Part shown: positions 1 through 64,000 of the stretch, piece by piece
Layout: every line of letters begins with the position of its first letter
Position numbering within the stretch: position 1 is the stretch's first letter
Source: Opitutia bacterium
Lineage (GTDB): Bacteria; Verrucomicrobiota; Verrucomicrobiia; Opitutales; Opitutaceae
NCBI GenBank assembly: GCA_016217595.1
Contig: JACRHS010000021.1
Coordinates: forward strand, 124,001 to 188,000
Direction of reading: 5' to 3'
Length of the DNA: 64,000 bases
Made by a program: the position numbers and the translations under genes
The notes under the pieces: model-generated
Databases searched by the model: none
Told to the model about the DNA's origin: nothing
What the model saw: the letters and a program-made list of their open reading frames with translations, nothing else

Positions 1-546
1 AGCCCCACGCTTCTCGATCAACTTTTCGCGCGTGACCCGCGCCACCTCGTACGGTTTCCCGAGCTGCCCATAGACGAGGCCCTGGCCGAATGGCCGGCCC
101 TGCTCACCGCCGCCACAGCACCGGCCCCGCCGCCGCCGCGCACTCCGGCCACCAGCGCGCCGCCTCCCTCCGCGCCGGCCGCGACGCCACCTTCAGCCAG
201 CCAGATCGCCACGCTGGCCACGCAGCTCTGGCGCGCTCGCGTCAAGTTGCTCGACCCGCAAACCACTCCGCCGGGCGGCGACGCGCACCGCAGCCTGCGG
301 CATATTGAAAGCAGCCTCGAAACGCTGGCTGCCATGGGCGTCTGCATCCGCGACCATCTGCAGGAGCCCTACGACCCGGGGCTGCCCATCAATGTCATCA
401 CCTTTTTACCCACCGCGGAGCTCGCTCGCGACACCGTGATCGAGACGATCCGCCCGTCCATTTTCTGGCACGACCGTTTGTTGCAGTCCGGCGAAGTCAT
501 CGTCGGTACCCCACCCGCCACCTCTACCCCTAACCCCACGCCATGA
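1..546 (+). CDS. GrpE-like protein, 3' part (start lies outside the window)
   Basis: An open frame runs from the first base to a stop at 546 and overlaps the next start by ATGA, so this is the C-terminal ~181 residues of a longer protein. A Pro/Ala-rich linker (about residues 38-65 of the visible part) separates two folded parts. The C-terminal segment has IETIRPSIFWHDRLLQ followed by GEVIVGTP, resembling the end of GrpE-family nucleotide exchange factors (G-E-V-x-V/I-G). The translational coupling to an Hsp70 homologue supports a role in resetting that chaperone's nucleotide cycle. The family call rests on this short tail and on context; an unrelated Hsp70 partner remains possible. Confidence 0.5.
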   Translation, partial: SPTLLDQLFARDPRHLVRFPELPIDEALAEWPALLTAATAPAPPPPRTPATSAPPPSAPAATPPSASQIATLATQLWRARVKLLDPQTTPPGGDAHRSLRHIESSLETLAAMGVCIRDHLQEPYDPGLPINVITFLPTAELARDTVIETIRPSIFWHDRLLQSGEVIVGTPPATSTPNPTP

Positions 547-3029
547 ATAGAACGACCATCGACTACGGCATCGACCTCGGCACCACCAACAGCAGCATCG
601 CCCTCGCCTCAGGCACCGACACCGAGGTGATCCGCAACGCGCTCGACGCCGAGCTCACCCCCTCGGCCGTGCACATCAACGCCGCCGGCGCCCTCTGGGT
701 CGGCCAGCACGCCCGCGCCCGCCTCGTCGACGAACGCGCCGCCGGGCAGGTCGCCGTCGAGTTCAAGCGCCGCATCGGCACCGGCTACGAGTACACTTTC
801 GCGCCCTCCGGCCGGAAAATGCTCCCCGAGGCGCTTTCCGCCGAGGTGTTGAAATCGCTGCGCGCCGATGTCGCCCGCGGCAAGGGCGAGGAGATCGCCG
901 CCATCGTCATCACCGTCCCCGCCGCCTTCGAGCTGCACCAATGCGAGGCGACCAAACGCGCCGCCGATCTCGCCGGCTTCTCCCACGCCGCGCTGCTCCA
1001 GGAGCCGGTCGCCGCCGCGCTCGCCTACGGCTACCAGAAAATCGACGCCCGCGCCTGCTGGCTCGTGTTCGACTTCGGCGGCGGCACGTTCGACGCCGCC
1101 CTCGTCTCCTCGCGCGACGGCGCCATGCACGTCATCAACCACGGCGGCGACAGCTTCCTCGGCGGCGCCGACATCGATCTGGCCATCGTGCAACACCTGC
1201 TCGTGCCGCGCATCCACCGCGATCTGCGCGCGCCGGATTTCCGGCTCGGCGATCCGCGTTACACCCACGACCTGCTCCGCCTGAAGGCCGCCGCCGAGAC
1301 CGCCAAGATCGAGCTCGCGCAAAAATCCCAGGCCCATCTCGAAGTTGTCCTCGGCTCCATCTCCCCCCGGCCGGTGACACTCGAAGCCACGCTCACCCAG
1401 GCCGAAGTCGCGCGCCTCGCCGAGCCCATCGCCGTCAAAGCCGCCGACATCGCCCTGCGCGTCCTTCGCGAGAAAAACCTCGCGCCCGCCGCCGTGGCCA
1501 AACTGCTCTTTGTCGGCGGCCCCACGCTCGCGCCCTGGTTTCGCGACGTCGTCCAAGACCGGCTCGGCATCGCGGCCGACCACACCATCGACCCGCTCAC
1601 CGCCGTCGCGCGCGGCGCGGCGATTTTTGCCAGCACGCAACCCATGCCGCGGCCGGCCGTCGCGCCCGCCCCAGCGCCCGCGTCGGAAAGAGGTTTCACC
1701 ATCGAGATCCTGGCCAAGCGCGTGGGCTCCGACCTCACACCGCTCGTCAGCGGCCGGGTGCTCCCGCCCGCCGGCCAGTCGCTCGCCGGCTACACCATCG
1801 AGTTCATCAACCCCGCGACCAAGTGGCGCAGCGGCCGCCACGAAATCCGCCCGGGGGGCGCCTTCCTGCTCACCCTGCACGCCACACCCGCCGCGCCCAA
1901 CCGTTGCCAGCTGGAACTCCGCACGCCCGCCGGCGCCCTCTGTGCCACCACGCCCGATCATTTCGATTACACGCTCGGCGTCGTCATCGAGGAGCAGCCG
2001 ATCATCAACACTCTCGGCGTCGCCACCGCCGACAACCGCGTGGGGCTCCATTTCACCAAGGGCCAGCCGCTCCCGGCGCGCAGCACCCGCACTTACCGCA
2101 CCTCGCGCGAACTGCTCCGCGGCGACACCTCTGACGCGCTCCGCATCCCCATCATCGAAGGCAACCGCCCGCTGGCCGACCGCAATTTCCTGATCGGCAT
2201 GCTCCTGATCCGCGCCGCCAACCTCCAACGCGACCTCCCGCTCGGGAGCGAAATCGAGGTGACGTTGCGCATGGACACCTCCCGGCTGCTCACCGTCCAG
2301 GCTTACGTGCCGCTCATCGACGCCGAGTTTCCCGCCACGCTGGAGCTCGGCGGCAAAGTTCGCCAACCCGACCTCTCCATCCTGCGCCAGGAACTCGCCC
2401 GCGAGCAAAACCGTTTCGCCGCCCTGACTCTGCCCGCCGACTTGTCCGACGAGATCCAGGCCGCGGGCGCCACCATCGAAAGCCTCCACGCCCAACTCAG
2501 CCAGACGCTCCTCGGCGGCGCCGCCGACTTCGACACGTTGCTCCGCGCCGAACGCGATCTGATGGAGCTCAAGGATCGCGTGGACGCCTTCGCCACGCTC
2601 CTCGCCTGGCCCGTCGCCGCCCAGGAGGCGGAAAGCTGGCTGCATCACTTCGACCTCATCATCGAAAACCACGGCACCGACGAAGACCGCGTGCGCGCCA
2701 TCTCGCTGCGCGCCCAGACCCGCGTTTTCCTGATGGAGAAAAATCTCGACCGGCTCCGCCGCAAAACCGCCGAACTCTCCGACGCCTACGCGGCCATCGC
2801 GCAACGCGAGCCCTCGTTCTGGACCGACCATCTCGAAATTCTCGCCCAACGCCTGCCCCAGATGCGCGACCAGCCCAAGGCCGGCCTCCTGCTCAAACGC
2901 GGCCGGCACGCCGCCGCCACCGCGCAGCTCGAAACCGTCAAAGAAGTCGTGTTCCAACTCCAGGAGCTGCTGCCCCCGCCCGTCGCCCAGCCCGCCGCGC
3001 TCGGCTACGGTTCCAACCTCGTGCACTGA
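543..3029 (+). CDS. Hsp70-family (DnaK-like) chaperone with divergent C-terminal half
   Basis: 828 residues. The actin-like ATPase domain occupies about residues 1-385: phosphate-1 loop IDLGTTNSS near residues 9-17, phosphate-2 loop FDFGGGTFDAAL near 175-187, and adenosine-binding LLFVGGPTLAPWF near 321. The part after about residue 385 does not look like the usual beta-sandwich substrate domain plus EEVD-type tail. It is an extended module ending in probable helices, and the protein is about 190 residues longer than DnaK. It is therefore a specialised Hsp70-like protein rather than the housekeeping dnaK. It is coupled to an upstream GrpE-like gene (4-base overlap) and followed 8 bases later by a small membrane protein. 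Its client is unknown. Confidence 0.88.
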   Translation: MNRTTIDYGIDLGTTNSSIALASGTDTEVIRNALDAELTPSAVHINAAGALWVGQHARARLVDERAAGQVAVEFKRRIGTGYEYTFAPSGRKMLPEALSAEVLKSLRADVARGKGEEIAAIVITVPAAFELHQCEATKRAADLAGFSHAALLQEPVAAALAYGYQKIDARACWLVFDFGGGTFDAALVSSRDGAMHVINHGGDSFLGGADIDLAIVQHLLVPRIHRDLRAPDFRLGDPRYTHDLLRLKAAAETAKIELAQKSQAHLEVVLGSISPRPVTLEATLTQAEVARLAEPIAVKAADIALRVLREKNLAPAAVAKLLFVGGPTLAPWFRDVVQDRLGIAADHTIDPLTAVARGAAIFASTQPMPRPAVAPAPAPASERGFTIEILAKRVGSDLTPLVSGRVLPPAGQSLAGYTIEFINPATKWRSGRHEIRPGGAFLLTLHATPAAPNRCQLELRTPAGALCATTPDHFDYTLGVVIEEQPIINTLGVATADNRVGLHFTKGQPLPARSTRTYRTSRELLRGDTSDALRIPIIEGNRPLADRNFLIGMLLIRAANLQRDLPLGSEIEVTLRMDTSRLLTVQAYVPLIDAEFPATLELGGKVRQPDLSILRQELAREQNRFAALTLPADLSDEIQAAGATIESLHAQLSQTLLGGAADFDTLLRAERDLMELKDRVDAFATLLAWPVAAQEAESWLHHFDLIIENHGTDEDRVRAISLRAQTRVFLMEKNLDRLRRKTAELSDAYAAIAQREPSFWTDHLEILAQRLPQMRDQPKAGLLLKRGRHAAATAQLETVKEVVFQLQELLPPPVAQPAALGYGSNLVH

Positions 3030-3037
3030 CACCCGCC

Positions 3038-3562
3038 ATGTCCGCCCGCGCCCCCGCCATCGGCACCGCCCTCCGTCTCGCCAAAGCGCACGACCTCGTC
3101 CGACGCGGCCACCACAAAGCCGCCCGCGCGCTCGTGGCCCCCGACGGCCGCCCGCCGGAAAACGACACGGAACTGCACGCACTCGCCGCCATCGCGACTC
3201 ACGCCGGCGACTACACGGAGGCCTTGTCGCTCTGGCAACTCCTCCGCCAACGCCAGCCGCGACACCCCGAAGCCGCGCGCATGATCGCCGCCATCGAGTG
3301 CTGGCAAACTCGCCCGTCGTGGTACCGCTACGTGCCCGCCAGCGCCGCCGCGCTCGCCGGACTCCTGCTGTGCGTGATTCTATACGTCAGCCTCTCCTCC
3401 ACGCCGACGCGCCCGGCAGCAATAAACGCGACCTCGCCCCGCACCGCACCGGCGCCCGCCGGAAACCCCGCCCTCGCGCCCGCCCAACTCACCGAGCCCC
3501 CCGCCATCCGCCTGCCCGCCGCCACAAGCCACCCCAAAAACAAACCCCGCGCCACGCCCTGA
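3038..3562 (+). CDS. Small TPR-like membrane protein of the Hsp70 operon
   Basis: 174 residues, starting at ATG 8 bases after the Hsp70 stop. The N-terminal ~85 residues are helical and resemble one or two TPR units (alternating helices ending in a stretch like LRQRQPRHPEAARMIAAIE). One membrane segment follows (about residues 95-118, rich in Ala, Leu, Val). The C-terminal ~55 residues are a Pro/Ala/Thr-rich tail, probably outside the cytoplasmic face. The gene is not recognised as a named family. Its position suggests it anchors or adapts the Hsp70-like protein at the membrane, which is inference only. Confidence 0.6.
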   Translation: MSARAPAIGTALRLAKAHDLVRRGHHKAARALVAPDGRPPENDTELHALAAIATHAGDYTEALSLWQLLRQRQPRHPEAARMIAAIECWQTRPSWYRYVPASAAALAGLLLCVILYVSLSSTPTRPAAINATSPRTAPAPAGNPALAPAQLTEPPAIRLPAATSHPKNKPRATP

Positions 3563-3797
3563 CCCAAAGCTCCCGCAGTTCGCCATCATATTAAGCCGCG
3601 CGCATTCCCTGCATTTATTGAAATTGCTAATTATTGATCTACTTTAATATAAAGAATGGCACGCAAGCCTACAGTCACGAGTCAAAACCTGACATCCTCC
3701 GCTCGGCCGCGCGCGTCTGCCAGATGCTCGTCCGCCCGGCCGCAGAGGCAAAACCGTAGCCGCAGAGTTTCGGCCTGGGCTATATAGACTGCGTGAA

Positions 3798-3851
3798 GGT
3801 GGGGCGGGCTTTACGCCCGCCAAAACCGGCGGGGATAAACCCCGCCCCACC
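3798..3851. repeat. REP-like palindrome, family R2, copy 1
   Basis: Two G/C hairpins back to back, GGCGGGC-tttac-GCCCGCC and GGCGGGG-ataaa-CCCCGCC, with outer ends GGTGGGGCGGG and CCCGCCCCACC that are themselves complementary. A second copy lies in inverted orientation at 48642-48693. The element sits in a gene-free stretch (3563-3903) whose first half is AT-rich (about 3590-3660); no other feature is visible there. Confidence 0.8.
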
Positions 3852-3903
3852 GCCGGGCATCACGGCCGGTCCCACTCCGTAATGAGCAGGTGAGTTTGGA
3901 AAA

Positions 3904-4152
3904 CTATGGCTCCTGCTTCACCAACCATTTGCGCAACCGGTCAAAAACCTCGGTCAAGGTGGCCTCTTTTACCAGCTCAGGCTCCTTGCCATTTTGCCGC
4001 AGCCGGAACCGCCGTTCACCCCACAAGCCCGGAGCGTCAATCAGCTCGACTTTGAGCGCCTTGCCCGTCCTTTTATCTTTGATCGAGATGCGAAACCGTG
4101 CCGGAGATCGCCCCATGAGCGAAACCAAAAAATTACCCCTCAAAAATAGCAA
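3904..4152 (-). CDS. Small basic protein, unknown function
   Basis: Up to 82 residues from a TTG at 4152; an ATG at 4116 would give a 70-residue protein and may be the true start. The composition is protein-like and charged (for example KDKRTGKALKVELIDAPG and VFDRLRKWLVKQ), with an apparent beta-rich first half and a C-terminal amphipathic helix. Its 5' end overlaps a putative attC site (4147-4221), so it would be a reverse-oriented cassette gene. GC content is lower than in chromosomal neighbours. The plus-strand ORF over the same bases looks like a shadow. No family recognised. Confidence 0.5.
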   Translation of the reverse strand: MLFLRGNFLVSLMGRSPARFRISIKDKRTGKALKVELIDAPGLWGERRFRLRQNGKEPELVKEATLTEVFDRLRKWLVKQEP

Positions 4153-4221
4153 CCCATTATCTTGCTTTCATATCCAGCGCTACCCGTTAAAACGCGGTAG
4201 GTGCGAATAACACTGTTGGGC
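4147..4221 (+). other. Putative integron attC site 1
   Basis: R' box GTTGGGC at 4215-4221 fits GTTRRRY. A left box TAGCAAC at 4147-4153 pairs through AAC/GTT. Inner pairings are TTAT with ATAA and CTACC (4180s) with GGTAG (4196-4200). Length 75 bp is in the usual attC range. The L''/L' pairing is imperfect, making this the weakest of the three short sites. Confidence 0.42.
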
Positions 4222-4235
4222 AAAAATACCCCGTC

Positions 4236-4580
4236 GTGATTTCCCAAAAGAAAGCGGACCAGCTTGAGCGCAGTTACCGCGCCATCCTCTACCGGCGACC
4301 CATTGGAATATTCTCAGTCTTGATGCTGATCGGCGTCTGCATCTTCAGTCTTGGGCTGATTCTCTCGGCATCGAAGGTTCATTTCCCATTCTATTCGCTC
4401 TACTGCATCGCATTTTCCCTGCTGATCATAGCCATTTCTTTTCATTGGTTGCTTCAGGCGGTTGCACTCCTGAAGAAGAAAGATTGGTCAGGCGTTTTCA
4501 TGGTGTGCCTGGGTTTGGGTGCAACCTACTTCGGAGCTCTTTTGCTCAGCACTTGTTTCCCCTTGGTCTCGAGTCCATGA
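4236..4580 (+). CDS. Small three-helix membrane protein (cassette gene)
   Basis: 114 residues from a GTG start 14 bases after the R' box of attC site 1. There is a short charged N-terminus (SQKKADQLERSYRAILYRR) and then three hydrophobic segments at about residues 24-46, 52-78 and 85-108. No catalytic motif is visible and no family is recognised. The stop at 4580 lies 7 bases before the left box of attC site 2, the normal spacing for a one-gene integron cassette. Small membrane proteins of unknown role are common in environmental cassettes. Confidence 0.6.
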   Translation: MISQKKADQLERSYRAILYRRPIGIFSVLMLIGVCIFSLGLILSASKVHFPFYSLYCIAFSLLIIAISFHWLLQAVALLKKKDWSGVFMVCLGLGATYFGALLLSTCFPLVSSP

Positions 4581-4587
4581 AGAAAGA

Positions 4588-4647
4588 GCCCAACCAGATG
4601 CCAGTGCCAATGTCGGGGCTGCGCCCCGCCATGGCACATCGTTAACG
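4588..4647 (+). other. Putative integron attC site 2 (best-formed)
   Basis: Left box GCCCAAC at 4588-4594 matches RYYYAAC; right box GTTAACG at 4641-4647 is a degenerate GTTRRRY. Between them GATG pairs with CATC, GTGCCAATG pairs with CATGGCAC leaving one unpaired A (the extrahelical base expected of attC), and GGGGC-tgc-GCCCC forms the terminal hairpin. Length is 60 bp and the site lies directly between two small ORFs. Confidence 0.72.
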
Positions 4648-4677
4648 ATCGGCAGAACAAACATTCGGTCCAATCCC

Positions 4678-4935
4678 ATGAAGATAAAATATTGGCTCTC
4701 CCTTGTGGTATGTCTGGCAATGTGGGCATATTTTCGGCGCGAACACCCATTCACCGCCAAGACCTGGGCATTTCTTATCATTGCGCATTTGCCGGCACTG
4801 ATCGGGTTACTCGCCCTCGAGAGAAAGAAGACCAATCTTCATCCAATTCTTTGTTTTTTGATCATTTGGATCGGAGGTTTCGTTTTCGTTGGCGTCTTTG
4901 GAAAGCTAATGGGCCTCGGCACGCCATCGTCATGA
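4678..4935 (+). CDS. Small membrane protein (cassette gene)
   Basis: 85 residues beginning MKIKYWLSLVV at ATG 4678. A longer in-frame ORF exists upstream, but it would run through attC site 2 and lacks protein-like composition, so the internal ATG is preferred. Three hydrophobic segments are visible (about residues 5-16, 24-43 and 55-77) with a basic loop ERKKTN. No Shine-Dalgarno is evident, as is common for cassette genes. Function unknown. Confidence 0.58.
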   Translation: MKIKYWLSLVVCLAMWAYFRREHPFTAKTWAFLIIAHLPALIGLLALERKKTNLHPILCFLIIWIGGFVFVGVFGKLMGLGTPSS

Positions 4936-4961
4936 AGAAGAGGCCGATCTACATCGCTACA

Positions 4962-5035
4962 GCGACAACGCCTCTATGACCTCACCCCTAAATTCAGTAT
5001 CGCCGCTTCGGCGTGGCTGAGCTCAATCGTTAGGC
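4962..5035 (+). other. Putative integron attC site 3
   Basis: Right box GTTAGGC at 5029-5035 is a perfect GTTRRRY. The left side has GACAACG (4964-4970), where AACG pairs with CGTT. TGACCTCA pairs with TGAGCTCA with one mismatch, and the centre contains CGCCG-ctt-CGGCG. Length about 74 bp. The next ORF starts 2 bases after the right box, which is typical of cassettes. Confidence 0.6.
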
Positions 5036-5037
5036 AA

Positions 5038-5235
5038 ATGAACTTCGTTCTAAACGCGCTACGACTCCGTCTGAAGCATACATGGCAGCGCATCACGCGT
5101 GGATATGGCGATGACGAGATCGATTGGGAGCTACGAGAAAAGCTCGCGAAAGAAGTGAAGGATGAGATGGAGGAAAAGTTCGGCCCTCAGTTGGACAAGC
5201 CGAGAGGGCCTGGCCGAGTATTGTTGTATTCTTAA
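5038..5235 (+). CDS. Small charged protein (cassette gene) ending inside a palindrome
   Basis: 65 residues from ATG 5038, immediately downstream of attC site 3. It is hydrophilic and probably helical, with an acidic/basic second half (ELREKLAKEVKDEMEEKFG). The last residues, ending GRVLLYS, are encoded by the left arm of the palindrome at 5213-5287, and the stop codon lies in the palindrome's loop. Membrane segments and known motifs are absent. Function unknown. Confidence 0.55.
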   Translation: MNFVLNALRLRLKHTWQRITRGYGDDEIDWELREKLAKEVKDEMEEKFGPQLDKPRGPGRVLLYS

Positions 5236-5287
5236 GTAGTCCGAACGGTGATTACGCCCGCTCACTTGCCATACAACAATACTCGGC
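5213..5287. repeat. Long palindromic element, copy 1 (17-bp perfect arms)
   Basis: Arms GCCGAGTATTGTTGTAT (5213-5229) and ATACAACAATACTCGGC (5271-5287) are perfectly complementary and enclose a 41-base loop containing AGTCCGAACGGTGATTACG. The element sits between two convergent genes and could act as a two-way terminator. The loop is shared with copies at 5850-5924 and 8242-8282. Upstream CAAGCCGAGAGG and downstream CCCCTTTTGCC match the flanks of the other copies. Confidence 0.88.
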
Positions 5288-5690
5288 TAGACCCCTTTTG
5301 CCCCCCGTCTGAACTTAATCCTCCATGTGCAAACGCATTCCTGAATCGCATCGCATCTCCAAGCAGCTTTTCGTGATCATTCATCGCTTGGCCGGCCAGC
5401 AATCCACGCTTCTTCACGAGCCACATAACCAGACGGCGCTTGGCAGCGAACGAGCAAGTGTCGGTCTCAACGATCAACGACCTGAATTCTTCCGCCTTCT
5501 CGCCGCCCGTGGGAAAGAAGTAAAGCGTGATGATCTTCTCCAAGAGTCGCTCAATACTCTGAGCGCCCTCAATGACGTTGGCACGGTTCGCTCTCGCTGG
5601 TCCCGTGACTGCCGCTAGAACCTGAGCATCCAAAGGGGCATCAGATGCGGCAGCAACCTTGGTAGTATGTAAAGCAGGTAGGGTATACAT
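5262..5690 (-). CDS. HEPN-like small protein, unknown role
   Basis: 142 residues, mostly helical. Residues 117-122 read RNAFAH, the Rx4H-type motif (commonly RN-x3-H) of HEPN-domain proteins, in which Arg and His often form an RNase active site; this one lies at the C-terminal helix as expected. The rest (for example LLEKIITLYFFP and RLVMWLVKKRG) fits a helical bundle. The C-terminus RVLLYGK is encoded by the right arm of the palindrome shared with the convergent upstream gene. HEPN proteins are frequent in toxin-antitoxin and defence modules, but no antitoxin partner is recognisable here. The family call is tentative. Confidence 0.5.
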   Translation of the reverse strand: MYTLPALHTTKVAAASDAPLDAQVLAAVTGPARANRANVIEGAQSIERLLEKIITLYFFPTGGEKAEEFRSLIVETDTCSFAAKRRLVMWLVKKRGLLAGQAMNDHEKLLGDAMRFRNAFAHGGLSSDGGQKGSSRVLLYGK

Positions 5691-5719
5691 AGGATTTCTT
5701 GGCTAGACACTATAGCTGC

Positions 5720-5872
5720 GTGAAGCCGAGCGAAGGAGAAAAAGGTGCTGGCCCCCGGGAGCGTGGATTGCTCGCGCAAAGCGAGCCGAGCCACAAGATG
5801 GAGGCGTCAGCCAAAACCACCGACAAAGGTGCCAAGCCGAAGGGGCCTGGCCGAGTATTGTTGTATTCTTAA
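5720..5872 (+). CDS. Possible 50-residue ORF ending in palindrome copy 2
   Basis: GTG at 5720 (or ATG at 5798, 24 residues) opens a short Lys/Glu/Gly/Pro-rich frame with a segment EASAKTTDKGAKPKG and ending GPGRVLLYS. That ending is almost the same as the C-terminus of the 65-residue protein at 5038-5235, because both are encoded by the same repeat. There is no ribosome-binding site and no fold expected. It may be a by-product of the repeat rather than a gene. The rest of the 5691-6062 gap holds palindrome copy 2 and the leader of the next gene. Confidence 0.2.
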   Translation: MKPSEGEKGAGPRERGLLAQSEPSHKMEASAKTTDKGAKPKGPGRVLLYS

Positions 5873-5924
5873 TCAGTCCAAACAGTGATTACACCCACGC
5901 ACCTGCCATACAACCATACTCGGC
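5850..5924. repeat. Long palindromic element, copy 2
   Basis: Arms GCCGAGTATTGTTGTAT (5850-5866) and ATACAACCATACTCGGC (5908-5924) differ from perfect pairing at one base; the 41-base loop (5867-5907) contains CAGTCCAAACAGTGATTAC. Flanks GCCAAGCCGAAGG (5831-5843) and CCCTTTGTGCCC match copy 3. GTTAGCT at 5945-5951 resembles an attC right box, and ACAAAGG at 5823-5829 can pair with CCTTTGT at 5931-5937, so the whole may be a very long attC. Confidence 0.85.
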
Positions 5925-6062
5925 AGCCCCCCTTTGTGCCCTACGTTAGCTGCACGAAGGGTCGTACGGGCGATATGACTGCCTTTGGAAGGGCGCACTG
6001 AGGCGCGCGGCCTACGATACTTGTGGGCTCGCCCTGGCACCGCGCGCCCTTAGGAGAATCGC

Positions 6063-8207
6063 ATGCCAAACCAGTCCGCGAGCATCTGGGAAACGTTATG
6101 CGAAACCTTCGATGAGAAGTTGCCACGGCGGACCGCCGTCGCGCTCAAGCCGACCGATTCGACCATTCTCTACGCCTATCCGGCCAGCCTCGGGAAGATC
6201 GGCTGGTTTTTCGATGATCGCATCCAGTCGGGCTACGACGAGACGGTCGCTTTCGAGTGTTACCTCGGGCCGTGGCTGAGCCGGGGTGTCGCCCCGCAAC
6301 CCGTCGCGCATTCCAGCTTTGTCTGGGCCACGCAGGAGTATCGTCCCGACTTGGTGCAACGGCGGGCGCTGTACTCCGACCACGGACTGATCGTGCAGGA
6401 ACGTTTCGGGCGCGCCGTGGAAGGAGCGTTCACCTGGCAATTCGAGTTTGGCAACCGGGCGCTTCAAGTCTGTGCCCGCAGCCTTTTCGTGGTCTTGAAA
6501 GCGCGCCGTGGCTTGGGCGGGATACGGCGCGAGGGCGATTGTTTCGTGGGTAAGGAAGTCGCGTTGACGGCGGCCGCCCGGACGTGGGGTGCCTACGACC
6601 ATCTCGAAAACGTCGAGCGCGATATCATGGCGGGCCAGCTCTCCGGCCGGGCCGACGGCGATCGCTATTTGATTCTGGAGGTGCCGCTGAGCGTGCCGCC
6701 CCAAGGTCGGCAGGATTTCGCATTAGGCCTGGCCTTCGGCGACGCCGGTGCCGCCACCCGCGCCCGCGAAGTGCCGGAACTCGCCGCCCCGATTCGCGAG
6801 CGGTGGGATGCCTGGCTCCAGTCGTTGCCGGCGGCGGAGTTTCGCAGTCCGGAGGAGGCGTTGGCGTACTATAAATGCTGGTGGATCGTGCGGCTGAATT
6901 ACTACACCAGCCCGCGATTCGGGCACATGGTGTGCGAGGCGTTGCCCGTGTATCGCGGCTACTGGCTGTGGGGCTTGGACGCGTCGGAGTGGCATTCGGA
7001 TCAGGATACGCATCAAACCTCAGTGCACATCCGCCAGGCGTTGGAGCTCTTCCTCGCGCACCAACGTGCCGACGGGTATGTGACGCACGCGATGTATCTC
7101 GACGAGGAAAAGCTCGGTGAGCGCTGGAGCCAGCGCGACCTCACACAGACGCCGCATATTCCGTGGGTGGCCTTGCGCTATGCCGAATGCACGGGCGATC
7201 ACTCGGCGCTGGCCCGCTGGTACCCGCAGCTGGTGCGGTTCTACGATTACCTTTGCCGCACCCGCGATCAGGCGTTTCGCAACCTGCACTTGTGGGCAAT
7301 CCTGTCCTCGTTCGATACCGGGCTCGATACGACGGCGGCGTTTCAGAAAGTCACGTATGGCGACGCGGACGGGAAGGAAGCCTATTGCTACCCGGCGATC
7401 TTCGCCGCCGAACGCTGCCGGTACGAACAAGCGTTGGCGCGCATGGCCGAGCTGCTCGGCACGGGCGAACAGGCGCGCTGGCTGGCCGCCGCCGAGCAAA
7501 CGCGACAAGCCATGGACGCGGTGCTCTGGGATACCCATCGCAACTGGTACGGCGTGTTGCACGCCGACGGCACGCTGGACACTCGTGTCGGCGTCGATGG
7601 GCTTTTCCCGCTGGCCTATGGCCTGGTCGGACCGGAGCGGGCCGCCGCCGCGCGGGAGAACGTTCACGCCTTGATCGGCCACTACGGCATTCATACCGTG
7701 GCGCCCGGGGAACGCGGTTACGAAGCGCATCACTATTGGCGCGGTCCGGCATGGCCGAAATCGTGCGCGATGGGACTTGTCGCGGCGCGTCGGTATTACC
7801 CGGAGTTGGTGGAGCCGGCGCTCGCGAGCACGCTGCGGATGCTGCTGCGCTGGCCGAGCGTGTGGGAATGCTTGAACGCCGAGACCGGCGACGTGGCGCG
7901 GGGCGACCAAGGGCTGTGCGCAACCCCGGTCATCGCGTCCAACGTCGGGGCGGGAGAGGCATTGGGTGCGCTGCTGACCGTTCGCGGCGTGGACATGCTG
8001 GCCTTCGACGGCACGCTGCGCCTCGCCCCGGTGCGGAATTTTCACTGGGCCGGCCTGCGACTCGATCTGCAACAGCGCGATGGAGCCTGGCAAGTGACGG
8101 TGCGCGCCGCCGAAAAAACCGCCGGCACGCTCCGCCTGCGCACAGTCTCGGGTCAGCTCGTGGCGCTGGAAGTGATCGCCGGGCGCAGCTACACGGTATC
8201 GGAATAA
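6063..8207 (+). CDS. GH63-like (alpha/alpha)6 glycoside hydrolase
   Basis: 714 residues with a well-placed AGGAG 8 bases before the ATG. An N-terminal beta-rich region (to about residue 265) precedes an (alpha/alpha)6-barrel. The barrel carries WGLDASEWHSDQD near residue 305 (candidate acid Asp), WAILSSFDTGLD near 413 and YWRGPAWPKSCAMG near 560, features seen in GH63 and related inverting alpha-glucosidases and mannosylglycerate hydrolases. No signal peptide, so it is probably cytoplasmic and acts on small alpha-glycosides. The substrate cannot be read from sequence. It stands alone, bracketed by palindrome copies 2 and 3, though its codon use is like the chromosome. Confidence 0.8.
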   Translation: MPNQSASIWETLCETFDEKLPRRTAVALKPTDSTILYAYPASLGKIGWFFDDRIQSGYDETVAFECYLGPWLSRGVAPQPVAHSSFVWATQEYRPDLVQRRALYSDHGLIVQERFGRAVEGAFTWQFEFGNRALQVCARSLFVVLKARRGLGGIRREGDCFVGKEVALTAAARTWGAYDHLENVERDIMAGQLSGRADGDRYLILEVPLSVPPQGRQDFALGLAFGDAGAATRAREVPELAAPIRERWDAWLQSLPAAEFRSPEEALAYYKCWWIVRLNYYTSPRFGHMVCEALPVYRGYWLWGLDASEWHSDQDTHQTSVHIRQALELFLAHQRADGYVTHAMYLDEEKLGERWSQRDLTQTPHIPWVALRYAECTGDHSALARWYPQLVRFYDYLCRTRDQAFRNLHLWAILSSFDTGLDTTAAFQKVTYGDADGKEAYCYPAIFAAERCRYEQALARMAELLGTGEQARWLAAAEQTRQAMDAVLWDTHRNWYGVLHADGTLDTRVGVDGLFPLAYGLVGPERAAAARENVHALIGHYGIHTVAPGERGYEAHHYWRGPAWPKSCAMGLVAARRYYPELVEPALASTLRMLLRWPSVWECLNAETGDVARGDQGLCATPVIASNVGAGEALGALLTVRGVDMLAFDGTLRLAPVRNFHWAGLRLDLQQRDGAWQVTVRAAEKTAGTLRLRTVSGQLVALEVIAGRSYTVSE

Positions 8208-8230
8208 ACGGCGCGACGAGAAACGAGGAG

Positions 8231-8293
8231 GCCAAGCCGAAGGAGTCAGTCCAAACAGTGACTACGCCCACTCACTGACTCCCTTTGCGCCCT
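8231..8293. repeat. Long palindromic element, copy 3 (short stem)
   Basis: Arms GGAGTCAGT (8242-8250) and ACTGACTCC (8274-8282) enclose CCAAACAGTGACTACGCCCA plus three bases. The loop (CCAAACAGTGAYTAC) and outer flanks (GCCAAGCCGAAGG; CCCTTTGCGCCC) match copy 2, whereas the stem is different in sequence and shorter. It lies 23 bases after the glycosidase stop and could serve as its terminator. Nothing else is visible in 8208-8409. Confidence 0.8.
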
Positions 8294-8409
8294 TTGCCCC
8301 GTGCTCTCGCCCGTGCGGCCGGCCTCGGCCACGGCGATTGCCAAGCGGATGACGTCATGCCTCGACTCCTGATTCATAACCCAGCGCAGCGAGCAGGCCA
8401 CGCCGACTT

Positions 8410-9972
8410 TTACCAGCCGAGCACGCCCCAGAGTTTGCCTGCGATGATGAGCACGATGAAAACCGTCAGCAGCCAGCCCACGAGGTCCAGCACCAGACCG
8501 GCCCGCACCATGTCTTTGAGCCGGACGTAGCCGGTGCCATAAACCAGCGCGTTGGGCGGCGTCGCCACTGGCAACATGAACGCCATCGAGGCGGAGATCG
8601 CCGCGGCCACCGCCACCGTGACCGGATTCGCGCCCGTCTTCAGCGCAATCGCCACCACCACCGGGACCATCATGGAGGTCACCGCCGTGTTGGACGTCAC
8701 TTCCGTGAGAAAATCGATGAGCACCACCACCGCGAGGACCAGCACCACCGTGGAAGGCGTGCCGAGCAGTCCGACAAACGATGTGGCGATCCACGCCGCC
8801 AGCCCCGTCTTGAACATGGCATCCGAAAGCGCGATACCGCCGCCGAACAGGATCAGCGTGCCCCAATCCACGCACTTCGTGTCCTCCCACGTGAGCAAAA
8901 ACTCGCCGCGGCGCAGGCTGAGCGGAATGAAGAACAACAGCGTGCCGCAGAGCAGACCGATCAGGTACTCGTCGAGCCACACCAGCCGCGTGACCAGTGC
9001 GGCCGGCAGCAGCGCGGGCCAGAAGGGATTCGTCACCCACAGCGTCACCGCGAGCAGGAAGACGGCGATCGTACCTTTCTCCCCGACAGAAAGCGGCCCG
9101 AGCGTGGCGCGTTCCTCCTGCAACCGCGCCTTGCCACCGGGCAGCGCGCGAATCTCCGGCGGGTGCAGGCGCATGAGAACAAACCACGCGACCGGCAGGA
9201 ACAGCAGCACGTAAGGCACGCCAAATTTCATCCAGTCCAGAAAGGTGATCCGGTGGTAAAGCGGATCGTGCGCGAAGGTGGTGTTGAGGATGCCGAGCGC
9301 GATGCCGTTGGGCGGAGTGCCGATGAGCGTGCCCACGCCGCCGATCGACGCCGCCCACGCGATGCCCAACATCAAAGCCGTGCCGTAGCGCGACTCGCCG
9401 GGCTTGGCCTCGATCAACGCGAGCACGCCGAGCCCCAGCGGCAACATCATGGCGGCGGCGGCCGTGTTGGAAATCCACATCGAGATGAACGCCGTCACCA
9501 CCATCATGCCGAACAGCACGGAGCCGGCGCTGTTGGCCAGGTTGCCGCGCGTGAGAAACCAGAGCGTGAAGCGGCGATCCAGTTTCCACTTCTGCATCGC
9601 GCCCGCGATGAGGAAGCCGCCGAGGAAAAGATAGATCACCGGATTGGCGTAGTTGAGCAGCGTGTTCTTCGCGGAGAAATCGAACCGCGTCGCACCCTGC
9701 ACGCCGGTGACGTTCAGCAGCGGAAACAACACCGCCGGCAGCAACGCCGTCGCCGCGAGCGGCACCGCCTCAGTCAGCCACCAGACGATCATCAGCCCGA
9801 GCACGGCGAGCACCGCCTGCATCGATTGAGCCAGCTGCGGCGCGGTCAGCGCGAGCGATGCCGGACCGAGACTCTGTTGCGCCGAGGCGACGAACGTGTC
9901 CGGCGTGGGCAGGCAAAGGACTACCGCAAACAACGCGAGGCCCGCGAGGAAACCGACGGCCTTGATTTTCAT
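8410..9972 (-). CDS. DASS/SLC13-family anion:sodium symporter
   Basis: 520 residues from ATG 9972; an upstream in-frame start would add 33 residues without protein-like character. About 11-12 hydrophobic segments are visible. The two family-specific SNT motifs, each in a hairpin, occur as SNTAAAAMMLPLG in the first half and SNTAVTSMMVPVVVAI in the second; these bind the carboxylate substrate and sodium in SLC13 carriers. GTLIGTPPNGIALG is also characteristic. Likely substrates are C4/C6-dicarboxylates, citrate or sulfate, which cannot be separated by sequence. It is followed upstream by purB on the same strand, 150 bases away, with no functional link. Confidence 0.9.
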   Translation of the reverse strand: MKIKAVGFLAGLALFAVVLCLPTPDTFVASAQQSLGPASLALTAPQLAQSMQAVLAVLGLMIVWWLTEAVPLAATALLPAVLFPLLNVTGVQGATRFDFSAKNTLLNYANPVIYLFLGGFLIAGAMQKWKLDRRFTLWFLTRGNLANSAGSVLFGMMVVTAFISMWISNTAAAAMMLPLGLGVLALIEAKPGESRYGTALMLGIAWAASIGGVGTLIGTPPNGIALGILNTTFAHDPLYHRITFLDWMKFGVPYVLLFLPVAWFVLMRLHPPEIRALPGGKARLQEERATLGPLSVGEKGTIAVFLLAVTLWVTNPFWPALLPAALVTRLVWLDEYLIGLLCGTLLFFIPLSLRRGEFLLTWEDTKCVDWGTLILFGGGIALSDAMFKTGLAAWIATSFVGLLGTPSTVVLVLAVVVLIDFLTEVTSNTAVTSMMVPVVVAIALKTGANPVTVAVAAAISASMAFMLPVATPPNALVYGTGYVRLKDMVRAGLVLDLVGWLLTVFIVLIIAGKLWGVLGW

Positions 9973-10121
9973 GCGAAGCAGAGGACGGGGGAAGAGTTGC
10001 TGTTGTCGACACAACTTCACCCATCCCGCGACCAAGCGGCGAGCTTCATTTGCCCAAGCGGTACGCTGCAAAGATACCGCCGGGCGGCATGCGTACCGGC
10101 CATCAACGACCGGCGGTCTCC

Positions 10122-11576
10122 TTACAGCAATTTGCCCGGCTCGTAGTCTGCGGCGCCGCGGTAGCGGCGGGCGAGCGGGCGCACTTGCGCGACAAAGGCG
10201 TCGACCTGGTTGGGCGCCGCGCCCACGTAGCGGTTGTTCTCCGATAGAATTTGGTGCAGCGCTTTTTTGTTGAGACCGATGCGCTTGTCGGCCGCCAGCC
10301 GGCCGAGCAGATCGGCATCGCCGCCAGAACGCATCGCCTTGGCCGCGGCGAGCGCGTGCTCCTTGATGGCCTCGTGCGCAGTCTCACGGCCCGCGCCGTG
10401 TTTCACCGCCTCCATGAGAATCGTGGTGGTGGCGAGGAACGGCAGGTTGCGCTCGTTTTCCGCGGCAATGGTGGCCGGAAACACATCCATCTGCCGCAGC
10501 ACGGTGATGAACGTTTCGAACAAGCCGTCGATGGCGAAAAACGCGTCGGGCAACGCCACGCGCCGCACCACCGAGCACGACACGTCGCCCTCGTTCCACT
10601 GATGCCCGGCGAGACCGGAGGTCATTGTCACGTAGCCGCTGAGGATGGTGGTGAAGCCGCAAATGCGCTCGCAATTGCGGGCATTCATCTTGTGCGGCAT
10701 GACCGACGAACCCACCTGGCCCTTCTGAAAACCTTCGGTGAGCAGCCCCTGCCCCGCCATCAACCGGAGCGTGGTGGCGAAACTCGCCGCCGCCGCCGCA
10801 AGCTGATGCAGCGCGGTGACCACCTCGAAATCGAGACTGCGCGGGTAAACCTGGCCGACGGCGGTGAGCGACGCGTGCACGCCGAGATGCTTGAGGATGC
10901 GCGCCTCCAGTTTTTCCACTTTGTCCGCCTGTCCGCCGAGCAGCGTGAGCTGGTCGAGCTGCGTGCCCACCGCGCCCTTCAGACCGCGCACGGGGTAACG
11001 TTGCACCAACTCCTCCAGGCGCTCGAACCCGAGACGCAACTCCTCGCCGAACATCGCGAGGCGTTTGCCCAGCGTCGTGGGCTGCGCCGGCACGTTGTGA
11101 GTGCGGCCGGTGATCATGAGATCGCGGTGCGCCTCGGCCTGTCGCGCCAACGCGAGGAGCGCGGCGGCGGCCTTGTGCCGGATCAGCAGCAACGAGCGGT
11201 AAATTTGGAGCTGCTCGACGTTCTCGGTGAGATCGCGACTGGTGAGTCCGAGGTGGATGAACTGCCGCTGCGCCAGATCGGAAAACTCCTCGATGCGCGC
11301 CTTCACATCGTGGAGCGTCACGCGTTCGCGCTGGGCGATGGCGGGGAGGTTGACGTTGCCCTTCACGCGCTCGTAATCGCGGATCGCCTCGGCGGGGATC
11401 GGCACGCCGAGATCGCGCTGGGCCTTCATGACGGCGATCCAGAAATCGCGCTCGAGCAGGATGCGACCGTGCTGCGACCAGAGCTCCTTCATCGCCGGCG
11501 AGGTGTAGCGCTCGGCAAGGACATTGGGAATGGCGGTGTCGTCGACAGCGCTGGCGGTGGTTTTCGCGTCTTTCAT
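10122..11576 (-). CDS. purB: Adenylosuccinate lyase
   Basis: 484 residues from ATG 11576; further in-frame starts upstream would run into the preceding gene's other frame and are rejected. The fumarase/aspartase signature GSSVMPHKMN is intact and holds the catalytic loop serine. TGRTHNVPAQPTT carries the second conserved active-site His. The enzyme cleaves SAICAR to AICAR and adenylosuccinate to AMP in purine synthesis. It lies 80 bases downstream of holA on the same strand and may be cotranscribed. The other purine gene in the window, purE (32.1 kb), is separate, so purine genes are scattered. Confidence 0.96.
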   Translation of the reverse strand: MKDAKTTASAVDDTAIPNVLAERYTSPAMKELWSQHGRILLERDFWIAVMKAQRDLGVPIPAEAIRDYERVKGNVNLPAIAQRERVTLHDVKARIEEFSDLAQRQFIHLGLTSRDLTENVEQLQIYRSLLLIRHKAAAALLALARQAEAHRDLMITGRTHNVPAQPTTLGKRLAMFGEELRLGFERLEELVQRYPVRGLKGAVGTQLDQLTLLGGQADKVEKLEARILKHLGVHASLTAVGQVYPRSLDFEVVTALHQLAAAAASFATTLRLMAGQGLLTEGFQKGQVGSSVMPHKMNARNCERICGFTTILSGYVTMTSGLAGHQWNEGDVSCSVVRRVALPDAFFAIDGLFETFITVLRQMDVFPATIAAENERNLPFLATTTILMEAVKHGAGRETAHEAIKEHALAAAKAMRSGGDADLLGRLAADKRIGLNKKALHQILSENNRYVGAAPNQVDAFVAQVRPLARRYRGAADYEPGKLL

Positions 11577-11656
11577 GTCCCCGGGAAAAAGCACGTCCGC
11601 CCAGCGAAAGCCAACGGAAATTATGGCCTGCGTAGCGCGATTGATCCGGCGCCCGC

Positions 11657-12763
11657 TCAACCCGTCCCGAGGCACCGCACCGCCATGTCGCGCAGCACGT
11701 CTTCCTGCTCGTCGGGGCGGCGGATCAGCTCCTCGAAGGCGGCGATGAATTCCTGCTGGTTGTCGATCAGCCGGCGCAACGTGGGCAGCTTGCCCGCGCT
11801 CGCCAGTTTGCCGACATACCACGCGTTCTGACTGAAAAGGTTGAACGAACTTTTCTCCCCCGTCGCCTCGCCGAAACGCACCGCATGCGTCGCCGCCGCG
11901 CTCGGCATGCCGTCGAGTCCGCGCGGCCCCAGCTTCGCCGCGCCGCTGTCGATCAACGCCCGCACCTGGATCAAAATGCGGTTGCGGTTCTGCAACGCCG
12001 AGATCACCGGCCGCGCGTCGCCGCCCGCAAAGAAATGCCGGTGCAACGCCGCGAGCGTCCACCGCAGGTCGCCACTGAAAAACGCCTCCGCCGTCTCGAA
12101 AAAGTCGCCCTCGGCCGCGTTGGGCGTGAGCTCGGCGACATGCGCCTCCTCGATCGCCGCGCCTTCGCCGGCGTACATCGCGAGTTTGCTGACCTCCTCC
12201 ACGAGCAGCCGGGTGTTGAGGCCGACTTTGGCGACCAACAAATCCACCGCGCCCGGCGCAAACCGGGCCCCCAGCGACTTCGCCTCCGCCAACGCCACGC
12301 CGGCCAGCGCCTCGGCCGCGCCGTCGCCGTCGCCGCCCACGAGCGCGAACTCGGCGTTTTTCTCGCACCATTTGGGAAACGCCCGCCGCCGGTCGATCGG
12401 CGCGGCCGTGATCAAGGCGGCCACCTCGGCGGGATTCACCGCCGCGAGCAGCTCCTGCAAATCCTCCACCAGTTTCAACGTGCTCTCCGCGCGCCCCGTG
12501 ACGCTGTCGCCGAGGAAATTCACGTCTTTGAGCCAGACCACGCGTTTGCCGCCGAACATCGACATGGTCTGCACCGATTCGCGGAACCGGTTGATCGCCG
12601 TCTCCACCTCGCCGACATTGGCGGCAAAACCGCTCACGATTTCGCGCGAAAACTCGTCCGCGCCCGACTCGGCGACCATCGTCTCAAACCGCGCCTTGCC
12701 CGCCCGACCGACGAGAAAATCGTCGGGTCCGCAGATAAAAATGAAGCGCGCGTCAGCCGGCAT
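11657..12763 (-). CDS. holA: DNA polymerase III, delta subunit (clamp loader)
   Basis: 368 residues starting MPADARFIFICGPDDFLV. The N-terminal domain has the G-P/x-D-x-F/Y-L-V strand seen in HolA proteins, followed by the strand with KRVVWLKDVNFL that leads into the clamp-opening region, and a C-terminal helical collar domain (RNRILIQVRALIDSG and later helices). The protein opens the beta sliding clamp within the clamp-loader complex. Length agrees with the family (about 340-370). An upstream in-frame ATG at 12799 exists but adds no conserved sequence. Confidence 0.85.
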   Translation of the reverse strand: MPADARFIFICGPDDFLVGRAGKARFETMVAESGADEFSREIVSGFAANVGEVETAINRFRESVQTMSMFGGKRVVWLKDVNFLGDSVTGRAESTLKLVEDLQELLAAVNPAEVAALITAAPIDRRRAFPKWCEKNAEFALVGGDGDGAAEALAGVALAEAKSLGARFAPGAVDLLVAKVGLNTRLLVEEVSKLAMYAGEGAAIEEAHVAELTPNAAEGDFFETAEAFFSGDLRWTLAALHRHFFAGGDARPVISALQNRNRILIQVRALIDSGAAKLGPRGLDGMPSAAATHAVRFGEATGEKSSFNLFSQNAWYVGKLASAGKLPTLRRLIDNQQEFIAAFEELIRRPDEQEDVLRDMAVRCLGTG

Positions 12764-13355
12764 GGGGATGCACGATGCGAACCCGCGAGATGCGAACAAG
12801 AATTAATCGAACGCCGGGCACATGCCCGCCTTCTGGCCTCGCCAGCGGCAGAACAGCGCGGCAGGGCTCAACGCTCTCCGCGGCAAGATCGTTGGCACAC
12901 AATCACACCATGAGTATACGCGCTGCCTGCGTTTTCTTGAGTCATCAAACCCAGCTTCCTTTTGTCACGCACCATGGCTTATTCTCGCATCCGAGATTGC
13001 TGCGCTAAATTGCCTCCGAAAATGATATCTTATTTTTATCCCTCAGTATTTAATGTAATTTATTATCCCATAAAATTTGCCTTTTAGGGAACGGCATCGC
13101 CCGGTTTCCAGGCGCGAATTTTCCTGACGATTTTTGCCACTCGCTTTCGCCAGAGCCCAGTCATAAACGACCGCCTCCAAATTCTATTGCATACACGAAT
13201 ATCCAGCTCATGGTGCGAGGTGTCCTGCTGGTATTGTTTCATATGCGGCCCTCACATTTTGGCACACCACCACTGTCGCACGACGCGGGTGGTAACGCCC
13301 CTCATGATTGCTCCGCTCGTACAAGCGTCCTCAGCCAGAACGTCCTTCTCTTCCT
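12764..13355. other. Long intergenic region without a supported gene
   Basis: 592 bases between divergent holA and sulfatase genes. It contains an AT-rich patch at about 13010-13085 that contrasts with the surrounding GC content and may hold a promoter for the sulfatase, although no confident -35/-10 pair can be named. Short ORFs here have unlikely composition (many Cys/Trp/His) and are not called. Confidence 0.5.
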
Positions 13356-14987
13356 ATGACGACACCCTTTAGCCCGAGCTCCCGAAACGCGGGCGCGCCC
13401 CCCAAGCTACTCCTGCGACACGCAACTCCGAGGCGCGCGACAAAATTGGGGCTGGGCCTCCTCTGTTTTGTTTTGCTCGGGACTGCCGCGCGACTGGTGG
13501 CGGCAGAGACGAAAAACGCGCGCCCGAACGTTCTTTTCATCCTCATCGACGACCATGCGGCCAACATGGTGAGCCTGCTCGCCGAATCGCCCGTGCGCAC
13601 GCCCAACATGGACCGCCTCGCGGCGCGGGGCGCTTGGTTCACGCGGGCCTATGCCGCGGTGCCGACGTGCGCCGCGTCGCGGGCGTCGTTTCTGACTGGC
13701 GTGCTGGCTCACAATTCCGGCGTGTATTTCAACTGCCAGGCGTACCGTCGCACCACGGCTCCGATCGGCCGCGCCGTGACGATGCAGCGTCACTTCCTCG
13801 ATCACGGTTATCTCGTCGCCGGCTTCGGCAAGATCAACCACACCGCCTATCAGGACGACAACCTGTCCGACTACACTCCGGGTTTTTTCAAAGGCCACGC
13901 GAAGAAAAACTACGTCACCCACAATGACGCGGATTTGTTGCGCTACGTAATTCCGGAAACGTTGCGCATACCGACGCCCGAATACCTGCCGACGCGTTTT
14001 GGCGCACTCCCCGACGACTGGGACCGCGACGATCCTGCGAAGTGGCAACAGGACACCGAGCAGGCCAGCCGCGCCATCGCGTTCCTCAAAGACCGCCATC
14101 CGCAGCCCTTCTTTTTGTCGGTGGGTTTCTGGCGTCCGCACTCCGAGCGCATCGTGCCGAAACGCTACTTCGACATGTACCCGCTGGAATCGATCAAGAT
14201 CCCCGCCAGCTATCGGGCGGACGACCTCGAAGACGTGCCCGCCCCCGGCCGCCGCCAGGCCACGCACATGCCCACGCATACCGCCGTCGTTAATGCAGGC
14301 CTCTGGCGCGAGTACCTGCGCTCGTATTACGCCTCCGTCAGCTATGTCGATGAACAGCTGGGCCGGGTGCTGGACGCGCTGGCCGCGAGCCCTCACGCCG
14401 CGAACACCATCGTGGTTTTCGCCTCGGACAACGGCTATAACGGCGGCGAGAAAAACATGTGGGCCAAGTTCGCCCTCTGGGAGCAAACCTGCCGCGTGGT
14501 GTTTGCCATTTCCGCGCCCGGGATGCCGCATCAAATCTCCCCGACCCCCGTCAGTTTGGTGGACATTTACCCCACGCTCATCGCCCTGTGCGGCCTGCCG
14601 CCGCCCGGCGTGCAGACGCTCGACGGAGTGAACCTGACGCCGGTTCTCAAACGCGAAAAACAAGAGCGCGGTGCGCCCGTGATCTCGAGTTTCGGCGTCG
14701 GCAACCATTCCCTCACCGACGGGAGGTATCGGTATATCCGCTACCGCAACGGCGACGAGGAGCTTTACGATCACGAGACCGACCGCTACGAGTTCACGAA
14801 TCTGGCCGACCGCGCGCAATTCGCCGCCATCAAAGCCGGGCTCGCGCGCCAGCTGCCGGCGAAGGACGCCCCCGAGATCGAGCTCGCGGGAAAATGGGAC
14901 GGCTCGGAACTCAACGAAAACGTTTTCAAGCAACTCGCCGAGGACGCCAAGCGCCGTAATTTGCCCCAGAAGATCACTCCGCAATAG
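13356..14987 (+). CDS. Type I (S1) sulfatase, iduronate-2-sulfatase-like
   Basis: 543 residues from ATG 13356, with a basic N-terminus and a hydrophobic stretch (about residues 33-50, ending VAAE) that fits a signal peptide. The metal site begins with NVLFILIDDH. The active-site motif CAASR (Cys105) fits C-x-[P/A]-S-R, whose Cys is oxidised to formylglycine by a maturase not present in this window. FASDNGYNGGEKNMWAKF holds the second metal/substrate loop. It likely removes sulfate from algal or animal polysaccharides in the periplasm, a common trait in this phylum. The substrate is unknown. No sugar-degradation genes are adjacent. Confidence 0.92.
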   Translation: MTTPFSPSSRNAGAPPKLLLRHATPRRATKLGLGLLCFVLLGTAARLVAAETKNARPNVLFILIDDHAANMVSLLAESPVRTPNMDRLAARGAWFTRAYAAVPTCAASRASFLTGVLAHNSGVYFNCQAYRRTTAPIGRAVTMQRHFLDHGYLVAGFGKINHTAYQDDNLSDYTPGFFKGHAKKNYVTHNDADLLRYVIPETLRIPTPEYLPTRFGALPDDWDRDDPAKWQQDTEQASRAIAFLKDRHPQPFFLSVGFWRPHSERIVPKRYFDMYPLESIKIPASYRADDLEDVPAPGRRQATHMPTHTAVVNAGLWREYLRSYYASVSYVDEQLGRVLDALAASPHAANTIVVFASDNGYNGGEKNMWAKFALWEQTCRVVFAISAPGMPHQISPTPVSLVDIYPTLIALCGLPPPGVQTLDGVNLTPVLKREKQERGAPVISSFGVGNHSLTDGRYRYIRYRNGDEELYDHETDRYEFTNLADRAQFAAIKAGLARQLPAKDAPEIELAGKWDGSELNENVFKQLAEDAKRRNLPQKITPQ

Positions 14988-15031
14988 GCGGACGGGGCCG
15001 GGCAGGGGCTTAGCTCATCGTGAGTTGACGC

Positions 15032-15053
15032 GGCGGCATTCGGCGATGCCGCC
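15032..15053. repeat. Short GC hairpin (GGCGGCAT/ATGCCGCC)
   Basis: GGCGGCAT (15032-15039) and ATGCCGCC (15046-15053) form a perfect 8-bp stem with loop TCGGCG in the gap between the sulfatase and malQ. It could be a terminator-like or REP-type hairpin; there is no T-run after it. Confidence 0.6.
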
Positions 15054-15200
15054 CTACAGGCCCAGCCTCGCGCCGCCGGCCCTCGCCCCTTGCATTTCCG
15101 GCTTCGACTTCGGCGGGAGGTTGCGCACGCTCGCTCGCTGATCGGCTGGAAGCGTTCTGTTCACCGTCTCCACCGACCACATCGCTCTTCATTCCTTCGC

Positions 15201-16796
15201 ATGTCCGCCACCGCTCCCGTCGCCACTTCCGCCAACGACCTGCCGCTCTTCAACTGGCTCACGCGCCGCGCCTCCGGCGTGCTGCTCCACCCCACCAGCC
15301 TGCCGGGCGAACAGGGCATCGGCACGTTTGAGCCCGGACCGGTCAACGCCTTCCTCGATTTTCTCGCCGCCGCCGGTTTCCGTTACTGGCAGGTCTGCCC
15401 GCTCGGGCCGACCGGGTATGGCGACTCGCCGTACCAGTGCTTCTCGGCGTTCGCCGGGAACCCTTACCTCGTCGACGTCTTCGCGCTCGTCCGCGCCGGC
15501 TGGCTGACGCCGGCGGACGTCGAGCCGCTGCGCGCGCTCGACCGCCAACGCGTCGATTTCGGCCAGCTCTGGCAAACGAAGGGGCTCATTCTGTCGCGCG
15601 CCCATGCCCGTTTCTGCCAGCGCGGGCGGCCGACGCAGCCCTACGGCGATTTCGCCGCCTTCCAACGCGCCCACGCCGACTGGCTCGCACCCTACGCCTA
15701 TTTCCGCGCGCTCAAAGATCACTACCAGGGCCAGCCGTGGTGGGACTGGCCGCCCGCGACACGCCGTTTCGCCTCCGCCCAAAACTCGCCGCTGCGCGCC
15801 CTCCTCGCGCCCGCCATCGAGGCGCACGCGTTTGCCCAATTTCTGTTCTTCGCCCAATGGGCGCAGGTCCGCGCCAGCGCCGCCCAGCGCGGTCTCGAAA
15901 TCATCGGCGACCTGCCGATCTTCGTCGCCCGCGACAGCGCCGACACCTGGGCTGCGCCCGGGCTGTTCGAGCTCGACGAAGCCACCGGGCAACCGCTCGC
16001 GGTGGCGGGCGTGCCGCCGGATTATTTCTCGGCCGACGGTCAGCTCTGGGGCAACCCCCTCTACCGGTGGGACGCGCACGCCGCCGACGGTTACGCGTGG
16101 TGGCTGGCGCGGCTGCGGGCGAGTTTCGCGCAGGCCGACGTGATCCGCATCGATCACTTCCGCGGCTTCGACGAGTACTGGCGTATCCCCGCCGACGCCG
16201 CGACCGCCAAGGCCGGCGCGTGGCGGCCCGGCCCGGGCCTGGCGTTTTTCCGCGCGGTGCGTGCCGCGTTTCCCGACGCGAAAATCATCGCCGAGGATCT
16301 CGGCGAGATCGGGCCCTCGGTGCGGGCGCTGCGCGACCAGGCCGGCCTGCCCGGCATGGAGATTCTGCAATTCGCGTTCGGCGGCCCGAGCGACAACCTC
16401 TACCTACCGCACAATCATCTCGCCAACGCCCTCGTCTACTCCGGCACGCACGACAACGACACGTCGCTCGGCTGGTACGCCGCGGCCGACGAGAAAACGC
16501 GCGATCACGTGCGCCGCTACCTCGGCGTGCCCGGCACGGCGATCGGCTGGGATTTCGTACGCGCAGGTTTCGCGTCGGTCTCACGGCTGGCGATTTTCCC
16601 GCTGCAGGATCTGCTCTCGCTTGGCAGCGAGGCGCGGTTCAACACCCCCGGCCACGCGCAAGGCAACTGGCAGTGGCGCTACCAACCCGACGCGCTCGCC
16701 CGGCTCAGTGGCGACACCGCCCGCTACCTGCACACGCTCGGCGAACTCTACGACCGCGTGCCGCGTCCGGCGCCAGAAAAGCCCGCCACCGCGTAG
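15201..16796 (+). CDS. malQ: 4-alpha-glucanotransferase (amylomaltase)
   Basis: 531 residues from ATG 15201. The GH77 layout is complete: SGVLLHPTSLPG at the N-terminus, IIGDLPIFVARDSADTW near residues 233-249, DVIRIDHFRGFDEYW near 313 carrying the catalytic Asp nucleophile, IIAEDLGEIGPSV near 363 carrying the acid/base Glu, and YSGTHDNDTSLGW near 413 with the third carboxylate. The enzyme shuffles alpha-1,4-glucan segments during maltodextrin and glycogen metabolism in the cytoplasm. It could supply the same pathway as the GH63-like enzyme at 6.1 kb, but they are not linked in an operon. Confidence 0.96.
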   Translation: MSATAPVATSANDLPLFNWLTRRASGVLLHPTSLPGEQGIGTFEPGPVNAFLDFLAAAGFRYWQVCPLGPTGYGDSPYQCFSAFAGNPYLVDVFALVRAGWLTPADVEPLRALDRQRVDFGQLWQTKGLILSRAHARFCQRGRPTQPYGDFAAFQRAHADWLAPYAYFRALKDHYQGQPWWDWPPATRRFASAQNSPLRALLAPAIEAHAFAQFLFFAQWAQVRASAAQRGLEIIGDLPIFVARDSADTWAAPGLFELDEATGQPLAVAGVPPDYFSADGQLWGNPLYRWDAHAADGYAWWLARLRASFAQADVIRIDHFRGFDEYWRIPADAATAKAGAWRPGPGLAFFRAVRAAFPDAKIIAEDLGEIGPSVRALRDQAGLPGMEILQFAFGGPSDNLYLPHNHLANALVYSGTHDNDTSLGWYAAADEKTRDHVRRYLGVPGTAIGWDFVRAGFASVSRLAIFPLQDLLSLGSEARFNTPGHAQGNWQWRYQPDALARLSGDTARYLHTLGELYDRVPRPAPEKPATA

Positions 16797-16854
16797 CGGC
16801 CGAGGTAACGAGGCCGGGGCAACTGAGCTGTAGGACCCGCGATTCGGTGCTTCG

Positions 16855-16933
16855 TGGCACGGGCGTCCCGCCCGTGAACGCCCGCGCAAGCTTGCCTGTT
16901 CGCACCAATCCCATGGGCGGGACGCCCATGCCA
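16855..16933. repeat. REP-like palindrome, family R3
   Basis: Two hairpins, CACGGGCG-tc-CGCCCGTG style on the left (16855-16876) and CATGGGCG-ga-CGCCCATG style on the right (16912-16933). The outer TGGCA/TGCCA ends make the whole 79-bp unit an imperfect palindrome (three mismatches over 22 positions). It lies between malQ and the DUF5069 gene and resembles dispersed palindromes that produce spurious short ORFs in this phylum. Confidence 0.8.
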
Positions 16934-17034
16934 CCTCAATCTCCGGACTTCGCCGGCAGTCGCCACCCGCCTCGGCCAAAGCCCGCGCGTTTGCCTTGCG
17001 CGGGTTTTGCGCTACATGGTGTCGCACACACGCC

Positions 17035-17490
17035 ATGCCCGCCATCTCCAGCCTCCGCAGTCCTTATCTCAAAGTCGGCCGCCTCGTGTATTTCGGCCGG
17101 ATGCTCGACAAGATCCGCCTGCACGCCGCCGGCCGGTTGCCCGCCGAGTACGTCGCCAATCTCGGCCCCAAGCTGGATGGACGCAGCTTCGATTCGCTGT
17201 GCTGCGCGTTCCTCGACGTCGATCACGCGGAGCTCACCGCGCGCACGCTCGCCGGCGGCACCGACGAGGAAATCCTCGCGTGGTGTCACACCCGCGGCGG
17301 CCCGCGCACCGATTTCCAATGCGAGCTGTGGAACGGCTTCATCACCCGCCGCGGCTGGCGCGACGCGGCCTCCGCCCGTTTGCAACAACGCATCCGCGAG
17401 TACGGCCTCGAAGACAAAGCCATCGAGACGTTCTTCGATCTGATCGATTGGGACGAAGGCCGCGACCCCGCGCCGCTGCGGGCGACGTGA
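17035..17490 (+). CDS. DUF5069-family protein
   Basis: 151 residues from ATG 17035; a longer in-frame start lies in low-complexity upstream sequence. The opening LRSPYLKVGRLVYFGRMLDKIR matches the DUF5069 pattern (P-R-x-x-L-G-G-x-x-x-L-x-R-M-x-D-K-x-R), which is found mainly in Verrucomicrobiota and Planctomycetota. The rest is helical, with a Cys/Trp-containing middle (LAWCHT) and an acidic end (FFDLIDWDEGR). No signal peptide or membrane segment, so probably cytosolic. The biochemical role is unknown. It stands alone between a REP-like repeat and the penicillin acylase gene. Confidence 0.75.
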   Translation: MPAISSLRSPYLKVGRLVYFGRMLDKIRLHAAGRLPAEYVANLGPKLDGRSFDSLCCAFLDVDHAELTARTLAGGTDEEILAWCHTRGGPRTDFQCELWNGFITRRGWRDAASARLQQRIREYGLEDKAIETFFDLIDWDEGRDPAPLRAT

Positions 17491-17566
17491 CAGGCGGCCG
17501 GTCCGCGCTTTTGATTGTGCGCCGCGCCGCCCGCCGCTAGCGCTTTACCGCACGCTGCTCGCATCC

Positions 17567-19954
17567 ATGGCCCAACGTCCTTCTCGCTTCCTTCGCAATT
17601 GCGCCCTCGCCCTCGGCGGGCTGCTCCTGCTCGCACTGCTGGCCGGCGGCTGGTTTTATCACCGCCTGGACCGCTCCCGTCCGCAACTCGACGGCACTGC
17701 GCACGTGAACGGCCTCGGCACCGCCGTCACGGTGGAACGCGATGCGCTCGGCGTGCCGACGGTGCGCGGCGCCAACCGGGTCGACGTGGCCCGCGCCCTC
17801 GGCTGGTTGCATGCGCAGGAACGCTTTTTCCAGATGGACTTGATGCGCCGCCGCGCCGCGGGCGAGCTGGCGGAGTTGGTCGGCGCGAAGGCGCTGCCGC
17901 TCGACCGCGAGACGCGCGTGTACGAATTTCGCCGCTTCGCCCAGAGCGCCGTCGCCCGCCTGCCCGCGGAACAATTTGCGCTCGTCGAGGCCTACACCGC
18001 CGGCGTCAACGCCGGGCTCGCCGCACTCGGCGCACCGCCGTGGGAATATCTCATGCTGCGCGTCCCGCCGCGCGGCTGGAGTTCCGTCGATTGCGCGCTC
18101 GTCGCCTACGCCATGACGCTGGATTTGCAGGACGCCGGCGCGTACGAGCGCTCGCTCACCACGCTGCGCAATGTCCTCGGCGAATCGGCGCTGCGCTTTT
18201 TCGCGCCGCTGGTCGGCCCCGATGACGCCGCGCTCGATGGCAGCACCGCACCGCTCGCGCCCATCCCGTCGGCGGAGGTGTTGAATCTGCGCAAACCCGC
18301 CGCCGCCAAAACTACGGCCAGCCACTCCGAGCCGCCCGCCGACGATCCGGCCGTGATCGTTTCCAACAGCTTCGCCCTCGCCGGCGCGCACACCGCCACC
18401 GGCGCCGGCCTGCTCGCGAACGACATGCACCTCAACCTCGGCGTGCCCAACACCTGGTATCGCGCCGCGCTCGTCTGGGGCACGCCGCCGCACCAGGTCA
18501 CCGGCGTCACTCTGCCCGGCCTGCCGCTCGTGATCGCGGGCAGCAACGGCCACATCGCCTGGGGCTTCACCAACAGCTACGCCGATGTCGCCGACCTCGT
18601 CGTCGTCGAGCCCAACACCATCGACCGCACGCTCTACAAACGCGGCGAGCGCCTGGCGGAATTCGCCGTCCACACCCAGACCATCGCGGTCAAGGGCGGC
18701 GAGCCGGTGCAGCTCGAAACGCAGTGGTCCGAGTGGGGGCCGGTCGTGGCGATGGGCGAAAAAAACCGCCCGCTCGCGCTGGCCTGGACCGCGCTCGACG
18801 CCGACGCCATCGACCTCCGTCTCAGCGAACTGGAGACGGCCACCACCACCGCCGCCGCGCTCGCCATCGCCCAGCGCAGCGGCATGCCGGCGCAAAACTT
18901 CCTCGTCGCCGACCGCGCGGGCGCCATCGGCTGGACCATCGCCGGCCGCCTGCCGCAACGCGTGGGCTTCGACGGCCGTTTTCCCGTGCCGCGCACCTAT
19001 CTCGACCGCCGCTGGGAAGGATTTCTCCCGCCGGATAAATATCCGTGCCGCATCGATCTCGCCGCCGGCCGGCTTGCGACCGCCAACCAGCGCCTGCTCG
19101 GCGGCGACGAACTCGATTTGCTGGGCGACGGCGGTTACGACGACGCCTACCGCGGCCGCCAGATCCGCGACGGCCTCGCCACCCTGGAGCGCGCCACACC
19201 GCGCGACCTTCTCGCCATCGCCCTCGACGACCGCGCGCTCTTCCTCCAGCGCTGGCGCGATCTCGCCCTGCGCGTGCTCACCCCGGATGTCGTGGCGCAG
19301 AAAAAATCGCGCGCCGAATTTCGCCGCGCGCTGGAGAAGTGGGAGGGCCGCGCCAGCGTCGAGTCGGTGAGCTACAGACTCGCGCGAGCCTTCCGCACCA
19401 GCGTGGTCCAGCTGGCGCTCGGTCCGATTTTCGCGGGCTGTGAGGAGCGCGACGAGCGGTTCAACTGGCGGAAATTCCACTACGAGCCGGCGCTGTGGGC
19501 GCTGTTGGAAGCGAAGCCGCTGCACCTGCTCGCGCCGGCTTATGCGCAGTGGGACGACCTGCTCGTGGCCGCGATCGACGACGCCACCGCGCAGATCGAA
19601 AAACAAAACGGCTCGCTCGCCTCCGCCACGTGGGGCCGGCGCAACACCGCGCGCCTCCGGCATCCGCTCGCCCGGTCGTTACCGGCGTGGGCCACCGGCT
19701 GGCTCAGCATGCCGCCCGACCCGATCCCCGGCGATTCGCGGATGCCGCGGGTCGGCGGACCCGACTTCGGCGCGAGCGAGCGTTTCGTCGTTTCGCCGGG
19801 CCGCGAGGCCGAGGGCATTTTCCACATGCCGGGTGGCCAGAGCGCGCATCCGCTCTCGCCGTTTTTCCGCGCCGGCCATGCCGACTGGGTTCGCGGCAAC
19901 CCCACGCCCTTCCTGCCCGGCCCGACGCAATACCGGCTGGAACTGAAGCCCTAG
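17567..19954 (+). CDS. Penicillin acylase-family (S45) N-terminal nucleophile amidase
   Basis: 795 residues. An N-terminal hydrophobic segment (about residues 13-30) is a signal anchor or signal peptide. The alpha chain contains RDALGVPTVRGANRVD. The autocleavage site is VSNSFAL, which makes Ser266 the new N-terminal nucleophile, and LLANDMHLNL follows as in S45 enzymes. GSNGHIAWGFTN includes the conserved oxyanion-hole Asn. A spacer with Ala/Thr/Ser lies before Ser266, as expected for the excised linker. Such enzymes cleave amides such as acyl-homoserine lactones, beta-lactams or N-acyl amino acids, so the natural substrate is open. Confidence 0.9.
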   Translation: MAQRPSRFLRNCALALGGLLLLALLAGGWFYHRLDRSRPQLDGTAHVNGLGTAVTVERDALGVPTVRGANRVDVARALGWLHAQERFFQMDLMRRRAAGELAELVGAKALPLDRETRVYEFRRFAQSAVARLPAEQFALVEAYTAGVNAGLAALGAPPWEYLMLRVPPRGWSSVDCALVAYAMTLDLQDAGAYERSLTTLRNVLGESALRFFAPLVGPDDAALDGSTAPLAPIPSAEVLNLRKPAAAKTTASHSEPPADDPAVIVSNSFALAGAHTATGAGLLANDMHLNLGVPNTWYRAALVWGTPPHQVTGVTLPGLPLVIAGSNGHIAWGFTNSYADVADLVVVEPNTIDRTLYKRGERLAEFAVHTQTIAVKGGEPVQLETQWSEWGPVVAMGEKNRPLALAWTALDADAIDLRLSELETATTTAAALAIAQRSGMPAQNFLVADRAGAIGWTIAGRLPQRVGFDGRFPVPRTYLDRRWEGFLPPDKYPCRIDLAAGRLATANQRLLGGDELDLLGDGGYDDAYRGRQIRDGLATLERATPRDLLAIALDDRALFLQRWRDLALRVLTPDVVAQKKSRAEFRRALEKWEGRASVESVSYRLARAFRTSVVQLALGPIFAGCEERDERFNWRKFHYEPALWALLEAKPLHLLAPAYAQWDDLLVAAIDDATAQIEKQNGSLASATWGRRNTARLRHPLARSLPAWATGWLSMPPDPIPGDSRMPRVGGPDFGASERFVVSPGREAEGIFHMPGGQSAHPLSPFFRAGHADWVRGNPTPFLPGPTQYRLELKP

Positions 19955-19966
19955 CCGTGCCGAGCA

Positions 19967-20033
19967 GCGCGGGGCTTCCGCCCGCGCCTGTCCGCTCCGC
20001 AACGTGCCAAGGCGCGGGCTGAAGACCCGCGCC
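19967..20033. repeat. REP-like palindrome, family R4
   Basis: Two hairpins GCGCGGG-gcttccg-CCCGCGC (19967-19987) and GGCGCGGG-ctgaaga-CCCGCGCC (20011-20033) in the gap between the acylase and upp. Same two-hairpin architecture as R1-R3 but different sequence. Confidence 0.7.
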
Positions 20034-20109
20034 ACCAAGCCCCGTGTATTTTCTCCCCTGCTTTTTCCGGAATTCTCAGTAGCGTCTACCGTCTTCCCGC
20101 TTTCCGCCC

Positions 20110-20727
20110 ATGCCACTCTGCCTCCTCGATCATCCGCTCGCCGCGCACTTCGTCACCCATCTGCGCGACAAGACCACCAAGCCCGCCACGTTCCGCACGC
20201 TCGCCTACCAGCTCAGCCTTCTGCTCGCGATCGAGGCGACGCGCGATCTGCCCACGATCGAGAAAACGGTGGAAACGCCCCTGGAATCGACGCCCGGCCG
20301 CGTGCTCGCGCAACCGTTGGTGGTGATTCCGATCCTGCGCTCCGGCCTCGGCATGATGCAGCCGTTTCTCGATCTGTTCCCCAACGTAAGCGTCGGCTAC
20401 ATCGGCCTGGAGCGCGACCATGAGACGGCCCGCGCGCACAGCTACTATTGCAAGCTCCCGCCGCTCGCCGGCAGCCGCGTGATCGTGGTCGACCCCATGC
20501 TCGCCACCGGCGGCTCGGCGGCGCAGGCGCTGTCGTTGGTCAAGGCCGGGGGCGCCGTCGCGCCGCGGCTGGTCTGCATCGTCGCCGCGCCTGAAGGTGT
20601 GGCCGAAGTGGAAAAGACCCATCCCGAGCTCACGATCCACACCGCCGCCCTCGACCGCGCCCTCAACGCCCGCAAGTATATCCTCCCCGGACTCGGCGAT
20701 TTCGGCGACCGTCTCTATGGCACCTGA
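20110..20727 (+). CDS. upp: Uracil phosphoribosyltransferase
   Basis: 205 residues from ATG 20110. The PRPP-binding loop is VIVVDPMLATGGSA at about residues 123-136. The uracil-binding C-terminus ends YILPGLGDFGDRLYGT, as in bacterial Upp. IPILRSGLGMMQPF is the other conserved block. The enzyme salvages uracil to UMP in the cytoplasm. Length is normal. It lies 76 bases upstream of an HDOD protein on the same strand; a shared transcript is possible, with no obvious functional link. Confidence 0.97.
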   Translation: MPLCLLDHPLAAHFVTHLRDKTTKPATFRTLAYQLSLLLAIEATRDLPTIEKTVETPLESTPGRVLAQPLVVIPILRSGLGMMQPFLDLFPNVSVGYIGLERDHETARAHSYYCKLPPLAGSRVIVVDPMLATGGSAAQALSLVKAGGAVAPRLVCIVAAPEGVAEVEKTHPELTIHTAALDRALNARKYILPGLGDFGDRLYGT

Positions 20728-20803
20728 ACCCGCCCCGCGCACTTTCCGCATCAATCGGCTTGCGCCGAGGCTCCCGGTCCTGCGTCCTTCGGGCTGACAC
20801 GAC

Positions 20804-21655
20804 ATGGCCGCATCCAGCGCGCTCACCCGCGAAAAAATCTTTCAGATTGCCCGCACCCTCCCGGCCGCGCCGCGAGTGCTCGTGGGCCTGCGCGAATTGC
20901 TGCAGGACATCAACGTCGGCCTCGACGAAATCGCCAACCTCGTCAAACGCGACGCCGCCCTCGCCGCCCGCATCATCCGCGTCAGCAACAGCGTCATGTA
21001 CAGCAGCGGCCTGCGCATCGGCTCCATCGAGGAAGCCGTCAACCGCGTCGGGTTTAGCGAAGTGTACCGGCTGGTGGGCTTCATGACCGGGCACATGCTG
21101 GTCGACCGTCCGCTCAAATTTTACAACGTCGATACGACCCCGCTGCGCGAGCACATGCTGTTCACCGCGCTCGCCTGCGAGGCGCTCGCCGAGGAGAGCG
21201 GCTACGATACGCGCAACGCCTACACCGCCGGCCTGCTGCGCGCCCTCGGCATGCTGGTGCTCGACCGCGTCGCCGCGCTCCTGCCCGAGATGACGACCTA
21301 CGATCACGGACGTTTCGGCGGCTATCCGAGCTGGGAAGGCGTGGTTTTCTGTCTCAGCAACACCGAAGTGGCGGCGTTGATTCTGACCGACTGGCGCTTC
21401 CCGCCCGAGGTCGTCGAAGGCGTGCGCGAACAATATTTGCTGCAACCAGCCGACTACGACAACCGGCTGGCGTGCCTGATCAATATCGCTGGCGCGGTGG
21501 TGGCCGAGGCGGGACACACGCTGCCGGGCGACCGCCGTTATTGGGAACTGACCCCGCGCAAATTAGAAGCCGCAGGTCTGACGGAGGACCAAGTTTTGCA
21601 GATCGGAATACGCACCCGCACGGCCTTCGAACGCTTGCGCGGCTCGATTCGGTGA
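20804..21655 (+). CDS. HDOD-domain protein (paralogue of the HDOD-sigma fusion)
   Basis: 283 residues from ATG 20804. An HDOD domain fills about residues 8-215, with the typical LVKRDAALAARIIRVSNS block near residue 46 and EEAVNRVG near 75. HDOD proteins resemble HD-domain hydrolases but often lack the metal-binding residues and act as regulatory scaffolds. The protein is roughly 60% identical by eye to residues 1-285 of the fusion protein at 28167 but ends after the HDOD region. The two paralogues flank the island that carries RAYT, hamAB and the nuclease. Confidence 0.85.
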   Translation: MAASSALTREKIFQIARTLPAAPRVLVGLRELLQDINVGLDEIANLVKRDAALAARIIRVSNSVMYSSGLRIGSIEEAVNRVGFSEVYRLVGFMTGHMLVDRPLKFYNVDTTPLREHMLFTALACEALAEESGYDTRNAYTAGLLRALGMLVLDRVAALLPEMTTYDHGRFGGYPSWEGVVFCLSNTEVAALILTDWRFPPEVVEGVREQYLLQPADYDNRLACLINIAGAVVAEAGHTLPGDRRYWELTPRKLEAAGLTEDQVLQIGIRTRTAFERLRGSIR

Positions 21656-21669
21656 GTGGGAGCGGAAGG

Positions 21670-21716
21670 CTGTTGGCGGGAGGCGATAGGCTGTAGGCGG
21701 TAAGCTGTAGGCTTTG
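21670..21716. repeat. Degenerate short tandem repeat
   Basis: Three degenerate units of GGCTGTAGGCGG/GGCTGTTGGCGG/AGCTGTAGGC type follow the HDOD stop and lead up to REP copy A. Confidence 0.5.
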
Positions 21717-21740
21717 GGTGAAAAGCCGCAGGTGGAGCAT

Positions 21741-21818
21741 GGTGGCGCGCGTTGTCCCCAACGCGCTCGTTTGGCCCAGTCCTCGGAAAAGCGCCTTGAG
21801 GACAAGTCGCTCCACCAC
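21741..21818 (+). repeat. REP element R1, copy A (upstream of RAYT)
   Basis: 78 bp. Hairpin 1 is GCGCGTTG-tccc-CAACGCGC (perfect 8-bp stem); hairpin 2 is GTCCTC...GAGGAC. The outer ends GGTGGCGCGCGTTGTCC and GGACAAGTCGCTCCACC are imperfect inverted repeats. Copy B (22254-22331) is nearly identical and in the same orientation. The RAYT start codon is only 11 bases downstream. Confidence 0.92.
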
Positions 21819-21829
21819 ACAGTGGCCTC

Positions 21830-22312
21830 ATGCGCGATTACCCCCTGCGCTTGCACCACAAGACTCCCGGCTGGGTGAAGGCCGGCGCGTTGTTCCATAT
21901 ACGCATCCGAGCTGCGGCTGATCAGAAGCCTGTGCTGACCACGCCAGCACTTGCTGCAGAGCTGCTCGCCGCCGCCCGCCAGTATCACGAGCAGGGCCGC
22001 TGGTGCTGCGAACTCTTCCTCCTCATGCCCGACCATGTGCATGCGCTGCTGGCCTTCCCGCGCGACGCCGACATGTCGGTTAGCGTGCGCAATTGGAAAC
22101 GCGTCACCGCCCGGATGCACGGCGTTGTCTGGCAACCCAACTACTTCGATCATCGCATCCGCAACGACCAAGAAGCCAAGGCGACATGGGCGTACATCCG
22201 CCGCAACCCGCTCGTGAAACACCTGTGCGCCACCGAAGAAGACTGGCCGCATTGGTGGAGCGCGTTGTCCCCAACGCGCTTGTTTGGCTCAGTCCTCGGA
22301 AAAGCGCCTTGA
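21830..22312 (+). CDS. REP-associated tyrosine transposase (RAYT, Y1/HUH family)
   Basis: 160 residues from ATG 21830. MPDHVHALL holds the HUH-type metal-binding pair (His69, His71), and the candidate nucleophile Tyr105 lies in NYFDHRIRN, followed by the YIRRNPLVK helix found in RAYTs. RAYTs are single-domain Y1 transposases that bind and cut REP hairpins in single-stranded DNA. The gene fits exactly between REP copies A and B. About the last 18 residues and the stop codon are encoded by copy B itself, so the C-terminus may have been supplied when the repeat was joined. HUH and Tyr residues look intact, so activity is plausible. Confidence 0.92.
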   Translation: MRDYPLRLHHKTPGWVKAGALFHIRIRAAADQKPVLTTPALAAELLAAARQYHEQGRWCCELFLLMPDHVHALLAFPRDADMSVSVRNWKRVTARMHGVVWQPNYFDHRIRNDQEAKATWAYIRRNPLVKHLCATEEDWPHWWSALSPTRLFGSVLGKAP

Positions 22313-22331
22313 GGACAAGTCGCGCCACCAC
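22254..22331 (+). repeat. REP element R1, copy B (overlaps RAYT 3' end)
   Basis: 78 bp, same orientation as copy A and almost identical to it over its full length, including GCGCGTTG-tccc-CAACGCGC and the GTCCTC/GAGGAC hairpin. It contains the last codons and stop of the RAYT gene. Confidence 0.92.
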
Positions 22332-22390
22332 GGAGAAATCTTCATCTCCTCCTGACACGAGGCTTCTTCCGTCCGCCCCGGCTGCCCCAT

Positions 22391-22537
22391 TTGACAAAAC
22401 CCGGCGCGCGCCCGTTGAAACGTTTCCTGCAACGCCACCTGAAGACGCCGCTCGCCCGCGCCCTCCTCTCCGGCGAAGGCACCGAAGGTGCCGAGGCAAA
22501 GTTCACCGTGAAAGCAGACGCGCTGGCGATGAAGTAA
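22391..22537 (+). pseudogene. C-terminal remnant of a ClpB/ClpC-type AAA+ chaperone
   Basis: One frame reads GARPLKRFLQRHLKTPLARA followed by LLSGEG and ends at TAA 22537. GARPLKR-x2-Q-R-x4-PLA-x2-LL-x-G is the signature of the last helices of Hsp100/ClpB D2 small domains. Only about 48 residues remain, with no start or ATPase domain upstream, which is occupied by the RAYT cassette and REP copy B. It is therefore a decayed 3' end, not a gene. Nothing else is visible in 22332-22740. Confidence 0.72.
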
Positions 22538-22740
22538 ACGGCTGATAGATTTCGCCAACAGGCGAAATCTTGATCCAGCGGCTCCGTCCCGCTGCTCCCA
22601 CCGTTCTTCGGCCTGCAAGCCTGCCACTGGCCCGTACTCCGAATCGCACGCATTGATCCGATAGTGGTCTTACAGATGAAGCAAAAGCGCCGAAGTGATG
22701 CGATGTATAGAGCGAAAACCAGATTCTTTGGCGTCGTCAT

Positions 22741-23619
22741 ATGATGTTTGCCCGACTGAAAAGCCCTACACATGATTATCTATCTCCGACGCGTTTACCC
22801 ATGGCGGCTTCACCCTTATATCTTAGCTGGCTTATCAAAACGGACCGTATGTTGCGCACGAAGGATGGCACCATGATAGAAGTCTGGGAGTTGAATCATG
22901 CTCCCGACCCAAAAATCCTCTCCGGCTGGGCGAAGCATTTTCGCAATCACTACTGCGATGATGCGAAGATCGATTTATTGCGCAAGGGCACGCCCCATAG
23001 CCGCGCGGAATACCTCAACCAAATCAAATTTCCCGACGCGAAAGCCCGTCCCGGCCCGAGCATTCGCTCGGGCGATTTCGCTGAGGTCCTCATCGCTGAC
23101 TATGTCGAGTATGTCCTCGGATATTGGGTTCCCCGAACCCGCTACGACGACCGCACAATTCGCAACGAGTCAAAAAAAGGCAGCGACGTCATCGGTTTCC
23201 GTTTTCAGCGCACCGGAAAAACTTCGCCCGCGGACTCGTTGATCATTTTTGAGGCCAAGGCCCAGCTTTCCGCCAAGGCCGCAGAGTCGATTCTCCAAAA
23301 CGCGATCACCGACTCAGCGAAGGACGAACTGCGAAAGGCTGAATCCCTCAACGCCGTGAAACAACGACTCCTCGACCGCAACGACCTTGCCGGCGCCGAT
23401 TCGGTCGCACGGTTCCAGAGCCCCGAGGACCGCCCTTATCGGAGCCTTTATGGGGCCGCTGCACTTTTTTCGTCGAACTTATTTGATGAGGCGGTGATCG
23501 CGACGTGCGACACAAGCAAGCATCCGGGCAAGACGCAGCTCTCGCTCATCGTCATCAGCGGCCCAAACCTGATGGACCTCGTGCACAAACTCTACGACCT
23601 CGCCGCCTGTGAAGCCTGA
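22741..23619 (+). CDS. hamA: Hachiman defence protein HamA (DUF1837 nuclease)
   Basis: 292 residues from ATG 22741; ATG 22801 is an alternative start giving 272 residues, and neither has a clear ribosome-binding site. The C-terminal DUF1837 domain shows GDFAEVLIADYVEYVLG, then SKKGSDVIGF and LIIFEAKAQL, giving the Asp...Glu-x-Lys arrangement of PD-(D/E)xK nucleases. HamA is the effector of Hachiman anti-phage systems and is held inactive by the HamB helicase until infection. The next gene overlaps by 11 bases and is that helicase, which supports the call. GC content is below that of surrounding genes, suggesting transfer. Confidence 0.85.
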   Translation: MMFARLKSPTHDYLSPTRLPMAASPLYLSWLIKTDRMLRTKDGTMIEVWELNHAPDPKILSGWAKHFRNHYCDDAKIDLLRKGTPHSRAEYLNQIKFPDAKARPGPSIRSGDFAEVLIADYVEYVLGYWVPRTRYDDRTIRNESKKGSDVIGFRFQRTGKTSPADSLIIFEAKAQLSAKAAESILQNAITDSAKDELRKAESLNAVKQRLLDRNDLAGADSVARFQSPEDRPYRSLYGAAALFSSNLFDEAVIATCDTSKHPGKTQLSLIVISGPNLMDLVHKLYDLAACEA

Positions 23620-26600
23620 AGACAGGTCAAAGACCCTGCTCGGCATCACCCGCTCTAAGGCGAAGATGTTCGAGTTCTCGGTGCCCACGGAGCACCATAT
23701 TGCGCCGAATCGCGATCCAGCGGGACTTTTTCCACTTACCCTTGCCATCGTCGGAGACGTGGCGGGTGCGATTGGCCGTGGCGAAGACATTTCCGCCCGA
23801 TTGATCGAAGCAAAGCAGGAACTCCGCTTCGCGGCATTTTTCTTAGACGCCTACCTCAAGGGTGAAGGCGACTCGCCTGCGAAACAGTATCTCACTCTGC
23901 TCGCGGCTGCCGCCTACTATCTCTGCGATCTGCCCGGAAGCGCGGCGGTCTTGGCCAGTCTGTGGCGAGGAGACGACGGCCACACGAATTGCCGCGATTT
24001 GGATGTGGCACTCGCCTGGTTGCTCCAGAGAAAGCTCGATGGCGCTGGCAAGATTGCGGAACCCACCTATGGGCCGCTCGTCACGGCGGGCGCTGCGCTT
24101 ATCGCCGCGTTCTATGATCACGGACAGGACGAGGCGCGCGTTTTGGCGCCCTTTTTCGAGCTACGCGCCAAGGCTCACCTTGTCGGCAGTTCCCGCGAGC
24201 TCTTGCTCGCGGATCTCATTGTCGCCGTCGCGAAGCGCCGTTTGGATATTTCAGCGCGCACCTGTCTGCCACGCTACACCGCGCTGCCTCCAGAAAAATG
24301 GGAGACAACCTTGGCTAAGGCCACGTTCGTCCGGGAATTCTGGCCCGCACAGCGTTTGCTCGGAGAAAAGGACGTGTTCAAGGGAACGTCGGCCATCGTT
24401 CAAATGCCGACGAGCGCGGGAAAAACCCGCGCCACGGAAATTCTCATCCGTAGTGCCGTGTTTTCCGGTCGCACCCGGCTGGCAGTGATCGTCGCGCCAT
24501 TCCGGGCGCTCTGCCACGAAATCCGCGACAGCTTGATTCTTTCGTTTAGCGGCGAAGGTTTCCGTATCGACGAAGTTTCAGACGTTCCGCAGGACGATTT
24601 TCTACTTGAAGAGACCTCTGCAGCCAACGTGCTGATCCTCACGCCGGAAAAGCTGCTTTATCTCACGCGACAGAAGGACGATCTCGCGCAGCGCATTGGC
24701 CTGCTCATTTATGACGAAGGACATCAATTCGATACGGGAATTCGCGGTGTCACCTACGAATTGCTCATCACGGCGCTAAAGTCCGTGGTGCCGGCTGACT
24801 GCCAAGTCGTCTTGATCTCGGCGGTCATTACCAATGCTGAGGCGATCAGTTCGTGGTTAAACGGCGCCGGCGGTTCGATCGTTTCCGGCGCAAACCTTTT
24901 CCCGACCCAACGCAGCGTGGCGTTCGCGAGCTGGCTCGATCACCTGGGCAGCCTCAAATTCATCGCCCAACCCGACTCCGGTCAACACACATATTATGTT
25001 CCGCGCGTCCTCGAGTCGACGCCGCTCGCAAAGCGCAAGAAAGAGAAAATCACGCGGCATTTTCCGACTCGCGGAGATGAGCAATCGATCGGGCTTTATC
25101 TGGCCTTGAAACTTGTCGCACAAGGATCGGTCGCGGTTTTCTGCGGTCGCAAATCCACCGTTACCAAGCTCTGCGAAATACTCTCGGATGCGTATGATCG
25201 TAAGCTCCCATTGCCGGTGCCGAAGACCTTTGCTCCCAACCCTGCGGCGACCGAGGAAATTGCGAAGCTCGCCGGGCTGGTGAAGCGGCATTACGGGAGC
25301 AAAGGCGCAGTTCCGCACTGCGCCGAAATGGGCGTGTTCACTCATCACGGCGCGACGCCTGGCGGCGTCCGACTCGCGGTCGAACACGCGATGAAAGAGT
25401 CCTTAGTCAAGATGGTGATTTGCACGTCTACGCTGGCGCAGGGCGTCAATTTACCTATCCGCTATCTCATTATCACCGGCGTCTATCAGGGGAAAAAGCG
25501 GATAAGCGTCCGCGACTTTCAGAACTTGATCGGACGTGCGGGGCGCGCGGGAATGCATACCGAAGGTAGCATTATCTTCTCCGACCCGGAAACGTTCGAC
25601 TTGCGCAAAACACCCGATGGAAAATGGCGCTGGGGGAAGGTCGCCGAGTTGCTCGATCCGAGCAAGGCCGAGGATTGTGCGAGCTCGTTGCTAACGTTGT
25701 TCGATCCGTTGGTCAGCGATGACGGCTCGGATAAAGCTAACCTCAACGTTGAGGCATTTTTCCACGCCTACTCGGCGAGCGCAGGAGGGCCGAGAGAGTT
25801 CGGGCAAAAACTGCTGCCAGCCATTCATGATCGCGGATTCTCAATGGAGAGAGTTGTCGAACAATTGGAACGCAAAGGGCAGATCATTTCAGCCTTGGAG
25901 AGCTTTATGATGGCGGCGGCAGGAGAGATTGGCATCGAGCTGAGTGAAAAAACCGCGACCGAAATGGCTCACGGCACGCTTGCATATCATCTCGCGACCA
26001 ACGAACAACGCGCAGACTTGGAGGCTCTCTTCCAAGCAATTACCAGGCACGTCGCTGAAAAGGTTCCCGAGCCAGAGCGTCGGAAAGCGTATGCAAAGAC
26101 GCTTTTTGGCGTCCGAAACTCGCTCTCGATTCATGCTTGGACGACCAGAAACACTGAAACTTTGAACTCCACCAAGAGCGACGAAGCTTTACTGGAAGCG
26201 ATTTGGCCGATGTTGACGCTTGGCATCACCAACCACCTCTTCCACAAAGCGACGATTCCGGTCACGATGCTGGAGTTGGCGAAGCGTTGGATCAGCGGCG
26301 ACTCGCCCGAGACTATGCTGAGCAATTTGAGAAATGTAGGGGTTCGTTTTGGTCACGGGCAGCGGCCGCGCTACCCTGACATCGACCATGTTGTCGACTT
26401 GTGTGAAAACGCATTTGGATTCGAGGGCGTTCTCGTGATTGCAGCCATCACCGAAGCTTTGCGGTTCGACGGACACGAAGACGCTCCGATCTTGGATCGG
26501 TTGTTGCACCTCCAGAAACGTTTGAAATACGGAGCGAAGACTCGGCAGGCCGTAATCCTGCATGAAGCAGGATTCGCCGACCGCGTCGTGGCCGATGAAC

Positions 26601-26758
26601 TTGCCGAAATTGCCGGGCCACGAGCGATCACCAAGAGTCGTATGCGTATTATTCTGCGCTCCCAACATGCGCGCGTAGAAAACGTGTTAGCGATGTTCCC
26701 GTCCTACTACTCGTTTGTTTGGGACAAGGTGCTGCGCGGAGGACGCCGCAAGCTCTGA
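23609..26758 (+). CDS. hamB: Hachiman defence protein HamB (superfamily 2 helicase)
   Basis: 1049 residues from GTG 23609, translationally coupled to hamA. The helicase core runs from about residue 230 to 700: Walker A MPTSAGKT near 265, motif II YDEGHQ near 367 (DEGH), CTSTLAQGVNLP near 610 and motif VI LIGRAGRAG near 640, a Ski2-like arrangement. N-terminal (about 200 residues) and C-terminal (about 350 residues) helical regions flank it. HamB binds HamA and is thought to sense DNA; disturbance releases the nuclease. Length and gene order match described Hachiman systems. All helicase motifs look intact. Confidence 0.88.
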   Translation: MKPEDRSKTLLGITRSKAKMFEFSVPTEHHIAPNRDPAGLFPLTLAIVGDVAGAIGRGEDISARLIEAKQELRFAAFFLDAYLKGEGDSPAKQYLTLLAAAAYYLCDLPGSAAVLASLWRGDDGHTNCRDLDVALAWLLQRKLDGAGKIAEPTYGPLVTAGAALIAAFYDHGQDEARVLAPFFELRAKAHLVGSSRELLLADLIVAVAKRRLDISARTCLPRYTALPPEKWETTLAKATFVREFWPAQRLLGEKDVFKGTSAIVQMPTSAGKTRATEILIRSAVFSGRTRLAVIVAPFRALCHEIRDSLILSFSGEGFRIDEVSDVPQDDFLLEETSAANVLILTPEKLLYLTRQKDDLAQRIGLLIYDEGHQFDTGIRGVTYELLITALKSVVPADCQVVLISAVITNAEAISSWLNGAGGSIVSGANLFPTQRSVAFASWLDHLGSLKFIAQPDSGQHTYYVPRVLESTPLAKRKKEKITRHFPTRGDEQSIGLYLALKLVAQGSVAVFCGRKSTVTKLCEILSDAYDRKLPLPVPKTFAPNPAATEEIAKLAGLVKRHYGSKGAVPHCAEMGVFTHHGATPGGVRLAVEHAMKESLVKMVICTSTLAQGVNLPIRYLIITGVYQGKKRISVRDFQNLIGRAGRAGMHTEGSIIFSDPETFDLRKTPDGKWRWGKVAELLDPSKAEDCASSLLTLFDPLVSDDGSDKANLNVEAFFHAYSASAGGPREFGQKLLPAIHDRGFSMERVVEQLERKGQIISALESFMMAAAGEIGIELSEKTATEMAHGTLAYHLATNEQRADLEALFQAITRHVAEKVPEPERRKAYAKTLFGVRNSLSIHAWTTRNTETLNSTKSDEALLEAIWPMLTLGITNHLFHKATIPVTMLELAKRWISGDSPETMLSNLRNVGVRFGHGQRPRYPDIDHVVDLCENAFGFEGVLVIAAITEALRFDGHEDAPILDRLLHLQKRLKYGAKTRQAVILHEAGFADRVVADELAEIAGPRAITKSRMRIILRSQHARVENVLAMFPSYYSFVWDKVLRGGRRKL

Positions 26759-26803
26759 TTCTCTTTTGATGCCAAACTCAAGGGGGCACGACCACGTCGC
26801 CCT

Positions 26804-27844
26804 TCACTCCTCCTTTGCGCCGCCGTCGTAGCGGATGGCGTGGCCGGCGGAGAGCAGGGCGTTGTTGAGGAAGACGGTGCCTGCGGCGGCGGGCGCCATG
26901 CTGTCAGCTTTAGGCTTACTGCCTGCCGCCTCGCCGATGAACACATCGGCGAGATACCGATCGTATTTGTCGGGCTTCGTGGTGCAGACGATCACTTCGT
27001 CGCCGATGCGGACGAGGTTTTCGACAAAGGCTTTGGCGGCGCGGCCGGCGGCGGTGGCGAGCTCGGGGCAGTCGAGTCCGCGGAGGCGCAGCCGGAGGTC
27101 GCGCGTGAAGCCGGGGGCGAGCGCGAGCGTGATGTCGAGCGTGTCGCCATCGATGATTTTGCGCAGTGTCGCCCGGTAGGTGAAGAGCTGGTCCGGGGTG
27201 GCGTCGGCGATCTTTTGCACGCCGTCCTCCGCCCACCGCACGATGTCGCCGGCCTTGAGCCTCGCCGGGGTCGCGGCGGGCACGGCGGCATAGTTTTTGA
27301 ATCCGAGGTCGATGCCCGGGCCGTCGCGGCGCTCGACGATGCGGCGCAGGCCGGGGACGCCGCAGCGGGGCTGGAGCAGCTCGGCGGTGGCGGCGGGCGC
27401 GGGGTCGTCCGCGGCGAGGGCGACGGCGTTGTAGGCGCGGACGCGGGTTTCGAGTTCGGGCGAGGTCCACTCCCGCCTGATCGCCTCGGCTTCCAGCGCC
27501 TTTCGTTGCGCAGGGTCGGCGACCTGGATCAGGAGCTTGTAGTGGGACCAGACCAATTTGGCGCGGTCGCGCCAAATTGGATAGCAACGGTAGAACTGGA
27601 CGCATTCCTGCAACGTCCGCCGGCTGATGCCGGTATCCTCGGCGAGTTTGGCGTAGGTCTTGGCGCCGTAGTCGGCGCGGTCGCGGAACAGGAGGACGTG
27701 CTCGTGGATGAGGCGGCCGGTCTCGTGGTAGGTCTCGAGCCACGCGCGATCGATGGCCCGGCGGCCTTGGACGACGACGGCGATCACCGCATCGCGCAGT
27801 TGCGCATAGGTCTTGGGGGTCGGGGCAGGCGCGGACAGGGGCAT
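26804..27844 (-). CDS. DUF1016 N-terminal domain fused to a staphylococcal-nuclease-like domain
   Basis: 346 residues from ATG 27844; an upstream in-frame extension crosses REP copy C and is rejected. Residues ~10-145 match the DUF1016/YhcG N-terminal domain: KTYAKLAEDTGISRRTLQE and later WSHYKLLIQVADPAQR. Residues ~225-325 form an SNase domain: KIIDGDTLD, then RLRGLDCPEL (Arg and Glu) and DKYDRYLADVF (second Arg), so the metal Asp and the Arg/Glu/Arg catalytic set are present. DUF1016 proteins normally carry a PDDEXK nuclease at the C-terminus, so this is an unusual pairing. No signal peptide. It is convergent with hamB, 45 bases apart, in the same island, so a defence role is likely but unproven. 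Confidence 0.8.
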   Translation of the reverse strand: MPLSAPAPTPKTYAQLRDAVIAVVVQGRRAIDRAWLETYHETGRLIHEHVLLFRDRADYGAKTYAKLAEDTGISRRTLQECVQFYRCYPIWRDRAKLVWSHYKLLIQVADPAQRKALEAEAIRREWTSPELETRVRAYNAVALAADDPAPAATAELLQPRCGVPGLRRIVERRDGPGIDLGFKNYAAVPAATPARLKAGDIVRWAEDGVQKIADATPDQLFTYRATLRKIIDGDTLDITLALAPGFTRDLRLRLRGLDCPELATAAGRAAKAFVENLVRIGDEVIVCTTKPDKYDRYLADVFIGEAAGSKPKADSMAPAAAGTVFLNNALLSAGHAIRYDGGAKEE

Positions 27845-27969
27845 GGGGAGAGGGGTGGCGGCGAGTGGAACGGATGTTTGCGGTCCACGCGAGCGCGGAG
27901 GCGCAGTCCAGCTCGCGGGCAATATCCGGTAATCGACCAGCCGCGTCGCGGGTCCGGACGTTGCAAATG

Positions 27970-28044
27970 GGTGGAGCGCGTTGTCCCTAACGCGCTTGTT
28001 GGGCCCGGCCGACGGCAAAGCGTCTTGAGGACAAGTCGCGTCAC
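27970..28044 (+). repeat. REP element R1, copy C (diverged)
   Basis: 75 bp in the same orientation as copies A and B. It starts GGTGGAGCGCGTTGTCC, keeps CTTGAGGACAAGTCGCG near its end, and has several substitutions and small deletions between (for example CCTAACGCGC instead of CCCAACGCGC). It lies in the 322-base gap between the divergent nuclease and HDOD-sigma genes; no other feature is seen there. Confidence 0.88.
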
Positions 28045-28166
28045 GCCGATCGCTCACGCAACGCTTCGAGCACCATCATTTTCCTTCCCGCTCCCGCCCC
28101 GGGGTAAAGCCCCCGCTTCCCTGCGCTTGAGTGTGCGGCATTTCTGGCAATAGTCGCAGGCCTCGA

Positions 28167-29696
28167 ATGGCTGCGACCAGCGCCCTTACCCGCACCAGGA
28201 TCTTCGAGATCGCGCGAAGCCTGCCCCCCGGACCCCGGATTCTCGCCGGGTTGGGCAAGCTGCTGCAGGATGAGAAAACCGACGTCGAGGAAGTCGCCAC
28301 CCTGATCAAACGCGACGCCGCGCTCGCCGCCCACATCATCCGGATCAGCAACAGCGTTTATTACCATGGCAGCGCCGAGGCGCACATCGGTGACATCGAG
28401 GAGGCCGTCAACCGCGTCGGTCTGCGCGAGGTTTACCGGCTCGTCGGGCTCGTGACGTCCAGCCAGCTGGTCGACCGGCCGCTGCTCTATTACAGCGTGA
28501 AGGTGGAGCCGTTGCGCGATCACATGGTTTACACGGCGCTCGCCTGCGAGGCGCTCGCCGCCATCGCCGGGATCGATGGTCGCAACGCCTACACCGCGGG
28601 GCTCATGCGCACGCTCGGCATCCTCGTGCTCGACCGCGTGGCGATGTTGTTGGAGCCGGTGGAGCCGTTCCGGCCGGAGGTCTTCGGCGGGTTCATCCCC
28701 TGGGAGGGCCGCGTGTTCTGCCTGAGCAACTGCGAGGTGGCGGCGATGATCCTCCAGGAATGGCGCTTCCCGCCCGAGATCGTGGAAGCGGTGCGCGAGC
28801 ACTACGTTACCCGCGACGAGGACCACAACAACCGCCTCGCCTGCCTGCTCAACCTCGCCGGCGGAATCGTCGCCGCCGCCGGGCACGGGCTCCCGGGCGA
28901 GGCCGCCTACTGGGAGAGCACGCCGCGCAAGCTCGCCGCCCTCGGGCTCACCGCCAAACAGATCGCGCAGGCGGCCGAGCGCACCCGCGCGGCGTTCCAA
29001 GCCTTTTCCCAGCACAGTGAAACGTCCCCCGGCGGCCCGGCGCGCGCCCCCGCGGAAGATTCCTGCAACTCGGAGGCGACGCCGGGTGTTGTTGGCACGA
29101 ACGATGACATCCACGTGCAAACAGACACCGCGGAGCTGAGCCCTCCGGAAGAATTTCCCGCCTTCATGCGCCGCTACCAAGACATGGTCTACGCCACCGC
29201 CGCGCGCCTCCTGGGCAACGAGACGCAGGCGGAGGACATTGCGCAGGAAGTCTTCCTCAAAGCTTACGAGCGCTGGACCGACCTGCGCACCAGCCCCGCC
29301 GCCGGCGGCTGGTTGAAAACCGTCGCGACCAACATGTCGCTCAACCACCTCCAGCGTTACCGCAAACGCTGGCGCTTCTTCTCGGAAATGACGCGGCGCG
29401 ACGACGACGCCGGTGCAGACGACCAGCCCGAGATCGAGTTTGCCGCGCCCGACCAGTTCTTCTCCGGGATGGACCAATCCGAGCGCCGCGCCTGGGTGGA
29501 CGAAGCGTTGCAAGAACTCCCCGAACATCAGCGCGTGCCGCTCGTGCTCTACCACTACGAAGACCTGCCGTACGACGAGATCGCCGCCAAGCTCGGCGTC
29601 TCCCTCGCCAAAGTGAAAACCGACATCCTGCGCGGCCGCGCCACCCTTGCGCGCCTGCTCACCCGCGGCGCCGGCCGCGAACAACTCGCCCGTTGA
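28167..29696 (+). CDS. HDOD domain fused to an ECF-type sigma factor
   Basis: 509 residues from ATG 28167, chosen by homology with the paralogue at 20804. Residues ~8-285 are HDOD (LIKRDAALAAHIIRISNS). A Ser/Pro/Glu-rich linker of about 40 residues follows. Sigma region 2 starts near residue 329 (FMRRYQDMVYATAARLLGN, then AEDIAQEVFLKAYERW), and region 4 near 448-500 (LPEHQRVPLVLYHYEDLPY, then IAAKLGVSLAKVKTDILRGR). No stop or frameshift separates the halves; the only internal start nearby is an unsupported GTG near 29117. It is followed 22 bases later by a membrane protein that may be its anti-sigma factor. The HDOD part may control sigma activity. Confidence 0.88.
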   Translation: MAATSALTRTRIFEIARSLPPGPRILAGLGKLLQDEKTDVEEVATLIKRDAALAAHIIRISNSVYYHGSAEAHIGDIEEAVNRVGLREVYRLVGLVTSSQLVDRPLLYYSVKVEPLRDHMVYTALACEALAAIAGIDGRNAYTAGLMRTLGILVLDRVAMLLEPVEPFRPEVFGGFIPWEGRVFCLSNCEVAAMILQEWRFPPEIVEAVREHYVTRDEDHNNRLACLLNLAGGIVAAAGHGLPGEAAYWESTPRKLAALGLTAKQIAQAAERTRAAFQAFSQHSETSPGGPARAPAEDSCNSEATPGVVGTNDDIHVQTDTAELSPPEEFPAFMRRYQDMVYATAARLLGNETQAEDIAQEVFLKAYERWTDLRTSPAAGGWLKTVATNMSLNHLQRYRKRWRFFSEMTRRDDDAGADDQPEIEFAAPDQFFSGMDQSERRAWVDEALQELPEHQRVPLVLYHYEDLPYDEIAAKLGVSLAKVKTDILRGRATLARLLTRGAGREQLAR

Positions 29697-29718
29697 AACC
29701 CGCCAATCCCTTTCTGCC

Positions 29719-30168
29719 ATGACGCCTCGCGACGACCAAAAATTGGAGCAATTCATCCACCAAGCGCTGCGCTCCGTCCCGCCGCGCCCCGCGCCGCGCT
29801 CGCTTGAAACGCGAGTGCTGGCCGCCATCGCCGCGCGCCAGGCCCTGCCGTGGTGGCGGCAGTCGTTCGCCCGCTGGCCGCTGCCGGCCCGCGCCGCCTT
29901 CCTCGCGCTGGCGCTCGCGCTCGTCGCCGCCATCGCGTGGCTCAGCCTCGCCGGCTCCGAACTGGCGCTGCCCGCGATCCGCGAAATGCTGGCGCCGCTC
30001 GCACACCTGCGCGTGGCGCTCGAAGCCGTGGCCGACATCTTCGCGCTGCTTTTCCGCAGCATTCCCACGCTCTGGCTTTACAGCGCGGCGGCGACTGTCG
30101 CCGCGTTGTACGCCGCCCTCTTCGGACTCGGCGCCACGGCTTACCGCACTCTCTTCGTCAATCGTTGA
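29719..30168 (+). CDS. Membrane protein, candidate anti-sigma factor of the HDOD-sigma operon
   Basis: 149 residues from ATG 29719. A soluble N-terminus (~50 residues: DDQKLEQFIHQALRSVPPRP, then RSLETRVLAAI) resembles the cytosolic part of anti-sigma proteins but lacks the HxxxCxxC zinc motif. Two hydrophobic segments follow, at about residues 58-80 and 112-138. It sits 22 bases after the sigma fusion and 12 bases before the bactofilin-like gene, indicating one operon. Anti-sigma function is inferred from position and topology only. Confidence 0.55.
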   Translation: MTPRDDQKLEQFIHQALRSVPPRPAPRSLETRVLAAIAARQALPWWRQSFARWPLPARAAFLALALALVAAIAWLSLAGSELALPAIREMLAPLAHLRVALEAVADIFALLFRSIPTLWLYSAAATVAALYAALFGLGATAYRTLFVNR

Positions 30169-30180
30169 ACCTTTTATCGC

Positions 30181-32055
30181 ATGAACTCCTCGGCTCGTGA
30201 AATTTTCCGCCGCGCATTTATCGCGCTCCTCCTCGGCCTGGCCCTGACGGCCTTCGCCCAGGAACCCGCCACGCCACCAGCGGCACCGCCCGCCGCTGCG
30301 GCCCCGGAGGCCGCCAAGCCCGTCGAGCCGGCCAAGGCCGACGCGCCCGCCGCCGTCGTCGAAAAACCGGCCCCAGCGCCCGCCGTTGCCCCCGCGCCGA
30401 CACCGGCGTCCGCGCCCGTTGAGAAGCCGGCCGAGCTGCGCCGCCTCGACACGGCCACGCCCGCCGTCGAGCCCGCGAAAGTCGAGACGCCGGAACAGCC
30501 CGCCACCGTGGCCCCCGCGACCGAGAAGCAGAAACCCGAGGCCACGGCCCCCGCCGACAAGAAGGGGAAGAAACCCTCGAAGAAAGTCACCATCCGCTCG
30601 CCCCAGCTGCATAAGTTGAACGAGTTCCCGATGGGCGACCACGTCGTGCCCGCGGGCGCCAAGTCAGGCGGCGAAGTCGTTTCTGTCTTCGGCAACTCGG
30701 TGGTCGAGGGCGAGACCAACGGCGAAGTCGTCTCCGTCTTCGGCAACACGCTCATCAACGGCCGGGCGGGCGGCGAAGCCGTCGCGGTGTTCGGCAATCT
30801 CACCATCAACGGGCACGTCAACGGCGAGGCCGTCGCGGTGTTTGGCAACATCACGCTGGGCGAAAATGCCGTGGTCGACGGCGAAGTCGTCGCGGTGTTC
30901 GGCCGGCTCCAGCGGCACCCGCACGCCGAGATCCGCGGCAGCGTGCAGGAGATCATGCCGCACGTGCTCATCCCCGGCCTCGGGTCGGTCGGCACGTGGT
31001 TCAAAAGCTGTCTGATGCTGGGCCGGCCGCTGGCCTTCGAATCCGGTCTCGGCTGGGTGTGGCTGCTCGCGGGAGCGCATCTGTTCCTCTATCTGCTGTT
31101 CGCACTGGTTTTCGGCCGCGGGCTGGTGAAATGCGCCGAGACGCTTGAGCAACACCCGGGCATGTCGATTGTGACGGCGCTGCTCGCGCTCTTGCTCACG
31201 CCGCTGGTGTTCCTGCTGCTGGCGATCACGGGCGTGGGTTTGCTGCTGATCCCGTTCCTCGGCGCGGGCCTGTTTTTCCTCGGGCTGTTCAGCCGCGCGG
31301 CGATGCACGCGTGGGTCGGCCGGCTCTTCACGCGGTTTCTCCCGGGGCCGTTCGGACACGTCGCGTTCGCCGTGCTGCTCGGCGGCGTGGTCATCCTGTT
31401 GTTCTACTGCGTGCCGGTCATCGGCCTGCTGCTGCACTTCCTGATCGGCACCCTCGGCATGGGCATGACGATCTACGCGATCATCCTCAGCATGAAGAAG
31501 GACAAGCCCGCCGTCGCCGCGCGTCCGCCGGCCCCTGCGGTCGCCGCGATGGCGCCGCCCATGATTCCGGTCGTGGCGCCGATGAACGCCGGCGGCGAGA
31601 TGTCCGCCCAACCGTTCGCCGCGCCCGCGATGACGTTGCCCGCGCCGGTCTCGGTGGCGGCCAGCCTGCCACGCGCCGGATTCTGGCTGCGCATGGGCGC
31701 GCTGGCGATTGACCTGATTTTGTGCGGCGCCTTGCTGTCGCTCCTCTCGATCCCGCATCTGCGCACCGGCAGCGGCACGCTCCTGCTGCTCGCGGCCACC
31801 TACGGCGCCGTGCTCTGGAAACTGCGCGGCACCACCATCGGCGGCACGATCTGCAACCTGCGCATCGTGCGCCTCGACGATCAACCCGTCGACTGGACCA
31901 CGGCGATCGTGCGCGCGCTGGGCTGCTTCCTCTCGCTCATCGTCGCCGGCCTCGGCTTCATCTGGATCGCCATCGATAACGACAAGCAGGCGTGGCACGA
32001 CAAAATCGCCGGCACCGTCGGGGTGCGCCTGCCCAAGGGCACGCCGCTGGTCTGA
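30181..32055 (+). CDS. Bactofilin-like repeat / multispanning / RDD-domain membrane protein
   Basis: 624 residues. A signal peptide ends near FAQ (residue 27), followed by a long Pro/Ala/Lys-rich linker to about residue 150. Five repeats of G-E-[VA]-V-[SA]-V-F-G start near residues 164, 181, 198, 215 and 234 (spacing 17, 17, 17, 19), resembling the beta-solenoid turns of polymer-forming bactofilins. Four or five membrane segments (about 285-440) and a Pro/Ala linker precede a C-terminal RDD domain (about 500-610) with membrane segments and DNDKQAWHDKIAGT. It may be an envelope sensor or output of the HDOD-sigma operon; its exact role is unknown. Confidence 0.8.
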   Translation: MNSSAREIFRRAFIALLLGLALTAFAQEPATPPAAPPAAAAPEAAKPVEPAKADAPAAVVEKPAPAPAVAPAPTPASAPVEKPAELRRLDTATPAVEPAKVETPEQPATVAPATEKQKPEATAPADKKGKKPSKKVTIRSPQLHKLNEFPMGDHVVPAGAKSGGEVVSVFGNSVVEGETNGEVVSVFGNTLINGRAGGEAVAVFGNLTINGHVNGEAVAVFGNITLGENAVVDGEVVAVFGRLQRHPHAEIRGSVQEIMPHVLIPGLGSVGTWFKSCLMLGRPLAFESGLGWVWLLAGAHLFLYLLFALVFGRGLVKCAETLEQHPGMSIVTALLALLLTPLVFLLLAITGVGLLLIPFLGAGLFFLGLFSRAAMHAWVGRLFTRFLPGPFGHVAFAVLLGGVVILLFYCVPVIGLLLHFLIGTLGMGMTIYAIILSMKKDKPAVAARPPAPAVAAMAPPMIPVVAPMNAGGEMSAQPFAAPAMTLPAPVSVAASLPRAGFWLRMGALAIDLILCGALLSLLSIPHLRTGSGTLLLLAATYGAVLWKLRGTTIGGTICNLRIVRLDDQPVDWTTAIVRALGCFLSLIVAGLGFIWIAIDNDKQAWHDKIAGTVGVRLPKGTPLV

Positions 32056-32124
32056 GCGGAGTTTTTTGCCCGCCGTTTTCTGGTTTGCCGAACCCGGGGC
32101 GCTTCGCCTATCGCCTTCCTCCCT

Positions 32125-32610
32125 ATGGCCACGCCTCTCGTCGGAATCATCATGGGCAGCACGTCGGACTGGGACGTGATGCAGAACTGCGCGCTAACCC
32201 TCGACGCGCTCGGCATCCCGTATGAAAAGCGCGTCATCAGCGCACACCGCACCCCGCGGCTCGCCTGGGAATGGTGCGGTGGCGCCGAGTCGCGCGGGTT
32301 GAAAGTGATCATCGCCGCCGCGGGCGGGGCCGCGCATCTCGCCGGCGTCGCCGCCGCGCTCACGCCGCTGCCCGTGCTCGGCGTGCCGATGGAGTCGGCC
32401 TCGCTCAAGGGCATGGACTCGCTCCTCTCGATGGTGCAAATGCCCGCGGGCATCCCGGTGGCCACGTTTGCCATCGGCAAAGCCGGCGCGACCAACTCCG
32501 CGCTCTTCGCCGCTGCGATGCTCGCGCTCAACGACGCCGCGATCAAGAAGGCCCTCGACACCTACCGCGCCGCCCAGACCAAAAAGGTCGAGGCCTCGCA
32601 GCTGCCGTAA
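32125..32610 (+). CDS. purE: 5-(carboxyamino)imidazole ribonucleotide mutase
   Basis: 161 residues from ATG 32125. Class I PurE signatures are all present: [12 protein letters not shown] at the N-terminus, VISAHRTP near residue 38 with the active-site His, [17 protein letters not shown] near 67 and [19 protein letters not shown] near 98. It converts N5-CAIR to CAIR in purine synthesis, normally together with PurK, which is not in this window. It sits alone, about 70 bases after the RDD gene and 108 bases before the ACT protein. Confidence 0.97.
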
Positions 32611-32718
32611 ACCCGGCCGCCAAGTCCGCGCCCGCCGAGGTGGTCAACCGCCCGGCGGCGCCCCGAGACCGCCGTTGACCCCGCCCGGACGCGAAGCCAA
32701 GCTCGCGGCCATCGTTCC

Positions 32719-33174
32719 ATGGACACCGCCAGCCCCTTCATCGCCGCGGACCCGGTGCGGCAGTTTTCCGTTTTCCTCGAAAGCCGCGTGGGCCGCTTGT
32801 ACGACCTGAGCTCGCTGCTGCAAAGCAACCAAGTCCATGTCATCGCCATCACCGTGCTCGACACCACCGACAGCGCCATCGTGCGGCTGATCGTGGACGA
32901 TCCCGACAAGGCGCGCGGGTTGCTCGCCCGGGAAGATTTTCCCTACAACGAAGCGGAGATCCTCGTTGTCGAGCTCGCCGACGAAGCCGGCTTAAAACCG
33001 GTGCTCGCGGCGCTCCTCGAAGCCGAGGTCAACACACACTACGTGTACAGCCTCATGAAACGCCCCGAGGGCAAGGCCGCGCTCGCGCTCAGTGTCGACG
33101 ACGCCGATGTGGCGGCGTACGCGTTGAACAGCCGCGGCTTCAAGGTTCTCAATCAACGCGACATCTCCCGCTGA
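32719..33174 (+). CDS. Tandem ACT-domain protein
   Basis: 151 residues from ATG 32719. Two ACT-type beta-alpha-beta units can be seen: residues ~14-80 (VFLESRVGRLYDLSSLLQS, then HVIAITVLD and SAIVRLIVDDPDKAR) and residues ~80-150 (VELADEAGLKPVLAALLEAE, then THYVYSLMKRPEGKAALAL). ACT domains usually bind amino acids and control an enzyme; here no catalytic domain is attached, so it may act as a separate regulatory subunit. The ligand is unknown. Such free-standing ACT proteins occur in this phylum. Confidence 0.8.
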   Translation: MDTASPFIAADPVRQFSVFLESRVGRLYDLSSLLQSNQVHVIAITVLDTTDSAIVRLIVDDPDKARGLLAREDFPYNEAEILVVELADEAGLKPVLAALLEAEVNTHYVYSLMKRPEGKAALALSVDDADVAAYALNSRGFKVLNQRDISR

Positions 33175-33198
33175 CCGCGGGCGCGCGCATCGGCCGGC

Positions 33199-33915
33199 TC
33201 ACGGCGCCGTAGGCGGAGGCGGCGGCTCGGCATTCTGCGCCGGCACCGCGGTGTGTCGCAGCACCACCGTCTGTAATTCTTTCCGGCCGGCCAGCCGCAG
33301 CGTGACCTTTACGGGAATCTCGTCGGACGTCACGCCGAGGCGCGAGACGACGCGCTCCGGCCCGCCGGTCTGCCCCGGCGCGAGCGTGATCCGATCCGGC
33401 TTGAGCGCGAAATTGCCGAGGTCGGAAACGAAATCCACGACCTCCACGACCGCGGGCGAGCCCTCTTTGGTCTGGTTGACGAGTTCCAACCGGAGCGTGA
33501 CCGGCGGCATCGTGCTGCCGAGCTGACCGCCCATGTGGCGCGGCATGCCGCCGCCTTCGCCCCCATGCCCCTCCATGCCCGGGCCGCCCATGCCAGGTCC
33601 ACCGCCCATGCCACCGCCACGGCGGCCGCCGCCGCGCCCCATGCCCCCGCCTTTGCCGCTCCCGCGATCTTCGCCACTGCCGCCACCGGGCTTGCCGCCC
33701 ATGTGGATGCCGCGGGTGAGATAAACGCGCGCCACGAGCTGGCCGTCGAAAAAGGCGGCGTCGCCTTGCATCGCGATCGGCCGCGGAGCCGCTTCAGGCC
33801 CCATGCCATCGGGCGGGCCATGGCGCCGGGACGGACCGCTTTCGCAGCCAGTCAACAACAGGAAAAAACCGACGCCGCACAGCAGACACGTCGAGAGAGC
33901 AAGGGACTTTTTCAT
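33199..33915 (-). CDS. Gly/Met-rich lipoprotein of an ECF sigma operon
   Basis: 238 residues from ATG 33915. The signal ends in LLLTGC, a lipobox, so Cys23 would be lipidated. Residues ~75-130 are extremely rich in Gly, Met and Arg with some His (units such as GGGMGRGGG and GMGGPGMEGHGG). The C-terminal ~100 residues are beta-rich (VTLRLELVNQTKEGSPAVVE). Last gene of a four-gene minus-strand cluster starting with an ECF sigma factor. The Met/His/Gly tract could bind metal ions or be an unstructured spacer; no family recognised. Confidence 0.65.
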   Translation of the reverse strand: MKKSLALSTCLLCGVGFFLLLTGCESGPSRRHGPPDGMGPEAAPRPIAMQGDAAFFDGQLVARVYLTRGIHMGGKPGGGSGEDRGSGKGGGMGRGGGRRGGGMGGGPGMGGPGMEGHGGEGGGMPRHMGGQLGSTMPPVTLRLELVNQTKEGSPAVVEVVDFVSDLGNFALKPDRITLAPGQTGGPERVVSRLGVTSDEIPVKVTLRLAGRKELQTVVLRHTAVPAQNAEPPPPPTAP

Positions 33916-33991
33916 GGTAAAAGAAAGACGCAGAAGTACCCGCCCGGGGACCGCGCGTAAACCGCCATGTTCCCTGTCGTGCCGCCGAAGA

Positions 33992-34690
33992 TTATTTCTT
34001 GGGCTCGAGCTGGGCGCGGTTGGCGATTTCGGAAATGCGGTACAACTGCACCGAGGGCGGCGGCGTGATGTCGACCAGTTGCAAGAATCGCGCCCGGCGC
34101 TCCAGCAGCATTTCGCGCAACCGCACCTGCTGTTCGGCGTCGAGGCCCAGTTTCTGGGTGAAACGCTCGACGGCCAGCGGCACAAACACGATGGAGGACA
34201 CAAACCAGTCGGACTCGTAAATCATGCGCGGTTTCGGCGCGGGGGCCGGCGCGGGGGCGACGGCCGGCTTGGCGTCGGGCTTGGCGGCAGCGGCGGGCGC
34301 GGGTGTCGCTGCCGGCGCGGGCGTCGGCGCTTTGGGCGGCGTGCTCACCGCGGTCTTGCGCCGCTGCAATTCTTCGAGCCGCTGGCACTGTTCGGCGGAG
34401 AGGATCGTCTCAAAGTCAGTGCGGAAATCGGCCTCGATCTCGTCGAATTCCTCGCGAAACGCCTCCATTTGCGGACGCAGCTTGTCGATCTCGGCGTTGA
34501 TTTCGCGCCAGAGGTCGGGCCGGGCGCTGGCGAGCGCGGGGCCGGAACGCACGATGTTGCGCAGCTCGCTGAAAACCATGGCCGGCGGCGGCGGCACGGG
34601 TTTGACCCGGCGCGATATCCAGTAGCCGGCCCCGAGTCCGACGCCGAAGCCCGCGACCGTCAGCAGCGTGAGAGCGACCCGCGTTTTCAT
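33992..34690 (-). CDS. Spy/CpxP-like periplasmic protein with N-terminal anchor
   Basis: 232 residues from ATG 34690, overlapping the upstream stop by ATGA. One N-terminal membrane segment (about residues 7-25) precedes a helical domain with acidic/basic heptads (WREINAEIDKLRPQMEAFRE), a Pro/Ala linker (about 120-158) and a second helical part (FTQKLGLDAEQQVRLREMLL). Both helical parts contain the L-x-x-E-Q-x-x-x-L pattern found in Spy/CpxP and heavy-metal-sensor-like periplasmic proteins. In this sigma operon it probably senses or buffers envelope stress. Moderate confidence in the family. Confidence 0.55.
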   Translation of the reverse strand: MKTRVALTLLTVAGFGVGLGAGYWISRRVKPVPPPPAMVFSELRNIVRSGPALASARPDLWREINAEIDKLRPQMEAFREEFDEIEADFRTDFETILSAEQCQRLEELQRRKTAVSTPPKAPTPAPAATPAPAAAAKPDAKPAVAPAPAPAPKPRMIYESDWFVSSIVFVPLAVERFTQKLGLDAEQQVRLREMLLERRARFLQLVDITPPPSVQLYRISEIANRAQLEPKK

Positions 34691-34977
34691 AGCGTGTCTT
34701 CCTGTCCGAGCTTGGTGCCTTCCGCCGCGACCACGCTCCACTGCGCGAGCGCCTCGTCGTTGGCGCGGTGCTCCCGCCAGGAATTGACCGCCAGAGTGAG
34801 GGCGAGACAGGCCATCACCGCGCCAAAGCCGACGAGGACGGCGGTCTGCGGCGACAACTCATCGCGGGCGGCGGCGACGCGGGCCAGCACGCGCTGCGCC
34901 AGATGGGGACGCAAGGCGGCGGTGCCCTGCTTGCGGATGTCGGGCCAAAGGGCGGAGAGTTCAGGTTCGTTTTGCAT
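34687..34977 (-). CDS. Small membrane protein, candidate anti-sigma factor
   Basis: 96 residues from ATG 34977, inside the end of the sigma gene (17-base overlap), and overlapping the next gene by 4 bases. A helical N-terminus (~45 residues) precedes one membrane segment (about residues 50-68, LVGFGAVMACLALTLAV) and a short periplasmic tail. Size, topology and coupling to an ECF sigma gene fit an anti-sigma factor, but no zinc-binding motif is present. The functional label is inferred from context. Confidence 0.55.
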   Translation of the reverse strand: MQNEPELSALWPDIRKQGTAALRPHLAQRVLARVAAARDELSPQTAVLVGFGAVMACLALTLAVNSWREHRANDEALAQWSVVAAEGTKLGQEDTL

Positions 34978-35506
34978 AAAGATCTCGGAGCCGCTCACGC
35001 GCGCGGTGCAATCGTGTTTTGATGGTGGTGGTGGTCGTGCCGGTGGCGCGCGCCATCTCGGCCAGACTCAGCCCTTCCTGGGCCATGAGCAAAAGTGTGC
35101 GATCGCGCGCAGGCAAGCGTTGGAGCAACGCCAGTAACGCTTCGATGCGCTCGCGTTTGTCGGTATCTACGAAGACCGGCGGATCGTCGGTCGCGGGGTC
35201 GAAAAAGGTGAACATGCGCCGCCAGCGTTCGCGGCGGGTGTGGTCGATGCAGGCGTTGCGGGCGAGGCGGAACAGCCAGGGCTCGAACAACGCCGGGTCG
35301 AGCAGGCGCGGCAGCCCCTTTAACATCTTGATCAACACGTCCTGGCAGAGGTCGTCGACCGGGGCGGCCCGTCCGAGCATGGCATAGACGAAGCCCGCCA
35401 ACCGCGCTTGATAAGCGACGATCAAAGCGTTCTGCGCCGACATATTGCCGGCCTGCGCGCGCCGCACGAGTTCGGGCAGCGCGGTGTCGTCGGCTTTGTC
35501 CTCCAT
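34961..35506 (-). CDS. ECF-type RNA polymerase sigma factor
   Basis: 181 residues from ATG 35506. Region 2 contains LVRRAQAGNMSAQNALIVAY and VDDLCQDVLIKMLKGL with FRLARNACIDHTRRERWRR; region 4 contains LLQRLPARDRTLLLMAQEGL and MARATGTTTTTIKTRLHRAR. It transcribes an operon with a small membrane protein, a Spy-like protein and a lipoprotein, so its regulon likely concerns the cell envelope or metals. It diverges from pdxH with 142 bases between starts, where its promoter should lie. Confidence 0.92.
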   Translation of the reverse strand: MEDKADDTALPELVRRAQAGNMSAQNALIVAYQARLAGFVYAMLGRAAPVDDLCQDVLIKMLKGLPRLLDPALFEPWLFRLARNACIDHTRRERWRRMFTFFDPATDDPPVFVDTDKRERIEALLALLQRLPARDRTLLLMAQEGLSLAEMARATGTTTTTIKTRLHRARERLRDLYAKRT

Positions 35507-35648
35507 GTGACGGGCGATACACTGCACGAGGGCAAGACGGATCAAAAGCCGGAAAGTTGCCCGATTCTGCGGCCCCCCAGGCCCCGGCAGCGACCGGTTC
35601 GCGATCTTTTTTTGACAGCGTCCGCCCCATGACGCACTGTGACGCACG

Positions 35649-36287
35649 ATGCCGTCCTACGCCGACATGCGCAAAGACTATACCCTCGCCGGGCTGACCG
35701 AGAAAGATCTGGCGCGGGACCCGTTCCGCCAGTTTGAGAAATGGTTCCAGGAGGCCGAGGGCGCCAAACTCCCCGAGCCCAACGCCATGGTGCTCTCCAC
35801 TTGCTCGCGCGAAGGGCGGCCGACCTCCCGCACCGTGTTGCTCAAGGGCCTCGACGGACGCGGCTTCGTTTTCTTCACCAACTACGACAGCCGCAAAGGC
35901 CGCGAGCTCGGCGAGACCGGCCGCGCCTCGCTGCTGTTCCCCTGGATCGCCCTCGAACGCCAGGTGATGATCGAGGGTTCCGTGGCCAAATTGTCGCGCG
36001 AAGAAAGCGCCGTGTATTTCCACAGCCGGCCGTTGCCGAGCCAGCTCGCCGCCTGGGCCTCGCCGCAAAGCACCATCATCGCCAGCCGCGCCGTGCTGGA
36101 ATCCGCGATGAAGACCGTGGAGAAAAAATACGCCGGGCAGGAAGTGCCGCTGCCGCCATCATGGGGCGGCTACCGCGTGTCGCCCGAGACGGTGGAATTC
36201 TGGCAGGGCCGTCGCAACCGCCTCCACGACCGCCTGCGTTATCGGCGGGAACAAGACGCCTGGATCGTCGAACGCCTCGCCCCCTAG
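35649..36287 (+). CDS. pdxH: Pyridoxamine 5'-phosphate oxidase
   Basis: 212 residues from ATG 35649. The FMN-binding split barrel shows AMVLSTCSREGRPTSRTVLL near residue 46 and FFTNYDSRKGREL near 75. WGGYRVSPETVEFWQGR-type sequence near 172 and RLHDRLRYRR close to the end are the PdxH signature. It oxidises pyridoxamine or pyridoxine phosphate to pyridoxal phosphate in the cytoplasm. Length is standard. The histidine kinase gene follows 10 bases later and may be cotranscribed. Confidence 0.97.
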   Translation: MPSYADMRKDYTLAGLTEKDLARDPFRQFEKWFQEAEGAKLPEPNAMVLSTCSREGRPTSRTVLLKGLDGRGFVFFTNYDSRKGRELGETGRASLLFPWIALERQVMIEGSVAKLSREESAVYFHSRPLPSQLAAWASPQSTIIASRAVLESAMKTVEKKYAGQEVPLPPSWGGYRVSPETVEFWQGRRNRLHDRLRYRREQDAWIVERLAP

Positions 36288-36297
36288 CCGCGTCCGC

Positions 36298-37890
36298 GTG
36301 AAAACCAAGCGCCCCAGCCCCACCCGCGCCGGCCGTGTCCGGCGCGCCCCCCGTCCCGCCGCCGCCCCGGCCGCGCTGCTCGCCGCCGCGCTGCAGTGCC
36401 AGAGCGAGGGCGTGTTCATCGCCGAGCACCGCGCCCAGGCGGACGGCCTGAAGATCGTTTTCGCCAACGCGCGATTCTGCGCGATGACCGGCTACAGCGC
36501 CGCGGAACTGCAAACGCGCCGCCACGGTTTTCTACATGCCGACAAAGCCGACCTCGAACGCCTGCGCCGCTGGGCGGCCAAGGCCGCGCCGAGCAAGGTG
36601 TTTGCCGGCGAAGGCGATCTGATCCGCAAAAACGGCGGCACCATTTACGCCGCGTGGAGTTTCAGCCCGGTGACCGACGCCCGCGGCCGGGTGACGCACA
36701 TCGTCGCCACCTATCGCGACACCACCGCCAAGCGCGACCTGGAGGAAGCGTTGCTCCACGCCCAACGACTCGATGCCGTGGGCCGGCTCGCCGGCGGCGT
36801 GGCGCACGATTTCAACAACCTCATCTCCGTCATCAACGGCTACTGCCAGATCGTGGCGGAGAAAATCGGCGACAACCCGGCATTGCGACGCGACATCGAG
36901 GAGATCCACAAGGCCGGCCAGAAGGCCGCCACGCTCACCCGGCAGCTGCTCGCCTTCGGCCGGCGCCAGCCGATGGACCCGCGCATCATCCCGCTCAGCC
37001 AGCTCGTGCAGGAAAACGCCGAGATCCTCACACGCGTGCTCGGCAATGCCGGCCGCCTCGAACTCAAACTCGCCGCCGACGCCGGCCAGGTGCGCGCCGA
37101 CCCCGATCAACTCCAGCAGGTGTTGCTCAATCTCACCCTCAACGCCCGCGATGCGTTGCGCGACCACGGCTGTGTGACGATCAGCACCGCCCGCCATGAA
37201 ATCAAAACGGGCCGCCATCATCGCCCCTCGGACATCCCGCCGGGCCAGTACGTCGTCCTCTCGGTGGCCGACAACGGCACGGGCATGGACGCCGACACGC
37301 AATCGCACCTCTTCGAACCATTCTTCACCACCAAGGAGCCGGGCAAAGGCAGCGGTCTCGGCCTCGCGCTCGTCTACGGCGTGGTGCAGCAAAGCAACGG
37401 CTTCATCCGCGTGCACAGTGCACTTCTCGTCGGCTCCACCTTCGAAATTTATCTGCCGCTCGTCGCCGGCCCCGCCGAACCCGTCACCGCCCGGCCGCTC
37501 CCCATGCTCACGCCCACGCGCGGCCACGAGACTGTGCTGCTGGTCGAAAGCGATGCGGTCGTCGGCAAAATGGTGTCCGGCATGCTCACCTCCGACGGCT
37601 ATCAGGTGATGACTGCGCACGATGCGGTCCAGGCGCTGCAACTGGCGCGCACGCTCGGGCAACCGCCGCACATTCTCATCGCCTCCATCGGCGAACAGGA
37701 GGGCTGCGATCAACTCGTGCAAGCCCTGCGCGAACGGAACCCCAACCTCTGCGTGCTCTGCACCGCACCCTGCGAACAAATCTGCCCCTCGGCGTGCATG
37801 ACCGCGGCGCGGCGGCTCTGTCTGCCCAAGCCTTTTGCCCTGAGCGAACTGCTCAAGGCGACCCGGCAGCTGCTCGACGGCGGCGCCTAA
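36298..37890 (+). CDS. PAS sensor histidine kinase with degenerate receiver domain
   Basis: 530 residues from GTG 36298. A PAS domain covers about residues 25-150 ([19 protein letters not shown]). The H-box is [19 protein letters not shown] with His170; the ATPase domain has [28 protein letters not shown] and [17 protein letters not shown]-terminal receiver-like domain (~410-525) has its first acidic site reduced to VESD, and where the phospho-accepting Asp should be it reads [12 protein letters not shown]; the conserved Lys near the end (CLPKPF) is kept. The receiver is therefore probably not phosphorylated. No membrane segment. Its stop overlaps the convergent siaD stop. Confidence 0.9.
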
Positions 37891-39008
37891 CCCGGCAGAG
37901 TGGCGCGGTGGCGCTGCCGTGCAACGGTCGCGCGACCCAGCCACGATTCCATGCTCTCGGCCGCCTCCAGCAACGCCCAGCCGGCGCTGGCGCGCACCCC
38001 CGCCCCCTCGGCGGTCGGACATTTCACTGCGGCGACCTTGGTGCAAAGCTGCTCGACCGCGGCCTGAACTTCGTCCGGATGCAACACGCGCACCACGAGC
38101 AAAAATTCGTCGCCGTCCCACCGCCCGCAGATGCCCGCCGGGCCGGCCGTGGCGCCGAGCAGGCGCGCCACCGCGACCAACGCGCGGTCGCCCGTCTCAA
38201 AACCGTGGCGACGGTTGAAATCGCTCAAGCTCACCAGATCGAGCATCACCACGCCCAGCCCGCGCGGCGCGGCGATTGATTGGGCGCGGGCCAGTTCGAG
38301 TCGTTGGAGGACACCGCGACGGTTGAGCAGCCCGGTGAGCGGATCGCTCAGCGCCGCCCACTCGGTCGCGAGGTGGGCCTTGTGAAACTCGGCGTGGTAG
38401 CGGTCGCTGATCTCGGCGATGCGCTGCATCCGTTTGTGCAGCCGGACATATTTGTGAAACAGCGCCTTCAGGTCGGCGTGCAGCGGCATGTCCTGGTTCT
38501 GCGGATCGTTCACCAACGGCAGAAAACGCGCGATCACCTGGTCGCCCAAATCCTCCGCTGAGAGCCGCGCCGCCGGAATGGTCCGTGTGGCGGGCAGCGC
38601 CGGCAGATCGGAGGCCGTGAGCACGTCGGCGTAAAACCGGTGGGCGCACGTCGGACACATGCCGTGGCTGAAAATCGTGCCGGTGTGCTGGGTGATGTAG
38701 GTTTCGAGCGAATGCCACTGGCCCTGCTCGTCGCGGATCTGTTTGCACGAGGAACAGATCGCGAGCATGCCGTGCAACGTCTTGTTGCGGCGCAGCGCCT
38801 CCTGCAACTCGCGCACCAGCGTCTTGACCTGCGTCTGGTAGGAATCGCTGATGCGCGCAGTCTTCGCGAAACGCCGGTTGATTTTCACCAGCGCGCCATA
38901 GAGCTCGCGCGCTTCCGCCAGCGGGAGCGGTCCGGCCTCGTTGTCGGGCGCCAGGCGGGCGCTGTACTTCGCGATGATCGGATGTTCGTTGGGATCGGCG
39001 GGAGGCAT
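37887..39008 (-). CDS. siaD: SiaD-like GGDEF protein with zinc-ribbon-like region
   Basis: 373 residues from ATG 39008. Residues ~75-125 carry CSSCKQIRDEQGQWH and SHGMCPTCAHRFY, a four-Cys motif often seen between sensor and output domains. A helical region leads to the GGDEF domain (about 225-370) beginning DPLTGLLNRRG. The signature reads RWDGDEF, so the first Gly is replaced by Asp, and no RxxD inhibitory site precedes it. In Pseudomonas, SiaD makes c-di-GMP when bound by SiaC. The substitution may weaken or abolish activity. It is the last gene of siaABCD, 5 bases after siaC. Confidence 0.82.
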   Translation of the reverse strand: MPPADPNEHPIIAKYSARLAPDNEAGPLPLAEARELYGALVKINRRFAKTARISDSYQTQVKTLVRELQEALRRNKTLHGMLAICSSCKQIRDEQGQWHSLETYITQHTGTIFSHGMCPTCAHRFYADVLTASDLPALPATRTIPAARLSAEDLGDQVIARFLPLVNDPQNQDMPLHADLKALFHKYVRLHKRMQRIAEISDRYHAEFHKAHLATEWAALSDPLTGLLNRRGVLQRLELARAQSIAAPRGLGVVMLDLVSLSDFNRRHGFETGDRALVAVARLLGATAGPAGICGRWDGDEFLLVVRVLHPDEVQAAVEQLCTKVAAVKCPTAEGAGVRASAGWALLEAAESMESWLGRATVARQRHRATLPG

Positions 39009-39013
39009 GGCGT

Positions 39014-39397
39014 TCAACGACCGGACAAGGGCAGGATGCGGAAGGGCACGCGGACTTCTTCGCGAAACTCCTCGGCATTGCTGAGCGCGCGGTCGTTCTC
39101 AGCGTCGTAATACCAGTTTACCTGCACGACCTTGCCGCCCTCGTAGGCGTCTTCGAGCAGGTCGAGGATGTCCATGACGCTCTTGGTGCTGCCGGTGTTG
39201 AGGTAGCTGAGGTTGAAATTGAAAGTCAGCGGAACGGATGCCGTGGGAAGGTACTGCTGCAGCCACACGAGCAGCGGGCGGTAATACTCGAAGGAGTTCT
39301 CCGGGTACGATTCGCCGGTCATCGCCATGATGCCCGCGGCGGCATCGAACGCGACCTCGGGCGTGGATTTGCTTCGAGCAAGGTTGAGGTTTTCCAT
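39014..39397 (-). CDS. siaC: SiaC-family switch phosphoprotein (DUF1987)
   Basis: 127 residues from ATG 39397. GIMAMTGESYPENSFEYYRP is the core of SiaC proteins: the Thr/Ser in TGES is the site that SiaB phosphorylates and SiaA dephosphorylates. FNFNLSYLNTGSTKSVMDIL is the second conserved block. Unphosphorylated SiaC binds and stimulates SiaD in Pseudomonas aeruginosa. It lies between siaB (7 bases) and siaD (5 bases), so expression is coupled. Confidence 0.9.
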   Translation of the reverse strand: MENLNLARSKSTPEVAFDAAAGIMAMTGESYPENSFEYYRPLLVWLQQYLPTASVPLTFNFNLSYLNTGSTKSVMDILDLLEDAYEGGKVVQVNWYYDAENDRALSNAEEFREEVRVPFRILPLSGR

Positions 39398-39404
39398 GGG
39401 AGAA

Positions 39405-39953
39405 TCAAACGAGGGCGCGCAGACTGAAAAAGGAGCAGTGATCCGAAACCGGCCGCAAGTTGTAATCGAGCGGCTGGGCGGCTTTGCGGGACATGTCGAT
39501 GAGGCCGAGACCGGCGCTGTGCTGCCCGGGTGCGAGCGGACGCCGCATCTGCTCCTTGTAGAGCTGGCGCAGCGCGGCGGCATCGAGCGCGCGGAGCTTG
39601 TCGAGATGCGCGGCGAGCGTGCCGACATCCGCCTGCGCAACGAGGTTGCCGGAGCGGATCACGTAGCGGTCGCCGGCTTTGCCGATGACGACGATGGCGT
39701 CGTTGTAGTCGGCAGCGGCGTCGCCCTCGGCGGCCTTGCGGGCGGCGTAATTGCGGACGTTCTGGGTCTGTTCGATGAACACCGAAAACACATCCATGAG
39801 CGAGGCCTTGGCCACCTGCTCGGTTTCGAGATAACGGCGGACGGCGTTGCCCAGCTCCTCGATGATGGAGTGCGAAAACGGACCGGCGAAACAGATGAGC
39901 GTGCCGTCCTGTTTGAAGCCGTCGCGGAAGTCGTAGAGATCGATGGGTGTCAT
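39405..39953 (-). CDS. siaB: SiaB-family protein kinase
   Basis: 182 residues from ATG 39953. The opening FKQDGTLICFAGPFSHSIIE and the later VFSVFIEQTQNVRNYAARK, which holds the ATP-site Glu/Asn helix of this GHKL-like fold, match SiaB/DUF6272 proteins. AGLGLIDMSRKAAQPLDYN near the C-terminus is the glycine-rich lid. SiaB phosphorylates SiaC and thereby switches off diguanylate cyclase stimulation. It follows siaA by 139 bases and precedes siaC by 7. Confidence 0.9.
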   Translation of the reverse strand: MTPIDLYDFRDGFKQDGTLICFAGPFSHSIIEELGNAVRRYLETEQVAKASLMDVFSVFIEQTQNVRNYAARKAAEGDAAADYNDAIVVIGKAGDRYVIRSGNLVAQADVGTLAAHLDKLRALDAAALRQLYKEQMRRPLAPGQHSAGLGLIDMSRKAAQPLDYNLRPVSDHCSFFSLRALV

Positions 39954-40092
39954 GCGGGGAAGGGAAATTGCATCATATTTTCGGGCCGAAAAAAGCCGGC
40001 CGGCATCGTCCGGTCAGACTGGAATGACCCGCGCCGCCCCGGCCCGCCGCAGCGAAGCGGGGGATGACGGCGAGAAATCGGTGTCCGGCGGT

Positions 40093-42087
40093 TCATAAGC
40101 GAAAACCGAGAAAGGTGATATCGTCACGTTGCGGCTCGGCGCCCTGGAAATCCGCGAGATTTTTCTCCCACACGCCGGTGTGTTCCGCGAGCGGCCGGTC
40201 GGCGAGGCTTTGCAACACCGCCAGAAACCGCTTGTGGCCGTAGCAGAGATTTTTCGGCCCGCCGCCCTGGTCGAGCAAACCGTCGGTGGTGAGATAGAAA
40301 ACCGTGTCGGGCCCGGCGGCAACCGGGTGGTTGCGATAGACAAAGGCCGGATCGGAGTTCTTGTAGCCGAGCGCCTGCTTGTCGCCCGGAATCACGCGTA
40401 CCTCGCCCCCGGCGCAAACGTGCAACGCGATCCGCGCTCCGGCAAACGCGAGCTCCGCCCGGCCCGGCGCGCCGCAGCACAACGCCGCCTCCAGTCCGTT
40501 GTCCGTCGCCGAGGTCTGCAAATCTTCGCCATGCAGCGTGACGCGCAGCAGCCGGTTGAGCTCCTGCAACAGGCGCGCGGGGTCGGCCACGCCGTGCGCC
40601 GCGACGAGCTGGTTCATCAACGCGTGGGCCGTCATCGCCATGAACGCGCCCGGCACCCCGTGCCCCGTGCAATCGAAAAGCCCGAGCACAAAGCCGTCGC
40701 GCGCCTCGCGGTAATAATAGAAGTCGCCGCCCACGATGTCGCGCGGCCGGTAAACGACGAAGTGCTCGCGCAGGTGGCGGCGCAGCTCGGCGGGCTTGGG
40801 CAGAATGGCGTCCTGGAGCAGCTTCGCGTACTGAATGCTGTCCATGATCAGCCGGTTGGAGGCGGTGAGCTGGGCGTTGGCATGCTGGAGCTCCCCGGTG
40901 CGCTGCGCGACCTTGCGCTCCAGATTCTCCGTGTAGTCTTTCACCGTGCGCGCCATGTGCTGGAACGAATGCGCGAGTTGCCCGATCTCGTCCCCGCCGC
41001 GCTCGGGCAACACCACCTCGTACCGCCCCGCGGCGATCTCGCGGGTCGATTGCGAAAGCACGGAGAGCGGCGCCAGCACCATGCGGTTGAGCAGCCAGCC
41101 GATGACCGCGACGATGAGCAAAATCGCGAGGATGCTCGTGAGCAACACCGGCAGAAACTCCCGCAGGCCGATGATCGCGGCGCGATCGACGAGCACGAGA
41201 TTGTGCCATTTCAACTCCGGGATGTAGGCGAGCGCCGCGAGGTTTTGCCGCCCGTCCAGCTCCAGCGAAAACGGCAGAATCTCGTCGGGCGCGCGGGCCT
41301 GCCGTGCCACCGCCTCGCGCAGGCGCGCGCGATCCGGTTCGCTTTTGATCAGATCGTAAATGCCGATCTTCTTGCCGTCGCCGCGCACCGCGGCGTTGAA
41401 CTCCATGTAGCGTTTCTCCCGGTGGCCCTCGATCGCGCCCGACGGGCTGAAGAGGATCGTCTGGATGCCGGGCTCGGGCGAATGGAGGATGGCCTGGATG
41501 AACTCGCTGATGTCGATCCCGCCGCCGCCCACGCCGATCTTCCGGCCCTCGGCCCAGATGATGACGTTGAACCAGACTTTGGTGACATCGAGGACGTTGT
41601 CGTAATCGACGTTGAGCTCGTACTGCTCGACATCGCGCAGCGTGCGGAAATACCAGGCGTCGTTTTTGTTGGCGGCGTCGAGCGTGTAGCGCAGGGGGTT
41701 GGCGGTGTACTGGCCCTTGGCGTCGTTGAAATAGTAGTGCTTCGAGCGGTCGAGCGCGAGGAAGCAGCTCCGGTCCTTGAAGAGCCGGCGGGCGCTCTCC
41801 ATTTCCTCCAGCGCCTGCGCCTTGAGCTGCGGATCGTCCTCGTGCAGCGCCCAGCGCACAATCAGCGGCGACTGCACGAGCTTGAGCGACAACGCCAGGT
41901 CGCGCCGCACCTCCGCGATCACCTTGGTCTTTTCGTACTGCGCCTGTTTGACGGCGAAATTGGTGGCGTACGTGTCGATCACGCGGCCGACCGAGGTGCG
42001 CAGGATCGCAAACGTGGCCAGGCTCGCGCCCAGATAAATCGCCACGGTGCTGACCGCAAATTTCGCTTTGAGACTGACCAGATTCAT
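40093..42087 (-). CDS. siaA: SiaA-type membrane PP2C phosphatase with sensor and HAMP domains
   Basis: 664 residues from ATG 42087. A first membrane segment (about 9-28), a ~270-residue periplasmic Cache-like sensor region (VGGGGIDISEFIQAILHS), a second membrane segment (about 306-330), HAMP (~332-385), a coiled coil (VAQRTGELQHANAQLTASN) and a C-terminal PPM/SpoIIE phosphatase with YRPRDIVGGDFYYY, GLFDCTGHGVPGAFMAM and FYLTTDGLLDQGG, whose Asp residues bind metal. SiaA dephosphorylates SiaC in response to an external signal. First gene of siaABCD, divergent from the RmlD-like gene. Confidence 0.93.
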   Translation of the reverse strand: MNLVSLKAKFAVSTVAIYLGASLATFAILRTSVGRVIDTYATNFAVKQAQYEKTKVIAEVRRDLALSLKLVQSPLIVRWALHEDDPQLKAQALEEMESARRLFKDRSCFLALDRSKHYYFNDAKGQYTANPLRYTLDAANKNDAWYFRTLRDVEQYELNVDYDNVLDVTKVWFNVIIWAEGRKIGVGGGGIDISEFIQAILHSPEPGIQTILFSPSGAIEGHREKRYMEFNAAVRGDGKKIGIYDLIKSEPDRARLREAVARQARAPDEILPFSLELDGRQNLAALAYIPELKWHNLVLVDRAAIIGLREFLPVLLTSILAILLIVAVIGWLLNRMVLAPLSVLSQSTREIAAGRYEVVLPERGGDEIGQLAHSFQHMARTVKDYTENLERKVAQRTGELQHANAQLTASNRLIMDSIQYAKLLQDAILPKPAELRRHLREHFVVYRPRDIVGGDFYYYREARDGFVLGLFDCTGHGVPGAFMAMTAHALMNQLVAAHGVADPARLLQELNRLLRVTLHGEDLQTSATDNGLEAALCCGAPGRAELAFAGARIALHVCAGGEVRVIPGDKQALGYKNSDPAFVYRNHPVAAGPDTVFYLTTDGLLDQGGGPKNLCYGHKRFLAVLQSLADRPLAEHTGVWEKNLADFQGAEPQRDDITFLGFRL

Positions 42088-42257
42088 GGATGCCGGGAAA
42101 AAAGGCTCGGGCAACGCGGGGCTGGCGCAACCACGTCGGGCAACTTACCGGCGCTTCCGCACGCGTCGAACGATTTATCGCGGCGCCTTCCCGGGCGTAA
42201 GCGCGCCGCAGGAAACGCTAGACTCCCGGCGGCTCCCGTCTAACGCTGCCCGCCGCC

Positions 42258-43184
42258 ATGCACATTCTTCTCACCGGCGCCTCTGGTCTGGTCGGCACCG
42301 CCGTCATCCGCGCCGCCACGCGCCGCGGCCATCGCGTCACCGGCATCGTGGGCCAGTTTCCCGGCAAGCTCGAAGGCCTCGCCGCCCAGCATACGCTCGA
42401 CCTGGTCGACGCGCCCGCCGTGCAGCGCTTCGTGCTCGATCAATTTCCCGAGGCGATCGTCAACTGCGCCGCCATCTGCTCCACCGAGCAATGCCTCTCG
42501 GCCCCGTCGCTCTCCTACGCCGTCAACGTCGCCCTGCCCGCGCTGCTCGGCCAGCTCGCCCACCACCTGAACGCACGCTTCGTGCACCTTTCCAGCGAGC
42601 AGGTGTTCGACGGCACCAAGCCGCCCTACTCCGTCGGCGACGCCCCCAACCCGATCCATCTTTACGCGAAACAAAAACTCGACGGCGAACGCGCGGTCGC
42701 CGACGCCGCGCCGACGCACGCCGCCGTGGTCCGCCTGCCGCTGATGCTGGGCAACAGCCCCACCGGCCAGCGCAGTCTGCACGAGCGCTTGTTCGCCGAC
42801 TGGGCCTCCGGCCGCACCCCGCGCCTCTACACCGACGAGATGCGCCAGGTCGCCCACGCCGACAACGTCGCCGAGATGATCGTCGAACTCGTCGAGCGGA
42901 ACGACCTCAACGGACTCTACCACTGGGCCGGCGCCGAGCTGGTGTCCCGCTACGAACTGGGCGTGCGCATCCGCGAACATTTCAAGCTGACCGCGCAAGT
43001 CGCACCGCTCACGCCCGTCGCCCGCGCCGAGACGCCCGCCGTGCTCTCGCAGCGCCAGGCCAGCCTCGCGCTCAACCTCGCCCCGCTCGCCGGTCTGCTC
43101 AAAACCCGGCCGCAAACGCTCGCCGAGCAACTCCCCGAGCTGATCGTGCCGCCGCCGTGGCGCGCGTGGTATTTCACGAAATAA
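42258..43184 (+). CDS. RmlD-like SDR reductase/epimerase
   Basis: 308 residues from ATG 42258. The Rossmann nucleotide-binding motif is LLTGASGLVGTAV; the catalytic Tyr-x-x-x-Lys is YAKQK near residue 135, and SSEQVFDGTKPPY is the usual block before it, as in dTDP-4-dehydrorhamnose reductases and related extended SDRs. No rhamnose-pathway genes lie nearby, so the exact substrate is uncertain and no symbol is given. The 170-base gap to siaA should contain divergent promoters. Confidence 0.85.
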   Translation: MHILLTGASGLVGTAVIRAATRRGHRVTGIVGQFPGKLEGLAAQHTLDLVDAPAVQRFVLDQFPEAIVNCAAICSTEQCLSAPSLSYAVNVALPALLGQLAHHLNARFVHLSSEQVFDGTKPPYSVGDAPNPIHLYAKQKLDGERAVADAAPTHAAVVRLPLMLGNSPTGQRSLHERLFADWASGRTPRLYTDEMRQVAHADNVAEMIVELVERNDLNGLYHWAGAELVSRYELGVRIREHFKLTAQVAPLTPVARAETPAVLSQRQASLALNLAPLAGLLKTRPQTLAEQLPELIVPPPWRAWYFTK

Positions 43185-43231
43185 CCGCCGTCACGCCGGC
43201 CACCGCTGCGCGCCTTCCCGTTTCCCCGGTC

Positions 43232-43933
43232 ATGTCGCTCCACCTGCTTCCCACTCGCCGCGGCGGCGCGGCGGAAAACATGGCGCTGGATTTCCTGCTG
43301 CTGCAACGCTACCCGGACGCGCCGCACGCCCGCTTCCGCCACTACGGCTGGCACCGGCCCGCGTGCACGTTCGGCTTCGGCCAGAAAATCGCGTGGGTGC
43401 GCACGCAGCCGCCCGCCGCGCCGCCCGTCGATCTCTGCCGCCGGCCGACCGGCGGCGGCGTGGTCGACCACCGCGACGACTGGACGTACGCGCTGGTGCT
43501 GCCGCGCGGCCACGCGCTGGAGGAGGCGCGCGCCATCGAGAGCTACCGCGCTGTCCATGCCGCGCTCGCCGCCGCACTCGTCGCCCAAGGCGTGCCGGCG
43601 GAGTTGCAACGCGCCACGCCCGACGTCGCCGCGCCCGGCGTGTGTTTTCAACGCCCCGAACTGCACGACGTCGTGCGCGCCGACACCGGGGAAAAAATCG
43701 CCGGCGCCGCGCAGAAGCGCAACAAACACGGCCTGCTTTTCCAGGGCTCGATCTGGCGGCCGGCCGCCGGCGCGAGCGTGGAGTGGGAGCAGTTTCAGGA
43801 GAATTTCGCGGCCCAGCTCGCCACCGCGCTCGCACTTCCCGCCGAGGCCGTGCCGTGGCCGGAGTTCAACGAAGGCGAAGTCGACGGGCTGACCGAGCAG
43901 TACAGCTCGCCCGAGTGGATCGAGTATCGTTAG
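43232..43933 (+). CDS. Lipoate-protein ligase/lipoyl-octanoyl transferase-like protein
   Basis: 233 residues from ATG 43232. RRPTGGGVVDHRDDWTYAL is the BPL_LplA signature (R-R-x-[ST]-G-G-G-x-V-x-H), and KIAGAAQKRNKHGLLFQGS carries the invariant Lys of the active site. MALDFLLLQR near the N-terminus is also typical. It probably transfers octanoate or lipoate to lipoyl domains of 2-oxoacid dehydrogenases or the glycine cleavage system. The specific donor (free lipoate, octanoyl-ACP or an amidotransferase) cannot be told from sequence. Confidence 0.85.
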   Translation: MSLHLLPTRRGGAAENMALDFLLLQRYPDAPHARFRHYGWHRPACTFGFGQKIAWVRTQPPAAPPVDLCRRPTGGGVVDHRDDWTYALVLPRGHALEEARAIESYRAVHAALAAALVAQGVPAELQRATPDVAAPGVCFQRPELHDVVRADTGEKIAGAAQKRNKHGLLFQGSIWRPAAGASVEWEQFQENFAAQLATALALPAEAVPWPEFNEGEVDGLTEQYSSPEWIEYR

Positions 43934-43955
43934 CCCCGCTCCGAGGACTGCCGCC

Positions 43956-44348
43956 ATGCGCGAACTCCCGCCCGGAAAAATCAAACGCGTTCACCCCTAC
44001 CAGTGGCTGTGGGAGCCGCTGGAGGCAGACGCGGCGTTTGTGCTCCGTCCGATGTTTGGCTGCCGGGCCGCGTATCTCGCCGGGAAAATCGTGCTCTGCT
44101 TCGCCGCGCAGGAGGAGCCGTGGCGGGGCGTGTTGGTGTGCACCGATCAGGCCCGCCAGGCCGCGTTGATCGCGGAGTTTCCCGCGCTCGCACCGCATCC
44201 GATTTTGCCGAAGTGGCTCTACCTGCCGGAAAGCGCCGCCGGGTTCGAGCGGACCGCCGCGCGCCTGGTCGCCCTCGCCCGGCAACGCGACCCGCGGATC
44301 GGCGTCGTGCCCAAACCCAAACGCCGGAAGCATCCGCGCGGGTTGTAA
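43956..44348 (+). CDS. Conserved-looking small protein, unknown function
   Basis: 130 residues from ATG 43956, 22 bases after the ligase stop. The sequence alternates strands and helices (FVLRPMFGCRAAYLAGKIVL, then GVLVCTDQARQAALIAEFP and PILPKWLYLPESA), and the C-terminus is basic (KPKRRKHPRG). The RPMFGC-x-A-x-Y pattern recalls TfoX/YjbR-type small domains, but not strongly enough to name the family. No signal peptide or membrane segment. It may be cotranscribed with the ligase gene. Confidence 0.6.
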   Translation: MRELPPGKIKRVHPYQWLWEPLEADAAFVLRPMFGCRAAYLAGKIVLCFAAQEEPWRGVLVCTDQARQAALIAEFPALAPHPILPKWLYLPESAAGFERTAARLVALARQRDPRIGVVPKPKRRKHPRGL

Positions 44349-44468
44349 CGCGTTGGCCGTTCGCCGTCTCCTGTGCGATTCGTAACCGCCCGGAAGGGGC
44401 CTCGTCTCCAGTTCCGCACGCGGGCTTGCCGATTCGCGGGCGTTCGTGCACCACTGCCCTTTTCACCT

Positions 44469-45206
44469 ATGCACTCCTCTCTCTCCTGGTTACTCGCCCT
44501 CACCTTGACCGCCGGCTCCGCATTCGCGGCCGATACCGCCCCCAACACACTCACACCCGCCGAGAGCAAAGCCGGCTGGCGGCTCCTCTGGGACGGCCAG
44601 ACCACCAAGGGCTGGCGCAGCCTGCGTGGCGCCGAGTTCCCCGCCAAAGGCTGGGAGATCAAAGACGGCGCACTGACCGTCCTCTCTTCCGGCGGCAAGC
44701 CCGGCACGGCCGGCGGCGACATTATCACCACGGATAAATTCACCAACTTCGAGCTCTCCGTGGATTTCAAAATCACTCCCGGCGCCAACAGCGGCATCAA
44801 GTATTTCATCGACCCGGCCATCATCCCCAACGGCGTCGGCTTCGAGTTCCAGGTCCTCGACGACACCAAGCATCCCGACGCCCAGAAAGGCACGCAGGGC
44901 AACCGCACCATCGGCTCGCTCTACGACCTGATCGCCGCCGCCGGCACCAAGAAGGTCAACCCGCCCGGCCAGTGGAACAACGCGCGGATCGTGGTGCAGG
45001 GCCGGCACGTCGAACACTGGCTCAACGGCGAGAAAGTCGTCGCCCTCGAACGCCTCTCCGACGATTTCCGAAAGCATCTCGCCGAAAGCAAATTCAAGAG
45101 CATCGCCAAATTCGGCGAGGTGAACACCGGCCACATTCTCCTGCAGGAGCACGGCGACGAGGTGGCCTACCGCAACATCAAGCTCCGCGAATTGCCGGCG
45201 CAGTAA
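44469..45206 (+). CDS. DUF1080 / 3-keto-disaccharide hydrolase-like exported protein
   Basis: 245 residues from ATG 44469, with signal peptide LLALTLTAGSAFA (cleavage near residue 21). WRLLWDGQTTKGW starts the DUF1080 beta-sandwich; KITPGANSGIKYFIDP and GFEFQVLDDTKHPDA carry the conserved Asp/Glu residues, and GQWNNARIVVQGRHVEHWLNG lies near the end. Members cleave 3-keto-glycosides made by Gfo/Idh/MocA oxidoreductases, and such an enzyme is encoded two genes downstream, which supports a joint sugar pathway in the periplasm. Confidence 0.9.
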   Translation: MHSSLSWLLALTLTAGSAFAADTAPNTLTPAESKAGWRLLWDGQTTKGWRSLRGAEFPAKGWEIKDGALTVLSSGGKPGTAGGDIITTDKFTNFELSVDFKITPGANSGIKYFIDPAIIPNGVGFEFQVLDDTKHPDAQKGTQGNRTIGSLYDLIAAAGTKKVNPPGQWNNARIVVQGRHVEHWLNGEKVVALERLSDDFRKHLAESKFKSIAKFGEVNTGHILLQEHGDEVAYRNIKLRELPAQ

Positions 45207-45220
45207 CTTTTCTTTCCGCC

Positions 45221-45811
45221 ATGTCCGACGCCGCCACTCCTGGCGCTCCGGTCGATCCCGAACCGGCTGCGCGCACGCCCTTCGACGAGCATTACGAGCG
45301 CTACCGCGCGACGCCCGATCCCTGGCAGGAACTGGCCAAACTCGAGTATGGCGCGGACCGCAGCTACGCCACGACGGTGGCCGGGCTGATCAACAACGCC
45401 GAGCCCGCCCAGCGCGCCGGCATGGAGAAAAAATTGCTGGCCGTGCTGATCCGCTCCGACTGCACCGCCGCCGCGCGCGCCTTCGTCTGCCAGATGCTCG
45501 CGCGCATCGGCACCGCCGCCTGCGTGCCTGCGCTCGCCGCGCTGCTGCGCGACGCCGCGACCGCGGACGATGCGCGCTTCGCCCTGGAAACGCTGCCCGA
45601 TCCCGCCGTGGATGCCGCGTTGCGCGACGCACTCAGCTCGCTCGCCGGGCCCGCCAAGGCCGGACTCATCGGCAGCATCGCCATTCGCAACGACAAGGCG
45701 GCGCTCCCCGCCCTCCAGTCCATCGCGCAAGATGCCGCCGAACCGGCCCTCGTGCGCGAGACCGCCGCCCGGGCCGTCGCCCGTCTCAACCGCCCCGCCG
45801 CCACGTCATGA
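45221..45811 (+). CDS. HEAT-repeat-like helical protein of the sugar operon
   Basis: 196 residues from ATG 45221, 14 bases after the DUF1080 gene; its stop overlaps the next start by ATGA at 45808. A series of Ala/Leu-rich helices with conserved Arg/Asp-Ala-Ala turns (CVPALAALLRDAATADDARF, ALPALQSIAQDAAEPALVRE) fits HEAT or armadillo-like repeats. No signal peptide is visible, unlike its neighbours. Probably a scaffold for an operon partner; the partner is unknown. Confidence 0.65.
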   Translation: MSDAATPGAPVDPEPAARTPFDEHYERYRATPDPWQELAKLEYGADRSYATTVAGLINNAEPAQRAGMEKKLLAVLIRSDCTAAARAFVCQMLARIGTAACVPALAALLRDAATADDARFALETLPDPAVDAALRDALSSLAGPAKAGLIGSIAIRNDKAALPALQSIAQDAAEPALVRETAARAVARLNRPAATS

Positions 45812-47112
45812 GCGCCACGTCCTCTCTCAGCCGCCGCACCTTCCTGCGCCACTCCGCCCTGGCTTCCGCCGCGGTCGCGTTTCCCGCCGTGCTGCCGGCG
45901 CGGCTCTTCGGCCAGCATGCGCCGAGCAAACAGATCGCCGTTGGCATCATCGGCGTCGGCGGCATCGCGCAAATCCACATCGACACGCTCCTGCGCTTTT
46001 CCGAGGTGCGCATCATCGCGGTCTGCGATGTCGACCGGACGCACCGCGAACTCGCCGTCCAGAAAATCAACGCCTACTACGAAAATCAGGACTGCGCGCA
46101 GCATGCCGATTTTCGCGAGCTCAACCGCCGGCCCGATCTCGACGCCGTGTGGGTCTGCACGCCGGACCACTGGCACGCGTTGCCCGCCATCGACGCCGTG
46201 CGCCACGGCAAGGATGTGTACGTCGAGAAGCCGCTCACCCTCACCATCCGCGAAGGCCGCGAGCTGGTGCAGGCCGTGCAGCAACACCAGCGCATCGCGC
46301 AGGTCGGCACGCAGCAGCGCTCGGCGCGCAATTTTCACGACGTCGCGGAGTTCATCCGCAACGACGGCCTCGGCACGCTGGAGCGCATCGAGGTGCTCAT
46401 CCCCGCCAACAACAAATATTGCGGCGCCACCTGGCAGCCCGAACCGGTGCCGGCGGGGCTCGATTGGGATTTCTGGCTCGGACCCGCGCCGTGGTCGCCG
46501 TACACGCGCCAGGGTTGCCACTACAATTTCCGCTACAACCGCAACTATGCCGCCGGTCAGGTGACCAACTGGGGCGCGCACTACATCGACATCGTGCAAT
46601 GGGCGCTCGGCATGGACCGCTCCGGTCCGGTCGAAGTCTCCGGGCACGGCGAGTACCCGACGAGCGGCCTGTTCACCACCGCGACCAAGGTCGACTTCAC
46701 CTGCCGCTACGCCAACGGCCGCTCGTTCCGCTGCCGCACCCGCTATGACGGCGTGTACGACGGCAACCTGCGTTTCTACGGCGCGCGCGGCTGGCTCGAC
46801 ATCTCCCGCAACGCCCTGCGCGCCTCCGACCGCAACCTGCTCCGCGAAGTCGCCGCGCGCGACAAAAAGATCCAGCTCCCGTCGAGCGCGAATCATCACG
46901 ACAATTTCCTGCAGTGCATCCGCAGCCGGCAGCAGCCGATCTCCGACATCGAGACCGGCCACCGCACGACCACGGCATGCAACATCGGGGAGCTCGCGAT
47001 GCTGCTCGGCCGCCGGCTGAAGTGGGACCCGGTCAAGGAGGAGTTCGTCAACGATCCGGTGGCAAACCGCCTGCGCCAGCGCGCCATGCGTGCGCCATGG
47101 TCGCTCGTCTGA
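45808..47112 (+). CDS. Tat-exported Gfo/Idh/MocA-family oxidoreductase
   Basis: 434 residues from ATG 45808. Twin-arginine signal SRRTFLR (residues 8-14) and a hydrophobic stretch to about residue 35 show Tat export with bound NAD(P). The Rossmann motif is GIIGVGGIAQIH, and the Gfo/Idh signature VYVEKPLTLT near 137 has the conserved Glu-Lys-Pro. GAHYIDIVQWALGM near 255 is the catalytic helix with His. It likely oxidises a glycoside at C3 for cleavage by the DUF1080 protein of the same operon; the substrate is unknown. Confidence 0.92.
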   Translation: MSATSSLSRRTFLRHSALASAAVAFPAVLPARLFGQHAPSKQIAVGIIGVGGIAQIHIDTLLRFSEVRIIAVCDVDRTHRELAVQKINAYYENQDCAQHADFRELNRRPDLDAVWVCTPDHWHALPAIDAVRHGKDVYVEKPLTLTIREGRELVQAVQQHQRIAQVGTQQRSARNFHDVAEFIRNDGLGTLERIEVLIPANNKYCGATWQPEPVPAGLDWDFWLGPAPWSPYTRQGCHYNFRYNRNYAAGQVTNWGAHYIDIVQWALGMDRSGPVEVSGHGEYPTSGLFTTATKVDFTCRYANGRSFRCRTRYDGVYDGNLRFYGARGWLDISRNALRASDRNLLREVAARDKKIQLPSSANHHDNFLQCIRSRQQPISDIETGHRTTTACNIGELAMLLGRRLKWDPVKEEFVNDPVANRLRQRAMRAPWSLV

Positions 47113-47190
47113 GCGCAAAGATACGTATTCGCCCGAATTTGCACCCGGGGCATTTCGCACTAGGGTAACCGTCCGTTTACGTCATTTCCC

Positions 47191-48585
47191 TTGCCCGCAC
47201 CTGCCGCCATACCACGCCCTTCCGCCCTCCGTCGGGCGCTGCGCTACTCCACCATCGATGGAGTCGCCTCCAGCCCGATCGGCTATCTCTGGCTGCCGGG
47301 CAACTTCATCGTGGCGGCGCTGCTGGTCGAGATGTACCACCTGCCGGAGGCGTCGTACGGGCTGATCGTCTCGATTCCGTTTTGGTGCAATTTCCTGCAG
47401 ATCCTCATCACGCCGTTGCTGGCCCGCTACCTGCCGGCCAAGACGATCACCGTGTGGTCAGGCTGGGCCAACGCCGCCGGCTGGCTCGCACTGACTCTCG
47501 CGCTGCCGCTGCTCCCGCGCGACGTCCCGGCCGCGAGCACGCCGATCTTCTTCGCCTTCTTTTTCGGGTTCAGCCTGCTCGCCTCGATCTTCGGTGTGGG
47601 CTGGAACTCGTGGACGCAGGAGTGGGCGCCCGCCCGGATTCGCGGAAAATTTTTCGGCTGGCGCAACCGGCTCGTGCAAATCGCCATCATGCTCTTCCTC
47701 GCGCTGGCCTGGCCGTTGTTGAACTTCTTCCCCGGTTCGCTCTATGCCATCCAGTTTGTTTTCCTCGTCGCCATCGGATTCCGCGTGTGGGCGCTCCTCG
47801 CGCAGCAAAAAATCGACGTCGCGAACTCGGCCGCGTCCGCCCCGGCGGCGCTCCCGGCCCCCGAGCAACTGCGCCTGATTCTGCGCTCGCGCTCGCTGCT
47901 GCTGTTCATCGCGTTCAACGCCGTGTGGGGTTTCGCAGCCAACTGCTTTGGACCGTTCTACACGGTGTTCATGTACAAGCAGCTCGCGCTCAGCCCGGCC
48001 AAGGTCTGCCTGTTTCTCATCCTCAACAGCCTCGCGGCCGCGGCCTCGTTCCCGACGTGGGGACGGTTTCTGGATCGCTACGGCAACAAGTCGGTGATGG
48101 CGGCGGCGCTCATCCTCTGGCAGCTGCAATTTCTGGCGTGGTGCTTCATCGACGGCGACAACGCCTGGATGCTGTACGTGTTTTGGATTTGGGCGGGCTT
48201 CGCTTCGCCCGGATTCAATCTGGGACTGTTCAGCCTGCTGCTGAAATTGATCCCGCCGGAGGCCAAGACCACCGCCATCGGCCTTCACGTCGCCCTCTCC
48301 TCGCTCATCACGGCCGTCGCTCCGATCCTCGGCGGCGCGATCATCACCTGGGCGCTGCAAACCGGCCTGGATCCGTTCACGACCTACCACCGCGTGTTTC
48401 TCGTCCAGCCCGCGCTGGCCCTGCTCGGCTGCCTGCTGCTGTTGCGCATCAAGGAACCGCTGGCGAGCCCGCTCTCCGACGTCTTTGGCGCCATGCGAAA
48501 CATCCGCACGATCAGCGCCATGCTGGGCATCACTTTTCTGGTGAACTACGTTTTCGTGAAGCCGGAGAAAAAGCCGGAGCGGTAA
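47191..48585 (+). CDS. MFS transporter, probable sugar uptake or efflux
   Basis: 464 residues if translation starts at TTG 47191; no in-frame ATG lies near the first membrane segment, so this start is probable but unproven. About 12 hydrophobic segments are visible, with a central soluble loop near residue 210 (QQKIDVANSAASAPAAL) as in typical MFS proteins. A motif like SWTQEWAPARIRGKFFGWRN lies in the loop between helices 4 and 5. Downstream of the Gfo/Idh gene (78 bases) and upstream of a GntR/LacI-like regulator, so it may carry the sugar handled by the operon. Confidence 0.8.
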   Translation: MPAPAAIPRPSALRRALRYSTIDGVASSPIGYLWLPGNFIVAALLVEMYHLPEASYGLIVSIPFWCNFLQILITPLLARYLPAKTITVWSGWANAAGWLALTLALPLLPRDVPAASTPIFFAFFFGFSLLASIFGVGWNSWTQEWAPARIRGKFFGWRNRLVQIAIMLFLALAWPLLNFFPGSLYAIQFVFLVAIGFRVWALLAQQKIDVANSAASAPAALPAPEQLRLILRSRSLLLFIAFNAVWGFAANCFGPFYTVFMYKQLALSPAKVCLFLILNSLAAAASFPTWGRFLDRYGNKSVMAAALILWQLQFLAWCFIDGDNAWMLYVFWIWAGFASPGFNLGLFSLLLKLIPPEAKTTAIGLHVALSSLITAVAPILGGAIITWALQTGLDPFTTYHRVFLVQPALALLGCLLLLRIKEPLASPLSDVFGAMRNIRTISAMLGITFLVNYVFVKPEKKPER

Positions 48586-48641
48586 GTTGCCCGGAGCCGC
48601 CGGCGCTGTCGGCCGTGGCGGGCGTCGGGCGGTTCGATGAT

Positions 48642-48693
48642 GGGACGGGGTTTATCCCCGCCGGTTTTTGGCGGGCATGAAGCCCGCCCCACC
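48642..48693. repeat. REP-like palindrome, family R2, copy 2 (inverted)
   Basis: Inverted relative to copy 1 (3798-3851) and very similar to it: GGGACGGGGTTTATCCCCGC, then GGTTTTTGGCGGGCATGAAG and CCCGCCCCACC. Contains the same two G/C hairpins. It occupies most of the gap between the MFS gene and the regulator. Confidence 0.85.
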
Positions 48694-48762
48694 ACCGGAA
48701 AACGAACCGCCACCCGGCGCCGGCGCCGCAATTTTGGGTGGCCACCGCCGCGCGCGCTGTCG

Positions 48763-49914
48763 ATGTTGCCCGTCGCCGCTTCGATGCCCGCACCAGACCC
48801 AGAATCTCCGTCGGAAAACACTCCGGCCACCGCCGCGCCCCTCGCGGCCGGCGCGGGCGTGGCGGAGCTGGAGACGGCGCTCCGCCAGCTCGTCACCACC
48901 AAGGCATGGGACATCACCCGCCCCCTGCCGACCACCCGCGAGCTGGGCACGCGTTACCGGATTTCCAACGCCAGCGTCTGCCGCCTGCTGCTCCGCTTGA
49001 AAGACGAGGGCACGATCTGGCGGCGCGACAACGGCCGCTATTTTCTCAACGAAAGCCGCCGGCTGTACGCGCGCCGCAAACCCCACGCCTGCCTCCTGCG
49101 CAAGCTGGAGCATTGGAGCCGCACGTATCAGGGCATCATGAGCGGCGTCAGCCAGGCGCTCGGTCCCGACCGCGCCGCGCTGCTGTTCGTGCACAACGAA
49201 TCGCTGGTGCGCCACGCCGACACCGCGTTTCCGCCGCATCACGCCGACGCGGAAGCGCAACGCGAGTTGCTGGCCGAATTTTTCCGCGATCACGACCGGC
49301 AGTTCCACGGCATCCTGCTCGACGAAGTGTGGCTCGACGAAGCGCTGCGGGAATTCGCCCCGCAACTCGCCCACGCCGTGCTCGTCGGCCGGCCGACGGC
49401 GTTGCCGGAGCTTTCCAGTGTGAGCGCCGACATCGACGCCAGCGCGCAGCTCGCCGTCGCGCATCTTTTCTCCCGCGGATTCGACACGCTCTGGCTGGCC
49501 GTCCCTTTCGAAAATTCGGTGGCGATCCAGCTCATGAAAAGCGCCGTCCGCCGCGCGACCGAACAACTCGGCCGGCCGCTGACCGAGACCCAAATCCACT
49601 CCGTGGCCACGCCGGAGGATCGCGCGCAGTTTGTCGAGCGGCTGCGCGCCGCCCCGGAGCGCAGCGGCGTCTTTTGTCTCGAAGACAACGTGAGCCTGTT
49701 GCTGCATCGCGCCCTCGCCGCCGCCGGCATTGCCTGCCCGGAGCGCGTCGGCCTGCTCTCGGCGATGGGCACGGACATCGTGCTCGACCGGCAAATTTCC
49801 AGCCTGCAAATCGACTTCGCCGGCATCGGACGCGCCGCCGGGCGGATTCTCGCCGAAGACACGCGGCAAACGGTGCTGCTGCCTCCGCAACTCGCCGCAG
49901 GTTCGACCACTTGA
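48763..49914 (+). CDS. GntR-type winged helix fused to LacI-type ligand domain (regulator)
   Basis: 383 residues from ATG 48763 (ATG 48784 is equally possible). Residues ~30-95 form a GntR winged helix (ITRPLPTTRELGTRYRISNA, then RLLLRLKDEGTIWRRDNGRY). Residues ~120-375 follow the periplasmic-binding fold of LacI/GalR regulators (VSADIDASAQLAVAHLFSRG, then IACPERVGLLSAMG). This GntR-LacI hybrid is frequent in Verrucomicrobiota sugar loci. It probably controls the adjacent MFS/Gfo-Idh genes or the TonB receptor locus in response to a sugar. Confidence 0.85.
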   Translation: MLPVAASMPAPDPESPSENTPATAAPLAAGAGVAELETALRQLVTTKAWDITRPLPTTRELGTRYRISNASVCRLLLRLKDEGTIWRRDNGRYFLNESRRLYARRKPHACLLRKLEHWSRTYQGIMSGVSQALGPDRAALLFVHNESLVRHADTAFPPHHADAEAQRELLAEFFRDHDRQFHGILLDEVWLDEALREFAPQLAHAVLVGRPTALPELSSVSADIDASAQLAVAHLFSRGFDTLWLAVPFENSVAIQLMKSAVRRATEQLGRPLTETQIHSVATPEDRAQFVERLRAAPERSGVFCLEDNVSLLLHRALAAAGIACPERVGLLSAMGTDIVLDRQISSLQIDFAGIGRAAGRILAEDTRQTVLLPPQLAAGSTT

Positions 49915-49971
49915 AGTCCGACGGGCGGGCGGCGTTTCCGCGGCGCATCCCAGAAAATGGGCAAAAAAAGT

Positions 49972-50013
49972 GGCGGGCCGCCTACCCCTAAGCGGCCCGC
50001 CTTTGCTTTCTTA
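49972..50013 (+). terminator. Rho-independent terminator after the regulator
   Basis: GGCGGGCCGC (49972-49981) pairs with GCGGCCCGCC (49992-50001), 10 bp perfect, loop CTACCCCTAA, then T-rich TTTGCTTTCTT. A run of seven A before the stem means it could also work leftward. Confidence 0.8.
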
Positions 50014-50262
50014 GTTACCCCAAAACTCCCGCTAGGCGGGAGAAAGCGATAAACTTGAAACGTCGCGATGGAGCCAACGGCGCCTCGCTCCGTCAACACC
50101 ACTTTGGAGCGTAGAAATACGCATCGGCGCAAACTTTTTGCCGGGCAGTTATGACTGTCGGTAAAGATTGCGAAGCCGCACATCCCGGACATGTTTAGGC
50201 GCATCGCCGCCCGCCCGCCCCGCGCCTTCTGGCGCGATCTGCCGCGCGCGCGATCTACCCAC
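50014..50262. other. Leader region of the hybrid kinase, possibly structured
   Basis: Contains CTCCCGC-tag-GCGGGAG (about 50026-50042), a perfect 7-bp hairpin, and GATGGAGC...GCTCCGTC (about 50069-50096). No known riboswitch consensus could be matched with confidence. Together with the terminator it fills the 348-base gap 49915-50262. Confidence 0.4.
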
Positions 50263-52578
50263 ATGTCAACGCCCTCCTCCCCGACCACCCTGCTGCGGGT
50301 TTTGCTCGTAGAGGATTCTGAGCCCGATGCCGAGCTATTGACCCATCATTTGCAGCAGGCCGGCTTCACCGTGGCCGTCAAGCGGGTCGACACGCCCTCT
50401 GTCTTTCAAACCACGCTCCATCGTCAGCCGTGGGATGTGATCATATCCGATTATTCCATGCCGCGCTTTTCCGGCTTGAAGGCGCTGGAGCTGGCCAAGG
50501 CCAGCGGGCTCGACATCCCCTTCAGTCTCGTCTCCGGCTCGGTGGGCGAGGACGTCGCCGTCAACGCCATGCGCGCCGGCGCGAGCGATTATCTGATCAA
50601 GGACCGGCTGACCCGGCTCGGCCCGGTGGTGACACGCGAGCTGGCAGAGGCTGCGTCGCGTCGCAATCGACTCCAGGCCGAGGGGCAAGTCCGGCAATGG
50701 TCGCACGCCGTGCATCAGGCGCCGGTCAGCATCGTCATCACCGATCTCACCGGGGCCATCGAGTATGTGAATCCGAAGTTCACCGAGGCGACCGGCTACA
50801 CGCTGGAAGAAGTCCGCGGGCAGAACCCCCGCATCCTCAAATCGGGGGAGATGCCACGCGAGGCGTACGCCCAGCTCTGGGCCGCCATTTCCGCGGGCCG
50901 CGAATGGCGCGGCGAATTCCATAATCGCAAGAAGAGCGGCGAGCTTTTCTGGGAAAGCGCCGCCATCTCGCCCATCCGCGACGCCGAGGGGCGCATCACC
51001 CACTATCTCGCCACCAAGGAAGACATCACCGAGCGCAAACGCACCGAGACCCTCATCCGGGAACAAGCCGCACTGCTTGATAACGCCAACGACGCAATTT
51101 ACGTCCGCGACCTCGACCAAACCATTCGCTACTGGAATCGTGGCGCCGAACGCCTCTACGGGTGGACGCGGGATGAAGCCGTCGGGAAATTATCCACCCA
51201 GCTGTTTGTCGATGACGCCTCGTTGATCGACACCATCGGCGCCTCGCTCCTCAAATACGACTCTTGGTCGGGCGAAATCCGCCACATCAACAAACTCGGC
51301 GCTCCTCTCGACATCTTTTCCCGCTGCACCCTGATGCGCGACGAGCAGGGCCGCCCCTATGGAGCGTTCGTCATCAACTCCGACATCACCGGCAAAAAGC
51401 AATTGGAAGCGCAGTTCCTGCGGGCGCAGCGGTTGGAGAGCCTGGGGGCCCTGGCCAGCGGCATCGCCCATGATCTGAACAATATGCTCGCACCGATCCT
51501 GCTCGCGATTCCCACGCTGCAACGCGACGACGTGCCGCAAGAGACCAAAAACCGCTTGCTCTCCTCGATGGGCACGAGCGCCCAGCGCAGCGCCGAGATC
51601 ATCCGCCAGGTGCTCACCTTCGCCCGCGGCATCAAAGGCGAACGCATCACCCTCCAACCGCGCCATCTCGTGCATGAGGTCGGCAATATCATTCAAGAAA
51701 CGTTCCCCAAAAACATTCAGATCGAATTGGACATCGCCCCCGAGATCTGGCCGGTCCTTGGCGATTCCACGCAGATCGAACAGGCGGTGATGAACCTCTG
51801 CGTCAACGCCCGCGACGCCATGCCTGATGGCGGCAGCCTGTTGCTCACATTGGAAAATTTTTCAGCCGATGAGGCGCTCGTCCAGACCACCCCCGGGGCC
51901 AGCGTCGGCCCTTACGTGCGCTTCTCTGTGACCGACACAGGCACGGGAATCCCGGCCGATATTCTGAGCAAAAAGATTTTCGAACCGTTCTTCACGACCA
52001 AGCCACCGGGCCTGGGCACCGGTTTGGGTCTGTCGACCGTGCTCGGGATCGTGCGCAATCACGGTGGCTTCGTGCGCGTGAAGAGCGAGATGGGACGCGG
52101 CTCCAACTTCGAGTTTTTCCTGCCCGCCACTCCCGCCACCCCGATCCCCGTCGAGCCCGTCGCCAGCACCGATATTGTCCGCGCCCGCGGCGAACTGATT
52201 CTTGTGGTGGACGACGAGAAGACATTCCAATCGATCATCAGCCGCGTGCTGGAGGAACACGGTTACCGTGTCCTCTCCGCGCATGAAGGCACCGAAGCCG
52301 TCGGTCTTTTCCTCCAGCACCAAAGCGAAATCACCGCCGTCATCGTCGATATGAAAATGCCGGGCATGGACGGACCGGCGTTAATCCGCGTACTCCGCCA
52401 CATCCAGCCCACCGTGCGGCTGATCGGCACCAGCGGATATGGCGACTTCGATGGTGAAGACAGCGAGGCGCTCGAACTGCCGGCATTTTTAACCAAGCCT
52501 TTTACCAGCGGCAAACTGCTGCACACCTTGGAAAAGATCTGCCAGCTCCCGCCGGCGCCGCCAGACAAAGCCTCGTGA
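50263..52578 (+). CDS. Hybrid histidine kinase: REC-PAS-PAS-HK-REC
   Basis: 771 residues from ATG 50263; an earlier in-frame ATG (50191) adds 24 Arg/Pro-rich residues and is not preferred. The N-terminal receiver has [10 protein letters not shown] and phospho-Asp63 (ISDYSMP). Two PAS domains (about 150-265, 275-390) precede the H-box [10 protein letters not shown] with His403, then [26 protein letters not shown] and [13 protein letters not shown]. The C-terminal receiver keeps DDEKTF and Asp696 ([11 protein letters not shown]). No membrane segment, so it is cytosolic and likely integrates an upstream phosphorelay. No response regulator with DNA-binding domain is adjacent. Confidence 0.93.
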
Positions 52579-52722
52579 GGTCGGGCCGCCCCCGGCGGCG
52601 CCGTTAATGATATAAGCCAGGGCGGGCTTATCTTGGGCGCTCCCGGCGCTACGCTCTGCGTAGTTCCACTCCATTGTCTATTGGCGCAGTCGCTTTTAGA
52701 CTAACCCAAGCCCCTCCCCGTC

Positions 52723-55700
52723 ATGACTGCCCCCACACCCCGCCTCTCGCTTTCGCGTCGGCTCGCGTCGGCGCTTCCGTTCCTGCTCGGCTGGATCTTC
52801 GTCTTCGCGCAGACCGTGCCGGGCTCGGCCCAGACCATCCCCACCGGCACCATCACCGGCCGCATCCTCAACCCCGCTACCGGCGAATATGTGCGCAACG
52901 CCGAGGTCCGCATCGCCGGCACCGAGTATTCCACCGTGACCGAATCCGACGGCACCTACGAGCTCACCGATGTGCCCGTCGGCCCGGCCAAAATTACGGT
53001 CGACTACACGGGTTATGAGACGCCGCCCGCCACCGTCACCGTCGTCGCCAACCAGAGCGTCAATCAGGACTTCAATCTCTCGCCCGCCATCGCCCGCACC
53101 GGAAAAAAGGACGAGGTGGTCGAGCTCTCTACGTTCGTCGTTTCCTCCGAACGCGAGGGCAATGCCAAGGCCATCATGGACCAGCGCCGCAACATGAACA
53201 TCAGCACTTCGGTCGCGTCCGATATTTTCGGCGATGTCACCGACGGCAATGTCGGCGAGTTCCTGAAATATCTGCCGGGCGTCGACATCGATTACGTCGA
53301 GTCCGAGACCCGCGGCCCCCGTCTCGGCGGCATGGATGCGCAGTACACCGGCGTCTCCTTTGACGGCGTCCGCGTCGCGAGCGCCGATGCGCTCCGCACC
53401 GGCGATCTCGGGCGGGCGACCAGCTTCGAGGCGTTTTCGATCAGCAGCATCGAATCGATCGAGATCAACCGCACGTCGAGCCCCGACATGGATGCCGACG
53501 CTCCCGCCGGCACGATCAACATGAAAACCAAGCGGGCGTTCGACCGCAAAGGCCGCCTGCTCCGCTACAACGCCAGCATGAACCTCAACTCCGAGGAGTT
53601 CACCTGGAGCCGGACCTACGGCCCCGGCGGGCGCAAAGAATTCAAGATGCGCCCCAATTACAGCCTGGAGTACTCCGACTCGTTTCTCCGCAACACGCTC
53701 GGGTTCGTCGCCAGCATTAATCACGTCGACTCCTACACGGAACAGTACCGGCACAACCTGACGTTCAACACCTCGCCGACGGCCGCCGACCCGCGCCCCA
53801 TGGTGATCACCGCGCTGAACTTCAAGGACGGCAACAAAAACATCGCCAAGGACACCTACACGCTGACGACGGACTGGAAGGCCACGCGCAATCTCGTGCT
53901 CTCGAACACCATCATCTACAATTACGCGCTCGGGCAGTTCTACAACCGCGAGTGGACCTTCAACGCCGCGACGAACAACGCCAACGCCAACACCGGCCGC
54001 CACAGATCGCTCGGCGACGTGAACAACGTCAGCACCAACGGACTTGCCACTAACACTTCGCGCAACTCCGCCACCGGCGGTGGCAGCGCGAGCAAGCGCA
54101 CCATCACGTTCACCATGGCGCAGAAATTCGAGCTCAAGCTCGCCAGCTGGGTCATCGACGGTGCGGCCACCCTTTCCCACTCGTTCAACAACTATGAGGC
54201 ATTGGAAAAGGGCCACTCCCGCAGCGAGGACACGAACAGCATCACGAGCGATTTCATCGCCACCCGCCCAGGCAACACGTCACACGAATGGGTCATCCGC
54301 CAGGTCTCCGGCCCCGACTGGTTCAACCTCGCCAACCGCACCTACCCGCGCATCACCAACGAGGGCCGCTACGCGCGCACCGAAATCTGGACCGGCGAGC
54401 TCAACGCCAAATGGACCACTCCGCTGCGCAAATTTCCCACCATCCTGAAATTCGGCGCCAAGTGGAGCGATGAGACCCGCAAGAATGGCAACGAGACGCC
54501 GTACTACACCTGGGCGTATGTCGGGCCCGGCGGTGTGCAATACCGGGCCGACGGCACGCTCGACACCACCACCGGCAGTTTCGCCGCGTTCCCCAATCGC
54601 AACACTTGGAACACCGGCACCACGAATATCCTCACCACCGTGAATTCCAACGGACAGGTGCTCGCGATGCCGCGGCCCGACCCCAACGCCCTTGCCGACC
54701 TCGCCCGCGCCCACCCCGAGTACTTCGTCAGCAACGCCACCGCCGACAATTACTACAATGCTTTCATCGCCAACCGGCGCGACACGGCCCAGACCGTCAC
54801 CGCCGGCTACGGCATGGCGACCGTCAGAGTCTCCCCCAAAATCACGATGCAGACCGGCGTCCGCTGGGAAAAAACCGACCACGATTCCCGCGATTACAGT
54901 CCGCGCACCAGCGCCGAGATGCAGGCCGCAGGCTTCACGCTCAACAGCTCATTCCGCGCCACCACCATCGATGGCCTCCGCTACCAGTTCTTGACCAAGC
55001 CGCAGGTTCATCACCGCGAAAAGTACGCCAGCTTTTTCCCGATGGTGTCGCTCAAGTACAATGTGAGCCGCTCGCTCCAGTTCCAGGCCGGCATGAACAA
55101 AGCCATCGCGCGCCCGCCGACCGATGCCATCGCCGGCGTCTGGTTGATCAACGAAAACACGCAGGTCATCACCGCGCCCAATGCCGGCTTGAAGCCCGAA
55201 TATTCCAACAACTACGCCGCACGCCTCGCCTACTATTTCGAGCCGGCCGGCCAGTTCTCGGTCAGCGTTTCGCAAAACGATATCCGCAATCTCCGCGAAT
55301 CGCGCACCGGCACCGCGGAGGAATTCGGCTTCGCCGGCGATCCGGTTTACGGCAGCTATTCGTTCCAATCCACGTACAACGTTTCCTCGCCGCGCCGCTT
55401 CCGCAACATCGAGCTCGCGTACAATCAGACGCTGCCGTTCCGCGCCGAGGCGCTGCGCGGCATCACCATCAACACCGCGGTCACCCGCTCTTACTGCGAC
55501 TCACGCCGGGCCAGCCTCCTGCCCTACCGCGTCACCGGCGGCCTGGGTTACCGCTACAAACGTCTCAGCCTGCGCCTCGGCGTCGTGTGGCGCGACAACA
55601 CGCCGGGCATGGGCACCGACGGCACCTACGGTCTCTACCGGCTCCACGACACCAAACTCGATGTCGGCGGCGAATTCCGGCTGAACAAATGGGCCACGTT

Positions 55701-55845
55701 CTTCTTCCAGGGCCGCGACATCTTCAACGGCGGCCAGACGTGGATGATGACTCCGCCCGGTAGCGTCGAAGGTCAGGGCGCCGCGGTCCGCGTCTACGAA
55801 AATTACGGAGCCAACTGGAATTTCGGCATCAAGGGCATGTTCTAA
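52723..55845 (+). CDS. TonB-dependent receptor with carboxypeptidase-regulatory N-domain
   Basis: 1040 residues from ATG 52723. A signal peptide ends near GSAQ (residue 38). GTITGRILNPATGEYVRNAE begins a CarboxypepD_reg-like beta domain (about 42-125). The plug follows (about 140-270, with NVGEFLKYLPGVDIDYVES and SIESIEINRTSSPDMDAD). The rest is a beta-barrel ending in the outer-membrane signal FGIKGMF with a terminal Phe. It imports a large nutrient, probably a carbohydrate or chelate, using TonB energy. No SusD homologue is adjacent, as usual for this phylum. Confidence 0.95.
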   Translation: MTAPTPRLSLSRRLASALPFLLGWIFVFAQTVPGSAQTIPTGTITGRILNPATGEYVRNAEVRIAGTEYSTVTESDGTYELTDVPVGPAKITVDYTGYETPPATVTVVANQSVNQDFNLSPAIARTGKKDEVVELSTFVVSSEREGNAKAIMDQRRNMNISTSVASDIFGDVTDGNVGEFLKYLPGVDIDYVESETRGPRLGGMDAQYTGVSFDGVRVASADALRTGDLGRATSFEAFSISSIESIEINRTSSPDMDADAPAGTINMKTKRAFDRKGRLLRYNASMNLNSEEFTWSRTYGPGGRKEFKMRPNYSLEYSDSFLRNTLGFVASINHVDSYTEQYRHNLTFNTSPTAADPRPMVITALNFKDGNKNIAKDTYTLTTDWKATRNLVLSNTIIYNYALGQFYNREWTFNAATNNANANTGRHRSLGDVNNVSTNGLATNTSRNSATGGGSASKRTITFTMAQKFELKLASWVIDGAATLSHSFNNYEALEKGHSRSEDTNSITSDFIATRPGNTSHEWVIRQVSGPDWFNLANRTYPRITNEGRYARTEIWTGELNAKWTTPLRKFPTILKFGAKWSDETRKNGNETPYYTWAYVGPGGVQYRADGTLDTTTGSFAAFPNRNTWNTGTTNILTTVNSNGQVLAMPRPDPNALADLARAHPEYFVSNATADNYYNAFIANRRDTAQTVTAGYGMATVRVSPKITMQTGVRWEKTDHDSRDYSPRTSAEMQAAGFTLNSSFRATTIDGLRYQFLTKPQVHHREKYASFFPMVSLKYNVSRSLQFQAGMNKAIARPPTDAIAGVWLINENTQVITAPNAGLKPEYSNNYAARLAYYFEPAGQFSVSVSQNDIRNLRESRTGTAEEFGFAGDPVYGSYSFQSTYNVSSPRRFRNIELAYNQTLPFRAEALRGITINTAVTRSYCDSRRASLLPYRVTGGLGYRYKRLSLRLGVVWRDNTPGMGTDGTYGLYRLHDTKLDVGGEFRLNKWATFFFQGRDIFNGGQTWMMTPPGSVEGQGAAVRVYENYGANWNFGIKGMF

Positions 55846-55928
55846 AACGACGCCCCCTGCTCGGCCTCCGCAAGCGGGAGACCCGCCTTCCCGCTTGCCG
55901 TCCCTCCCCCGCCGGCCGAACTTTTTCC

Positions 55929-58223
55929 GTGCCTCGCCCCCTCCGCGCCTTTCTGTCCGCCGGATCGTCGTTTGTCCGCCGTCATTTTTTTCCGACTCTC
56001 GGGCTCGCCGCGCTTTTGGTCGCCGCGGTCGGCGTCGCGTTCTGGCCGGCGCTGCGCGGGCAATTCATCTGGGACGACGACCTCCATGTGACCGCCAACC
56101 CCACGATTGTGGGACCGCTCGGCCTGTGGGAAATCTGGACAACTTCCGCCGCCAATTACTTCCCGCTGGTGCTGACCAATTTTTGGCTGCAACACGCGCT
56201 CTGGGGTCTGAACCCGCTGCCCTACCATGTCGTCACGCTCGCGTTGCACGCCGCCAGCGCGGTGCTCTTGTGGCGCTTGCTGTGGCGGCTGGACGTGCCC
56301 GGAGCCTGGCTCGGCGCCGCCCTGTGGGCACTGCATCCGGTGCAGGTCGAATCGGTCGCGTGGATCTCGGAATTGAAGAACACGCAGTCGGCGCTTTTCT
56401 ACCTGCTCGCGATCCGGGCGTTCGTGGAGTGGATCGACGACGATCGCCGCCGCCGGTTTTACGCCCTCGCATTGCTCGGCGCGCTACTCGCGATCTTGAG
56501 CAAGCCCTCCGCAGCGATGCTGCCGCTCGTACTCGCCTTGTGCAGCTGGTGGCGGCGCGGCCGCCTGACGTGGCACGATGCGGCGATGCTCGCGCCCTTC
56601 TTTGTGCTCTCGGCCCTCGCCGCCGGCTGGACGATCTGGGAGCAGAAATTTCACTCGGGCGCGGTGGGCCCGGAGTGGAGTCAAAGCTGGCCGGAGCGCG
56701 GCCTCATCGCCGGACGCGCCCTCTGGTTCTATCTCGGCAAACTGGTCTGGCCCCACCCGCTGATTTTCATCTACCCGCGCTGGTCGCTCGACGCCCGCCA
56801 GCTGACCGCCTATCTGCCGCTCGCCGCGGCGCTCGGCGGTTTGGTGGCGGCGTGGGTTTTCCGCCACCGCGGCGGCCGGCCGGTATTTCTCGCCGTCGCT
56901 TATTTTGTCGCGCTGCTGTTTCCGGTCCTGGGCTTCTTCGACGTTTACTTCTTCCGGTATTCATTTGTTGGCGATCATTTCCAGTACCTCGCCAGCATCG
57001 GTCCACTGGCGCTGGCCGGCGCCGGGCTCGCCCGCCTCGGAGCAGGGATGCCGGCATGGTGGCAACGCGCGCGGCCGGTCGCCGCCGGCGTGCTGCTGCT
57101 GGGACTCGCAACGCTCAGCTGGCGGCAGTGCTCCATCTACGCGAGCCGCGAGACACTCTGGCGCGCGACCGTCAACGCCAACCCCGATTGCGTGATGGCC
57201 TGGCTCAACCTTGCCGACACGCTCGTCCGCCAAAACCGTCACGCCGAGGCGGTCGCCACCTTTGAGGAGGCATTGCGCCGTCGTCCCCATGACGCCGACG
57301 CGCACAACGATCTCGGCGGCGTGCTGCTTCTTCTGGGCCGGCCGCAGGAAGCGTTGCCCCATCTCGAAAGCGCGATTCGCCTCCGCCCCGACTTCGCCGA
57401 AGGTCATGACAACCTCGGCAACGTCCTCCGCGCCCTCGGCCGGCGCACGGAGGCGATGGCGCAATACACCGAGGCGCTCCGTCTGAACCCCAACCTCGCA
57501 TCGGCGCACAACAACCTCGGCTGCGAACTCGCCGAACGCGGTCAGCCGGCGGAAGCCCTGCCGCACTTCGCCACAGCATTGCGCCTCAAACCCGACCATG
57601 CCGAGGCGCACGACAACCTGGCCACGGCCTTGCGCGAACTCGGCCGGGTGCCCGAGACGCTGCCGCATTTCGTGCGCGCACTGGAGCTCCGGCCCGCCTT
57701 CACCGCCGCACGCTGCCGTTACGCTGCTGCGCTCGCCGCCATCGGACGCACCGCGGAAGCATTGACCCAACTCGAACGCGCCGTGGCGCTCGCGCCCGAG
57801 TCTGCCGAAGCGCACCACAATTTGGGCACGGCGCTCGCGCAATCCGGCCGCGTGGCGGAGGCCGTGGCGCAATTCGAGGCGGCGACGCGGCTCGCGCCGG
57901 ATTTCGCCTCCGCCCGCCTCAACCTCGGCCTCGCCCTCTGCGCGTTGCAACGCTGGCCGGACGCCATCGCGCAGCTGGAGGCGGCCGTGCGCCTCGTGCC
58001 CGATTCCGCCGCCGCGCACAGTCAGCTCGCCGTGGCCTTGGTCAACAACGGTCAGCTGCCTGCCGCCGTGCCACACTTCGAGGCGGCGCTGCTCCTCGCG
58101 CCGCAAGCCGCTGAAGTGCACGCCAACTACGCGCAAGTGCTGGATGCGCTCGAACGCCCACGCGCGGCGGCCGAGCACCGGCAGGAAGCCGCGCGCCTGC
58201 TCCGCGCCCAACCGTCGCGCTGA
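55929..58223 (+). CDS. Multispanning membrane protein with C-terminal TPR array (paralogue 1)
   Basis: 764 residues from GTG 55929. About 10 hydrophobic segments fill residues 15-410; the first loop has FIWDDDLHVTANP, the acidic-loop pattern of PMT/TMTC-type membrane glycosyltransferases, and LHPVQVESVAWISELKNTQS follows. Residues ~420-760 contain about ten 34-residue TPR units (for example AWLNLADTLVRQNRHAEAVA). TMTC-like proteins glycosylate or assemble exported proteins, but the enzyme activity is not established here. A paralogue follows 51 bases later, so the pair arose by tandem duplication. Confidence 0.82.
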   Translation: MPRPLRAFLSAGSSFVRRHFFPTLGLAALLVAAVGVAFWPALRGQFIWDDDLHVTANPTIVGPLGLWEIWTTSAANYFPLVLTNFWLQHALWGLNPLPYHVVTLALHAASAVLLWRLLWRLDVPGAWLGAALWALHPVQVESVAWISELKNTQSALFYLLAIRAFVEWIDDDRRRRFYALALLGALLAILSKPSAAMLPLVLALCSWWRRGRLTWHDAAMLAPFFVLSALAAGWTIWEQKFHSGAVGPEWSQSWPERGLIAGRALWFYLGKLVWPHPLIFIYPRWSLDARQLTAYLPLAAALGGLVAAWVFRHRGGRPVFLAVAYFVALLFPVLGFFDVYFFRYSFVGDHFQYLASIGPLALAGAGLARLGAGMPAWWQRARPVAAGVLLLGLATLSWRQCSIYASRETLWRATVNANPDCVMAWLNLADTLVRQNRHAEAVATFEEALRRRPHDADAHNDLGGVLLLLGRPQEALPHLESAIRLRPDFAEGHDNLGNVLRALGRRTEAMAQYTEALRLNPNLASAHNNLGCELAERGQPAEALPHFATALRLKPDHAEAHDNLATALRELGRVPETLPHFVRALELRPAFTAARCRYAAALAAIGRTAEALTQLERAVALAPESAEAHHNLGTALAQSGRVAEAVAQFEAATRLAPDFASARLNLGLALCALQRWPDAIAQLEAAVRLVPDSAAAHSQLAVALVNNGQLPAAVPHFEAALLLAPQAAEVHANYAQVLDALERPRAAAEHRQEAARLLRAQPSR

Positions 58224-58274
58224 CGCGCCCCTTCCCGCTTGCCGTCTCCCGAGCGAAAAACGAACGTTGCCGCC

Positions 58275-60071
58275 GTGTCGCCCGCCCCGCGTTCCCCCGC
58301 TTCTCCGACCCCGCCGACCGAGCGCGTCGACCGCTGGTCCGCCATGGGTCTCGGCGCGGCGCTCTTCGCGGCCACGCTGCTCGCCTACCTGCCAACGCTG
58401 AGCGCGGGATTCATTTGGAACGACGCCGACTACGTCACGAGCCCCGCGCTACGTTCGTTGTCCGGCCTGTGGCGCATCTGGTTCGAGGTCGGCGCCACCG
58501 AGCAATACTATCCGCTCCTGCACAGCGCATTTTGGTTTCAACACCGGCTCTGGGGCGACACGCCCGCGTATTATCACCTCCTCAATGTGCTGCTGCACGC
58601 GACCTCGGCCTGCCTATTCGCGGCCGTGCTGCGGCGGCTCGCGGTGCCGGGCGCGTGGCTGGCGGCGTTCGTGTTCGCGCTGCATCCGGTGTGTGTCGAA
58701 TCGGTCGCGTGGATCGCCGAACAAAAGAACACCCAGTCGCTGGTGCTCTACCTGCTCGCCGCGCTGGCGTATCTGTGTTTCGACGCCGAGCGCCGGCCGG
58801 GCGCATACGTCACCGCCTTCGTCTGCTTCGCGCTCGCCCTGCTGAGCAAAACCACCACCGCCACCCTGCCCGCCGCGCTGCTCGTGGTGTTCTGGTGGCG
58901 GCGCGGCCGGCTGGAATGGCACCGCGATGTGCGCCCGCTGCTGCCGTGGTTTGTCGTCGGCGCCGCGATGGGCTTGCTGTCCGCCTGGGTGGAGAAAAAA
59001 TTCATCGGCGCCGAGGGCGCGGAGTTCGCGCTGACCCTCTGGCAACGCGGCGCGCTCGCCGGGCGCATCGTCTGGTTTTACCTCGGAAAACTGTTCTGGC
59101 CGGACAATCTGATTTTCATCTATCCGCGCTGGATCGTCGACGCCTCGGCGGCGTGGTGGTGGCTGTTCTCGGCGGGCGCGGTGGCGGCGCTCGGCGGGTT
59201 GTGGTGGCTCCGCTCGCGCTGGCGCGCGCCACTGGCGGTGGCGCTGCTCTTCGGCGGCTCGCTCTTTCCCGTGCTCGGTTTCTTCAACGTCTACGGGTTC
59301 ATTTTCTCCTTCGTTGCCGACCATTGGCAGTATCTGCCGTGCCTCGGCGTGATCGCGCTCGCCGCTGCGGGGCTGACACATCTGCTCGCGCGTTTCCCGT
59401 CCGCCGTGCGCTGGATCGTACCGGCGCTGCTGCTCGCCACGCTCGGCACGCTGAGCTGGCGGCAGAGCCGGATGTACGCCGACATGGAAACGTTTTACCG
59501 GACCACGCTCGCGCAAAACCCGGGGTGCTGGATGGCGCACAACAATCTCGGCAATCTCCTGCGCGAATCCGGCCGGATCGACGAAGCCATCGGTCATTTC
59601 GAGCAGGGGCTCGCGCTCACTCCCGCCTCGGCCAAGGCCCACAACAATCTCGCCAACGCCCTGCTCGACCGCCAACGCCTGCAAGAGGCGGGCATCCACT
59701 ACGAGCGTGCGCTGGCGCTCCAACCGGATTTCGCCCACGCGCACAACAATCTCGCCACGGTCTTGCGCGACACCGGCCAGAGCGCGGCGGCGCTGGCGCA
59801 TCACGCGACCGCCGTGCGTATCGATCCGCGTTACGCCGATGCGTTCAACAATTACGGCGTGACGCTGCGCCAGCTCGGCCGCCTGCCGGAAGCGTTGGCG
59901 CAGTTCTCACAAGCCGCCCGGCTCGACCCCAACTCGGCGCCCGCGCAGCTCAATCTCGCGCTCGTTTACTCGATGCTCGGGCAGGATGCCGAGTCTGCCA
60001 CGCACTACCGGGAGGCCCGCCGCCTCAATCCGGCTTTGCCCGACTTGAGCGCCCCCGGCCGCTCGCGCTGA
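58275..60071 (+). CDS. Multispanning membrane protein with C-terminal TPR array (paralogue 2)
   Basis: 598 residues from GTG 58275 (a TTG at 58239 would add 12). Same plan as the preceding gene: FIWNDADYVTSPALRSL in the first loop, LHPVCVESVAWIAEQKNTQS, about 10 membrane segments, then about five TPR units (HNNLGNLLRESGRIDEAIG) in residues ~415-585. The shorter TPR array distinguishes it from paralogue 1. Its last 47 bases overlap the convergent MerR gene end. Function likely parallels its neighbour with a different client set. Confidence 0.82.
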   Translation: MSPAPRSPASPTPPTERVDRWSAMGLGAALFAATLLAYLPTLSAGFIWNDADYVTSPALRSLSGLWRIWFEVGATEQYYPLLHSAFWFQHRLWGDTPAYYHLLNVLLHATSACLFAAVLRRLAVPGAWLAAFVFALHPVCVESVAWIAEQKNTQSLVLYLLAALAYLCFDAERRPGAYVTAFVCFALALLSKTTTATLPAALLVVFWWRRGRLEWHRDVRPLLPWFVVGAAMGLLSAWVEKKFIGAEGAEFALTLWQRGALAGRIVWFYLGKLFWPDNLIFIYPRWIVDASAAWWWLFSAGAVAALGGLWWLRSRWRAPLAVALLFGGSLFPVLGFFNVYGFIFSFVADHWQYLPCLGVIALAAAGLTHLLARFPSAVRWIVPALLLATLGTLSWRQSRMYADMETFYRTTLAQNPGCWMAHNNLGNLLRESGRIDEAIGHFEQGLALTPASAKAHNNLANALLDRQRLQEAGIHYERALALQPDFAHAHNNLATVLRDTGQSAAALAHHATAVRIDPRYADAFNNYGVTLRQLGRLPEALAQFSQAARLDPNSAPAQLNLALVYSMLGQDAESATHYREARRLNPALPDLSAPGRSR

Positions 60072-60600
60072 CCGTCTCAGGCGCGCGGCGCGAATGGGCG
60101 CGGATGGCGGCGATCTCTTCGGCCGGTATGCCGAGAAATTCCAGGAAACGCTGATGGTAATCCGGATCGAGCCGCTCGAAATCGCGATGCCAGCGCGCCA
60201 GATCTTCATCCTTGAAACCGGAATCGCGGAGCAGTTTCACCCACGCCGTTTTGTCCTGAATCTTGACGCTTTCGAGCATGCGCCGGTGCTTGAGCAATTC
60301 CACGATCACCCGCTGCCGGCTGCGCAAGCCGTCGATCTGTTCGGCCAGATCGCGCAGCTGGCGCTCGAGCGCACCGGCCAGCGCCTGCCGCGGACGCCCG
60401 AGAATTTTGGCGATCTCGGCGAGCGGCAGTCCCGTGCGCCGGTAGAGGCAGATTTGCCCGAGGCGTTTCTCGTCGGCCGCGGTGTAGTGGCGGTAGTCGT
60501 TGTGCAACCGCCCGCCCGGCCGCAACAGGCCGATGCGGTCGTAATAAAGCAACGTCGAGCGGGAGAGTCCGTGTTTCTTGGCAAGGAGGCCGATGGTCAT
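60025..60600 (-). CDS. MerR-family transcriptional regulator
   Basis: 191 residues from ATG 60600. The winged helix is MTIGLLAKKHGLSRSTLLYY and RHYTAADEKRLGQICLYR; a coiled coil follows (LERQLRDLAEQIDGLRSRQR), then a C-terminal effector region (about 115-170, KLLRDSGFKDEDLARWHRDF). There is no Cys-rich metal loop, so it is not a classical metal sensor; it may bind an organic effector. Its 3' end overlaps the convergent TPR gene. The target is unknown. Confidence 0.9.
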   Translation of the reverse strand: MTIGLLAKKHGLSRSTLLYYDRIGLLRPGGRLHNDYRHYTAADEKRLGQICLYRRTGLPLAEIAKILGRPRQALAGALERQLRDLAEQIDGLRSRQRVIVELLKHRRMLESVKIQDKTAWVKLLRDSGFKDEDLARWHRDFERLDPDYHQRFLEFLGIPAEEIAAIRAHSRRAPETVSASGRGRSSRAKPD

Positions 60601-60677
60601 GGGAAACGTGCGAGTCTCCGCTATGAAGCCGTAGTCAGGTCAAGCGGGCAAGCCGCTGAACATTTCCACCCCGCAGC

Positions 60678-60854
60678 CTACTCCCGCGATTTTCTTGTCA
60701 ACAACCGCACCGGTAACAGCAGGCAGCAAACCCCGACAAACAACGTCACAAAACCGACTCTGTACCAATCGGCCCCAGCGGCACCGTATCGGAACATCTG
60801 ATAAATCGCCGTACCCAGCCCGGCTCCCAGCGCTATTCCCAATCGCATTTTCAT
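60678..60854 (-). CDS. Small two-helix membrane protein
   Basis: 58 residues from ATG 60854; an earlier in-frame start adds 10 residues with no conserved feature. Two hydrophobic segments (RLGIALGAGLGTAIYQMF and VGFVTLFVGVCCLLLPVRLL) are separated by a short loop with Asp/Trp, and the C-terminus is basic (RKSRE). It lies between MerR and trpB on the same strand and may be cotranscribed with MerR. No family recognised. Confidence 0.55.
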   Translation of the reverse strand: MKMRLGIALGAGLGTAIYQMFRYGAAGADWYRVGFVTLFVGVCCLLLPVRLLTRKSRE

Positions 60855-60939
60855 GCTGTCGAAACTCCGGCGGTTTCCTTCCAAAAATGCAAACTCGTGC
60901 AGTGCGCCTCTGCGTACTGCACGAGTTAAGATGACAAGC

Positions 60940-62283
60940 TCAGGGCACCTTCGGCAGGTGGTGCAGCGCTTCGGCGATCTTCTCCTCGGGGTGCTCGTAG
61001 TCTTCGAGATTGCCCGCGAGATGCTCGTCGTAGGCCGTCATGTCGAAATGGCCGTGGCCGCTGTAGCAGAAAACGATGCACTTGCCGTCGTTCTTGCGCG
61101 CGGCGTCGATGGCGGCGCGGATCGCGTGCGAGGTCTCGGGCGCGGGCACGAAGCCTTCGGTGCGGGAGAATTGCAGCGCGCCTTCGAACACCGCGTTCTG
61201 CATCACCGCCTGCGCCTCGATCAGGCCGAGTTGCGCGAGATGCGCCACGATCGGCGCGGTGCCGTGGTAACGCAGCCCGCCGGCGTGGATGCCCTCCGGC
61301 ACGAAGGTGTGGCCGAGCGTGAACATCTTCACGAGCGGCGTGAGCTTGGCGGTGTCGCCGAAATCGTACGCGTAAACGCCCTTCGTGAGCGACGGGCACG
61401 CGGCGGGCTCGACGGCGATGATGCGCAGGTCGGGCCGCTTGAGCTTGTCGGGCAGGAAGGGCAGCGCGAAGCCGCCGAAGTTGCTGCCGCCGCCAACGCA
61501 GCCGATGAGGATGTCAGGCTGTTCGCCGGCGATCTCGAGCTGACGTTTCGTCTCCAGGCCGATGACGCTCTGGTGGAGGATCACGTGGTTGAGCACGCTG
61601 CCGAGCGTGTACTTGGTGTCATCGTGCGTGGCGGCGTCTTCCACCGCCTCGGAGATGGCGATGCCGAGACTGCCGGGCGTCTTGGGATCGGCGGCGAGAA
61701 TGGTGCGGCCGGCGTTGGTCTTGTCGGAGGGCGAGGCGAACACTTTGCCGCCCCAAATCTGCATGAGCGAGCGGCGGTAGGGCTTCTGGCCGTAGCTCGA
61801 TTTCACCATGTAGATGGTGCAGCCGAGGCCGAAGAGCTGGCTGGCAAACGCCATCGAGGAGCCCCACTGGCCCGCACCCGTCTCGGTGGTGAGGCGCGTC
61901 ACGCCTTCCTTTTTATTGTAATAAGCCTGCGCCAACGCGGTGTTCAGTTTGTGGCTACCGGCGGGGCTGACGCTCTCGTTCTTAAAATAAATGCGGCAGT
62001 TGGTCTTCAACGCCTTTTCGAGCCGCACCGCGCGCACGAGCGGCGTGGGCCGCCAGATTTTATAGAGCTCGCGCACTTCGTCCGGAATGCCGATCCAGCG
62101 CTCTCCGCTCATTTCCTGCTCGATGAGCGCCATCGGGAAAATGGGGGCGAGATCAGAGGGCGACAACGGCTGGCCGGTGCCGGGGTGCAGCGGCGGCGGC
62201 AACGGCTGCGGCAGGTCGGCGAGGACGTTGTACCACGCGTGGGGAATCTCGTTGTGGGGCAAAGTGACGATGTCTTGGGCCAT
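60940..62283 (-). CDS. trpB: Tryptophan synthase beta-like protein (TrpB2 type)
   Basis: 447 residues from ATG 62283. The long N-terminus with [20 protein letters not shown] marks the TrpB2 group rather than TrpB1. The PLP-lysine motif is [11 protein letters not shown] near residue 112; [13 protein letters not shown] near 253 binds the phosphate; [14 protein letters not shown] near 336 is also typical. TrpB2 condenses indole or serine with or without TrpA; no trpA is nearby, so it may act in indole salvage or as a serine deaminase. It is followed by an unrelated MFS gene upstream on the same strand. Confidence 0.93.
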
Positions 62284-62364
62284 AAAGCCTGCACACCTAG
62301 GCAAAGCCGGCGGCGGAATCCAACCTTTTTCCCGGGAGAAAACGAAATCCCGCCGCCGCCACGT

Positions 62365-63672
62365 TCAGTCGCGCGCAGGCGCGGCGCCAGGCCGGGAACG
62401 CAAATCCTTTGGAATGCACGTCAGCGTCAGCCCCGCGCCCAGCAGCAACACGCCGGCAATGATGTACAGCGCCGCCGACGGATCGGTGGAGAAATGCCGC
62501 GCCCACACCGGGAGATTCGGCCCGATGTAGCCGCCGAGATTGCCCACCGAATTGACGATCCCGATTCCCGCCGCCGCCGCGGTGCCGGCGAGAAACGTCG
62601 ACGGGATCGGCCAGAACAGCGGCATCGAACCGATGACGCCTAGCGTGCCCAGCGAGAGGAAGAGGATGGCGAGCACCGGCTGGTGCGCGAAGACCCCGCT
62701 CAGGATCAAGCCGAGCGCCCCGGCGGTCACGTTGCCCACATAATGCAAGCGGCGTTCGCCTGTGCGATCCGAGTGGCGGCTGAGATAAATCATTCCGACA
62801 ACTGCGACCGCATAGGGAATGGCGGTGATCAGGCCGACGCGCAGGTAGCCCTCGACGCCAAACGCCCGCACGATGGTCGGCAGCCAGAACGAGATGCCGT
62901 ACAACCCGATCACGAGAGTGAAATAAATCGCGCTCAACACCCAGACCTTGCCGCTGCGAAAAGCGTCGCCGAGCCCGACCTCGCGTTTGTGCTGGTCCTC
63001 CGCGGCGATGGCGTCGGCGAGGAGCTTTTTCTCATCGGCATCGAGCCACTTCGCCTCGGCGATCCCGCTATCGAGATAGAAATAAACCCACACGCCGACC
63101 ACGACCGATGGCAGCCCCTCGGTGACAAACAGCCATTGCCAGCCCGCCAGACCCAGCCAACCCGACATGGTGTCCATGATGAGCCCGGAAATCGGGTTGC
63201 CGATCACACCGGAGATGGCGACCGCCGACACAAAGAGCGCGGTCCGGGTCGAACGCAGCGACGAGGGATACCACAGTGTCAGGTAATAGATGATGCCCGG
63301 GAAAAAACCGGCCTCCGCGATGCCGAGGAGAAACCGCATCACGTAGAAAACGCGCTCGTTGGTGACGAACATCATCGCGGCCGACAGCAGCCCCCACGAC
63401 ACCATGATGCGGGCGATCCACGTGCGCGCGCCGAATTTTTTCAGCAGCACATTGCTGGGCACCTCGAAGAAAAAGTAGCCGATGAAGAAAATGCCGGCGC
63501 CGGTGCCGAACGCCGCATCGCTGAGGGAAAGATCCTTCAGCATTTGCAGCTTGGCGAAGCCGACATTTACGCGGTCGAGATACGCGAGCAGGTAACAGAG
63601 GAAGAGAAACGGGATCAGCCGGCGGTCGACCTTGGCATAAGTCCGCGCCGCAAAACCGGAATCGTGGGTCAT
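62365..63672 (-). CDS. MFS transporter, anion:cation symporter (ACS) family
   Basis: 435 residues from ATG 63672. Twelve hydrophobic segments are visible. LAYLDRVNVGFAKLQM in the first helix-loop and IFFIGYFFFEVPSNVLLKKF in the second are hallmarks of the ACS family (hexuronate, tartrate, phthalate and galactonate carriers). A cytosolic central loop lies near residues 195-230 (DADEKKLLADAIAAEDQHKR). Likely substrate is a sugar acid or other organic anion. A Gfo/Idh/MocA gene precedes it on the same strand, which supports a sugar-acid role. Confidence 0.9.
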   Translation of the reverse strand: MTHDSGFAARTYAKVDRRLIPFLFLCYLLAYLDRVNVGFAKLQMLKDLSLSDAAFGTGAGIFFIGYFFFEVPSNVLLKKFGARTWIARIMVSWGLLSAAMMFVTNERVFYVMRFLLGIAEAGFFPGIIYYLTLWYPSSLRSTRTALFVSAVAISGVIGNPISGLIMDTMSGWLGLAGWQWLFVTEGLPSVVVGVWVYFYLDSGIAEAKWLDADEKKLLADAIAAEDQHKREVGLGDAFRSGKVWVLSAIYFTLVIGLYGISFWLPTIVRAFGVEGYLRVGLITAIPYAVAVVGMIYLSRHSDRTGERRLHYVGNVTAGALGLILSGVFAHQPVLAILFLSLGTLGVIGSMPLFWPIPSTFLAGTAAAAGIGIVNSVGNLGGYIGPNLPVWARHFSTDPSAALYIIAGVLLLGAGLTLTCIPKDLRSRPGAAPARD

Positions 63673-63837
63673 GGATGAGAATGGGGAAAGCAGGCAGGAA
63701 AGCGCCTTGAAGTGAACGCACTCCGACCACCGCAACCAGCCTATAATTAAACTACCGCCAACAAAATGAGCGTCGCCTACTGAAAAAGACCTGACGTCTT
63801 CCTTAAGAAGGCACGTTTTTTCGGGTACGAATCTGAC

Positions 63838-64000
63838 CTAGATCAACTCGGTGACGCCAGGGATGGCCACCGGCGGAAACAGCCCCGGGCCGGGTTTGCA
63901 CTCCTTCGGAAAGAGATCGAGCTTCGAAGAGTTGAGCAGCCAGTTCCAAGAGAGTTCGCGACCGGTGTAGGCGGCCATGCGCCCACCGATGGCCGTGAGC
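63838..64000 (-). CDS. Gfo/Idh/MocA-family oxidoreductase, 3' end (5' part outside window)
   Basis: Stop TAG at 63838-63840 on the minus strand; the frame is open to the window edge (53 residues). The visible C-terminus includes AIGGRMAAYTGRELSWNWLL, the G-R-M-A-A-Y-T-G-R-E block found near the end of Tat-exported Gfo/Idh/MocA proteins of this phylum, and ends AIPGVTELI. The gap 63673-63837 to the MFS gene shows no clear feature. Confidence 0.78.
   Translation of the reverse strand, partial: LTAIGGRMAAYTGRELSWNWLLNSSKLDLFPKECKPGPGLFPPVAIPGVTELI

Follow-up and report, generated by a model that had tools for sequence, protein, structure and literature searches.

The locus at positions 28167-29696 (plus strand) of the window, the 64,000-nt stretch of an Opitutia bacterium contig analyzed here, raises the question of whether an HDOD domain and an ECF sigma factor are produced as one polypeptide and, if so, what an HDOD domain would contribute to promoter selection. 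HDOD domains are described as widespread, with a mechanistic role that is not established, in PMC6543031. The original prediction of an uninterrupted 509-residue frame that joins a complete HDOD domain to sigma regions 2 and 4 agrees with the results of a Pfam search. The frame is open over 28131-29696, and initiation at the ATG at 28167 yields a 509-aa protein with a calculated mass of 56.4 kDa. The HDOD domain (PF08668, E 5e-33) spans residues 19-213 (28221-28805) and is full-length, covering profile positions 1-194 of 196, with 3m1t, 3p3q, 3ljx, 3i7a and 9qzk as its sequence-based relatives in the PDB. Sigma region 2 (PF04542 Sigma70_r2, E 3e-14) spans residues 334-400 (29166-29366) and sigma region 4 (PF08281 Sigma70_r4_2, E 3e-17) residues 442-494 (29490-29648), all three matches exceeding the curated Pfam cut-offs. 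The sigma half presents regions 2 and 4 with no region 3 and matches TIGR02937 with 88.9 bits (cut-off 42.9), as befits an ECF factor. An AlphaFold model of the fusion based on ten sequences did not reach a usable quality (pLDDT 44, pTM 0.26), an Rfam scan of 27900-30300 returned no match and no record in the plasmid collection covered 80% of the query.

The window belongs to a draft genome of 3.59 Mb in 32 contigs with 68% completeness, and the fusion could in principle stem from a mistake in assembly or sequencing or from the loss of a stop codon. The survey of this architecture suggested alongside the original prediction was run over the genomes of the family and identified the HDOD domain and this ECF factor in a single stop-free frame in at least 7 of 252 Opitutaceae genomes among the matches listed, a count that is a lower bound because it considers only the best matches in each genome. 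The seven carriers (the window genome, G025, G006, G009, G163, G166 and G129) represent seven different genera, and one of them, G006, is a closed, single-contig chromosome of 5,957,605 bp, with the fusion at about C1:879470-881053 on the minus strand. That six other genomes also carry the fusion in frame rules out a sequencing error hiding a stop or frameshift in the linker, and makes the artifact reading scarcely credible in spite of the draft status of the window genome. No fusion was found among the matches listed for the three other genomes of the window's genus, and this absence, together with the rarity of the fusion, indicates that the arrangement is dispensable. Outside the family, no fusion was detected in a phylum sample (388 genomes, E<=1e-40) or in an order sample (177 genomes, E<=1e-50), at thresholds that would miss unrelated HDOD-sigma fusions.

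An open frame by itself is weak evidence for a joint product in GC-rich DNA, since unfused loci also carry long open stretches. In several unfused loci, 150-320 codons ahead of the ECF gene are open, and in one case (L117, frame 2247-6854) a run of 1536 open codons extends through approximately 4 kb of upstream sequence and ends in the ECF factor of G214, probably by chance in GC-rich DNA. More informative is the behavior of the linker, which in the window comprises about 50 aa (29013-29162) and contains the ancestral ECF gene's promoter and leader. Across the seven fusions the linker ranges from 52 to 146 residues, the longest being that of L077 (146 aa), and none contains a stop; its segment between HDOD domain and promoter measures 19, 24, 25, 31, 37, 42 or 96 aa. 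Mean pairwise identity among the seven aligned fusions is 51% for the HDOD domain, 24% for the linker before the promoter, 43% for the promoter and leader and 72% for the ECF half. Each of the six changes in linker length is a multiple of three, as predicted by selection for a single polypeptide. Moreover, no stop codon terminates the HDOD part in any of the seven fusions, so that translation must run on into the sigma part. At four other loci (L074, L086, L107 and L122), the ECF match is preceded, at a distance of 219-485 nt, by the end of an HDOD gene from another lineage, and this gene does not share the open frame of the ECF factor. The joining of the HDOD domain and the ECF sigma factor in a single fusion polypeptide is hence well supported.

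The sigma half of this polypeptide belongs to a locus that is ordinary in the Opitutaceae, and most of the loci examined have no joined HDOD domain. In 40 relatives, the gene order is the ECF factor, a small protein containing a hydrophobic segment, an RDD membrane protein and, often, PurE. The small protein of the window (149 aa, 29719-30168, plus strand) lies directly 3' of the ECF gene, as do its counterparts in all 40 relative loci compared. It matches no Pfam or NCBIfam model, and its position and hydrophobic segment suggest that it is a membrane anti-sigma factor. All four fusion loci tabulated in this respect (the window, L058, L061 and L077) have kept this putative anti-sigma gene. The conserved third gene (30181-32055, plus strand) encodes a membrane protein in which GEVVSVFGN-type segments recur and which carries an RDD domain at its C-terminus (Pfam RDD, 1.5e-18), and is likely to be a regulon member or effector of the locus. 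Of the 46 loci whose upstream sequence reaches 4.5 kb or more, 14 have an HDOD gene within 4.5 kb upstream on the ECF strand, five fusions included, and none has one on the opposite strand. A second ECF-type sigma factor is encoded in the window at 34961-35647 (minus strand), facing the fusion locus.

In unfused orthologues, the ECF gene is preceded, a few bases 5' of its start, by a conserved TTCTGCAACTTT - 12 or 13 nt - CGGTGTTCT arrangement, a motif layout corresponding to an ECF-dependent promoter and therefore probably indicative of autoregulation. The window carries a promoter-like element of this type, TGCAAC (29064-29069) and GGTGTT (29085-29090) separated by 15 nt, on the plus strand within the coding linker; its AAC-containing -35, GT-rich -10 and approximately 15-nt spacing upstream of its own gene are those of a candidate ECF-type promoter. 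Its location within an open reading frame follows from the fusion of the HDOD domain upstream. Using a PSSM trained on 49 unfused ECF orthologues, the window element scores 24.3, versus 8.0 (sd 7.2) for synonymous recodings of the linker. Out of 2000 recodings, the observed score was reached by 18 for the window, 8 for L058, 15 for L077, 0 for L104, 57 for L103, 106 for L105 and 348 for L061. Promoter retention is thus above synonymous expectation in most fusions (p <0.0005 to 0.17), with a combined p of ~5e-8 that treats related sequences as independent. In the window, third-position GC is 0.69 at the promoter stretch, versus 0.90 in the HDOD part and 0.86 in the ECF part. A search of the window genome for a wider regulon on the basis of the promoter pattern yielded only two further matches, explicable by chance. 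For one of these two (L145, G000:C28:238260-238286, minus strand), another HDOD gene match (C28:237263-237907) follows roughly 350 nt downstream, which may also be chance.

Start codons were assigned by regular expression and corrected by eye for L043, L049, L050 and L109. Where unfused ECF genes start with ATG or GTG, the window presents ACG (29097-29099), and the start has likewise been lost in four of the other six fusions; overall, five fusions have ACG or GCG at the ancestral position, and the other two have GTG. The ancestral start is missing from 5/7 fusions, compared with 1/35 unfused loci in fusion-free genera (p 1e-4, treating related sequences as independent), a loss that is expected if initiation moved upstream. 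Slightly downstream, an in-frame GTG (29115-29117) provides a candidate internal start for a free ECF factor of 193 aa and 22 kDa. A GTG occupies this position in all seven fusions, and in unfused loci devoid of the usual start codon a GTG or TTG is likewise kept there. Neither this GTG nor the ATG at 28167 is preceded by a visible Shine-Dalgarno sequence, and no sigma-70-type promoter was identified by consensus 5' of 28167. In L041, L068, L070, L073 and most other loci, the ATGAACGATGAACCTCCAGTGCAAAC start region immediately follows the -10 element and shows DNA-level conservation that extends to third codon positions, suggestive of constraint on the initiation region or of an mRNA that is leaderless or nearly so.

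These elements, judged from the nucleotide sequence, indicate that the cell may make a short, free ECF factor from the GTG at 29115 in addition to the fusion. The original prediction had allowed for separate initiation near 29117, while missing both the internal promoter at 29064-29090 and the possible GTG start at 29115. Internal initiation remains a live proposal, given that promoter and the retained GTG, but not as a replacement for the fusion: with no stop codon of its own in the HDOD part, the short sigma product cannot substitute for the long one. A stronger version would hold that the short form made from the internal promoter and GTG is the working sigma factor, and would reduce the long protein to a minor or coupling product of little regulatory meaning. 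The retention of promoter and GTG, at start-less unfused loci as well in the case of the GTG or TTG, is in keeping with this version, as is the prevalence of relatives with no HDOD domain; yet it leaves unexplained why none of the seven fusions has an HDOD stop, why the frame survives large changes in linker length and why the ancestral start codon is missing in five of them, and we consider it rather unlikely.

The origin of the fused HDOD domain was addressed through its phylogeny. The window encodes an HDOD-only paralogue of 283 aa (20804-21655, plus strand), 7 kb upstream of the fusion and 62% identical to its HDOD half over 280 residues. A near paralogue had thus been correctly pointed out, but its designation as the likely ancestor goes further than the tree supports: the paralogue and one G002 HDOD form the sister group (support 96/83) of the fused HDOD domains, which makes the paralogue a close relative. 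The region between paralogue and fusion holds other genes. A REP-associated tyrosine transposase-like gene (21830-22312, plus strand; NCBIfam 77.8 bits, cut-off 80) adjoins the paralogue and is followed by a complete Hachiman anti-phage pair (22741-26758, plus strand; HamA PADLOC E 1e-110, HamB helicase E 0). A protein with a DUF1016 N-terminal domain and a staphylococcal-nuclease-like domain is encoded at 26804-28057 (minus strand), divergently from the fusion gene, and is possibly a further defense gene.

The seven fused HDOD domains constitute one clade (support 100/98). The ECF halves, on the other hand, form no clade and group mostly with unfused ECF factors of their own genus (the window with G002 and G003, G163 with g16, G166 with G171, G009 with G148), so that the ECF tree entails seven changes between fused and unfused states, six of them forced by strong branches. 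This combination implies either the transfer of one HDOD-linker module from genus to genus at this locus, or a single fusion in an ancestor followed by many losses. The conflict between both trees, illustrated by G025 and G166, which are neighbors in the ECF tree and apart in the HDOD tree, favors transfer between genera. Unfused members that do not have the usual ECF start occur in 4/6 fusion genera versus 1/22 others (p 0.003, using hand-corrected starts), and these start-less ECF genes look like a trace of former fusions. No HDOD remnants were found upstream of them, other than separate HDOD genes of other lineages.

A literature search found no published description of an HDOD-sigma fusion, as the original prediction had surmised, in open sources, although a mention in the full ECF reclassification or in subscription journals is possible. 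Two reviews of ECF factors with extensions (PMC8999054, PMC8103513) name SnoaL_2, TPR, WD40, YCII, anti-sigma and DUF2275 modules and do not mention HDOD; the latter describes N-terminal extensions as mechanistically unstudied. The fusion falls among ECF factors with regulatory extensions, with HDOD as a new extension. As in the one-component factors covered by those reviews (ECF41 with SnoaL_2, ECF42 with TPR, ECF238 CorE and ECF36 with an N-terminal TM-DUF2275), a sigma2-sigma4 core is combined with an extra domain proposed as control; the experimentally studied extensions described there are C-terminal, whereas the HDOD domain of the window is N-terminal. Unlike those factors, the HDOD-ECF protein is accompanied by a putative anti-sigma factor encoded in a gene of its own, and its coding sequence retains a promoter element. 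The order of promoter, ECF gene, membrane anti-sigma gene and target seen in classical autoregulated ECF operons is likewise conserved in the Opitutaceae, but in the seven fusion genomes the promoter element resides inside an open reading frame. The stand-alone HDOD proteins GsmR, HdpA and PSPTO_4229 belong to the same HDOD family and regulate motility or attachment, but have no sigma domain. A precedent in trans is provided by SadB of Pseudomonas fluorescens, a YbaK-like and HDOD protein that binds c-di-GMP and activates the ECF sigma gene algU, the binding domain not being settled in the part of PMC6543031 available; unlike the window protein, which has no YbaK domain, SadB is unfused and acts by raising algU transcription.

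Taking these observations together, we regard it as probable that the HDOD domain is a cis-acting, N-terminal regulator of a family-conserved ECF factor, with the internal promoter providing feedback that yields the short ECF form. Joined to the ECF N-terminus, the HDOD module would deliver its signal directly to the sigma factor. The long 56-kDa protein would be transcribed from a promoter upstream of 28167 and represent a basal form under HDOD control, on which the putative membrane anti-sigma factor encoded downstream would still act. When activated, the long form would fire the internal promoter, leading to production of the short ECF factor from the GTG at 29115, the anti-sigma factor and the RDD membrane protein, and the extra sigma factor would constitute positive feedback. 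The HDOD domain would most likely be a non-catalytic sensing or protein-binding domain that alters how available sigma region 2 is, and the SadB precedent makes c-di-GMP a reasonable first ligand candidate. The predicted HDOD-sigma system is hence real and recurrent as a fusion, but does not stand alone: it sits in a conserved sigma locus with its own putative membrane anti-sigma factor, so that the HDOD domain would be a second input. Instead of sensing a ligand, the HDOD domain could serve as a dimerization, localization or stability tether, or the long form could act as an anti-sigma decoy, a notion to which the long, variable linker and the dependence of PSPTO_4229 on a predicted protein-contact site (residues R84/R85; PMC11813219) lend themselves. 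Tethering and sensing would look alike in the sequence, and we deem this alternative improbable.

For the preferred reading of the HDOD domain as a regulator in cis, the consequence would be that an HDOD domain is wired to promoter selection and that sigma-dependent transcription would report the HDOD-sensed signal, affording a simple readout both for HDOD domains and for N-terminal ECF extensions. A cultured host is likely to be among the fusion carriers, which would make the fusion testable. The internal promoter, if active, would show an old autoregulation surviving gene fusion inside a coding sequence. As a more tentative extension, the locus could be a nested two-product gene, in which an HDOD-gated pilot sigma factor fires its own internal ECF promoter to generate an ungated short copy and the anti-sigma factor, the module having spread by recombination or being ancestral and lost many times. 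If true, sensor, switch and amplifier would be combined within a single gene in these Opitutaceae.
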